39,769 nucleotides of DNA from an uncultured Lentisphaerota bacterium (GTDB lineage Bacteria > Verrucomicrobiota > Lentisphaeria > Oligosphaerales > CAITYL01). The stretch is from contig CAITSE010000132.1 in the NCBI GenBank assembly GCA_903894975.1, positions 1 to 39,769 of the forward strand. The letters run 5' to 3'. Position numbers and translations under genes: made by a program. Below, piece after piece: positions 1 to 39,769 of the stretch. The first letter of the stretch is position 1, and each line of letters opens with the position of its first letter. The notes under the pieces are model-generated. The model worked only from the letters and a program-made list of their open reading frames with translations. It ran no database searches and was not told the origin of the DNA.

Positions 1-912
1 GGCAAGTACGCCGTCGGCGCCTACAACATCAACAACATGGAACAGTGCATGGGGCTATTCCGCGGCTGCATCGACAGCCAGGCGCCATTCATCATCCAGA
101 TCTCCAAGGGCGCCCGCTCCTACACCCACAAGCTCATGCTTGAGGCCACCATCCGCGCCGCCGAAAAAATCTTCCCCGAGGCGGTCTTCGCCGTCCACCT
201 GGATCATGGCGACGAACAGTCCTGCTTCGACTGCATCGCCAGCGGCTTCTACAGCTCGGTCATGATCGACGCCAGCCATGAGTCCTTCGACAAGAACATC
301 GAGATCACCAAACGCGTCGCCGACGCCGCCCACGCCAAGGGCATCGCCGTCGAAGCCGAACTCGGCCAGCTCGGCGGCGTGGAAGAACACGTCTCCGTCA
401 GCGAAGCCGACGCCAAGCTGACCAACCCGGAACAGGCCAAGGAATTCGTCACCCGCTCCGGCTGCGACGCCCTCGCCTGCGCCATCGGCACCAGCCATGG
501 CGCCTTCAAGTTCGCTGGCACCCAGGGGCTGCACTTCGACGTGCTCGTCGAAATCCAGAAGCGCCTGCCCGGCTTCCCGCTCGTCATGCACGGCTCCAGT
601 TCCGTGCCCCAGGACGAAGTCGCCCGCATCAACGCCGCCGGCGGCAACCTCAAGGGCGCCAAGGGCGTCGATGACAACCAGTTCAAGAAAGCCGCCGAAC
701 TCGGCGTCACCAAGATCAACATCGACACCGACGGCCGCCTGGTCTGGTGCCGCGTCCACCGCGAGTTCTTCATGAACAAGCCCGAGAAGTTCGACCTGCG
801 CGACCCGGGCACGGTGTTCATGACCGAATACGCCAAGTTCATCGCCGCCAAGAACGTCAAGCTCGGCTCCGCCGGCCAGCTCCCCGCCATCCGCAAAGCC
901 CTCGGCGGCTGA
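1..912 (+). CDS. fba: Class II fructose-bisphosphate aldolase, 5' end outside the window
   Basis: This zinc enzyme interconverts fructose 1,6-bisphosphate with dihydroxyacetone phosphate and glyceraldehyde 3-phosphate in the cytoplasm (glycolysis and gluconeogenesis). The reading frame is open from base 1 (GKYAVGAYNINNMEQ...), so the true start lies upstream; the ATG at 37 is internal. Visible family marks are the metal-site segment HLDHGDE, the phosphate-binding segment MHGSSSVP, and KINIDTDGRL followed by a C-terminal segment typical of the class. About 303 residues are present, close to the usual full length of 300-350, so only a short N-terminal piece is missing. The gene is followed at once by two hairpins, the second with a T-run, so transcription should stop before the next gene. 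A tagatose-bisphosphate aldolase of the same fold is the only real alternative. Confidence 0.93.
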   Translation, partial: GKYAVGAYNINNMEQCMGLFRGCIDSQAPFIIQISKGARSYTHKLMLEATIRAAEKIFPEAVFAVHLDHGDEQSCFDCIASGFYSSVMIDASHESFDKNIEITKRVADAAHAKGIAVEAELGQLGGVEEHVSVSEADAKLTNPEQAKEFVTRSGCDALACAIGTSHGAFKFAGTQGLHFDVLVEIQKRLPGFPLVMHGSSSVPQDEVARINAAGGNLKGAKGVDDNQFKKAAELGVTKINIDTDGRLVWCRVHREFFMNKPEKFDLRDPGTVFMTEYAKFIAAKNVKLGSAGQLPAIRKALGG

Positions 913-935
913 TTTCCGCCGCAACGGCGGAAATC
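911..935 (+). other. Perfect hairpin overlapping the fba stop codon
   Basis: The arms GATTTCCGCCG (911-921) and CGGCGGAAATC (925-935) form a perfect 11-bp stem with a 3-nt CAA loop that begins inside the stop codon TGA (910-912). No T-run follows, so alone it is not an intrinsic terminator. It may protect the 3' end of the aldolase mRNA or support the second hairpin 23 bases downstream. Confidence 0.6.
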
Positions 936-958
936 AGTTGGTGAATGCAACATCCAAA

Positions 959-987
959 GCCCGGCCGATTGCGGCCGGGCTTTTTTT
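959..987 (+). terminator. Rho-independent terminator of fba
   Basis: GCCCGGCCG (959-967) pairs perfectly with CGGCCGGGC (972-980) around the loop ATTG, and seven T residues follow (981-987). This is a textbook intrinsic terminator for the aldolase transcript, lying just upstream of the promoter of the next gene. Confidence 0.92.
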
Positions 988-1010
988 GCACCCGTATTCC
1001 TCCTCTCCGA

Positions 1011-1038
1011 TTGACAGAGCCCGAGGGAATGATACAAT
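1011..1038 (+). promoter_or_regulatory. Sigma-70-type promoter of the Gfo/Idh oxidoreductase gene
   Basis: TTGACA at 1011-1016 is a consensus -35 box. TACAAT at 1033-1038 is a one-mismatch -10 box, and the spacer is 16 bp. The start would fall near 1045, inside the operator-like site at 1043-1071. The -10 region and the following bases are repeated almost exactly at 2246-2270, before the LacI-type gene. Confidence 0.8.
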
Positions 1039-1042
1039 ATTT

Positions 1043-1071
1043 GGTGACGATTCTAAATTAATGACATCACC
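1043..1071. promoter_or_regulatory. Operator-like inverted repeat, copy 1
   Basis: A 29-bp site directly after the -10 box. TTGGTGA at 1041-1047 is the exact reverse complement of TCACCAA at 1067-1073. The site matches 23 of 29 positions of the one at 2260-2288, including the whole first 11 bases GGTGACGATTC and the last CACC. Position (over the expected transcription start), symmetry and recurrence before a LacI-type gene suggest that this regulator's protein represses from here. The binding itself is inference. Confidence 0.65.
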
Positions 1072-1128
1072 AAGCTTTTTCCGGCCGCGATGCGCCCGGG
1101 GCCGCGCGGGAAACTTCAGGAAAACGGC

Positions 1129-2163
1129 ATGGACAGGAAGAAAATCGCGGTGGTCGGCCTGGGCTTCGGCCAGTACATGGCGGAGCACCATCTTCTCCGG
1201 GGGCCGGGAGCGGAATACTTTGAGCTCACCGCCGTCTGCGACCGCGACCCGGCGCGCCTGGCCACCGCCGCCGCGAGCCTGGGCGTACGGGGGGTGCCCG
1301 ACCTTGACGTCCTGCTGCGGGAACGGGAGATCGCCGCGATCGGCCTTTTCACCGGCCCGGTCGACCGGGCGGAACAGGTCCGGAAGATCATCCGCGCCGG
1401 GAAGGATGTGATCACAACCAAGCCCTTCGAGCTTGACGCGGAAAAGGCGGAGGCCGTCCTGCGGGAGGCCGCACGTTTGGGCCGGACCGTGCACCTCAAC
1501 TCTCCCGCGCCCGGCCTTTCCGGGGACTTCCGGCAGATCAAAGCGTGGCAGGAAAAATACCGGCTCGGCCGCGCCATCGCCGGCCGCCACGAAGCCTGGT
1601 ACAAACGGGTGGAACAGGCCGACGGCTCCTGGTACGACGACCCCGAGCTTTGTCCCGTGGCGCCGGTTTTCCGGCTCGGGATTTACGGCATCAACGACAT
1701 GGTCCGGATCTTCGGCGAACCGGAATCGGTCCAGACCATGCAGTCCCGGATCTTCACCGGCCGCCCCACCCCGGACCTTGCCCAGCTCACCATCCGCTTC
1801 AGGAACGGCGCCATCGCCACCACCCTGGACGGCTGGTGTCTCCAGCCGCCCCGGGACGAGAGCTGCCTCACCATCCACTACGAGAACGGCACCGTGCACC
1901 GGGGGCCGGCGGCCATTCCCGGCGCCGCGGGGAAAATTGTGCTTTGCGTGGTCCCGGCGGACCAGGCCGACGGCCGGCCGGCGGAAACCGTCCTGCTGCC
2001 GGAACAGGAGATGAGCCGGGCGTACCAGTGGCAGGCCTTCTACCGGAGCCTCAACGGCGAGCCCCCGGAAGACCCGACCCCCGTGGAAGCCATCGTCCAC
2101 GGCATCCGGATCCTGGCCGCCATGAAGCGTTCCATGAAAAGCGGCAGGACCGAACCGGTGTGA
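1129..2163 (+). CDS. Gfo/Idh/MocA family NAD(P)-dependent oxidoreductase
   Basis: A 344-residue cytoplasmic dehydrogenase of the Gfo/Idh/MocA family, which oxidises or reduces sugars and sugar derivatives. The N-terminal Rossmann fold starts with VVGLGFG. The family EKP motif appears as TTKPFEL and keeps the catalytic lysine. The C-terminal domain contains YGINDMVRIFGEP. I start it at ATG 1129 because AGGAAAA lies at the right distance upstream; the in-frame ATG at 1090 has no good ribosome site and falls in the leader. It is transcribed alone from the promoter at 1011-1038 and carries the same operator-like site as the neighbouring LacI-type regulator. A role in catabolism of a sugar acid or uronate-derived compound fits the nearby oligogalacturonate lyase, but the substrate cannot be read from the sequence. 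Confidence 0.85.
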   Translation: MDRKKIAVVGLGFGQYMAEHHLLRGPGAEYFELTAVCDRDPARLATAAASLGVRGVPDLDVLLREREIAAIGLFTGPVDRAEQVRKIIRAGKDVITTKPFELDAEKAEAVLREAARLGRTVHLNSPAPGLSGDFRQIKAWQEKYRLGRAIAGRHEAWYKRVEQADGSWYDDPELCPVAPVFRLGIYGINDMVRIFGEPESVQTMQSRIFTGRPTPDLAQLTIRFRNGAIATTLDGWCLQPPRDESCLTIHYENGTVHRGPAAIPGAAGKIVLCVVPADQADGRPAETVLLPEQEMSRAYQWQAFYRSLNGEPPEDPTPVEAIVHGIRILAAMKRSMKSGRTEPV

Positions 2164-2226
2164 TTCCAGAACTCTGCGGCGAAACCCTCCCGCGGTCGTG
2201 AACCGCCGGGAAAAACTCCGCCGCAC

Positions 2227-2255
2227 TTGACATCACGACAGAAGTATGATACAAT
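2227..2255 (+). promoter_or_regulatory. Sigma-70-type promoter of the LacI-type regulator gene
   Basis: TTGACA (2227-2232), a 17-bp spacer, and TACAAT (2250-2255). The bases from 2246 to 2270 match those at 1029-1053 without a mismatch, so the two promoters share the -10 region and the start of the operator. An imperfect GC-rich inverted repeat at about 2176-2224 lies between the end of the oxidoreductase gene and this promoter. Confidence 0.82.
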
Positions 2256-2259
2256 ATTT

Positions 2260-2288
2260 GGTGACGATTCCAAAATGGTGACGACACC
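2260..2288. promoter_or_regulatory. Operator-like inverted repeat, copy 2 (probable autoregulation)
   Basis: A 29-bp site placed just like copy 1, immediately downstream of the -10 box and 17 bases before the start codon of the LacI-type gene. The outer parts are roughly inverted (GGTGACGA on the left, TCGACACC-like symmetry on the right). It also contains a direct repeat of GGTGACGA at 2260-2267 and 2278-2285. Together with copy 1 it defines a likely two-member regulon inside this window. Confidence 0.65.
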
Positions 2289-2305
2289 AGAAAACGGAGA
2301 GGATC

Positions 2306-3370
2306 ATGGCCCGGGACGGAAAGCTGGAACAAATCGCCGCCGAAGCGGGGATCTCCCCGAACACGGTTCTGCGGGTGTTGCGCGGCGAGAACAAGGAAAC
2401 GTGGCCCAGCGCCATCCGCCGGGCCGACGAGATCCGGCGAATTGCGTTGAAGCTGGGGTATCTGCCCAACGGCTCGGCCCGGGCCATGCGGCGGGGGCGC
2501 TTCAACTGTGTGGCGCTGCTGCTGAGCACGGACCAGGGGCGGAGTTACCTGCCGAACGACCTGTTCAACGGCATCCATGACGCCCTGCACGAGCAGTCCA
2601 TGCGGCTGGTCGTCTCCAAGCTCTCCGACGAACAGCTCACGAGCGGCCGGGTGATGCCGGCCATTCTCCGGGAGTGGTCCTGCGACGGGCTGTTGATCAA
2701 CTACACCGACCGCGTTCCCGCCGCCATGATCCAGCTCATCGGCAAGTACCGCATTCCCTCAATTTGGATCAACCGCAAGCAGGAAAACGACTGCATCTAC
2801 TACGACGACCTGGGCGGCGCCGAGACCGGCACACGCCACATGGCGGAGCTGGGGCACCGCCGCATCGCGTATCTGGATTTTGTCAGCCGGGACTACTGGG
2901 ACTGGGCCCACTACAGCCACGCCGACCGGTATGAAGGCTATGCCCGCGCCATGCGCGAAGCCGGGCTGCCCCCCACCCCGCGCGAAAAATTTGCGGGCGT
3001 GGAGGCGCAGGCCCGGTTGGACGCCACGGTGGCCCTGTTGCGCGGGCCGCGGCGGCCCACCGCCCTGGTCTGCTACGACAACGGCGCCCGCGCCCTCCTG
3101 GCGGCGACCCAAGCCGGCCTGAAGGTGCCCCGCGATCTTTCCATCCTGACCTTTGCCCCCTGGCACGGCGGCGATGGCGGCCGGCAGGGAGAGAGCTTTC
3201 TGGGGTGGGCGGTGGCGCAAATGGGGCTGCCGGTGGTGGAGGCCGGACGCCGGGCCGTGGAACTGCTGACGCGCAAGATCGCCGCACCGGCGCAAAAACT
3301 GCCGGCAGGCGTTCTCCCGTTGAAATTCGAGCCCGGCGACACCTGCGGGCCGGCGCCCCTGAATCCCTGA
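2306..3370 (+). CDS. LacI/GalR-family transcriptional regulator
   Basis: A 354-residue DNA-binding regulator. The N-terminal helix-turn-helix (about residues 6-26, LEQIAAEAGISPNTVLRVLR) and hinge helix (about 52-63, LPNGSARAMRRG) are typical of the family. A periplasmic-binding-protein-like sensor domain follows, with GLLINYTDRVP and GTRHMAELGHRRIAYLDF, the usual 'HLxxLGHRRIA' region. Start ATG 2306 has GGAGAGG a few bases upstream. Family members are sugar-responsive repressors. The operator-like sites at 1043 and 2260 suggest that it regulates itself and the oxidoreductase gene. Downstream genes for a surface protein and pectin and glycan enzymes may also belong to its regulon, but I see no third copy of the site before them. 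Ligand unknown. Confidence 0.9.
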   Translation: MARDGKLEQIAAEAGISPNTVLRVLRGENKETWPSAIRRADEIRRIALKLGYLPNGSARAMRRGRFNCVALLLSTDQGRSYLPNDLFNGIHDALHEQSMRLVVSKLSDEQLTSGRVMPAILREWSCDGLLINYTDRVPAAMIQLIGKYRIPSIWINRKQENDCIYYDDLGGAETGTRHMAELGHRRIAYLDFVSRDYWDWAHYSHADRYEGYARAMREAGLPPTPREKFAGVEAQARLDATVALLRGPRRPTALVCYDNGARALLAATQAGLKVPRDLSILTFAPWHGGDGGRQGESFLGWAVAQMGLPVVEAGRRAVELLTRKIAAPAQKLPAGVLPLKFEPGDTCGPAPLNP

Positions 3371-3467
3371 CCCGCTCCGCGCCGGCGGCCGGAACGGAAC
3401 CGGAATCCGCTTTACCCCGACACCCATAAATCCAAACGCAAGGCAAGCACGAAAGCAGGAGAAGAAC

Positions 3468-5519
3468 ATGCAAACCCTCAGGACTCTCAAGCCCCGGCGA
3501 CTGATCTTGGCGCTAGTTCTGGCGCTGGCCGCCGCCACGCCGGCATGGTCCGCCCCGACCACCATCGCGTGGGCCGCAACCGGCACGAATTTCGAGACCG
3601 GCGGCAACTGGGTTGGCAACGTCACCCCCACCAGCGACCTGACCAGCAACGTGGTGACCTTCACCGGGGCGACGGGGATGGTCCAGCCGTCGCTCACCCA
3701 GGACCGCAGCGTCGCCGGACTGTATATCTACAACCCGGCGACAACCATGCCAGTGTTTTTGAGCGGATCCGGCGTCACGCTCTCCCTCGGCGCTTCTGGT
3801 ATCACCCAGCAGTCTCCGAGCACCGGCAGTTCCTACACCAACACCATTTACGCCAACATCAATGTGGCAACCACACAGAGCTGGTATATCAACAATGTCC
3901 TTTCCCTCCGCGGGGTCCTCAGCGGCACCAGCGCCCTGTCTCTGACCCGTTACACCTTGGAGTTGGCCGGCACCACCGCCAACTCCTACAACGGGCTGGT
4001 GACACTCAACAACAGCAACGCCCGGCTTTATCTCAACAAGACCCCCGGGCAGCCGGCCTTGTCCGGCGACATCAAAGTGACCACCGGCCAGGTAACCTGG
4101 CGGGCCAGCAACCAACTCACCAGCACGGCGAATGTCACCATGCTGGCGGGCACCTTGAACTTGTATGATTCCGTCCTGGGCACCACCGGCATCGGCGCCG
4201 AAACCTTCAACTCCCTGACCATGGCGGGCGGCGCGGTCTACACGGACGGCGGCACGGGGGTGGGCGGAACCACCAGCGGCCTGATCACCACCCAGACCAC
4301 GACGGTGACCGGCGGCGTACTCAACGTCAATGGCGGCACGCAGTGGACCATGAACAGTCTGTCCATCTCCAACAGCGGCAGGATCAACCGTACCGGTACG
4401 GCTTATGGAACCAGCAGTTCGTCGCGCATCTTAACCGTCGGCGCCGGCGGGCTCGCGATCACCAACCAGGCGACCGGGTCCTATGCCCCGATCATGGTGG
4501 GCAACAGTCTTGCCAACAAAGCCACCAACAAGCTGGTTCTCCAAGGGGATGTGACGTTCACCGGCTACGCCGGCAACGCCAACGCCGCCTACATCAGCAC
4601 GGACACGGTGAACCCGGCCAACCCGGTCAAGGGCACGATTGAGCTCAACGGCACCCGCACCTTCACCATCCACGACGGCGACGCCGCCGTGGATTTCCGC
4701 ATCGACCCCGCCATCAACGACAACGGCGCCACGGTCGGCGCGCTGACCAAGGCCGGACTCGGCACCCTGGCCCTGACCGCCTCCAACGGCTATACCGGCG
4801 GCACCCTGGTCAGCGCCGGCACGCTCAAGGCCGGCAGCGCCAACGCCTTCGGCGGCGGCGGCATCACGGTCGGCGGCGGCGTGCTCGACCTGCGCGACTT
4901 CAACGTCGGCAATGTCATCACCATCACCGGCACGAACAGCTCGGTGCTGCTGCAGAAAACCGCCGGCGCGCTGACCTCGAACTTCGCCGCCGGCAGCAAC
5001 CTCCACGGCTGGCAGCGCGAAGCCGTGGGCACCGCCATCGGCGCCACCACCGCCAGCCTCCTTTCGGGCACGGCCTCCGGCGCCGTGACCTCGTCCTGGA
5101 CCAACAACGCTCATAGCGACACTCATGTGGTCACGGACGTCCTCGACCTGGCCGGCACGGGCGCGGGCAACCTGTTCGTCCTGCAGATGAGCTATGCCGA
5201 CGACGCCTACAACGACGCCAACGCCACGCTCAAATACTGGAACGGCAGCCAGTGGGTGAACGCCATTTACGGCGGCAGCTTTGGCGGCGCCGAAGGCTCT
5301 CCGATCCTGGGCGCCTACGACAACAACCTGGCCTTGGGCAACTGGGGCCGGGACACCGTCAGCAACACGGCGTGGGCCGTGGTGGACCACAACAGCGAGT
5401 TCGCCGTGGTGGTGCCCGAGCCTGCCGCACTCTCCCTGCTCGCCCTCGGCGGCCTGGCCCTCCTGCGCCGCCGGCGGGAGACGGCGGGACCGTGTGGCGG
5501 TGTGACAGTGGAACGGTAA
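3468..5519 (+). CDS. PEP-CTERM protein with autotransporter-type beta-strand repeats
   Basis: A 683-residue exported protein. It begins with a signal peptide (basic LKPRRL, a hydrophobic run, cleavage near PAWSA). The middle is low-complexity Gly/Thr/Asn/Ser sequence predicted to form a beta-helix. Near residues 424-475 it contains the autotransporter-associated strand motif ([17 protein letters not shown]). The C-terminus carries the sorting signal VVPEPAAL (about 647-655), then a hydrophobic segment and an RRRR stop, as in PEP-CTERM proteins processed by exosortase. AGGAGAAG precedes the ATG. There is no autotransporter barrel, so attachment is likely through the PEP-CTERM route. It probably acts on the cell surface or in extracellular matrix. 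Its place between the LacI-type gene and polysaccharide enzymes suggests a role in substrate contact, which is inference. Confidence 0.85.
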
Positions 5520-5617
5520 GTCGGCAGAGCAAAACCAGGGACCGCCGGGCACCGGCCCGGCGTGTCCTTCCGAAAGTTCAAGACGAACCGCGCACGCCAG
5601 GAAGCGGATCTCTCCCG

Positions 5618-6319
5618 ATGGAACTGAAGCAGAACCCGTTCTATACTATCTACGGGGCCCCGCAGCGGAAAACTTGGATGCTGAACGCCAAGTCCAAATT
5701 CACTCTCATCGAGCTGCTGGTGGTGATCACGATCATCGCCATTCTGGCCAGCATGCTGCTGCCCGCCCTCCAGCACGCCAAGGAAAACGCCAAACGCGCC
5801 AAGTGCATGAGCAATCTCCGGCAGATCGGCGTGGGCTACAACGTCTACATGAACGACTGGGACGGCAAAACCTGGGCTCAGGACGCCGCCGGCGGCGCCA
5901 GCATGCTGCGCCGGTCCGGCACCTTCATCGGCAGCGGCCTGATGTTGCAGCACGGATACCTGGCCACCGGGGATCTCTTCCAGTGCCCGTCCGCGCCCAA
6001 GGCCGTCGTGGCCGCTTCCGACCAGTACGTCCATGCCGAAATCAACAGTTCTCCGGCCGATTGGGGAAGCGATGCCTTCCAGCGGATCAGCAATTATTAC
6101 TACGGCCCCCTGTACGGCAACCAGGACGGAGCGAAAGGCGTGGAAATCGACAATCCCCGCAGCATCCGGCCGGGGCGTCCCTATCACGGCGCGGGGCATT
6201 TCAACGCCCTCTACCTCGACACCCATGTGCAGGGGCTCACCAACGTGCCCACGCTCGACGGCTCCCCCGCCTCCGGAGTCGTCAGGCAGTGGTTCACCGA
6301 CTACGTGGACGGCAAATAG
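5618..6319 (+). CDS. Prepilin-like protein with N-terminal methylation motif (1 of 3)
   Basis: About 233 residues. The type IV prepilin-like leader ends KSKF, followed by [20 protein letters not shown], a membrane helix with the conserved Glu at +5. A globular domain follows, with the family's C-terminal signature in degenerate form ([16 protein letters not shown], where DG is replaced by DT). Start choice is open: ATG 5618 has AGGAAG rather far upstream, and ATG 5678 gives the short leader MLNAKSK. Residue -1 is Lys instead of the usual Gly. Hundreds of such paralogues are known in Lentisphaerota and Planctomycetota genomes, and their function is poorly known. It follows the PEP-CTERM gene by about 100 bases and precedes the lyase gene, so the three may be co-transcribed. 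Confidence 0.85.
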
Positions 6320-6381
6320 CCCCGTCCCGGCGCCCGCCGGGCGAAGTTCATTCACCGCACAACCTGTTCAAGGAAGCCGAC

Positions 6382-7554
6382 ATGACGGCGCCCGTTTCCC
6401 CGGAAGCATCCTCTCTGTTCACCCCCTGGCGGGACCCGGTCAGCGGCGTGGAAAGCCTGCTGCTTTCCCGGCGGGTGGCGCCGGTGCAGTCGGGGTTCTA
6501 TTTCGTCAATCCCAGCTTTACCGCGGACGGCCGCTTCATGTGGCTGTACGTCTTTTTTCCGCCGGGCGGCCAGGGCGGTCCGTCCGGCGGGCAGCTCGCC
6601 GTGGTGGATTTTGCCGCCGGCGAAGTGCGGCACTACCCGGAAACCCTGTTCATGGACGCCTCGCCGTTCGTGGACACGGCCACGGGGGAGGCCTACTGGA
6701 CCACGGGGCTGGAGATTTGGAAACGCGGCCCGCTCGCGGGCGACCAGGCGACACTCGTCGGCGCGTTCCCGGCGGAACTGGCCAACCAGCGCCGCCCGCG
6801 CCGCATCGCCACGCACCTGACCCGCTCCTGCGACGGCAAATCTTTCGCCATCGACGCGGAATTCAGCCCGGACTGGTATATCGGCGACATCCCCGTGGAC
6901 GGCTCCGGCCCCGCCCGGATCTGGCAGACCTTCGACCGTTGCTACAACCACACCCAGTTCAGCCCCACCGACCCCGACCTGCTCCTGACCGCCCAGGACG
7001 GCTGGCGCAACGCCGCCACCGGCAACTACGGCGGCAGCGAAGACCGGCTCTGGCTGATCCGGCGCGGCGAAAAAGCCCGGCCGCTCCTGCCCGATTTCCC
7101 TCTGTCGTCCGACCACCGCGGCCACGAATGGTGGGACGCGGATGGCGAGCACGTCTGGTACATCGATTACCGCCGCGGCACCGAAAAGGTCAACATCCAC
7201 ACCGGGAAGCGCGCCAATGCCTGGCCCGGCGGCCACACCCATTCCCACTGCGACCGCAAGGGGCGCCTCCTCGTGGGCGACATCTGCCCCGCGCGTGACG
7301 AATGGCGGGTGGCGTTCTTCAACATCAACACCGGGCGCGAGGTGGACATCGTCACCCGCTTCCCCGTCCATCCTGCGGCCGGAGCCGGCTCCTCCCTGTC
7401 CGCGCGGATCCCCGGCTACGACCGGGCGCAATATCACATCCATCCCCACCCGCAGTTCTGCTGCCGGGACCGCTATATCTGCTACACCACCAACGTCCGC
7501 GGCACGATCGACCTGGCGCTGGTTTCCGTGGAACAGCTGCTCGCCCGGACGTAG
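6382..7554 (+). CDS. ogl: Oligogalacturonate lyase (PL22-type beta-propeller)
   Basis: A 390-residue protein without signal peptide, nearly the same length as characterised oligogalacturonate lyases (about 388). These cytoplasmic Mn-dependent enzymes cleave short, often unsaturated, galacturonate oligomers into 4-deoxy-L-threo-5-hexosulose uronate. Visible features are beta-propeller repeats and the metal-site histidines: GGHTHSHC with His285/287/289, and QYHIHPHPQF with Gln350, His352, His354 and His356. From memory, the known enzyme uses a Gln and three His at closely matching positions (287, 350, 353, 355). ATG 6382 has AAGGAAG five bases upstream. This is the gene that best names the cluster's substrate as pectin. 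No KduI/KduD partner is seen in the window. A related propeller with another role cannot be fully excluded. Confidence 0.8.
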   Translation: MTAPVSPEASSLFTPWRDPVSGVESLLLSRRVAPVQSGFYFVNPSFTADGRFMWLYVFFPPGGQGGPSGGQLAVVDFAAGEVRHYPETLFMDASPFVDTATGEAYWTTGLEIWKRGPLAGDQATLVGAFPAELANQRRPRRIATHLTRSCDGKSFAIDAEFSPDWYIGDIPVDGSGPARIWQTFDRCYNHTQFSPTDPDLLLTAQDGWRNAATGNYGGSEDRLWLIRRGEKARPLLPDFPLSSDHRGHEWWDADGEHVWYIDYRRGTEKVNIHTGKRANAWPGGHTHSHCDRKGRLLVGDICPARDEWRVAFFNINTGREVDIVTRFPVHPAAGAGSSLSARIPGYDRAQYHIHPHPQFCCRDRYICYTTNVRGTIDLALVSVEQLLART

Positions 7555-7657
7555 TACCCTGTAAAACAAAAACTTCACCACAAAGGCGCGCTCGCGACTC
7601 TTTCCGAATCCGTTGGCGGAACATGAAGAAGCGGCAGCGCGTGAATCCGGCACCGCC

Positions 7658-7713
7658 TGAAGGCGGAACTCCAAACTCGGACGGCCCGGCCCACGTTGGG
7701 AGTTCCCACTTCA
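7658..7713. repeat. Imperfect inverted repeat containing a dispersed 29-bp sequence
   Basis: Arms at 7658-7676 and 7695-7713 (19 bp each) match at 16 of 19 positions after reverse complementing. Bases 7679-7707 recur without a mismatch, in opposite orientation, at 32697-32725. The element sits in the 230-bp gap between the lyase and the lipoprotein hydrolase genes and looks like a small REP- or MITE-type repeat. The rest of the gap shows nothing I can name. Confidence 0.75.
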
Positions 7714-7784
7714 GTGGGGGCTGTTCAACTCGTTGCTTGCTAATTAATAACGGGTTTCCCAGCCTCGGACTTCAAGGAATCAGT

Positions 7785-10523
7785 ATGAAACTCGGAGAAC
7801 TCTTGATGATTGCGGCCGGGGCACTTGCGTTGGAGGGATGCGGCACGGCCCGGACCGTGCCGGACGCCCCGGCGCCGGCTGCGGCAACAGCACCGGCAAC
7901 ATCCCGGCCGCTCTTCGCCGACGTCACGCTGGAGAAAAACAGCCTGTTCAGCCTCGGCGGCATCCCGTTCATGGTCCTGCACAAGGATGCGGGCTGGGCC
8001 ACGGCCTACACCCGCGAACTGGCGGTCGAAAAAGGCTATCCCAAAATCACCGCCGAGGGGTATGAGACCAAAGGTATTTTCAAGACCGGGGCCGGAGACT
8101 ACGAGTTCACCCAGACGGTCACGTCCGTCGCGGCGGATACCGTGAGCTACAAGGCGCGGCTGAAAGGGCTGCCCACCAAGGAAACCCGGGTGCTGGCTCT
8201 TTCCCTGACCCTGCCGGCCGCGGACTACCGGGGGCAGAAAATTCTTTTTGACCTGGAACCCTGCGAGGTGCCGTGGTGGTTCAAGGGCGAACACCTCTAC
8301 ATCATGAAAAAGGGCGTGGAGCCCCTGCCCTCCGTGCGCATCCCGCTGAAGCAGGGCGGAACGCTGGTCCTGGAAGGAAATCTCAGGCCCTATTTTCAGG
8401 ATGTCCGCCAATACGGCACGGAAAGCTGCGCCCTGCAGTTTGCCTTCGGCCCCGACAAAGGCGCCATCACCGAAGCGACGCTTGAGCTGACCATCACCCG
8501 CGTCCCCGCCACGGATCCGCGGAACGTCGCCTACAATCCCGAGGCCAAGCCGCCGCCCCGGGTGAAACCGCCGCCCGCCAAGCCGCAGACCTTCGCGCCG
8601 GACCCGGCCCGCATCACGGCGGCCCTGGCCCGGGTGAAACCCCTCCCGGCCCTGCGCCCGCAAGGCAAAAATTTCGCCGGGCCCGACGGACGGCAGGTGA
8701 ATTTCTGGGGCATGAATCTCGTGGCCTTCTATCCCGATTACGATCTGGCCGACAAGACCGCGGACCATCTTGCGGCGCTGGGCATCAACCTGGCCAGGCC
8801 CCACCACAATCTCCGCGCGAGCAAGGACTGGTGCCCCGCCGACTGTTTCTCCCTCCTGACCTACGACGGCGATTCGCGCACGTTCAATGCCAAGGCCTGG
8901 GATCGCTTCGATTATCTCAACGCGAAACTGCATGAAAAGGGCATCTACCTTTCCATCTCCATTCACGGGACGCGCTCCTATCTGCCCGGCGACGCGGCGA
9001 TCCTGCATGTCTCGGATCAGGATGACGAGGACTGGGCCAACGCCATGGATGAGCTGAACCACTGGCATTGGAAAAAGCAGTTCGATCCCCGCAAGATGCT
9101 CCCGGTCTTTGACGAACGCTGCTTCCTGCTGAACGCCGAGTTTGCCAGAAATTTCCTGACCCACGTCAACCCGTACACCGGCCTCGCCTACGGCCGGGAC
9201 CCGCAGGTCCTCACCGTCGAACTCATCAACGAGTTCGGCAGCGCCTACACCCTCATCTGCGGCAACACTTTTCCGGAATACTGGACGAAAAAACTCAATG
9301 CCAGGCTGAAGGAGTATGCGCAGGCCCATGGCGTGCCGCCGTTTGAACTCTACAAAGCCGGAACGCCGGAACAGAAAAAATGCTTCGCGGATTTCTGCAA
9401 TTCGCTGGATGAAACCTACGACCGGCGCATGCAAAACGTGATCCGCGACGCCGGCTGCGAGGCGCCCGTGCTGTTCACCAACCTGTTCCGCGGCGACGAC
9501 AATGTGCGCTTCCGCGCCAAGCTTGACGGCGTCACGGAAAACCACAGTTACAGCGATCCACTGGCCGTCAAAAATGCCAATTTCCTGGAGGACGTGACCA
9601 AGAACGTCCTGGTGGACAAGCCGTTCCTGGTCGGCGAGCTCAACCAGACCGAAAACCTCAAACTGGTCGCCGAGCGGAAACCGGTGCGCTCCATGCTGCC
9701 GCTGGCCATCGCCGCGTACGGCGCCTTCCAGGACTGGTCGGGCATCGTCTGGTTCGCCTGGGTTCACGGCGGCCGCGAACTCGCCCCGGACGGCTGGGGG
9801 GACCCGGCGAAATACAATCCCCGGGAACCCTACGGCGGGAGCCTCGCTCTGGACGGTGTCTATCTCGACCACATGCGCAGCGCCGGCATCGTCTTCAAAA
9901 ACCGGTATGTGAGCCCCAGCCGTGAGCCGCAAACCCTGTTCGTGGACGACTCCTACTATTCCGGCGACTACGCCTCCCTGGAAAAAGGCCAGTCTCCTTA
10001 CCGGTCCGGCTGGCAGTTCGTCCATGAATTCCGCAAGGCCTACGGTCCCATCCCGCCGGAGCAGAAGGCCGCCCCCTGGATGAAGGCTTCTCCGCCCAAT
10101 CCCGCCGTTTCCGACACCAACCAGATTGTCCGGGACTCGGAAAGAAAGCAACTGAGCTTTGCCGCGCCGAAAACGGAAGGACTCAGCGGTTACCTTGACG
10201 GCAAGCCGATGGGAAACCTCTCCGTTCTTGACGTGGCCGGAAATTCCGGGTTTGCGACGGTGATCGCCGTGACGCTTGACGACACGCCATTGGTCCAATC
10301 ACAGAAGCTTCTCTTGAGCCGCACCTATACCGACGACGCCGGCAAAGAACCGGCCGAAGGCGCGGAAGTGACGCTCAAGAACCTTGGCCGGAGCACCTGG
10401 ACCATGACCGTCACCCGCCCGGACGCCAAGGACGCCGCCCCCCGGACGCTCACCGCCGGCCCGGACGGACGCCTCCATCTCCCCGCCGCCGCCTGGAACG
10501 AGTGCGAACTCGAAGCCCGCTGA
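7785..10523 (+). CDS. Large lipoprotein glycoside hydrolase, clan GH-A-like
   Basis: A 912-residue exported lipoprotein. The signal peptide ends in the lipobox LEGC (Cys19), so it is probably anchored to a membrane. After an Ala/Pro-rich linker comes a beta-rich N-terminal domain of about 250 residues. A Pro-rich joint near residue 265 follows, and then a TIM-barrel-like catalytic domain from about 285 (GKNFAGPDGRQVNFWGMNL). Candidate acid/base is Glu483 in VELINEFG, and candidate nucleophile is Glu618 in LVGELNQTE, the usual arrangement in GH5-like enzymes. A C-terminal beta domain ends the protein. Start ATG 7785 has AAGGAA upstream; the frame stays open upstream to 7302 but that part overlaps the lyase gene. 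The exact GH family is not recognisable. The substrate is probably a plant or algal polysaccharide. Confidence 0.8.
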   Translation: MKLGELLMIAAGALALEGCGTARTVPDAPAPAAATAPATSRPLFADVTLEKNSLFSLGGIPFMVLHKDAGWATAYTRELAVEKGYPKITAEGYETKGIFKTGAGDYEFTQTVTSVAADTVSYKARLKGLPTKETRVLALSLTLPAADYRGQKILFDLEPCEVPWWFKGEHLYIMKKGVEPLPSVRIPLKQGGTLVLEGNLRPYFQDVRQYGTESCALQFAFGPDKGAITEATLELTITRVPATDPRNVAYNPEAKPPPRVKPPPAKPQTFAPDPARITAALARVKPLPALRPQGKNFAGPDGRQVNFWGMNLVAFYPDYDLADKTADHLAALGINLARPHHNLRASKDWCPADCFSLLTYDGDSRTFNAKAWDRFDYLNAKLHEKGIYLSISIHGTRSYLPGDAAILHVSDQDDEDWANAMDELNHWHWKKQFDPRKMLPVFDERCFLLNAEFARNFLTHVNPYTGLAYGRDPQVLTVELINEFGSAYTLICGNTFPEYWTKKLNARLKEYAQAHGVPPFELYKAGTPEQKKCFADFCNSLDETYDRRMQNVIRDAGCEAPVLFTNLFRGDDNVRFRAKLDGVTENHSYSDPLAVKNANFLEDVTKNVLVDKPFLVGELNQTENLKLVAERKPVRSMLPLAIAAYGAFQDWSGIVWFAWVHGGRELAPDGWGDPAKYNPREPYGGSLALDGVYLDHMRSAGIVFKNRYVSPSREPQTLFVDDSYYSGDYASLEKGQSPYRSGWQFVHEFRKAYGPIPPEQKAAPWMKASPPNPAVSDTNQIVRDSERKQLSFAAPKTEGLSGYLDGKPMGNLSVLDVAGNSGFATVIAVTLDDTPLVQSQKLLLSRTYTDDAGKEPAEGAEVTLKNLGRSTWTMTVTRPDAKDAAPRTLTAGPDGRLHLPAAAWNECELEAR

Positions 10524-10563
10524 GAAAAACAATTGCAGGGCGCAAGGAAGAACGGTCCCCCAT

Positions 10564-10753
10564 ACCGCGGCGTTTTCGTCGCTTTGGAGTGCCGGCGGCG
10601 GAGCCGCCCCCCGGGAACGCCGATCTCCTGATCGGCTAGTCTCGTTTTCGCGCCGAACGGAAAAGACGAACCCGTCAAATCCAAGGCCGGTTCCACCGGC
10701 GGGAAAAGCGGCGTCAAGCCGCCGGCACTCCAAAGCGGCGGGAACGCCGCAGT
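10564..10753. repeat. 190-bp palindromic element between hydrolase and esterase genes
   Basis: Arms 10564-10599 and 10718-10753 (36 bp) are reverse complements at 32 of 36 positions. The inner 19 bp (10581-10599 and 10718-10736, starting GCTTTGGAGTGCC) match perfectly. The gap 10524-10902 holds no gene. Apart from this element it has an AT-rich regulatory-looking patch at 10774-10788 and a ribosome site. The element resembles a MITE without coding capacity. Confidence 0.8.
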
Positions 10754-10773
10754 AAATACCCATAACAATCTAG

Positions 10774-10788
10774 ATTATAATGTATAAT
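10774..10788 (+). promoter_or_regulatory. AT-rich inverted repeat with two -10-like boxes before the esterase gene
   Basis: ATTATA (10774-10779) and TATAAT (10783-10788) form a perfect 6-bp inverted repeat around ATG. TATAAT also occurs at 10776-10781. This is the only AT-rich patch in the gap and is the likely promoter or operator region of the esterase gene. No convincing -35 box is visible at the right distance, so the call is tentative. Confidence 0.4.
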
Positions 10789-10902
10789 GGTTCTTGAATT
10801 GACACGCATGCCCGTCCGTGCCGAATCTGGCTTCATTGAAGCAGGGCGGCGGCGGAGTACATTCCGCCTTTCTGCGTGAAAACCCGACGAGGAGTCCCAA
10901 CT

Positions 10903-12600
10903 ATGGCGGCAGGCAAGTTGATACTGAAGAAAAACGACCGGGTCGTTTTTCTCGGAGATTCGATCACCGAGCAGCAGTTGTATACGAATTACGTCGAGAC
11001 GTACCTGGCGTCGCGCTATCCGCAGTTGAATTTGAGCTTTTTCAACGCCGGCTGGGGCGGAGACACCGCGCCGGGCGGCGTGCGCCGGCTGGAGCGCGAC
11101 GTACTCTCGCTGAACCCGACCGTGGTCACCCTCTGCTACGGCATGAACGACGGCCGCTACGGCCCGCCCATCCCGGAAGTGATCGAGCCGTATGTCGCCG
11201 GCATGAAAGACCTGGTGCGACGCCTGCGGACGGCCAAGGTGCGCGTGGTGCTGATGACGCCGGGAATCGTGGACTCCGACCGCAACGCCGCCCTGAAACC
11301 GGTCAACTACAATGAGACCACGCTGCGGCAACTGGCCGAGGTCGTGCTGGAACTGGCGGCAGCCGAAAAATTGCCGGTCACCGATATCCATCAACTTATG
11401 ACCGACGTGAACGCCAAGGCGCGGGCGGCCGATCCGGCGTTCACCATGATCCCGGACTCGATCCATCCCGACCCTGCCGGCCACCTGGTCATGGCCTTCG
11501 GGCTCCTGCAAGCGCTCGGCGTCCCGCCCTTCCAGGCAACGCTGGATCTGGATCTGGCCGCAGGCACGGCGGCCGGCAGCGACGGGGTGACGGTCTCCGG
11601 CCTGCAACGGACCGAACACGGCCACGAATTCCGTCTGACGCTGCCGCACCTGCCGTTCTTCGTGGAACCGGCGGCGCGCAAGATCCTGCCGTTCCTGCCT
11701 TTCCAGGAAACGTTCAACCGCCTGACCCTGACCTGCCACGGCGCGACCTCGGCGCAATACAGCTTCAAATCCGGCGGCACCCGCACGGACGCCGTGGCGC
11801 GGGCCGCGCTGGAGGCGGGGATCCCGCTCCAGGCGCTCTGGTCGTTCGGCCCGGTGGCGGCGGCCGGCCGGGTCCTGGACTTCACCCGGGAAAAAGACCA
11901 GATTTATTACCGGCTGTGGCGCACCGTGGCGCTGCAGGGTAGTTCCGGCGGCGAATTCCTGACGCCGGCGCATGAGGCGGCGCGGGAAACCGCGCCCGTC
12001 CTGGAAAGAGCGCGGGCGGCGATCGTCAAGGCCGGAATCGGGCCGTTCACGGTCAAACTGGTGGCCATGGACATCCCCGGCGAACTGCTGGACGACGGCG
12101 ATTTCATCCGGAGCTGGAGCGTGCGCGGGCCGTTCCCCTCCACGCCCGCCACGGACAGCACCGACTTTCTCGGCGGCGAGGCGGCCCTGACCGCGGCGTC
12201 GCCGACACTCCCCGCCGATTGGAGCGCGCAGGACTTGGACACCATTATACCGTCCAAGGCGCTCATCACGATTTTCGGGCCGATCGAGAACTGCTGCGCC
12301 TATCTGCTGACGATCCTCGAATCCCCCGTGGCGCAAGATGCGGAACTCCGCATCGGCAGCGACGACGGGTTTGCCCTCTGGCTCAACGGCGCGGCCGTGA
12401 CCGACCAGCTGGCGCTCCGGCGCGGGCTGGCCGTGGACGCCGACCGGGTGCCGGTGCGGCTGCGGCAGGGCGCCAACGCGCTCCTGCTCAAGGTCAGCCA
12501 GGGCGGCGGCGACTGGGGCGTCTGCGCCCGCTTCGCCGGCCTGAAGAAAAGCGTGATCGCCCGCCGCGCCGCAAAAGCAAGTGGTGTCCGGTCTCCCTGA
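10903..12600 (+). CDS. SGNH/GDSL-type esterase with C-terminal beta domain
   Basis: A 565-residue protein with no evident signal peptide. The N-terminal 220 residues are an SGNH hydrolase: GDSITE with Ser20 as nucleophile, YGMNDG for the oxyanion Asn, and DSIHP with Asp185 and His188 completing the triad. The C-terminal half is beta-rich. Its last 130 residues (ELRIGSDDGFALWLNG) resemble the PA14 or jelly-roll carbohydrate-binding modules attached to such esterases. GAGGAG at 10889-10894 with an 8-base spacer supports ATG 10903 rather than the in-frame ATG at 10876. Family members deacetylate or demethylate polysaccharides or oligosaccharides, which fits removal of acetyl groups from pectin or hemicellulose here. 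The precise ester substrate is not known. Confidence 0.83.
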   Translation: MAAGKLILKKNDRVVFLGDSITEQQLYTNYVETYLASRYPQLNLSFFNAGWGGDTAPGGVRRLERDVLSLNPTVVTLCYGMNDGRYGPPIPEVIEPYVAGMKDLVRRLRTAKVRVVLMTPGIVDSDRNAALKPVNYNETTLRQLAEVVLELAAAEKLPVTDIHQLMTDVNAKARAADPAFTMIPDSIHPDPAGHLVMAFGLLQALGVPPFQATLDLDLAAGTAAGSDGVTVSGLQRTEHGHEFRLTLPHLPFFVEPAARKILPFLPFQETFNRLTLTCHGATSAQYSFKSGGTRTDAVARAALEAGIPLQALWSFGPVAAAGRVLDFTREKDQIYYRLWRTVALQGSSGGEFLTPAHEAARETAPVLERARAAIVKAGIGPFTVKLVAMDIPGELLDDGDFIRSWSVRGPFPSTPATDSTDFLGGEAALTAASPTLPADWSAQDLDTIIPSKALITIFGPIENCCAYLLTILESPVAQDAELRIGSDDGFALWLNGAAVTDQLALRRGLAVDADRVPVRLRQGANALLLKVSQGGGDWGVCARFAGLKKSVIARRAAKASGVRSP

Positions 12601-12673
12601 TGCCGGTGACTTCGACACCGCCCTCCGATGAGCCGCTTTGACGGCGTGTGCTCAGCGAGGATCTCCGACCCGG

Positions 12674-12702
12674 TTTTCTTTTGGCGCCGCGCCAAAAGAA
12701 AA
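12674..12702. other. Perfect 13-bp hairpin in the nrdR leader
   Basis: TTTTCTTTTGGCG (12674-12686) and CGCCAAAAGAAAA (12690-12702) pair perfectly around CCG. It lies between the esterase stop and the nrdR start. The T-run is on the 5' side of the + strand, so it is not a standard terminator. It could be a 3'-end stabiliser for the esterase mRNA or a leader structure for nrdR. Confidence 0.6.
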
Positions 12703-12776
12703 ATGGTTTGGGATTATGGTATGAAGCCGATCCTTGCGATCTTGTATCACGCCTTTTACAGACCGGATTTTTTCCC

Positions 12777-13232
12777 ATGCGTTGCCCGAAATGCACCTGC
12801 CTCGATGACAAGGTGGTTGACACCCGGGTGTCGAAAGAGGGCGATTCCATCCGCCGCCGGCGCGAATGCGAAAAGTGCGGGCACCGCTTCACCACCTACG
12901 AGAGCGTTACCCGCGTTGATTTCCTGGTCGTCAAGCGTGACGGCACCCGCGAGGAATTCAACCCCGAAAAGCTCAAGGCCGGCATCCGCAAGGCCTGCTG
13001 GAAGCGGCCGGTCAGCGAGGAACAGGTCGAAGAGATGCTCCGCTCCGTGGCCGACCGCCTGGAAGGGTTGCAGGACCGGGAAATTTCGAGCCAGGTGCTG
13101 GGCGAGCATGTCATGGCGGAGTTGCAGAAAGTGGACGAGGTCGCCTACGTCCGCTTCGCCTCGGTCTACCGCCGGTTCAAGGACATTGACCAGTTCATCA
13201 ACGAGATTAAGCACCTCACCGACCGGCATTGA
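12777..13232 (+). CDS. nrdR: Transcriptional repressor NrdR
   Basis: A 151-residue protein of the expected length for NrdR, the nucleotide-sensing repressor of ribonucleotide reductase genes. The zinc ribbon uses Cys3, Cys6, Cys31 and Cys34 (CPKC, CEKC), followed by the conserved HRFTTYE and then an ATP-cone domain (about 48-138: FLVVKRDGTREEFNPEKLKAGI). The start ATG 12777 directly begins MRCPKC, as in the family; the longer open frame from 12648 is not conserved in sequence. No ribonucleotide reductase gene is present in the window, so its targets lie elsewhere. No NrdR box was recognised upstream. Confidence 0.95.
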   Translation: MRCPKCTCLDDKVVDTRVSKEGDSIRRRRECEKCGHRFTTYESVTRVDFLVVKRDGTREEFNPEKLKAGIRKACWKRPVSEEQVEEMLRSVADRLEGLQDREISSQVLGEHVMAELQKVDEVAYVRFASVYRRFKDIDQFINEIKHLTDRH

Positions 13233-13349
13233 CCGGCGCGGCGGGTTTGCGGCCGACGGCAGGGCGGCTTCTGGGGCTTGTCGAGATCCTTCGACAGCCG
13301 TCGAGAGCCATCGAGGGTCGTCGGTTCCAGCGTTTTCCCCGGAGCGCAA

Positions 13350-13429
13350 CCCACAACCCTCTCCCCCCCCTCCCCCCCACGCACCCGCAACTCGCAACCC
13401 ACAACTCACAACCGGCAACCCCCGCCCCC
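13350..13429. repeat. Low-complexity C-rich and CAAC-rich tract
   Basis: The gap between the convergent nrdR and hom genes (13233-13429) holds C-runs (eight and seven C residues) and irregular repeats of ACCCACAACTC-like units. Upstream of the tract, at about 13282-13322, lies a short cluster of TCGAGA/TCGAGG units, of which a related patch recurs at about 14822-14840. No gene or terminator was seen. Confidence 0.5.
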
Positions 13430-14725
13430 TCAGGGCAGGTCTTCGATGCGGAGGAGGATCGGTTTTTCCGCGACTTCGGGGCGGCCGCGGAGATCGGCGA
13501 GAGCCTTCTGCATGTCAGCCTCGCGCGCCTCGTGGGTGAGAATGACCAGGGGCACCACGGCGCTGTCGGCCTCTTTTTGGGTGACGCTGGCGATGCTGAT
13601 GTTGGAGTCGCCGAACACGCCGGCGATGAGGGCCAGAACGCCGGGTCGGTCCGAAACCTGGAGGCGGAGGTAATAGCGGCTGCGGCATTCGCTGGCGGGG
13701 AGGACGCCCGCGCAGCCGGTATGCGGCCGGAACGCCGGGAGGCGGCCACGGCAGCCGTGGGCCAGGTTCAGGCCGGCATCAATGATGTCGGCGACCACGG
13801 CACTGGCGGTGGCGTCGCGCCCGGCGCCGCGCCCGTAGTACAGGGTGTCGCCCACGGGCTCGCCGCGGACGAAGATGGCGTTGAAGACGCCGCTGACATG
13901 GCCCAGGAGCGAGCGGGTCGGGATCAGGGCGGGGTGGACGCGGAGCTGAACCTTGCCCTCCGCCTCCTTGATGACCGCCAGGAGCTTGATACGGTAGCCG
14001 AGGGCGGCGGCGTACTGGATGTCCTGCAGGGCCAGGCCGCGGATACCTTCCACGGCCATCTGTTCGGGACGGAACCATTCGCCAAAGGCGAGCGAGGCGA
14101 GGATGGCGGCCTTGTGCGCGGTGTCGAAGCCATCAATGTCCAGCGCGGGATTGGCCTCGGCATAACCGGCGGCCTGGGCGGCCTGGAGGATGTCGTCGAA
14201 CGAGGCGCTTTCGTTTTCCATGCGCGTCAGGATGTAATTGCAGGTGCCGTTGAGGATGCCGACCAGGGAGCGGATGCGGTCGCCGGCCAGTCCTTCGCGC
14301 AGGGCCTTGATGATGGGAATACCGCCGCCGACGCTGGCCTCATAGCCGAGGTCGGCGCCGCTTTTTTCCGCTGCGGCGAACACTTCCGCGCCGCACTTGG
14401 CCAGCAGTGCCTTGTTGGCGGTGACCACGGTCTTGCCGGCACGGAAGGCGCGCAGGATGAAATCTTTGGCCACGGTGGTGCCGCCGACCAGTTCAACGAC
14501 GATGTCGATCTCCGGATTGTCCAGGATGCGGCCGACGTCGGCCGTGAGCAGACCGGGCGGCAGTTTTACGCCGCGGTCGGTGGTCACGTCCAGGTCCGCG
14601 ATGCCGGCCAGGACCGGTTCAATGCCGGTGCGGGCGGCGATGAGCGCGCCATTTTTCAGCAGGCAGTCTGCAACCCCGGCGCCGACCGTGCCGAATCCGA
14701 TGATGCCGATCTTGACCTGTTTCAT
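13430..14725 (-). CDS. hom: Homoserine dehydrogenase
   Basis: A 431-residue-class (here 430) NAD(P)-dependent enzyme that reduces aspartate semialdehyde to homoserine for threonine, methionine and isoleucine synthesis. The N-terminal Rossmann motif is IGIIGFGTVGAGVA. The catalytic core has VVTANKALLA with the conserved Lys, YEASVGGGIPII, and GILNGTCNYILTRM. The last 80 residues form an ACT domain (LRLQVSDRPGVLALIAGVFG), which in this family binds threonine for feedback inhibition. No good Shine-Dalgarno sequence is visible before the ATG at 14725. The next gene upstream (14905-15933) runs the same way after a 179-bp gap, so co-transcription is possible but not evident. Confidence 0.95.
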   Translation of the reverse strand: MKQVKIGIIGFGTVGAGVADCLLKNGALIAARTGIEPVLAGIADLDVTTDRGVKLPPGLLTADVGRILDNPEIDIVVELVGGTTVAKDFILRAFRAGKTVVTANKALLAKCGAEVFAAAEKSGADLGYEASVGGGIPIIKALREGLAGDRIRSLVGILNGTCNYILTRMENESASFDDILQAAQAAGYAEANPALDIDGFDTAHKAAILASLAFGEWFRPEQMAVEGIRGLALQDIQYAAALGYRIKLLAVIKEAEGKVQLRVHPALIPTRSLLGHVSGVFNAIFVRGEPVGDTLYYGRGAGRDATASAVVADIIDAGLNLAHGCRGRLPAFRPHTGCAGVLPASECRSRYYLRLQVSDRPGVLALIAGVFGDSNISIASVTQKEADSAVVPLVILTHEAREADMQKALADLRGRPEVAEKPILLRIEDLP

Positions 14726-14904
14726 GGGGAGGTGCCTGTGGTCTGTGGGAGAAAAGGGGAAAGAAAAGCTTGAGTACTATAACTTGGCCCGTGGTCTGTG
14801 GGGGAGAGTCGGAGGACGTTTTCGAGGGCTATCGAGAGCCCGCGAAGTGTGCGAAACCGGTCCTTTCCGCAGGCCTCAAGCCTTCCTCGAACCCGTAACC
14901 CCTC

Positions 14905-15933
14905 TCACTTCGGCAGCAAACCGGCGGCAACCAGGGCGGCGTGGACGTTGGGGACGGGAACCTTGATGAGCTGGCCGGTCTCGCGGATTTTTTCCAGGAT
15001 GAGTTCGGCCAGTTCCAGGGCTTGCAGGCCGTCGGCGCCGCTGACCTTGGGCTGGGGCGCCTGGCCGGTGGTCTTGGCGGTGCGGATACACTCGACGAAC
15101 TCCGTTAGTTCCCGTTCCAAGGCATTGGCGCTTTCGATCGACACCGGCTCGCGGACCAAGCCGGCGGCACCGAGATAAACGGTCTCGCCAGTGTGGGTCT
15201 GGTAATCCAGGGACAGGTAGGCCTGGGGCTTGAACACGCGAATCTTGCGCAGCCGTTCCTGGCTGACGCGGCTGGCGGTAATGTTGGCGACGCAGCCGTT
15301 CTCAAAGAGGACGCGGGCATTGGCAATGTCCTCGCTGTCGCTGAGGATGGCGACGCCGACGGCATCGACCTGCCGCACCGGGGAACGAACCATATACTGA
15401 ATGATGTCGAGATCGTGGATCATGAGGTCGAGGACAACGCTGACCTCGGTGCCGCGGGGGCGTAGCCCCGGACGGAAAGGCGGGTAGGTGGCGAGACGCG
15501 AGGCTTCAATGAAGCGGGCGTCGCCGGGGGTCTTGTCCAGGCATTCCACCACGGGATTAAAACGTTCGACATGACCGACGGCCAGGACCAGACCGCGGCG
15601 GGCGGCCTCAGCGACCATGGCCCGGGCTTGGCCCGTGGTCTGGGCGATCGGTTTTTCCACGAGCACATGGCGGTCCGCGGCCAGCAGCGGCATGACCACG
15701 ACATGGTGCAGATCGGTGGGGACGGCGACGCTCAGGCCGTCCACGGCTGCGGCCAATTCCAGCGCCGAGGCAAACACCGGCACGCCGCCGAGCTCGGCCG
15801 CCACGGTGCGGGCGTGCTCCGGATTCTGGTCAAAAACGCCGGCCAATTCGACGCCGGGGATCTGCCGGTACAGTTTGGCGTGGATCTTGCCCAGGGCGCC
15901 CACGCCGACTACACCGATGCGGATGGTTTCCAT
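14905..15933 (-). CDS. Gfo/Idh/MocA family oxidoreductase
   Basis: A 342-residue dehydrogenase with an N-terminal Rossmann fold (VVGVGALGKIHA), the EKP motif with catalytic lysine (HVLVEKPIAQT), and the family's C-terminal domain (VLDLMIHDLDIIQYM, with the conserved HD pair). AGAGGA just upstream supports ATG 15933 rather than the longer frame to 15963. It lies between hom and a YfhO-type membrane protein on the same strand and not in a sugar cluster. This type is often linked to amino-sugar or envelope sugar metabolism in PVC bacteria, which is an inference. A 21-bp inverted repeat at 15946-16020 ends 12 bases before its start codon. The substrate is not recognisable. Confidence 0.83.
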   Translation of the reverse strand: METIRIGVVGVGALGKIHAKLYRQIPGVELAGVFDQNPEHARTVAAELGGVPVFASALELAAAVDGLSVAVPTDLHHVVVMPLLAADRHVLVEKPIAQTTGQARAMVAEAARRGLVLAVGHVERFNPVVECLDKTPGDARFIEASRLATYPPFRPGLRPRGTEVSVVLDLMIHDLDIIQYMVRSPVRQVDAVGVAILSDSEDIANARVLFENGCVANITASRVSQERLRKIRVFKPQAYLSLDYQTHTGETVYLGAAGLVREPVSIESANALERELTEFVECIRTAKTTGQAPQPKVSGADGLQALELAELILEKIRETGQLIKVPVPNVHAALVAAGLLPK

Positions 15934-15945
15934 AAAATTCCTCTT

Positions 15946-16020
15946 TTGAACAGAAGCTCGCAAAGCGCACGACGTTTTTTAAGTTTAAACTCTTTGTAAG
16001 CTTTGCGCTCTTCTGTTCAA
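15946..16020 (-). promoter_or_regulatory. Long stem-loop immediately upstream of the oxidoreductase ribosome site
   Basis: Arms 15946-15966 and 16000-16020 (21 bp each) match at 19 of 21 positions as an inverted repeat, with a 33-nt loop that contains the palindrome AGTTTAAACT. On the - strand the stem ends just before AGAGGA and the ATG at 15933. It could be a leader structure, a transcript-end structure for the YfhO gene (stop at 16051), or a small repeat element. There is no T-run after the stem. Confidence 0.6.
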
Positions 16021-16050
16021 TGAATTCGAGTGTGTTGTGAAATTTTCAGG

Positions 16051-18498
16051 TTAGCCCGTGATCCCCACCGCCGGCGTCCGGCCGCGGCGCCGCCAACGGC
16101 CCGCGAGCCAGACCGCGGCGATGCCGGCGAACAACGCCAGGGACGCCAGTGAAACCCATTTCCCGGTCACGAACGCCGTGGGCCGGTACTCGATGCGCAG
16201 CCGGTGGGTGCCGGCCAAAAGCGGCACGGAACGCAGAATGTAATCGGCGGGAATCAGTTCGTAATGCGTCTGGCTGCTTCCCGGCAGGGCATACACGTGC
16301 CAGTTGGGCGTAAACAGATCTGTCTGCAACAGGATAGCGGGCTGTGACAGGGTAACCTCCACTTCCTGCCAGTTCGTGGTTTCGCGCAGCAGGCGGACGG
16401 TGCCGGGGGCGGATTTTGGATTTTGGATTTTGGATTTTGGATCGGCGAGTTCCGGTGGCGCCGGCGCGGCGGCGGCGGCCACCCAGTCCGGGGCGGGCGG
16501 GCGTTCCAGCAGGACCGTCTGGCGCGGATCGAATTCGAGGCGGCTGATCTCCGCGAACACGTCATCGCGCTTCTCCACCGCACGCCAGTCGGTCAGGAGC
16601 AGAAAGCGCGGCAGCGGATTGAACGCTTCCATGATTTTCCGGCTACCGTCCGGCTGGGGAATCAAGACGAACTTGCAGCGCAGCAGGTCAAACCGGGGGT
16701 GCAGTTTTCGGAACTGCTGGTACCCAGTCACTTCGTCCGGATTTTCGCCTTGGGTGAAGGCCAGGAATTCGGCATACCGGCGGATAACGGCGTCGGAGCC
16801 GTAGCCCCACATGTCGTTGACGCCGTTCATGGCCAGGGCGAGATTGGAGCCGTCAGGGCTGAAGACGCGCCCGTCGCCGAGATTTTTCTCCAGCATCTCC
16901 TGGAGTTGCGGCATGCGAACGATCTCTGGCGGAAATGAGACATGCTCCCGCCAGGCGAACAGCAGCAGTTCCACGGCCAGCAGCCCCACGACAGCCGGCG
17001 CCAGGACCCGTCGCCATTCCGGACGGCGCCGGAACAGGTAGAGAGCCACGGTAAGAGCGCCCAGGAAGAGCATGGCCAGGCCCAGTTCGTTGGCGGTGAA
17101 TGTGGCCGCGCGGGTTACCGCCTCCGGCGAAGAGAAGGCGTTCGGATTGAGATAGACCTCGCGGGAGTTTAGCGGGATGGCCATGAACTCGGCAAACACC
17201 GCGGGCGGGCAAAACATGATCAGGCCGCTCGCCGTCGCCAGCCCGGCGCAGGCCGCCACTGCGCCGAGAAGCATACCGGTCACAACTTTTTTCCCGTACT
17301 CCTTCCGGAACAGGAGGTCCATCCCGTGCGCACTCAGGAAGATCAGGAACACTACCAGGGGGATGACGAACTTCGAATTGCTCCGAAACATGTTGAACCC
17401 GGGGACGTGCTCGTAGAAGAAACGGAAATGCGGCGAATGGCAGCCTAGCGCGAGCACGGCCAAAATGACGCCGATACCCGCCACGGTCAGGACATGACGC
17501 CGGCGCGAGTGCCACAGCCCGACGACGGAGAAGAAAAGGCCAATCGTCCCGAAATAAAGGCACATCTCCCACAGGTAACAGCGGCCCCAGTAGGGAAGCT
17601 TCTCCATGTCCCCGAGCAAGCCGGGCCGGATCAGGGTCAGCCAATTCTCCGGTGGCAGGGAGAACATGGCGGCAAAGTCGTACGGCACGCCGCCCTTGCG
17701 CACACACTCCTCCGCCATGGCCATTGCGGCGGCCCATTGCACGCAGGTCAGCCCCAGAACCAACACGTTCATCAGCCCAAGCAAGAGAATGCTCTTCCAC
17801 AATTTGGGCGCTTCCGGGAGCCGCGCCAGCGTATAAAAGCCTGCGGCAATCGCCGTATAGAACAGCACCTGCGGGTAGCCGGCCAGCAACTGCATGCTGA
17901 CGGCCGTCGTGCCAAGCAGCCACCAGCCGAGAGAGGGCTTGAGGATGAGGCCCTCAATAGCCAGGAACACCAGCGGGATCCACACGATGGTCGCATGCAC
18001 CGTCGGATGCCCCGCATAGAGCCGTAAATAAAGCGGTCCGCAGAAGGCAAACATCAGCGCCCCGGCCAGGCAGGCGTACCGGTGCAGCGACTGCCGGCCG
18101 AGCCAGACATACATGAACATCCCGCCCAGGAAGGTGTGAAGAATGAAAATCCAATTGATCGCCGCGACCGTCGACAGAAACAGGTGCGGGAACGCCAGCG
18201 GATACACCAACCACGACTGGAACCCGCCGAAGTTCGGGCATCCGCTCAGGAGAACCGGGTTCCACAACAGGAACGTCCCCTGCCGCAACTGATTGAACGT
18301 AAATTCGCGCCCGGCCAGCGCGCCGGAATAGATGTCGCACCCGGCCTTGGACACCACCAGATTGCCGCCGGCCAGCATCAGGTCGCCGAACACCAAGAGC
18401 AGCATGACGCCCAGCACCGCGGCGGCCAATCCGAGCCCGCGCCAGGATAAGGCGGAAATCTCAGGCTGCGCGGCCAGCGTGGAGTGATCTTTCTTCAT
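16051..18498 (-). CDS. YfhO-family multi-spanning membrane protein
   Basis: An 815-residue integral membrane protein with about a dozen hydrophobic helices between residues 22 and 520 and a soluble C-terminal part ending in one more helix (LASLALFAGIAAVWLAG). Sequence marks of the YfhO family (GT-C fold, putative glycosyltransferases acting on cell-envelope polymers) are the first luminal loop (VVSKAGCDIYSG, LLWNPVLLSGCPNFG) and the C-terminal FTPNWHV...YELIPADYILRSVPLLAGTHRLRIEYRP. AAGGA lies upstream of ATG 18498. A tandem 7-bp repeat at 16411-16442 inside the frame encodes DPKSKIQNPKS and sits in the soluble part, at about residues 686-696. The donor and acceptor are unknown. Confidence 0.85.
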   Translation of the reverse strand: MKKDHSTLAAQPEISALSWRGLGLAAAVLGVMLLLVFGDLMLAGGNLVVSKAGCDIYSGALAGREFTFNQLRQGTFLLWNPVLLSGCPNFGGFQSWLVYPLAFPHLFLSTVAAINWIFILHTFLGGMFMYVWLGRQSLHRYACLAGALMFAFCGPLYLRLYAGHPTVHATIVWIPLVFLAIEGLILKPSLGWWLLGTTAVSMQLLAGYPQVLFYTAIAAGFYTLARLPEAPKLWKSILLLGLMNVLVLGLTCVQWAAAMAMAEECVRKGGVPYDFAAMFSLPPENWLTLIRPGLLGDMEKLPYWGRCYLWEMCLYFGTIGLFFSVVGLWHSRRRHVLTVAGIGVILAVLALGCHSPHFRFFYEHVPGFNMFRSNSKFVIPLVVFLIFLSAHGMDLLFRKEYGKKVVTGMLLGAVAACAGLATASGLIMFCPPAVFAEFMAIPLNSREVYLNPNAFSSPEAVTRAATFTANELGLAMLFLGALTVALYLFRRRPEWRRVLAPAVVGLLAVELLLFAWREHVSFPPEIVRMPQLQEMLEKNLGDGRVFSPDGSNLALAMNGVNDMWGYGSDAVIRRYAEFLAFTQGENPDEVTGYQQFRKLHPRFDLLRCKFVLIPQPDGSRKIMEAFNPLPRFLLLTDWRAVEKRDDVFAEISRLEFDPRQTVLLERPPAPDWVAAAAAPAPPELADPKSKIQNPKSAPGTVRLLRETTNWQEVEVTLSQPAILLQTDLFTPNWHVYALPGSSQTHYELIPADYILRSVPLLAGTHRLRIEYRPTAFVTGKWVSLASLALFAGIAAVWLAGRWRRRGRTPAVGITG
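16411..16442 (-). repeat. Tandem 7-bp repeat inside the YfhO coding frame
   Basis: Four and a half perfect copies of GGATTTT (+ strand). Three units (21 bp) encode seven residues, which gives the repeating peptide PKSKIQN. A gain or loss of one unit would shift the frame, removing the last ~120 residues of the YfhO protein. The present copy number keeps the gene open. Confidence 0.9.
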
Positions 18499-18548
18499 TC
18501 AGGGGTTCCTTCCGGCAGAGGCTGAAGTGATGGGGGGGGCGACCCCGC

Positions 18549-18928
18549 TCAGTCATCCGCCGGCTTTGACGGTAAGTCTCCGACATCAAAATCCTCGTAT
18601 ACTTTAATCCGCTCAGTTCCAAAAAGTGCCAGCAACGTTCGAAAGGCCGGATCATTCGCATTCATGAAACCGGAGAATGCGGCAGCGGAATCCACTTGGA
18701 TGGGAGCCCGGCGGGGCGGAGGATCATCGGGAATGGCGGACAGCCCTTTCTGGGCGTCCACGTCCATCGGCGTCAGATGCAAGAGTTCTTCCCGGGTGTA
18801 ACCGAGTGCCCGATCACTTCCTCCCGGGCATACCCGAGCGGCGCCTTTTCGAACAGGGTGCGGAACCGCTCCTCGCGTTCCAGGACTGGTTCGTACCCGC
18901 CTTGCCGCCGCCGCCGCCGGAGTTCGGG
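18549..18928 (-). pseudogene. Broken PAS-domain protein gene (fragment)
   Basis: On the - strand, 18883-18803 encodes LEREERFRTLFEKAPLGYAREE, the start of a PAS domain as found in sensor kinases. It then passes out of frame into 18809-18552, which encodes ALGYTREELLHLTPMDVDAQ, the later part of a PAS domain, and about 65 more residues ending SKPADD. The stop TGA is at 18549-18551. The two parts are in different frames, a TAA lies at 18929-18931 upstream, and the middle of the PAS fold is missing. The two segments share LGY(A/T)REE at DNA level (CCCGGGA nearby), which fits deletion by recombination between two tandem PAS repeats. It occupies most of the 530-bp gap between the YfhO and thrS genes. 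Confidence 0.55.
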
Positions 18929-19028
18929 TTATATTTCTTCTTCCAGTCCGCGGAACCAACCAGCGGGCCGCGCGGGCGGGGTATCGTGGACACCGCCTGA
19001 AGACGCGCGGCCCCCGGAGACACGTACC

Positions 19029-20759
19029 ATGTCCGCTATCGCCCTCGACACCATGCGCCACAGCGCCGCCCATCTCATGGCGGCCGCCGTCCAGGAACTC
19101 TGGCCCGACGTCAAGTTTGACATCGGTCCGAGCACCGCGGAAGGCTTTTACTATGATTTCGACCTTGAGCATCGTTTCACTCCGGAAGACCTGCCGGTCA
19201 TTGAAGCGAAGATTGTCGAACTAGTCGCGAAAAATCTGCCCTTTGTGCGCAAAGATCGAAGCCGCGCCGAAGCCGAAGCCTGCTTGCGTGAAAAAGCCCA
19301 GACCTATAAGCTCGAACGCCTTGCCGACATTCCGGCCGGCGAGAACATCTCCTTTTACGAGTGCGGCGCCTTCGCCGACCTCTGCCGCGGCCCGCACGTC
19401 GAACACAGCGGCCAGGTCGGCGCCGTCAAGGTCCTCTCCATCGCCGGCTCGTATTTCCGCGGCAAAGAAACAAACCCCATGCTCCAGCGCCTCTATGGCA
19501 CGGCGTATGCCAGCCAAAAAGAGCTGGACGCCTACCTGGCCGCCATCGAAGAGGCGAAAAAGCGCGATCACCGCAAGCTCGGCAAGGAACTGGATCTGTT
19601 CAGCACCAGCGAAGCCGTCGGCCCCGGCCTCATCCTCTGGCATCCCAAGGGCGGGCGCATTCGCAACACCATCGAAACCTTCTGGCGCGCCGAGCATTAT
19701 AAGAACGGCTATGAACTGCTCTACACGCCGCACATCGGCCGGGCCAATCTCTGGCAGACCAGCGGCCACCTCGAAGTCTATAAGGACGCCATGTACGCGC
19801 CCATGGAGATCGAAGGCAGCCCGTATTACGTCAAGCCCATGAACTGCCCGTTCCATATCCAGATCTACCAGAACACCAACCGCTCCTACCGCGATCTGCC
19901 CCTGCGCTGGGCCGAACTCGGCACGGTCTACCGCTTCGAAAAAGGCGGCGTGCTCCACGGCCTCCTGCGCGTCCGCGGCTTCACCCAGGATGACGCCCAC
20001 ATCATCTGCACTCCGGAACAGATCGAGGACGAGATCTGCGAGGTGCTCAGGTTCAGTCTTTATATCTGGAAGTCATTTGGATTCAAAGAGATCAAGGCAT
20101 ACCTGGCGACGCGTCCGGAAAAGGCCGTCGGCGAACCCGCCCGCTGGGAGCAAGCCCAGAAATCCCTGCTCAAGGCCATTGAGCGGGAAGGGCTCGCGGT
20201 CGAGGTCGACGAAGGCGGCGGCGCCTTCTACGGCCCCAAGATCGACCTCAAGATCAAGGACGCCCTGGGCCGCGAATGGCAGACCTCCACCATCCAGTTC
20301 GACTTCAACCTGCCCGACCGCTTCGACATGACCTATGTCGGCGCCGACGGCCAGAAACACCGTCCCTACATGGTCCACCGCGCGCTGATGGGGTCGCTGG
20401 AGCGCTTCTTCGGCATCCTCATCGAGCATTATGCCGGCGCCTTCCCGCTCTGGCTCGCGCCGGAGCAGGTTCGCGTGTTGCCGGTCAAGGATGAATTCCT
20501 CCCCTATGCCGAAGAGATTGGCAAGGCGCTGCGAGAAGCCGAGATCCGCGTCGAAGTCGACCGCGCCTCCGAGACCATCGGCGGCAAGATCCGCCGCGCC
20601 CGCAACGACCGGGTTCCCTACATGCTGGTGGTCGGCGGCCGCGAAAAGGAAGCCAGCACCGTGGCCGTGCGCAGCCGCAGCGAAGGCGAACTCGGCGCCA
20701 TGCCCCTGGCCGCCCTCCAGGCCCGGCTGCTCGAAGAGATCAAGGTAAAAAAAAGCTGA
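19029..20759 (+). CDS. thrS: Threonyl-tRNA synthetase lacking the TGS domain
   Basis: A 576-residue cytoplasmic enzyme charging tRNA-Thr. It begins almost directly with the second additional (editing-type) domain (TMRHSAAHLMAAAV) and has no N-terminal TGS domain, hence about 60 residues fewer than the common 640. The class II catalytic core is complete: KPMNCPFH with a zinc Cys, motif 2 region VLHGLLRVRGFTQDDAHI, and motif 3 region HRALMGSLERFFGILIEH. The C-terminal anticodon-binding domain is present (VRVLPVKDEFLPYAEEIGKAL, MLVVGGREKEASTVAVR). The editing-site histidines HSAAH and the CRGPHV motif are kept. ATG 19029 has GGAG 11 bases upstream. The open frame extends to 18696 but codes for no TGS-like sequence and overlaps the PAS pseudogene. 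Confidence 0.95.
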   Translation: MSAIALDTMRHSAAHLMAAAVQELWPDVKFDIGPSTAEGFYYDFDLEHRFTPEDLPVIEAKIVELVAKNLPFVRKDRSRAEAEACLREKAQTYKLERLADIPAGENISFYECGAFADLCRGPHVEHSGQVGAVKVLSIAGSYFRGKETNPMLQRLYGTAYASQKELDAYLAAIEEAKKRDHRKLGKELDLFSTSEAVGPGLILWHPKGGRIRNTIETFWRAEHYKNGYELLYTPHIGRANLWQTSGHLEVYKDAMYAPMEIEGSPYYVKPMNCPFHIQIYQNTNRSYRDLPLRWAELGTVYRFEKGGVLHGLLRVRGFTQDDAHIICTPEQIEDEICEVLRFSLYIWKSFGFKEIKAYLATRPEKAVGEPARWEQAQKSLLKAIEREGLAVEVDEGGGAFYGPKIDLKIKDALGREWQTSTIQFDFNLPDRFDMTYVGADGQKHRPYMVHRALMGSLERFFGILIEHYAGAFPLWLAPEQVRVLPVKDEFLPYAEEIGKALREAEIRVEVDRASETIGGKIRRARNDRVPYMLVVGGREKEASTVAVRSRSEGELGAMPLAALQARLLEEIKVKKS

Positions 20760-20862
20760 GCCTGATCACATGGGAGCCGGCATTCTGCCCGCCGTTCTCG
20801 GCGCACGGCATGTGGGATATCGGAGGCGTCACCGCCGGTAGCCGGACACCGGAGGTGTCGCA

Positions 20863-21082
20863 GCCGGTAGCCGGTGGTTGAGCGTAGCGACACCACCGGT
20901 CACAAGGCGCAGAACCTCCGCACCCCGGCAGGGGTGCCAGCAGCCATGCCAGCGTGCAGTCTTCCGGTGCGGTGGTGTGGTGAACAGGCTGCCGTTGCCG
21001 GCACCCCTGCCGGGGTGCACCCGCCGGGGACGCCGACCGGTGGTGTCGCTCGCCAAGCCTCGCTCAACCACCGGCTACCGGC
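20863..21082. repeat. Nested palindromic element between thrS and recQ
   Basis: Three sets of perfect inverted repeats are nested one inside the other. They are 20863-20884 with 21061-21082 (22 bp), 20887-20901 with 21035-21049 (15 bp), and 20920-20938 with 21000-21018 (19 bp). The innermost arms are also small hairpins (GCACCCC/GGGGTGC). An 11-bp insertion on the right side separates the first two sets. The whole 415-bp gap 20760-21174 holds no gene, only this element and the recQ promoter. Similar GGTGGTTGAGCG sequences occur, to my memory, as dispersed repeats in PVC genomes. Confidence 0.85.
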
Positions 21083-21123
21083 TGGCATCCCTCCGGGATG
21101 GGCGGACGTCCACCACCGCCTCC

Positions 21124-21151
21124 TTGAAATACTAATAAATAGTTGTATAAT
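21124..21151 (+). promoter_or_regulatory. Promoter of recQ
   Basis: TTGAAA (21124-21129), 16-bp AT-rich spacer, and consensus TATAAT (21146-21151), 23 bases before the recQ start codon. It stands out as the only AT-rich stretch in the gap. Confidence 0.8.
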
Positions 21152-21174
21152 AGGCCCGGGGAGAAAAAAACACC

Positions 21175-23397
21175 ATGCCTTCAAACCACCCGTCCGTCAA
21201 TCTCGCCGGCCTGCTCCGGCAAACCTTCGGCTTCGACTCGTTCCGCCCGCTGCAGGAGGAGATCATCCGCGACGCCCTGGCCGGCCGCGACGTGTTCGCG
21301 CTGCTGCCCACCGGCGGCGGCAAGTCCCTCTGTTACCAGCTTCCGGCCCTGGCGCGGGAGGACGGCCTGACCGTGGTGATCTCGCCGCTCATCGCCCTGA
21401 TGAAAGACCAGGTGGACGCGCTCACCACCGCCGGCGTGCCCGCGACCTTTCTCAATTCCTCGATCGACCTTTCCGAAGTCCGCGACCGCATTCACGATCT
21501 CGCCGCCGGCCGCTACCGGCTGCTCTATGTCGCGCCGGAACGGCTCATGCAACCGGGCTTTTTCGACGCCCTGGCCGGCTGGCGCCCGAACCTGATCGCC
21601 GTGGACGAAGCGCACTGCATCAGTGAATGGGGCCATGACTTCCGCCCGGAATACCGGCGGCTCAAAGAATTGCGGGACCGCTTTCCGGACCTGCCGGTCA
21701 TGGCCCTCACCGCCACCGCCACGGAACGGGTCCGCGCCGACATCGTCCGCCAACTGCACTTGCGCGACCCCCGCTGCTACGTCGCCAGCTTCAACCGGCC
21801 CAATCTCTCGTACCGCGTCCTGCCCAAGCAGAAACCCTATGCCCAGGTTCTCGCCTTTCTCCGCGACCGGCCGCGGGACGCCGGCATCATTTACTGCCAG
21901 AGCCGTAAGGCCACCGAGGACGTTGCCCGCCGCCTGATGTTAGACGGCATCCCCGCCCGCCCATACCACGCCGGTCTGGAACCCGCAGCGCGTGCCGCCA
22001 ATCAGGAGGCCTTCCTGCGGGACGAAGCCCGCGTCATCTGCGCCACCATCGCCTTCGGCATGGGCATCAACAAGTCTAACGTCCGCTTCGTCCTGCATTA
22101 CGACCTGCCCAAAAACGTCGAAGGCTATTACCAGGAAACCGGCCGCGCCGGCCGTGACGGACTGCCCGCCGACTGCGTTCTTCTTTTCAGCCCCGGCGAT
22201 GTCATCAAGCACTTGAAGTTTATTGAGGAAAAACCGGATCCGCAGGAACAGCAGGTCGCCCGCGAACAGCTCCAACAGATTGTTCAGTACGCCGAGGACA
22301 GCGCGTGCCGGCGCGCCCGGCTCTTGCAGTATTTCGGAGAAAGCTCCGCGGCGGACAACTGCGGCGGCTGCGACAACTGCCTGGCCCCGCGCGAAACCTA
22401 TGACGGCACCGTGCCGGCGCAGAAACTCCTCTCCTGCGTCTACCGCATCCGTCAGGCGCCGTCCGGGTTCGGCGTCGGCCTCAACCACATCGTCGAGGTC
22501 CTCACCGGCGCCGACACCGAAAAGGTGCGCCGCTGGGGGCATGACCAGCTCTCGACCTACGGCATCGGCACCGAACTCACCCGCCCCGAATGGCAGGCCG
22601 CCGGCCGCGAATTGGTCCGCCTCGGCCTTCTGGAGCAGACGGCGGACATGTACAACACGCTCGGTCTGACCGACGCCGGCCTGGACACCCTGCGCGAACG
22701 CCGGGCGGTCACCCTGACCCGGCCGCTCCTGGCCGACGTCATTGCGGCCACGCCCGGGGAAAGCCGCCGCCCGCGCGCCGGCGAGATCGCCTGTGACGAA
22801 GTTCTGTTCGAACGTCTCCGGGTGTTACGCCGGAGCCTGGCCGATGACCGGGACGTTCCGGCCTATGTCATATTCTCGGACGCCGCGCTTCGGGAAATGG
22901 CCCGGTCCTACCCCGTCAGTGAGGATGATTTCGGCTGCATCCCCGGCGTGGGCCGACGGAAGCTGACGGAGTTCGCCGAACCGTTCACCGCCGAGGTGCG
23001 GAGTTTTCTGGAGGATCATCCGCGCCAGGATTTCCCCGCGCCCGACCGGACGGTGTCGCCGCCGCCGCGGGTCGCCGCGGCGAAGCCCGGAATCAATGAC
23101 ACGACGGAAGAGACACTGCGGCTGTTCCGCGACGGCATGGACGTGCCCGCCATCGCCCGCTTCCGCGGCCTGGCCACCAGCACCATCTACCAGCACTTCA
23201 ACAAAGCCGTGGCCGACGGCGTTCCCCTCGAACTCGAACGCCTCGTTCCGCCGGATCTCGCCGCGCGCATCGCCGCCGCCTTTGCCGAAATCCCGCGCGA
23301 GGCCGGGATGAAGGCCATCAAAGAGCGCCTCGGCGATGCCGTGGACTACGGCCAGCTCTATCTCTGGCGCGCCACCTGCGCCGCCGACGCCACCTGA
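21175..23397 (+). CDS. recQ: ATP-dependent DNA helicase RecQ
   Basis: A 740-residue 3'-to-5' DNA helicase for recombination and repair. The core holds Walker A LLPTGGGKS (Lys50), the DEAH box (144-147) with the RecQ-specific CISEWGHDFRPEY, TATATERV, and motif VI ETGRAGRDG. The RQC part has the four zinc cysteines (CRRARLLQYF, CGGCDNC). An HRDC domain follows (about 540-615: FERLRVLRRSLADDRDVPAYVIFSD, IPGVGRRKL). The C-terminus adds a helix-turn-helix segment (RFRGLATSTIYQHFNKAV), as in longer RecQ proteins. GGGGAG lies 10 bases before ATG 21175. It has its own promoter and converges on leuS across a palindromic repeat. Confidence 0.96.
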   Translation: MPSNHPSVNLAGLLRQTFGFDSFRPLQEEIIRDALAGRDVFALLPTGGGKSLCYQLPALAREDGLTVVISPLIALMKDQVDALTTAGVPATFLNSSIDLSEVRDRIHDLAAGRYRLLYVAPERLMQPGFFDALAGWRPNLIAVDEAHCISEWGHDFRPEYRRLKELRDRFPDLPVMALTATATERVRADIVRQLHLRDPRCYVASFNRPNLSYRVLPKQKPYAQVLAFLRDRPRDAGIIYCQSRKATEDVARRLMLDGIPARPYHAGLEPAARAANQEAFLRDEARVICATIAFGMGINKSNVRFVLHYDLPKNVEGYYQETGRAGRDGLPADCVLLFSPGDVIKHLKFIEEKPDPQEQQVAREQLQQIVQYAEDSACRRARLLQYFGESSAADNCGGCDNCLAPRETYDGTVPAQKLLSCVYRIRQAPSGFGVGLNHIVEVLTGADTEKVRRWGHDQLSTYGIGTELTRPEWQAAGRELVRLGLLEQTADMYNTLGLTDAGLDTLRERRAVTLTRPLLADVIAATPGESRRPRAGEIACDEVLFERLRVLRRSLADDRDVPAYVIFSDAALREMARSYPVSEDDFGCIPGVGRRKLTEFAEPFTAEVRSFLEDHPRQDFPAPDRTVSPPPRVAAAKPGINDTTEETLRLFRDGMDVPAIARFRGLATSTIYQHFNKAVADGVPLELERLVPPDLAARIAAAFAEIPREAGMKAIKERLGDAVDYGQLYLWRATCAADAT

Positions 23398-23400
23398 TGG

Positions 23401-23624
23401 TCGGGGGCGAAGTTCGCCCGCCTCCGAGCCCCCTGGCGAGAGTCTTCGACCCGTTTCCTTTTGGGAACAGCCGGGATTTGCGAAATCCACTGGCGGACGA
23501 GGCGTTGGCAAAAGGCCCGCGCCTGTGATCGCCAGCGGACTTCGCAAATCCTGCCTTCAAAGGGCAACGGGTCGAAGACCCTCTCGGTGAGGGGTTCGGG
23601 GAGAGCGGAGAACGCGCTCTCCCC
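23401..23624. repeat. About 200-bp palindromic element between convergent recQ and leuS
   Basis: Inner arms 23474-23495 and 23530-23551 (22 bp, 20 matches), outer perfect arms 23442-23455 and 23566-23579 (14 bp), and a separate 10-bp hairpin at the right end (23598-23607 with 23615-23624, GGGGAGAGCG). The left part (23401-23460) is closely similar to 37979-38039, and the right-end hairpin resembles 26544-26573 and 39738-39769. It carries no coding capacity and looks like a MITE; its hairpins may also end both transcripts. Confidence 0.85.
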
Positions 23625-23632
23625 GACTGCGC

Positions 23633-26407
23633 TTACTTCACCACGAGGTTTACCAGGCGGCCGGGGACGGTGATGACTTTGACGAGGGTTTTGCCGGCGA
23701 GCTGGGCGGCGATTTTTTCGTCGGCTTTGGCGGCGGCTTCGACGGCGGCGTTGTCCGCGGCGGCGGGCACGGTGACCTTGCCGCGGGGTTTGCCGTTGAT
23801 CTGGACCACGATTTCGAGGGAGTCGAGCTTGAGCTTGGCCTCGTCATAGGCCGGCCACGGCGCGTACGCCAGCGAGTCCTTCCGGCCGAGGCGCTGCCAG
23901 AGTTCCTCGGTGATGTGCGGCGCCAGCGGGTTCAGGAGCTGGACGAAGAGTTCCATGGCCCGGTGGCTGCGGGGTTCGCACTTGCTGAACTCGTTGAGGA
24001 AGATCATGAGCTGCGAGATCGCGGTGTTGAACGAGAGCGTCTCGAAGTCCTCGCCGAGCTTCTTAATGGTCTGGTGCAGCAGCCGTTCCTGCTCCCGGGT
24101 CATGGGCGCGTCCTGGATGGCGGCGGAGAGCGCGCCGTCCGAACCGACGATCATTTTCCAGGCGCGGTGGAGGAAGCGGTAGACGCCTTCGACGCCGGCG
24201 GTGTTCCAGGGCTTGGAATCGGTGAGCGGGCCCATGAACATCTCGTACATGCGGAACGCGTCGGCGCCGTATTTCTCAATGACCTCGTCGGGATTGACGA
24301 CGTTCTTGAGGGACTTCGACATTTTCGCCGGGAACTCGGTGAGTTCCTCGCCGGTCTCTTTGTGGAAGAACTTGAGCCCGGAGGCCTCGACCTTGTCGTT
24401 GGGCACGAGGAAGCCGCGGCCGTCCTTGTAGGAGATGCCGAGGATCAGCCCCTGGTGGATGAGCTTCTTGAACGGCTCGGGCGTGGAGACGTGGCCCAGG
24501 TCGAAAAGCACCTTGTGCCAAAACCGCGCGTAGAGCAGGTGCAGCACGGCATGCTCGGCGCCGCCGACGTAGAGGTCGACGGGCATCCAGTATTTCTCTT
24601 TGGCCTTGTCCCAGCCGGCGGCGGTGTTCTGCGGGTCGATGAAGCGCAGGTAGTACCAGCAGGAACCGGCCCACTGCGGCATGGTGTTGGTCTCGCGGAC
24701 GCCCTTGGCCCCGGTCCCGGGATCGGTGTAGGCGAGCCATTCTTTGGCCTTGGTGAGGGGCGGATCCATGGTGCCGGTGGGCCGGAAGTCGGCGAGTTCG
24801 GGCAGGAGCAAGGGCAGTTCTTCGACGCTGAGGATCTTGTCGCTGCCGTCATTCATGTGGACGACAGGGAAGGGTTCGCCCCAGTAACGTTGGCGGGAAA
24901 AAAGCCAGTCGCGGAGCTTATACTGCGTGGTAGCCTTGCCGATCCCCCTGGCGCCGAGCCAGTCGCAGATGGTCTTCTTCGCCGCGTCCACGTCCAGGCC
25001 GTTGAGCGAGACTTCGGCGTTGGCGGAGTTCACCATTTCGCCGTCGCCGGTCCAGCAGGCTTTTCCGGCCATGACGTCCTCAACGGAAATGCCTTCCTTT
25101 GCTGCCGCTTTCGGGTCGGGGCGGATGATGGCGCGGATGGAAATTTTGAATTTGTCCGCAAATTCAAAATCCCTAGTGTCATGGGCGGGCACGGCCATGA
25201 TGGCGCCGTGGCCGTAGCTGATGAGCACATAGTCCGAGATCCAGACGGGGATCTGTTCGCCGTTGACGGGATTGAGGGCGTAGCTGCCGGTGAAGACGCC
25301 GGTTTTCTCCTTGGCATCGGTGCGGTCCAGATCGCTCTTGGCGGCGGCGGCTTCCTGGTAGGCCTCGACGGCCTGTTCCTGGTCGGCGGTGGTGAGCGCG
25401 CCCACCAACGGATGTTCGGGGGCGAGCACCATGTACGTCGCGCCGAACAGGGTGTCGGGGCGCGTGGTGAAGACCCGGATCTTCTCGGTGCCGCCGGCGA
25501 CGGCGAAGTCGACTTCGGCGCCGATGGACTTGCCGATCCAGTTGCGCTGCATGTCCTTGGTGCCTTCCGGCCAGTCCAGGTTTTCGCCTTCGTCGAGGAG
25601 GCGTTCGGCGTAGCGCGTGATCCGCAGCATCCACTGTTTCATGGGCTGGCGGACGACCGGGTGGTTGCCGCGTTCGGAACGGCCGTTGATGACTTCTTCA
25701 TTGGCGAGCACGGTGCCGAGGGCCGGGCACCAGTTGACCGGAACCTCGGCCATGCAGGCCAGGCGCATGTGCTTCAACAGATTGGCCCGCAATTCGTTTC
25801 GCTGTTCCTTCTTGACCCCGAGGAAGCCCTGATGCGTGCCTTCAAGATAGGCGCTGTCCTGCCATTCCGTCTTGCGGGCGGGCGTTTCGGACAGGGCGTC
25901 CTCAAGCAGCGCCAGCGGCATGGCCCGGTTGAGGTCGGGATCGAAATAGCTGCTGTAGAGGCGGGTGAAGATCCACTGGGTCCACTTGTAGTACTGCGGG
26001 TCGGTGGTGTTGACTTCGCGGTCCCAGTCGTAGCTGAAGCCGAAGGCCTGGAGCTGCTGGCGGAAGCGGTTGATGTTTTTCTGCGTGGTGACGGCGGGGT
26101 GGGTGCCGGTTTCCATGGCGTACTGTTCGGCGGGCAGGCCGAAGGCGTCCCAGCCCATGGTGTGCAGGACGTTGAAGCCCTTCATGCGCTTGTAGCGGCA
26201 GAAGATGTCGGTGGCGGTATAGCCTTCCGGGTGGCCGACGTGCAGGCCAGCGCCGCTGGGGTAAGGGAACATGTCCAGGACATAGAGTTTCGGCCGCGAC
26301 GCGTCGCAGTCGACGGCGGCGAAGGTCTTGTTTTCCAGCCAAAATTTTTGCCACTTCGGTTCAAGGGCTTCGGGCTGGTAGCCGGCGGCGGCGGGGACAG
26401 TTTCCAT
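23633..26407 (-). CDS. leuS: Leucyl-tRNA synthetase
   Basis: A 924-residue class I synthetase charging tRNA-Leu. The HIGH-type signature is HVGHP (56-60) within [25 protein letters not shown] is exact (695-699). The CP1 editing domain is present, with [16 protein letters not shown] and [20 protein letters not shown], including the conserved Asp used against mischarged tRNA. The C-terminal anticodon and LeuRS-specific domains end in [16 protein letters not shown]. It is longer than the common 860 residues. I start at ATG 26407 because [28 protein letters not shown] matches the usual N-terminus there; the open frame extends to 26569 through repeat DNA. The ribosome site is weak. Confidence 0.97.
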
Positions 26408-26543
26408 GGGGACGGTTCCAATCGGCGCGGCTCGCGTTGCGAGATCAGGAGAAATCCGGCCGGGATTCGGGCCCGGCGCCCGGTGCGGCGGCGCAAACAT
26501 CACAAAATAACCGGCCGTTCCCCCCGCGCCACCTTCACGGGCC

Positions 26544-26573
26544 GAATCGGGGAGAGGGCGTTCTCCCATCCCC
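26544..26573. repeat. Dispersed hairpin repeat, copy between leuS and the hydrolase gene
   Basis: A sequence beginning GAATCGGGGAGAGGGCG that can fold through GGGAGA/TCTCCC-type pairing. It aligns with the last bases of the window (39738-39769; the first 21 positions have one mismatch) and with the right end of the palindrome at 23598-23624. It lies 15 bases past the stop codon of the GH gene, on the - strand. Confidence 0.65.
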
Positions 26574-26588
26574 TGACTCTGCCCCTAG

Positions 26589-29500
26589 TCATGGCCGGAT
26601 GGTCACCACCGTGCGCCCGGGAGGCGTGAGCGCCAGTTCGCCCCAGGTTTGGCCTCCGGCGTTCTGGAGCTTTAACGTTGCCGAGCAGGGCTTGCCGCCG
26701 CAGGTCGCCGTCGCCTTCCACGCGCCGGCTTTCGCCAGAGGGAAGCGGATCAGGACGGACACGACGGGTTTGGCTGCCGCCGGCGCCGCGGCCACCGGGG
26801 TTTCCGCGATGGGAGCGGACGTCTCCGGGAATTTTACCGAACTAAGGGTCAACGAGTTGTAGATGCGGAACGAGACCTCGATCTCCTGCGGCTCCTGCGA
26901 AGGCAGCCGGCTGGCGAACTCTTTGCGGATCACCCCGGTCTGCTCGCCGGAAATGATGTCGACGGTTTTTCCGCCGGCCTTGATCACGAGGGACCATTTG
27001 CCTGCGCAGGCCGGGGCCGCGACTTCGATCTCCTTCACCACTGCCGGATCAACCGTGACTTTCCGGAAGAACCCGCAATAGTCCTTGCCCGCCGCCGGGG
27101 CCAGAGTGGCGGCGTGGCCTTTCCAGGCGGCGGCGCCGAAAAAGGCGACCCACTTCCCGGCGTCCGGCGTCAGCAGTTCGCCGGGGCCGGCCGGCAGGGT
27201 TGACGCCCCGGCTAGGTCCGGCGGGGGCAGGGCGTCGACGGGATTGACGACCAGGGTGACACTGCCGTCCGCGTGGGTGGCGGCCGCGGCGTAGACGCCC
27301 TTGAGCGGCGCGCCGTCCGGCGAAACCATGGAAACGAGCAGGCGCCGTCCGCCGTTCTGCGCCAGGGGCAGGTAATCGGCAAAGGCGAGATAGGCCGGCC
27401 GCGGCTGGCACTTTCCATCCAGGATGCCGAAGTCATCTCCGTTTTCGCCGCCGGCATTGAAATTGGTGAGCTTGGTGATGCCGTTGGCGAACAGCCGGCC
27501 CATGGCGCGGTCGGCCTGGAACCCCTGCTGGGCCGGGTTCTTGTTGGAACTTCCCTGTTCGTCGCAATAAAGTTCGGTGTCGCAGCCGAGCGAGAGCAGG
27601 TGCCCCTCGAACAGGCCGTACGGCAGGTCCCAGAGCCCGGACGGTGCATAGGCGTGAAAGGCGAACAGGTCAGCGTCCTTGGCCACGCCCGTCTGCACCA
27701 GCGTCGCGGCGAAAGGATCCAGGGAGTTGGCGGTGGTGCCGGCAAAGCCGCCGATGATGATGGGCGCGCCCGAGTCCAACTTGCGGATAATCGGCACAAT
27801 CGCCTTATACAGAGCGGCATACTCTTCTGCCGACCCGATCCAGAAATGGCGGATGTTCTCCTCATTCCAGATCTCCCAGGCAAATACCTGGCCGGAATAT
27901 TTCCGGACGATGCGTTCGACCAGCGCCTGATACTTGGCCAGGTCCGGCGCCGTCATCTGTTTGCGGTCGCCGCCGCTCTGCCAGCGCTCGGCGCTGACGG
28001 CGGCCCACTCGGGCGTGCCTTCCAGCAGCAGTTGCACGCGCGGGTGGAGCTTGAAATAGCGTTCGACGTGCTTGTCGAAGCGCTCCCACGCCTTCGGGTC
28101 TTCGGGCTTGCCGATCCACCACGGCCGGCTGGTGCAGCGGAGCACGCTCCAATCTTTGCAGACCTCCGGCGTCAGGGCCGAGGCGCCGTCGTAGGCCAGG
28201 CTGACTCCCGTGTGCAAGCCGAGCCAGTATTCGGAGGCCGGGGCCACCGGGGTCTCGATTTGGACGGCGTCGAAATAGAGCGTCTCCGTGCCGGGATTGG
28301 CGATGCGTAGCACCGTGGCGCCGGCAGCCGGGGGCGGCACAAAAATGATGCGAGTGAATTCCACCGGCACCCCTTCGTAGCTATGCCCGAGGTTAACTTG
28401 GCCGGCGTCTTCTCCTTTGGTGAACTGTTCGTTCCAGAGAAGCTGGCCGCTTAGCGTCACGGCCAGGGTCGCGCCTGGTTTGTCATAGGCGCCGCGGATG
28501 CGCACGGCCAGCGGGCCGGGAGACGCAGCGGCGGGGAATTCCAGCGTCAGCACGGCGCCGGCGGCCAGGCCGCCGGGAACGTCGTGGGAGGACGCGCCGG
28601 CCGGAACCGTTTTCGTCCCTCCCGCCGGCAACACCTCGCCCAATTCCCAGCGGGCGCCGTCGAACTTGCCCCAGCGCGCCGCCGCCTTGGCCCGGTCCGG
28701 ATCCACGCTGCCCGTCGGGAAGCGCATCTGGAGTACGCCAGTCCTGACCACCTCGCGGACGACGTCCACCGCCGCCGCGTCCGGAAGTTCTACCTTGTTG
28801 TCATGCAGATCCTTGGCTAGGCGGGCCAGGGCGATGGCGGTTTCCCGGCCCAAGGGCCAGAGCGCCTTGTCCGCGTCATTGGTCAGGTAACGGCCGGCGG
28901 CGATGATGGCGCGGGCCCGGCCGTTGGCGGCGAGGTAAAGCTGGGGGGTGTAGTCCTGGCCGCCGGCAACCTGGCTGCGGATCAAGGGGAAGAATTTCCC
29001 GGCCGCCGGCTGCATCCAGCGGTTGGGCAGCGGCTTCAGGAATGGCGCCGCCGCCGGGAGGTAACGTTTCAGCAGTTCCGTGGGCGCGTGCCGGACCCCG
29101 GAAAGGTTCATGTCCATTTTGGTTTCAAACTTCATCCCCAACGGGTTGTGAATGGCCGTGGTCTGCCAGGCGAATTTGGGCTGTTCCGGCGTCATTCCCC
29201 AGTCGCCGCCGGCCTTCTGGGCGATTTTGATCTCGAAGGGCGAATCGGCGCCCAGGGCGATCAGCACGCCCCCGTCCTGGAGAAACTGCTGGAACGCTTT
29301 AATGTCGATCTCGGGCACAACATTGCCGTCCGTGGTCAGGGCGTCGAATCTGCCGGCGTTGAACCCGGCGGGGTTCGCAATCTGCGCGGCGGTGAGCCGC
29401 GTCACTTCGCAGCCACCCGCCTGAAGACTGGCCGAAACCTGATCCAAGTGCCCGGCGTCAATGCTGAAGCGTGCGGCGTTGACCGAACGTCCGGGATCCC

Positions 29501-29591
29501 AGACTGCGATTCGCGGCGCCGGCCCGGCGGCGGCCGCAAGGGCTGATACGCAGGAAAACAACAGCACAGATAGGAGTCGTTTGGCAGGCAT
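26589..29591 (-). CDS. Secreted 1000-residue glycoside hydrolase-like protein (clan GH-A)
   Basis: A 1000-residue exported protein with a signal peptide (KRLLSVLLFSCVSALAAAAG). An N-terminal domain resembles a class I glutamine-amidotransferase-like or ThuA-like fold (FQQFLQDGGVLIALGADSPFE). A beta-sandwich follows at about 300-450. Then comes a TIM barrel with WEIWNEEN (candidate acid/base Glu577) and LYCDEQG (candidate nucleophile Glu678), the pattern of clan GH-A families such as GH39. C-terminal beta domains complete the protein. ATG 29591 has AAAGGA upstream. The gene sits alone between a terminator (29668-29695) and leuS. Substrate unknown. The combination of an amidotransferase-like N-terminus with a GH barrel is unusual to me, but I cannot judge how rare it is. 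Confidence 0.75.
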   Translation of the reverse strand: MPAKRLLSVLLFSCVSALAAAAGPAPRIAVWDPGRSVNAARFSIDAGHLDQVSASLQAGGCEVTRLTAAQIANPAGFNAGRFDALTTDGNVVPEIDIKAFQQFLQDGGVLIALGADSPFEIKIAQKAGGDWGMTPEQPKFAWQTTAIHNPLGMKFETKMDMNLSGVRHAPTELLKRYLPAAAPFLKPLPNRWMQPAAGKFFPLIRSQVAGGQDYTPQLYLAANGRARAIIAAGRYLTNDADKALWPLGRETAIALARLAKDLHDNKVELPDAAAVDVVREVVRTGVLQMRFPTGSVDPDRAKAAARWGKFDGARWELGEVLPAGGTKTVPAGASSHDVPGGLAAGAVLTLEFPAAASPGPLAVRIRGAYDKPGATLAVTLSGQLLWNEQFTKGEDAGQVNLGHSYEGVPVEFTRIIFVPPPAAGATVLRIANPGTETLYFDAVQIETPVAPASEYWLGLHTGVSLAYDGASALTPEVCKDWSVLRCTSRPWWIGKPEDPKAWERFDKHVERYFKLHPRVQLLLEGTPEWAAVSAERWQSGGDRKQMTAPDLAKYQALVERIVRKYSGQVFAWEIWNEENIRHFWIGSAEEYAALYKAIVPIIRKLDSGAPIIIGGFAGTTANSLDPFAATLVQTGVAKDADLFAFHAYAPSGLWDLPYGLFEGHLLSLGCDTELYCDEQGSSNKNPAQQGFQADRAMGRLFANGITKLTNFNAGGENGDDFGILDGKCQPRPAYLAFADYLPLAQNGGRRLLVSMVSPDGAPLKGVYAAAATHADGSVTLVVNPVDALPPPDLAGASTLPAGPGELLTPDAGKWVAFFGAAAWKGHAATLAPAAGKDYCGFFRKVTVDPAVVKEIEVAAPACAGKWSLVIKAGGKTVDIISGEQTGVIRKEFASRLPSQEPQEIEVSFRIYNSLTLSSVKFPETSAPIAETPVAAAPAAAKPVVSVLIRFPLAKAGAWKATATCGGKPCSATLKLQNAGGQTWGELALTPPGRTVVTIRP

Positions 29592-29667
29592 GCGCGGGGA
29601 TCCTTTTCCGGAGATGGGGTTGATTGTGCTTCAAGCGGAAGGGGTTGCGATCGGGCCGGGTTGGGGA

Positions 29668-29695
29668 CAAAAAACTGGCACGTGTCAGTTTTTTG
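29668..29695 (-). terminator. Bidirectional-looking intrinsic terminator
   Basis: CAAAAAACTG (29668-29677) pairs with CAGTTTTTTG (29686-29695), and the intervening GCACGTGT is itself nearly self-complementary with one G.T pair. The stem is preceded by an A-run and followed by a T-run on both strands. It lies between the pilin-like gene (stop at 29739) and the GH gene (start at 29591), both on the - strand, and should end the pilin transcript. Confidence 0.88.
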
Positions 29696-29738
29696 GAGCC
29701 GACGATCCGGCGACTTCCGGCACGGTGGCGGGCGGGCG

Positions 29739-30395
29739 TCACCATCCCTGCATGTCGTGCCACCAGGTGGTGTTCGTCACCAGCATCTTCTCCGCCGAAC
29801 CGTGCCCGTCCACCCACTGGAAATTGCCGGTGAGGCCAGGATGCCGGTAATCCGCGGTGCGGTTGGCCCAGGTGCTAGCCCAGTTCTGGGACGAGGAAAA
29901 CAGTTTGCCGTCATAAAGTTCGATACTTTGCGTCGGCGCCTGGATCATCTGAAGATTGATGTCCCACCAGAAACTCGCGCCATGCGCGTTGCTGTGGTTG
30001 TCGTCCAGGTTGGAGTTCATTGTCATGTTGGTTCGGCTGAGGTTGCTGACGTCGAAGCCGCTGACCAGCGGACAGAGCAGGGCGAAGGTGGCGGGGTTCT
30101 GCGAATCCGCCGGCAGATAGCCGCCGCTGACAATGTACGAAGGCCAGGACATGTACGGCGCAAAGCCGTTGTTGTCCTCGGCGTAATTCGACAGGGCCAT
30201 CCAGGTCTGGCGCAGATTGCTGCCGCAGGCGCCCTGCTTCGCCTTCAGCTTGGCCACATTCAACGCCGGCAGCAACATTGACGCCAGAATAGCGATAATG
30301 GTGATGACCACCAGCAGTTCGATCAGGGTGAACAACGACGGCTGCCGGAGCCGGACTCCGGAACTTGGATCGGTCTTGTCTTGGAGTGATGACAT
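29739..30395 (-). CDS. Prepilin-like protein with N-terminal methylation motif (2 of 3)
   Basis: A 218-residue protein with a 21-residue leader ending in SL, then [21 protein letters not shown] globular domain follows, with the His/Asp-Gly signature near the C-terminus ([20 protein letters not shown], ten residues between His and Asp-Gly). I start at ATG 30395, which has GGAGAG upstream. The in-frame GTG at 30431 overlaps the promoter. The -1 residue is Leu, not Gly, so processing by a standard prepilin peptidase is uncertain. It is a single-gene transcript bounded by its own promoter (30422-30450) and terminator (29668-29695). It may be a surface-exposed pseudopilin; no type II secretion or type IV pilus machinery gene is nearby. 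Confidence 0.88.
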
Positions 30396-30421
30396 CACGG
30401 CAGGGCTCTCCACGTCCTTAT

Positions 30422-30450
30422 ACTTTATCACTCGTAGTGACTCGTGTCAA
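30422..30450 (-). promoter_or_regulatory. Promoter with embedded operator-like palindrome for the pilin-like gene
   Basis: On the - strand, TTGACA (30450-30445) and TAAAGT (30427-30422) are 17 bp apart. The spacer holds the inverted repeat TCACT-CGT-AGTGA (30428-30440) and a direct repeat of ACTCGT (30430 and 30440). A repressor bound here would block the polymerase, so regulated expression of the pilin-like gene is likely. The palindrome differs from the LacI-type sites at 1043 and 2260. Confidence 0.65.
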
Positions 30451-30655
30451 TTGGAGGCGGGCGGCGGCGGCGGGAAAACACGGGCAACATTGGATTGCGC
30501 GTGTAATGGCTTCGTTCCTCTCTGAATAACATCGGAGATAGGGCCTTTTTCACCCTTTCTGGCAGTCAAACCTCCTCCCCTCCCATCTGATCCGTTACCG
30601 GGCCGACGGAGCGGAACTTGGCGATCCGCCCGGTTCCGGCTACGTTTCCGGTCAC

Positions 30656-30668
30656 GGGATTAAATCCC
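30656..30668. promoter_or_regulatory. Palindrome GGGATTAAATCCC upstream of the kinase gene
   Basis: A perfect 13-base palindrome, 56 bases before the proposed GTG start of the PfkB gene, in the 328-bp divergent gap 30396-30723. Besides this site and the pilin promoter the gap shows no gene and only a GC-rich stretch. It could be an operator; no matching promoter boxes were clear. Confidence 0.4.
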
Positions 30669-30723
30669 TTTGCAATTTTGTGTTCTATGTGGCAAGTCGT
30701 TACCTTTTCGAAAGGCCCGGCTC

Positions 30724-31701
30724 GTGACTTCCTCCTCCGCCTCTCCCCGCCTCGTCGCCATGGGCCTGAACCCGGCATGGCAGAAGACTTTGGTATTTAA
30801 TCAGTTGCGCGTTGGCGAAGTCAATCGCGCCCGCCTGGTCGAAACCCAGGCCAGCGGCAAGGGGATCAATTTCGCGGCCGCGGCGCGGCAGGCCGGTGGC
30901 CACGCCACGGTCGTCCAGTTTGCCGGCGGCGTCACCGGCGATTGGCTCACCGCCGACCTGGACCGGCGCGGGCTGCCGCACGCCACGGTGTGTTCGGCGG
31001 GCGCGACCCGGATCTGCAGCACGGTGTTGTCCGAAGCGGACGGAGTCACCACGGAACTCATCGAACCCTCGGCGGCGGTCAGTGCCGGCGAACTGGCGGA
31101 ACTGCGCGGGCGTCTCTTCGGCCTGCTGCTGGGTGCGGCCGGCCTGGGGCTTTGCGGCACGGTTCCGCCCGGTGTGCCCGCCTCATTCTATGCCGAGGCC
31201 GTAGCCGCGGCCGAGGCTGCCGGCTGCCTGGTGCTTCTGGACGCCTACCGCGAGATCGAAACTGTCCTGCGCGCCGGGCCGGACCTGCTCAAGATCAACA
31301 CCGCGGAACTGACCGCTCTCACTGGCACGGCGGAACCAGCCGCCGCGGCGCGGCTCTGTCTGGAACAGTTCCCGATTCGCGCCCTGGCCATCACCGCCGG
31401 GCCGGCCGCCGCCTTCCTGTTCACCCGCGGCCACGGCTGGCAGTTCACGCTGCCGCGTCTGGAACACGTGTTGAATCCTATCGGCGCCGGCGATACTGCT
31501 GCGGGCGTCCTGCTCTGGCAGCTCGCGGCGGAACGGGCCGGCGGCGAGGATGTGTGGAAGGAGGGCAGCGAGGTTCTGCCTGACGCCTTTCGTCGCGCCC
31601 TGGCCTGCGCTTGCGCCTCCTGCCTGACCCGTGAGCCCGCCGCGTTCAGCCTGGAAACCGCCCTGGACTTGGTCCCGGCCATTACCGTCAGCTGCCTCTA
31701 G
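30724..31701 (+). CDS. PfkB-family sugar kinase (1-phosphofructokinase/tagatose-6-phosphate kinase type)
   Basis: A 325-residue ribokinase-superfamily kinase phosphorylating a sugar phosphate with ATP. It shows the opening GLNPAWQKT, which corresponds to the TLNPALD segment of 1-phosphofructokinases, then ASGKGINFAAAARQAG, and the signature NPIGAGDTAAG with the catalytic base Asp257. I take GTG 30724 as start, because the conserved strand before GLNP needs residues upstream of the ATG at 30760 and because GAAAGG lies at a fitting distance. It is followed, after an inverted repeat, by a TrpF-like gene on the same strand. Fructose 1-phosphate or tagatose 6-phosphate is the most likely substrate; the exact one cannot be told. 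Confidence 0.85.
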   Translation: MTSSSASPRLVAMGLNPAWQKTLVFNQLRVGEVNRARLVETQASGKGINFAAAARQAGGHATVVQFAGGVTGDWLTADLDRRGLPHATVCSAGATRICSTVLSEADGVTTELIEPSAAVSAGELAELRGRLFGLLLGAAGLGLCGTVPPGVPASFYAEAVAAAEAAGCLVLLDAYREIETVLRAGPDLLKINTAELTALTGTAEPAAAARLCLEQFPIRALAITAGPAAAFLFTRGHGWQFTLPRLEHVLNPIGAGDTAAGVLLWQLAAERAGGEDVWKEGSEVLPDAFRRALACACASCLTREPAAFSLETALDLVPAITVSCL

Positions 31702-31772
31702 CCTGATCTATTCATGAACAACGCAAAAACCCTGTTTGATCTCCGATCCGTTTTACCCGCGAAGTCAAACTT

Positions 31773-31884
31773 TATTCGCGTTCATTGGCGTTCATTAGCG
31801 GTTAAAATATAAAATGTTATATAATTATGAAACGAAACCTGCTCTATTTTTTGAACCGCTAATAAACGCGAATGAACGCGAATA
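31773..31884. repeat. Inverted repeat element (31-bp arms) between the kinase and TrpF-like genes
   Basis: Arms 31773-31803 and 31854-31884 match at 29 of 31 positions as reverse complements, around a 50-bp AT-rich loop. Each arm has CGCGTTCATT-type units repeated within it (TTCGCGTTCATT, GGCGTTCATT). The AT-rich loop contains TATAAT near 31820, so the element could bring a promoter to the TrpF-like gene. The rest of the gap 31702-31982 shows nothing else. Confidence 0.85.
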
Positions 31885-31982
31885 GTATCCTGGTTTGATT
31901 TTTAATTAGCGGACAAATCGGTTCATGAATAATCCAAGCGATGTGTTCTATGTGTTCTTTGTGGCAAAAACGAGAAGGTTCC

Positions 31983-32693
31983 ATGAGTCCCAAACCTGTC
32001 ATTCCTGCGGCGCCGTGGATCCAGGTGGCCGGTGTCCGTGATTGCGCCGAGGCGGAGATGCTGCTCGCCGAAGGGGTGCAGTGGCTTGGCTTTCCGCTGC
32101 GCCTGGCCTATCATGCGCCGGACCTGACGGAGGCGGCGGCCGCCCGTGTCATCCGCGCCCTGCCGGCCGCGGCCGTGCCGGTTCTGATCACGTATTTAAT
32201 TTCGGCGGATGAGGTTGCGGAGTTTGCGGATGATCTCGGCGTCCGCGCCGTTCAACTGCACGGCGAGATTCCGGCCGCGGAATTCGCGCGGCTGCGCCGG
32301 TTGCGGCCGGAGCTATTTCTGATCAAGAGCCTGGTCGTCCGCGGTCATGATCCCGAACCGCTGCTGGCCGCCGCCGCGGCCTTTGTCCCGGACGCCGATG
32401 CCTTTCTCACCGACACTTTCGACCTCGTCACCGGCGCTTGCGGCGCCACCGGCCGCACCCATGACTGGCCCGTGAGCCGGCGCCTGGCGGAATGCCTGCC
32501 GAAGCCGCTTATTCTGGCCGGCGGTTTGACCCCGGAAAACGTGGCCGCGGCCGTGGCCGCCGTGCAGCCGGCGGGCATCGATACCCACACCGGTGTCGAA
32601 GATCCCGCCGGCGCCAAGTTCCCGGCGCTCGTCCGCGCCTTCGTCGCCGCCGCTCGCGCCGCGTTCCTCCGGGAAAAAAACCACCCACGGTAA
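31983..32693 (+). CDS. TrpF-like (phosphoribosylanthranilate isomerase family) protein without catalytic cysteine
   Basis: A 236-residue TIM-barrel protein with family motifs AVQLHGE, FLTDTFD (Asp144 aligning with the catalytic Asp), GGLTPENVAAAV and GIDTHTGVED. In normal TrpF the first strand is KICGIT with the general-base Cys. Here it is QVAGVRD with Ala16 in that place. The substrate-binding SPR segment is also replaced (GFPLRLAYHAPD). Thus the isomerase step of tryptophan synthesis is unlikely, or is performed differently. GAGAAGG five bases before ATG 31983 decides the start. No other trp gene is present. The upstream neighbour is a PfkB kinase, so a sugar-phosphate isomerase role is conceivable. 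An alternative is a true but diverged TrpF. Confidence 0.72.
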   Translation: MSPKPVIPAAPWIQVAGVRDCAEAEMLLAEGVQWLGFPLRLAYHAPDLTEAAAARVIRALPAAAVPVLITYLISADEVAEFADDLGVRAVQLHGEIPAAEFARLRRLRPELFLIKSLVVRGHDPEPLLAAAAAFVPDADAFLTDTFDLVTGACGATGRTHDWPVSRRLAECLPKPLILAGGLTPENVAAAVAAVQPAGIDTHTGVEDPAGAKFPALVRAFVAAARAAFLREKNHPR

Positions 32694-32696
32694 AGC

Positions 32697-32725
32697 GGGA
32701 ACTCCCAACGTGGGCCGGGCCGTCC
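32697..32725 (-). repeat. Second copy of the 29-bp dispersed repeat
   Basis: Perfect reverse-complement match of 7679-7707, starting four bases after the stop codon of the TrpF-like gene. Similarity continues weakly for about ten bases on one side. The 175-bp gap 32694-32868 has no other feature I can support. Confidence 0.85.
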
Positions 32726-32868
32726 GCGGGCGGCGGCAGCAATTCGCACAACGGCTTGAGAAGAAGTAAATTGATAACGAGGCGGTGCCATGGGCGTCCA
32801 TTCTTTGAGGGAAAAAGAGTGTATTTCTCCCAGTCCCCTGAGTGAATCCCTGAACGAAAAAATGATTT

Positions 32869-33528
32869 ATGAACACCCCTCTTCGCATACGATGGCAAGC
32901 CGGTTTCACCCTGATCGAGCTGCTGGTGGTCATTACCATTGTCGCCGTGCTGGCGTCCCTCCTGCTGCCGGCGTTGAAAACGGCCCGTGACACCGCCAAG
33001 ACCGTCAAGTGCCTTGGCAATGAAAACCAGATTGGGATCCTCTGCATCCAGTACGCCGGCGACAACGACGGATTCCTGCCTCCCGTCAACCTTAGCTATC
33101 CGGCCTGGCCTTCCGGAATCAACTGGCCTTATGACCAGAGCGTGTGGATGGTCTGGTTGGCAAAACTTTACACGGATGCGCCCTTTAACGGCTATTGTCA
33201 TGACGAGGTTAACAGCCGCAAGACCGTGTTCCATTGTCCCTCGCATATATGTAGTGGATCAGGTGCGACGTGGGAGGGGGACAATTACGCGCTCAATCCC
33301 GCGGTGGCAATCAATGTGGCCAAAATCAGCGCGCCCGGGAAAACCAGGCTGGTGGGGGAGTACAATGGCATCACCCTTGATAGCAATGCACCTTATCCCC
33401 TTTACCGCCCCGACAGTTACCTCCGGATGCGGCATGCAGGGCGGAAGACCGACCTTCTCTACTGCGATGGACACGCCGCCAGCCTTAACGAAAACGACTA
33501 CTACCTGACCACCCTGCACTTCCCGTAA
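32869..33528 (+). CDS. Prepilin-like protein with N-terminal methylation motif (3 of 3)
   Basis: A 219-residue protein and the only one of the three with the canonical Gly at -1: leader MNTPLRIRWQAG, then [20 protein letters not shown]. The globular domain has a Cys pair region (FHCPSHIC) and the C-terminal His/Asp-Gly signature (RHAGRKTDLLYCDGHAASL). No good ribosome site is visible before ATG 32869. It ends 16 bases from the stop of the convergent queE. Solitary pseudopilins of this kind are typical of Lentisphaerota; function unknown, probably surface-located. Confidence 0.87.
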   Translation: MNTPLRIRWQAGFTLIELLVVITIVAVLASLLLPALKTARDTAKTVKCLGNENQIGILCIQYAGDNDGFLPPVNLSYPAWPSGINWPYDQSVWMVWLAKLYTDAPFNGYCHDEVNSRKTVFHCPSHICSGSGATWEGDNYALNPAVAINVAKISAPGKTRLVGEYNGITLDSNAPYPLYRPDSYLRMRHAGRKTDLLYCDGHAASLNENDYYLTTLHFP

Positions 33529-33544
33529 CCCCGGCCGGTCGGCA

Positions 33545-34183
33545 TCATACGCCACAGTTGACGCCGGGCCAGAGGAGTTTGTGGAGCTGGAGCTGGAGGC
33601 GCAGGGGCAGGCGGCTCTCCAGGACCCAGGCGGCCACGTCGGCGGGCTTGACCTCGCCGACGACCGGGGAAACCAGCAGCGGCAGGTTGCGCTTTTCCAG
33701 GCCGTGCCGGCGGATCTTGCCGACGGCGTAGTCGAAATCCTCGCGGTTGGCCACCACGAACTTGAGTTCATCCCCCGGATGCAGACGTTCTAAGTTGTTC
33801 CAGTGCATGCGCTCATGCATTCCGCTGCCGGGGCATTTCACGTCCAGGATGGCATGCCAGGCGCGGCGCGGCGGCAGGGGCAGGGAGCCGTTGGTTTCGA
33901 CCAGCACGGTGCCGCCGAGCCGGCAGAGGTCGTCCAGCAGATCCGTCGCTTCATCCTGGAACAGCGGTTCGCCGCCGGTGACTTCGACCAGATCGGCGCC
34001 GAGTTCGCGGACCCGGCCGAGGATCGCGGCCAGGGTCATCTCCGTGCCTTCGTCCCAGGCGTGGGTGGTATCGCACCAGCGGCAGCGCAGGTTGCACCCG
34101 GTCAGCCGCACAAAGGTGCAGGGCAGCCCGGCAAATGTGGACTCGCCCTGGAGACTGCGAAAAATTTCATGGACTTTGAGCAC
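33545..34183 (-). CDS. queE: 7-carboxy-7-deazaguanine synthase (QueE), radical SAM
   Basis: A 212-residue radical-SAM enzyme converting 6-carboxytetrahydropterin to 7-carboxy-7-deazaguanine in queuosine synthesis. The cluster-binding motif CxxxCxxC is Cys30, Cys34 and Cys37 (GCNLRCRWCDT). The family marks FRSLQGES at the N-terminus, EVTGGEP, and VETNGS are present. The start is GTG at 34183, three bases after the tonB stop codon, with AAGGGC inside the end of tonB, so translation is probably coupled to tonB. Length fits the family. No other queuosine gene is in the window; its link to the Ton operon may be chance. Confidence 0.93.
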   Translation of the reverse strand: MLKVHEIFRSLQGESTFAGLPCTFVRLTGCNLRCRWCDTTHAWDEGTEMTLAAILGRVRELGADLVEVTGGEPLFQDEATDLLDDLCRLGGTVLVETNGSLPLPPRRAWHAILDVKCPGSGMHERMHWNNLERLHPGDELKFVVANREDFDYAVGKIRRHGLEKRNLPLLVSPVVGEVKPADVAAWVLESRLPLRLQLQLHKLLWPGVNCGV

Positions 34184-34186
34184 GAG

Positions 34187-35155
34187 TCAGCCCTTGTCGT
34201 CTAACTGGAAGTTGACGGTCACGGCCTGTCCGGGCAGGCCGAAACGACTTGGCGGGGTAACCCTGATGAGATGTTCGAGCATGCCGGCCACGGACTGGTT
34301 CATGGGCAAGCTGCCGCAGGCCTTGAGGATGCGGCTTTTTTCCACGGTGCCATCGGCGCGGATGGTGATTTCGGCCACCACCACGGGGCGGCCGGCGCCG
34401 ACTTCGCCGCGGGAAGGTTGACGCCACTGGTCATACAGCATCGCCATCAGGGCGGCGTAGAAATCATCCGTTTTCCCGTCACCGCCCTGACCGCCGCCGC
34501 CGCCACCACTAGTGCCATGGCCGGAGCTGATGCTGACGGTGCCGTTGCGGATGTCGCGCCCGATGCGATCGGCGGTCTTGCCGGCGCCGGAGCCCTTGTT
34601 CAATGTGGCAATGGCCTGGTTGAAGGCTGCCGCGCCGACGCGCGGGGTTTTCGCGGTGTTTGGCTGCAGACTCCGCCGGATCTGTTCTTCACGCGTGAGG
34701 GTCGGCGGCGTGGGGGTGACGGGCTTGGGCGGGGTTGGTCTGACCAGTGTCGGGGGCGTCGGCACAGGCGGGGTTAGAGGCTTCGGCTTGGGCGGGGTCT
34801 TGGGCGTCACCGACGCCGAGATGACGTTTTCGTCATCCGGTTCGGGTGGCGTGGGCACCGGAGGAGTGGGTTCGGGTGGCGTGGGGACGGGTGGCGTCGG
34901 TACTGGCGGTTCCGGCGGGGTGGGGACTGGCGGGACGGGGACCGGCGGCGGCATGGGAGGGGAGGGCACGATATTGCTCACGTTCACCTCGCCGCCACCG
35001 CCGTCTCCGCCCATGGCCAGTTCCCCCACGTCGCGGTCGCGGCCGGTGGTCTGGTGTTGGTTGAACCACTGCGGCAGGAACAGGAACAGGCCGATCACCA
35101 GGGCGTGCAGGAGCGCCGAGGTGGTAAACGACCCGGTTTGCCGGTTGAGCAGCAT
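34187..35155 (-). CDS. tonB: TonB-family energy transducer with long proline-rich region
   Basis: A 322-residue protein with a single N-terminal membrane helix (SALLHALVIGLFLFLP, about residues 13-28). A periplasmic Pro-rich stretch (about 65-155) follows, built from repeats of PVPTPPEP type. A Gly-rich linker leads to the C-terminal TonB-like domain (VVAEITIRADGTVEKSRIL). I start at ATG 35155; the in-frame TTG at 35203 adds a tail that does not look like the family. It transmits proton-motive force from ExbB/ExbD to outer-membrane receptors. It lies 238 bases downstream of exbD, with a palindromic repeat in that gap, and is tightly followed by queE. Confidence 0.85.
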   Translation of the reverse strand: MLLNRQTGSFTTSALLHALVIGLFLFLPQWFNQHQTTGRDRDVGELAMGGDGGGGEVNVSNIVPSPPMPPPVPVPPVPTPPEPPVPTPPVPTPPEPTPPVPTPPEPDDENVISASVTPKTPPKPKPLTPPVPTPPTLVRPTPPKPVTPTPPTLTREEQIRRSLQPNTAKTPRVGAAAFNQAIATLNKGSGAGKTADRIGRDIRNGTVSISSGHGTSGGGGGGQGGDGKTDDFYAALMAMLYDQWRQPSRGEVGAGRPVVVAEITIRADGTVEKSRILKACGSLPMNQSVAGMLEHLIRVTPPSRFGLPGQAVTVNFQLDDKG

Positions 35156-35191
35156 CCTGTTCGGTTCTTCCGTTCTTCCGTTTTCCGTCCC

Positions 35192-35258
35192 TAGCCCGGC
35201 CAAGCCGGAGCCAAGTTTGTGGTGCTATGCCATCATGGTGTCCGGCTTGCCCGGGCTA
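35192..35258. repeat. REP-like palindrome, copy 1 (between exbD and tonB)
   Basis: Terminal inverted repeats 35192-35209 and 35241-35258 (18 bp, one mismatch) flanking a 31-bp centre. The whole element is highly similar, in inverse orientation, to 36244-36310. Both copies flank exbB-exbD. The element lies in the 238-bp gap, which is otherwise empty. Confidence 0.85.
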
Positions 35259-35393
35259 CTAGTTGTACTGATTCACGGGTAATCCACTGCCAGAAAACAA
35301 CGATTTCAATCAGAAGATATTAAATTCCCTGCGACCTGGCGTCTCCGCGCGAAATTCCCGGAACGCACGGGCTCCGGCCCGGCCGGGGGAGGA

Positions 35394-35780
35394 TTATTTG
35401 CGTTTGGCCTCGGTCTGGAGGCTGACCGCCTTGAACCCCAGGTTCTTCACCGTGTCCAGGACGTCGACAAACCGTTGCAGCGCCAAGTCTCGGTCGGCGC
35501 GGATGACCACCGGCGCGGTGCGGTCCATGGGCGTGAGCGCGGCGGGCAGGGCTTCGAGCGTCAGCGGCCGGGCATTGAGATGAATCTCGCCGGACCGGGC
35601 GATCTCGATGGTCTGGGTCTTCTGCCGCTCGGTGACCTTGGCCTTGGAGGCCTTGGGCAGGTTGATCGGGATGCCGCCGGTGACGATGAAGGTGGAGGTG
35701 GTCAGGACAATGGCCAGCAGCACCAGCATCACATCCACGAGCGGGATGATGTTGATCTGGTTGAACTCATGCTGGTCCAT
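35394..35780 (-). CDS. exbD: ExbD/TolR-family biopolymer transport protein
   Basis: A 128-residue inner-membrane protein with one N-terminal helix carrying the essential Asp in the motif INIIPLVDVMLVLLAI. A periplasmic domain follows, ending VLDTVKNLGFKAVSLQ. With ExbB it forms the proton-driven motor for TonB. Its start overlaps the end of exbB by 14 bases, so the two are translationally coupled. The same fold serves TolR; tonB next to it favours the Ton system. Confidence 0.92.
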   Translation of the reverse strand: MDQHEFNQINIIPLVDVMLVLLAIVLTTSTFIVTGGIPINLPKASKAKVTERQKTQTIEIARSGEIHLNARPLTLEALPAALTPMDRTAPVVIRADRDLALQRFVDVLDTVKNLGFKAVSLQTEAKRK

Positions 35781-36198
35781 GCTGGATCTCCCATTTCAGC
35801 ATCAGGGTTTTCACCTTGCGCTGAAGGAAGTTGTAGCCGGCGACGGAGGGGATGGCCACGAGCAGGCCCATAGCGGTGGCCTTGAGGGCCATGGCCAGGC
35901 CGGTCATGATCTTGGCCGGGTCCATGCCGAACCCTTCGCTGCCCATGCTGTAAAAGGTGAACATGATGCCGAGCACGGTGCCGAACAGGCCGATGTAGGG
36001 CGCGGTGGCAGCGATGGTGGCGACGGCCTGGAGCTTGTCCGTCAGCGCCAGTTCCAGTTCGCGCTTGTCGTCAAAGGTTTCCACCCGCACATCGCGGAAC
36101 ACCAGCCAGCGTTCCAGCAGGATGCCCAGGGAGATGCAGCTCATCAGGAGCAGAAAGCCCAGGACGCCGTAATCCACAAATCCTTGAAGCCATTCCAT
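35767..36198 (-). CDS. exbB: ExbB/TolQ/MotA-family proton channel subunit
   Basis: A 143-residue membrane protein with three helices and the family core APYIGLFGTVLGIM and MGLLVAIPSVAGYNFL. It is short for ExbB (usually above 200), as in the compact versions that lack the N-terminal region. ATG 36198 has AAAAGG ten bases upstream; the longer open frame to 36255 runs into the REP-like repeat. It is the first gene of the cluster; the gap to the divergent cls gene (36199-36425) should contain both promoters, but no clear boxes are visible there. Confidence 0.9.
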   Translation of the reverse strand: MEWLQGFVDYGVLGFLLLMSCISLGILLERWLVFRDVRVETFDDKRELELALTDKLQAVATIAATAPYIGLFGTVLGIMFTFYSMGSEGFGMDPAKIMTGLAMALKATAMGLLVAIPSVAGYNFLQRKVKTLMLKWEIQHGPA

Positions 36199-36243
36199 GA
36201 CGTGTCTGCCTTTTTGAAGACAAATTCCAGCCGTTATAACCGG

Positions 36244-36310
36244 TAGCCCGGGCAAGCCGGACCCAACGGTTGCCTAGCACCACAAACTTGATTCCGGCTT
36301 GCCCGGGCTA
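36244..36310. repeat. REP-like palindrome, copy 2 (between exbB and cls)
   Basis: Perfect 18-bp terminal inverted repeats (TAGCCCGGGCAAGCCGGA at 36244-36261 and its reverse complement at 36293-36310). It matches the copy at 35192-35258 after reverse complementing over most of its length, including the centre (TTTGTGGTGCTA). Confidence 0.9.
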
Positions 36311-36425
36311 GTTCCGTAACCATACTGCCGGCCACCCCGGCGTCAACAGATTGCGGGGCTCTTCCCGCGGGCTTATGGTACATCAATGCGGTGCGGGGAA
36401 ACGTCCGGATCGAGGAATTCGAGAC

Positions 36426-37958
36426 ATGACGCCTTTGGATGCGATACTGTCCTTTCCCGGCGTGAAAAACGCGATTCCGCTGTTGGCGACGTGGGGCTGG
36501 CTGCTCCATCCCGCCTGCGCCGTCTTGGTGGCTTTCCAGTGCCTGCAACGCCGTCGGGAGCCGACCTCCACGCTGTTCTGGATCCTGCTGGCCGCCTTCC
36601 TGCCCGTCATTGGCGCCATGATGTTCCTGCTCTTTGGCATCTATAAGCTGCCGGTCAAGGGCGGGCACAAGCGCGCCGCCGATGAACGGCTCCGCGACCA
36701 TCGTCGGGCCGCCGTCGAGGACAACCGCGTTGAAATGGCCTACTGGCAGGCCGCGCGCAACCTGCATCCGGCGGAACCCGGGGACGCCGCCGGCCGCGAG
36801 ATCCACCGCGCCCTCAGCGGCATCGTCGAACTGGAGGAATATCCCTTGCTCGGCGGCAATGCCATCCTGCCGCTGATTGACGGCGACGAAGCCTATCCGC
36901 CTATGCTCGAGGCGATCCGCCAGGCCCGGCATCATATCCATCTGCAATCGTTTATCATCCACGATGACGATACCGGCCGCAGCTTCTTCGCCGCCCTGGC
37001 CGAACGCGCCCGCGCCGGCGTCACCGTCCGTATTCTCTACGACCGTTTCGGTTGCACCACGGCCGTATGGCGCTGGTTTTTCCACCGCTACCGGAACGTG
37101 CCCAATCTGACTTTGGTGGGATGGACCCAGGCCAACCCGCTCAAGCGTCAGTTCGTCCTCAACCTGCGCAACCATCGCAAGCTCCTCCTGGTCGACGGCG
37201 CCGTTGCCTTCACCGGCGGCGTGAATCTGCACGACGAAAACCTCACCCGCCCCGGCGCCCCCGCCATCCGCGACTTCCATTTCCAAATCCGCGGCCCGGT
37301 TGTCCAGGAACTCCAGTACACCTTCCTCCAGGACTGGCATTTCATGTCCGGCGAACCGCCCGCGCAGTTCCTCCAGCCCGGCTATTTCCCCGAACAAACC
37401 CCGGCCGGGAACGCCCTCGTCCGCGTCCTCAACGGCGGCCCCTCTTTTGAGACCGAGGTGATGTCCGACGCGTTTTTTTCCGCCATCACCGCGGCCCGGA
37501 CCCGGCTCTGGGTGATCACCCCGTATTTTTCGCCGTTGGGCGACCTCATCCACGCCCTGCGCGCCGCCGCCCAGCGCGGTGTGGACGTGCGACTGGTCCT
37601 GCCCGAGGCCAACAATCATCTCTACGCCAAGCTCGCCGGGCGCGCCACCTATGAGGAACTCCTGGCCAGCGGCGTCCGCGTCTTCGAGCGCCGCCCGCCC
37701 TTCGTACACGCCAAGGCCATGATCGTGGACGGTTCGCTGGCCATAATCGGCACCGCCAATCTGGACGTCCGCAGCCTGCGCCTGAACTACGAAACCAACC
37801 TGGCCGTGTTCGACGGCGCCTTTGTGGTGGTCATGAAAGACGTGATCGAGGCCGAGCTCGCCGCTTCCCGCGAAATCCTGCTCCCCGCCTGGCGGAACCG
37901 CCCGTTCCTCCAGCAGACCCTCGAAAACGCTTTCAATCTCTGCACCCCGATCCTGTGA
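36426..37958 (+). CDS. cls: Cardiolipin synthase, phospholipase-D family
   Basis: A 510-residue membrane-bound enzyme making cardiolipin from two phosphatidylglycerol molecules (or a closely related transfer). Two N-terminal membrane helices (about 14-30 and 48-70) are followed by two HKD motifs: NHRKLLLVD with His250 and VHAKAMIVD with His428. Both have the family's GxxN continuation (TGGVN, GTANLD). GAGGA nine bases before ATG 36426 supports this start. It is divergent from exbB. The full set of motifs and length match bacterial Cls. Confidence 0.92.
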   Translation: MTPLDAILSFPGVKNAIPLLATWGWLLHPACAVLVAFQCLQRRREPTSTLFWILLAAFLPVIGAMMFLLFGIYKLPVKGGHKRAADERLRDHRRAAVEDNRVEMAYWQAARNLHPAEPGDAAGREIHRALSGIVELEEYPLLGGNAILPLIDGDEAYPPMLEAIRQARHHIHLQSFIIHDDDTGRSFFAALAERARAGVTVRILYDRFGCTTAVWRWFFHRYRNVPNLTLVGWTQANPLKRQFVLNLRNHRKLLLVDGAVAFTGGVNLHDENLTRPGAPAIRDFHFQIRGPVVQELQYTFLQDWHFMSGEPPAQFLQPGYFPEQTPAGNALVRVLNGGPSFETEVMSDAFFSAITAARTRLWVITPYFSPLGDLIHALRAAAQRGVDVRLVLPEANNHLYAKLAGRATYEELLASGVRVFERRPPFVHAKAMIVDGSLAIIGTANLDVRSLRLNYETNLAVFDGAFVVVMKDVIEAELAASREILLPAWRNRPFLQQTLENAFNLCTPIL

Positions 37959-37978
37959 TTCCGCCAGCCGCCGCCAGT

Positions 37979-38119
37979 CGGGGCGCAGTTCGCGCGCCCC
38001 CGAACCCCCTGGCGAGGGTCTTCGACCCCGTTTCCGTTTCGGGCGTGGCGAAATGCGCTGGCGAATCGTATTCTGTCATCTCGCCAACGCTCTCTCCGCC
38101 AGCGAATTTCGCCCCGCCC
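37979..38119. repeat. Relative of the recQ-leuS palindrome
   Basis: The left part (37979-38039) aligns well with 23401-23460, sharing GAGCCCCC/GAACCCCC, TGGCGAG and GTCTTCGACC. An inner inverted repeat 38041-38063 with 38097-38119 matches at 21 of 23 positions. It is the first of several repeat structures in the 663-bp gap 37959-38621. A further 9-bp inverted repeat (ACGTTGAAC at 38141 and GTTCAACGT at 38164) follows it. Confidence 0.8.
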
Positions 38120-38310
38120 GGCGGCGTCCTGCCAAATTCGACGTTGAACGTTCGATGTTGAATGTTCAACGTTCGTTTTCGCATGTCACGGGCGGGCGGG
38201 TGTCCACACCCGGCAAAACCGGCCGGCGGACTTCCAGCCCGCCGCTTCCGGCCGCCGCGCCAGCGGCGCCCGGCCGGAGATCGGGCCGATGAGATGAATG
38301 CAACCGATGG

Positions 38311-38427
38311 GTGAGGGACTGAGGGACAAGAGAGGGACTCCAGGGACCATCCCGCCTGTATCCTTCCCCTGTCCCTGGCGTCCCTTGAGTCCCTGGTGTC
38401 CCTCGTCCCTGTCGCTTTGTCCCTGAC
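38311..38427. repeat. AGGGAC/GTCCCT repeat cluster
   Basis: Four irregularly spaced AGGGAC units (38314-38347) are followed by seven GTCCCT-type units (38371-38424) on the same strand, so the two halves can fold against each other as a large imperfect hairpin. It is part of the otherwise gene-free gap before the small ORFs at 38437-38625. Confidence 0.75.
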
Positions 38428-38485
38428 CGGGTTATAGTGCCGAATGAAGTCACGGAAATCTTCACCCGCATGCAGGAGGCGCTCC

Positions 38486-38584
38486 ATGACAAATCCCGGT
38501 TGCTCTTCCGCCTTCACGGGCTTCTGCCCGCCGGCCATGCTCTTGAAAAAACTGGGGGGGCCGCCCGGCGCGGCGTTTCGCTGA
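38486..38584 (+). CDS. Possible 32-residue peptide with strong ribosome site
   Basis: AGGAGG (38474-38479) lies six bases before ATG 38486, one of the strongest Shine-Dalgarno sequences in the window. The frame encodes a 32-residue Cys/Pro/Gly-rich peptide (GFCPPAMLLKKLGG in the middle) and stops at 38584, 37 bases before the adaptor gene. A competing frame, GTG 38437 to 38625 (62 residues), overlaps the adaptor start as ATGA, which would couple their translation. Only one of the two can be right, if any. I recognise neither. Confidence 0.3.
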   Translation: MTNPGCSSAFTGFCPPAMLLKKLGGPPGAAFR

Positions 38585-38621
38585 CCGAACAGGGCCGGCG
38601 TTTTTCCCAAAAGGATCTGAT

Positions 38622-39698
38622 ATGATGATGAACGATCAAGACGCGAGCCCAAAAATCCGGTGCGCCGCCGCGATCCTTGCTGCGGGTTTTGTTGTTGTTC
38701 TCGCCGCGGGTTGCGGCCGGCCGGCCGCCGCCCCGGCGCCCGCAGACGCCGCCGCGGTCCTGCCGGCCGTGACGGTGACGACGGTGGCCGCGCAGCCCGA
38801 GGAAATCGTCTCGGCCGACGAGGTGGTCGGCACCGTGCGTCCAAAACTCACGGCCCGGCTCGCGGCCAAGGTCAGCGGTACTCTGGACGAGGTTAATGCC
38901 GAGGTCGGCCGCGCGGTCAAAGTCGGCGACCTGCTGGCCCATGTCAACGCCCGCGAACTCCAGGCCCAGCTCGACCAGGCCCGCGCCTCCCGCGACCAGG
39001 CCGACAACGATCTGGTGCGTTACACCAAACTGGTGGAGCAGGGCTCGACCACGCGCCAGGAATTCGAGAACGCCCGGACCCGGCAGCGGATGGAAACCGG
39101 CCGCGTCGCCGAACTGGAAGCCATGCTCAGTTACACCCGTGTCCTGGCGCCGTTCGCCGGCGTGGTCACCGCCAAACTGGCGGACCTGGGCGACCTGGCC
39201 GTGCCCGGGCGGGTGCTGTTTGAGCTGGAAGACCCGGCGCGGTTGCGTCTGGAGGCGTTGGTGCCGGAATCGCTGCTGGCGGGGTTGCAGGCGCCGGGCG
39301 CCGTGTGCCGCGTGCGGATTGATTCGGCCGGCGTGGATACGTCCGCCGCGGTGGCCGAGATCGCCCCGGCCGCGGATTCGGCCAGCCGCACGTTCCTGGT
39401 CAAGTTCGACCTGCCGTCCGACCCGCGGCTGCGCACCGGCCAGTTCGGCCGGGCCTGGATTCCCGCCGTCGCCACCCGGGCCATCCGCGTGCCGGCGGCG
39501 GCGGTAACCCGCCGCGGCCAGATGGAAACCGTGTTCGTGGCGGAGAACGGCCGCGCCGCGCTCCGTCTCGTCCGCACCGGCCGCCGCGGCGACGGCAAAC
39601 TCGAAATCCTCTCCGGCATCACCGCCGGCGACCGGGTAATCGTCTCCAGCCCCGCGGCCCTGACCGAAGGCCAGCGCCTCACAGAACCCGCAAAATGA
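38622..39698 (+). CDS. RND efflux periplasmic adaptor (HlyD/MFP family) lipoprotein
   Basis: A 358-residue adaptor linking an inner-membrane RND pump to an outer-membrane channel. The signal peptide ends in lipobox LAAGC (Cys31). A barrel-sandwich domain (VGTVRPKLTARLAAKVSGTLDEV and VLAPFAGVVTAKLADLGDLA) is split by a short alpha-hairpin (QAQLDQARASRDQADNDL). A beta-barrel and C-terminal membrane-proximal domain (RVIVSSPAALTEGQRL) complete it. AAAAGGA precedes the ATGATGATG start. The permease gene would normally follow but the window ends 71 bases later in repeat DNA. Substrate unknown. Confidence 0.9.
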   Translation: MMMNDQDASPKIRCAAAILAAGFVVVLAAGCGRPAAAPAPADAAAVLPAVTVTTVAAQPEEIVSADEVVGTVRPKLTARLAAKVSGTLDEVNAEVGRAVKVGDLLAHVNARELQAQLDQARASRDQADNDLVRYTKLVEQGSTTRQEFENARTRQRMETGRVAELEAMLSYTRVLAPFAGVVTAKLADLGDLAVPGRVLFELEDPARLRLEALVPESLLAGLQAPGAVCRVRIDSAGVDTSAAVAEIAPAADSASRTFLVKFDLPSDPRLRTGQFGRAWIPAVATRAIRVPAAAVTRRGQMETVFVAENGRAALRLVRTGRRGDGKLEILSGITAGDRVIVSSPAALTEGQRLTEPAK

Positions 39699-39737
39699 CC
39701 AAACCCCGCATCATAACCAGCCGGTTGTGTGGGAGAA

Positions 39738-39769
39738 GAATCGGGGAGATGGCGTTCTGCCCTCTCCCC
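39738..39769. repeat. Dispersed hairpin repeat at the window end
   Basis: Starts GAATCGGGGAGATGGCG and ends CCTCTCCCC. It matches 26544-26573 and the right hairpin at 23598-23624. It lies just downstream of the adaptor gene, where the permease gene of the pump would be expected; the element may continue past the window. Confidence 0.65.

Follow-up and report, generated by a model that had tools for sequence, protein, structure and literature searches.

Whether a protein with the barrel of phosphoribosylanthranilate isomerase (PRAI, TrpF) and an alanine at the place of the catalytic cysteine still serves tryptophan synthesis, or has taken on another function, is the question raised by a gene in the 39,769-nt stretch of DNA analysed here (the window), from an uncultured Lentisphaerota bacterium. 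The gene and the informative codons of its active site are:

31983..32693, forward strand: TrpF-fold paralog of the clade here called QVAG, 236 aa; an in-frame ATG at 31941 is a possible alternative start
32022..32030, forward strand: codons Q14-V15-A16, site of the canonical Lys5-Ile6-Cys7; the catalytic Cys is Ala
32118..32123, forward strand: codons P46-D47, site of the canonical Arg36-Tyr37; the clade has Glu, Asp or Pro in place of the Arg, and the Asp that follows hardly varies
32412..32414, forward strand: codon D144, the catalytic Asp, kept (Asp126 of the T. maritima PRAI), 100% in all groups
32586..32594, forward strand: codons H202-T203-G204, where strand 8 ends at the phosphate site; a clade-invariant His replaces Ser180

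The window protein was assigned to the TrpF/PRAI barrel by its match to the Pfam PRAI family (PF00697; 67 bits, cut-off 22.7) and by its closest solved folds, and it missed the NCBIfam TrpF equivalog cut-off (best 104 bits vs 215). An AlphaFold model, for which 36 clade members were used and the three plasmid members left out, reached a pLDDT of 92.5, and the solved folds closest to it were stand-alone PRAIs (TM by target 0.81-0.92), followed by ribulose-phosphate 3-epimerases. Alignment to the T. maritima PRAI (Lys5=Q14, Cys7=A16, Arg36=P46, His83=H93, Asp126=D144) bore out the motifs read in the initial annotation, namely QVAGV replacing KICGI, the absence of SPR, QLHGE, GGLTPENV, DTHTGVE and the catalytic Asp (in LTDT), as well as its central claim that the catalytic Cys had become Ala, a change found throughout the clade.

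In canonical TrpFs, Lys5, Cys7, Arg36, His83 and Asp126 were each 100% conserved. In the QVAG clade, 98% of the sequences had Ala at Cys7 and Gln at Lys5, the other 2% being one truncated sequence (the only exception to the QVAG label is L121, truncated by a contig end and missing its N-terminus), while the equivalents of His83 (H93) and Asp126 (D144) were kept in 100%. The phosphate-binding loops (GGL, D-x-H-T-G) are also kept in the window protein. Besides these, the clade has invariant residues of its own (Q14, Y71, H160, S165 and H202, with D47 in 92%), to which S116 can be added as new and invariant or nearly so, and most of them, to judge from aligned strand positions, would lie at C-terminal strand ends or in the loops that follow, that is, on the catalytic face. 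In substrate-bound TrpF, R36 forms a salt bridge with E184 (PMC9088769). The equivalent of E184 (E206) is invariant in the clade but its partner is mostly acidic or Pro, so that an anthranilate-like acid appears unlikely as the QVAG ligand. The gene is under purifying selection, with dN/dS (omega) values of 0.05-0.27 in seven pairs, and since the substitutions recur clade-wide, chance or decay can be ruled out as their origin.

About 45 QVAG sequences were found, in several phyla, and relatives share 42-66% identity. One set of 61 genomes yielded 14 carriers, the window's own genome among them. The phylum to which G321 belongs (this MAG is labelled Chlorobiota) had carriers in 19/346 genomes, and that of G324 (labelled Binatia) in 6/247; two Methylococcales MAGs also have the gene, as do plasmids from Streptomyces, Agrobacterium and Corynebacterium. 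The family is rare in the phylum that includes the Methylococcaceae genome G322, with the centre genome as its only carrier (1/399), and no relatives were found in the viral contigs searched. A maximum-likelihood tree of 104 sequences placed every canonical TrpF, including those of E. coli and T. maritima, in one clade (100/100), with the QVAG clade and two other TrpF-like groups on the opposite side. The Cys-less form thus does not cluster inside proven TrpFs, an outcome that the initial annotation would have taken as a refutation of its reading, and belongs to a separate superclade. Literature searches on TrpF-like paralogs and on Cys7/Asp126 returned nothing direct.

Is the gene nevertheless the tryptophan enzyme of its host? 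The window's genome (4.46 Mb, 89% complete) has one other gene of the PRAI family, on contig C360, which encodes KICGI, TPR and QLHG and lies directly downstream of TrpC. The possibility that the window gene is the only TrpF of a prototroph, the other refuting outcome given in the initial annotation, was accordingly rejected, and with this canonical copy beside TrpC the window gene is a paralog rather than the tryptophan enzyme. None of the window ORFs read was a trp gene, in agreement with the initial annotation. High-scoring canonical TrpFs were also present in 30/38 QVAG genomes (G1050 gave one ambiguous partial match when QVAG genomes were checked for canonical TrpF and IGPS). IGPS (TrpC) was found in 0/8 of the QVAG genomes in which canonical TrpF is not evident, and in 3/3 positives. 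These eight hence appear to lack TrpC too, indicating that the gene is not coupled to tryptophan synthesis; drafts can miss genes, but the absences all point one way.

In the neighbourhood of the gene, two features lie immediately upstream:

30670..31701, forward strand: PfkB-family kinase (1-PFK/hexose kinase subfamily), a neighbour in the window only, not a conserved pair
31773..31884, no strand assigned: palindromic repeat with 35-nt arms and a 42-nt spacer, between the PfkB and TrpF-like genes

The upstream sugar-phosphate kinase on the same strand that had been noticed at the outset is a real PfkB ORF, separated from the TrpF-like gene by 239-281 bp, but the linkage proposed from it is confined to this genome. 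A PfkB ortholog was present in 30/31 genomes searched, relatives carried it elsewhere irrespective of the presence of the TrpF-like gene, and in the ten relatives besides the window's genome that have both genes it was always on another contig. As the palindromic repeat between the two genes also argues against an operon, a PfkB operon was rejected. The arms of this repeat (CGCTAATGAACGCGAATGAACGCGAA type) had 110 matches in the window's genome and the reversed control pattern had 0; it belongs to a REP/MITE-like family. Pseudopilin-like genes with a methylation motif are scattered in the window (29739-30431, 32869-33528 and 5252-6319).

No operon common to the whole clade was detected among the loci compared, and those from the G321 phylum, the Methylococcales and the Binatia showed no conserved operon beyond close relatives. 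Six relatives have an AP_endonuc_2 sugar isomerase-like gene upstream on the same strand (13 and 51 bp away in the two measured), a link confined to the window's own order. On plasmids of Streptomyces lavendulae, Agrobacterium vitis and Corynebacterium aurimucosum, the QVAG gene stands beside that of a uracil phosphoribosyltransferase (UPRT, upp), in clusters that also hold PsuG, a tautomerase and a BpsA/IndC-like NRPS. In these clusters (L055, L056 and L057) the tautomerase is a stand-alone 4-oxalocrotonate tautomerase-like protein and the NRPS is of the indigoidine type, two of them include an alkene reductase, and by eye the PRPP and uracil-site motifs are intact in their UPRTs; the product is possibly C-nucleoside-like. 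The plasmid members, three in all, group in one subclade (99/95), which looks like a single recruitment. No PsuG, NRPS or UPRT gene was seen among the window ORFs read, and PsuG is absent from the window's genome. Its absence from all 37 non-plasmid QVAG genomes searched (37/37) led us to reject a general link to pseudouridine or C-nucleoside metabolism and points to the role in the clusters as a local recruitment.

The safest statement is that QVAG is a neofunctionalised TrpF-fold family. The initial annotation was right about the TrpF barrel and very likely right in giving the window protein another function, in view of the canonical TrpF beside TrpC and the separate clade; the sugar-phosphate isomerase role that it suggested is a possibility. 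Our preferred reading, held tentatively and at a little under even chances, is that a TrpF paralog has left tryptophan synthesis to become an enzyme family of its own, with isomerase-like activity on a 5-phosphorylated sugar or adduct. Its substrate would be a small 5-phosphorylated sugar or sugar adduct without an anthranilate-like acid, held by the GGL and D-x-H-T-G loops; D144 would act as the general acid, and the clade-specific H202, Y71 or H93 may take the place of Cys7 as the base. The reaction would most likely be an aldose-ketose (Amadori-type) isomerisation or a related enolisation, and in one lineage the gene would have been recruited beside the UPRT gene into C-nucleoside/indigoidine-type clusters. 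We rate the claim of a new family well above the specific chemistry. The changed residues could equally be compatible with an epimerase, a lyase or a hydrolase.

Other phosphosugar chemistry, by an epimerase or an aldolase/lyase similar to ribulose-phosphate 3-epimerase and possibly with a metal at the extra His, Asp or Glu residues, is the rival that we take most seriously, although we consider it unlikely. Ribulose-phosphate 3-epimerase was the next fold after PRAI, the clade has three invariant His and several acidic residues besides having lost Arg36, and in some relatives the gene adjoins one for a sugar isomerase-like barrel, for a transaldolase or for PfkB. Those neighbours differ between lineages, however, the metal site is only putative and the sequence is far closer to TrpF. 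An action on ribosyl nucleotides or C-nucleoside 5'-phosphates, in tailoring, damage control or self-protection, seems less probable again: it would account for the three plasmid genes beside upp, and fits the UPRT that serves as self-resistance enzyme in the minimycin cluster (PMC8724604) and the trpF hit noted in 2026 close to the showdomycin cluster (PMC13055916; only a possible QVAG member), but the single plasmid subclade and the 37 PsuG-less genomes speak against extending it to the family.

The loss of the catalytic Cys and the lack of a conserved operon could also befit a pseudoenzyme, a dead TrpF retained as a binding or regulatory protein. This is improbable, as 100% of the clade retains the catalytic Asp and His, and its new catalytic-face residues do not vary across several phyla. 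Least probable of all, and only barely credible to us, is that the protein is still a phosphoribosylanthranilate isomerase using another base; the fold, the phosphate loops and the equivalents of Asp126 and His83 would allow it, but both Arg36 and Cys7 are lost, the window's genome has its canonical TrpF, and the clade is present where TrpC was not found.

Putting these strands together, we incline slightly towards regarding QVAG as an undescribed family with a new phosphosugar reaction, which arose from the TrpF barrel by replacement of the Cys, occurs in several phyla under the annotation TrpF, and was drawn a single time into C-nucleoside-type clusters. Since its members carry the TrpF annotation in public records, automatic pathway calls would credit their genomes with a tryptophan step that the protein very likely does not perform. 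The presence of the gene in C-nucleoside-type clusters offers a handle for finding the substrate.

Compared with TrpF/PRAI (EC 5.3.1.24; T. maritima 1NSJ/1LBM), the window protein shares the barrel, the GGL and D-x-x-[ST]-G loops, Asp126, His83 and E184, and differs in the changes Cys7 to Ala and Lys5 to Gln, the loss of Arg36, the replacement of SS by HT in the phosphate strand, extra residues in the loop after Asp126, its separate clade and the lack of trp linkage. The two R36-less groups (KICG...VGQxHxSxDFI and KICCI...MPSGPG) fall with QVAG in the same superclade apart from canonical TrpF (100/100) and likewise have lost Arg36 and lengthened the loop after the catalytic Asp; unlike QVAG, they keep Cys7, nearly always have Lys or Arg at E184, and carry other residues at the H202 site. 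Together with QVAG they make up a natural series for the functional change of the TrpF barrel. The former group (KICGI; L063-L079 and others, in the window's phylum) has VGQxHxSxDFI replacing SPR and Lys/Arg at E184, and a type III pantothenate kinase-like gene adjoins its gene at two loci (L137, L138). The KICCI/MPSGPG group (L083, L085, L101, L102 and L122-L132) has no His83 equivalent (Val or Cys instead), and one of its members sometimes shares a genome with a QVAG member. A further TrpF-like form, with VQIYS or VQIYG (Gln and Tyr at Lys5 and Cys7), was seen at L189:7519-8241 and L190:1456-2139; by eye, one of these lies beside a glucose-6-phosphate isomerase-like gene and the other near a class II aldolase-like gene.

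Within the QVAG clade itself, orf20 of the black-pigment cluster of C. aurimucosum pET44827, listed as a PRAI homolog in 2010 (PMC2830990), belongs to an NRPS/PsuG/UPRT cluster, unlike the window copy. Lastly, PriA, SubTrpF2 and AdeK (PMC13055916) resemble QVAG as phosphoribosyl isomerase barrels repurposed outside their own pathway, but they are of the HisA-type PriA family, with two catalytic Asp, and constitute a separate family.
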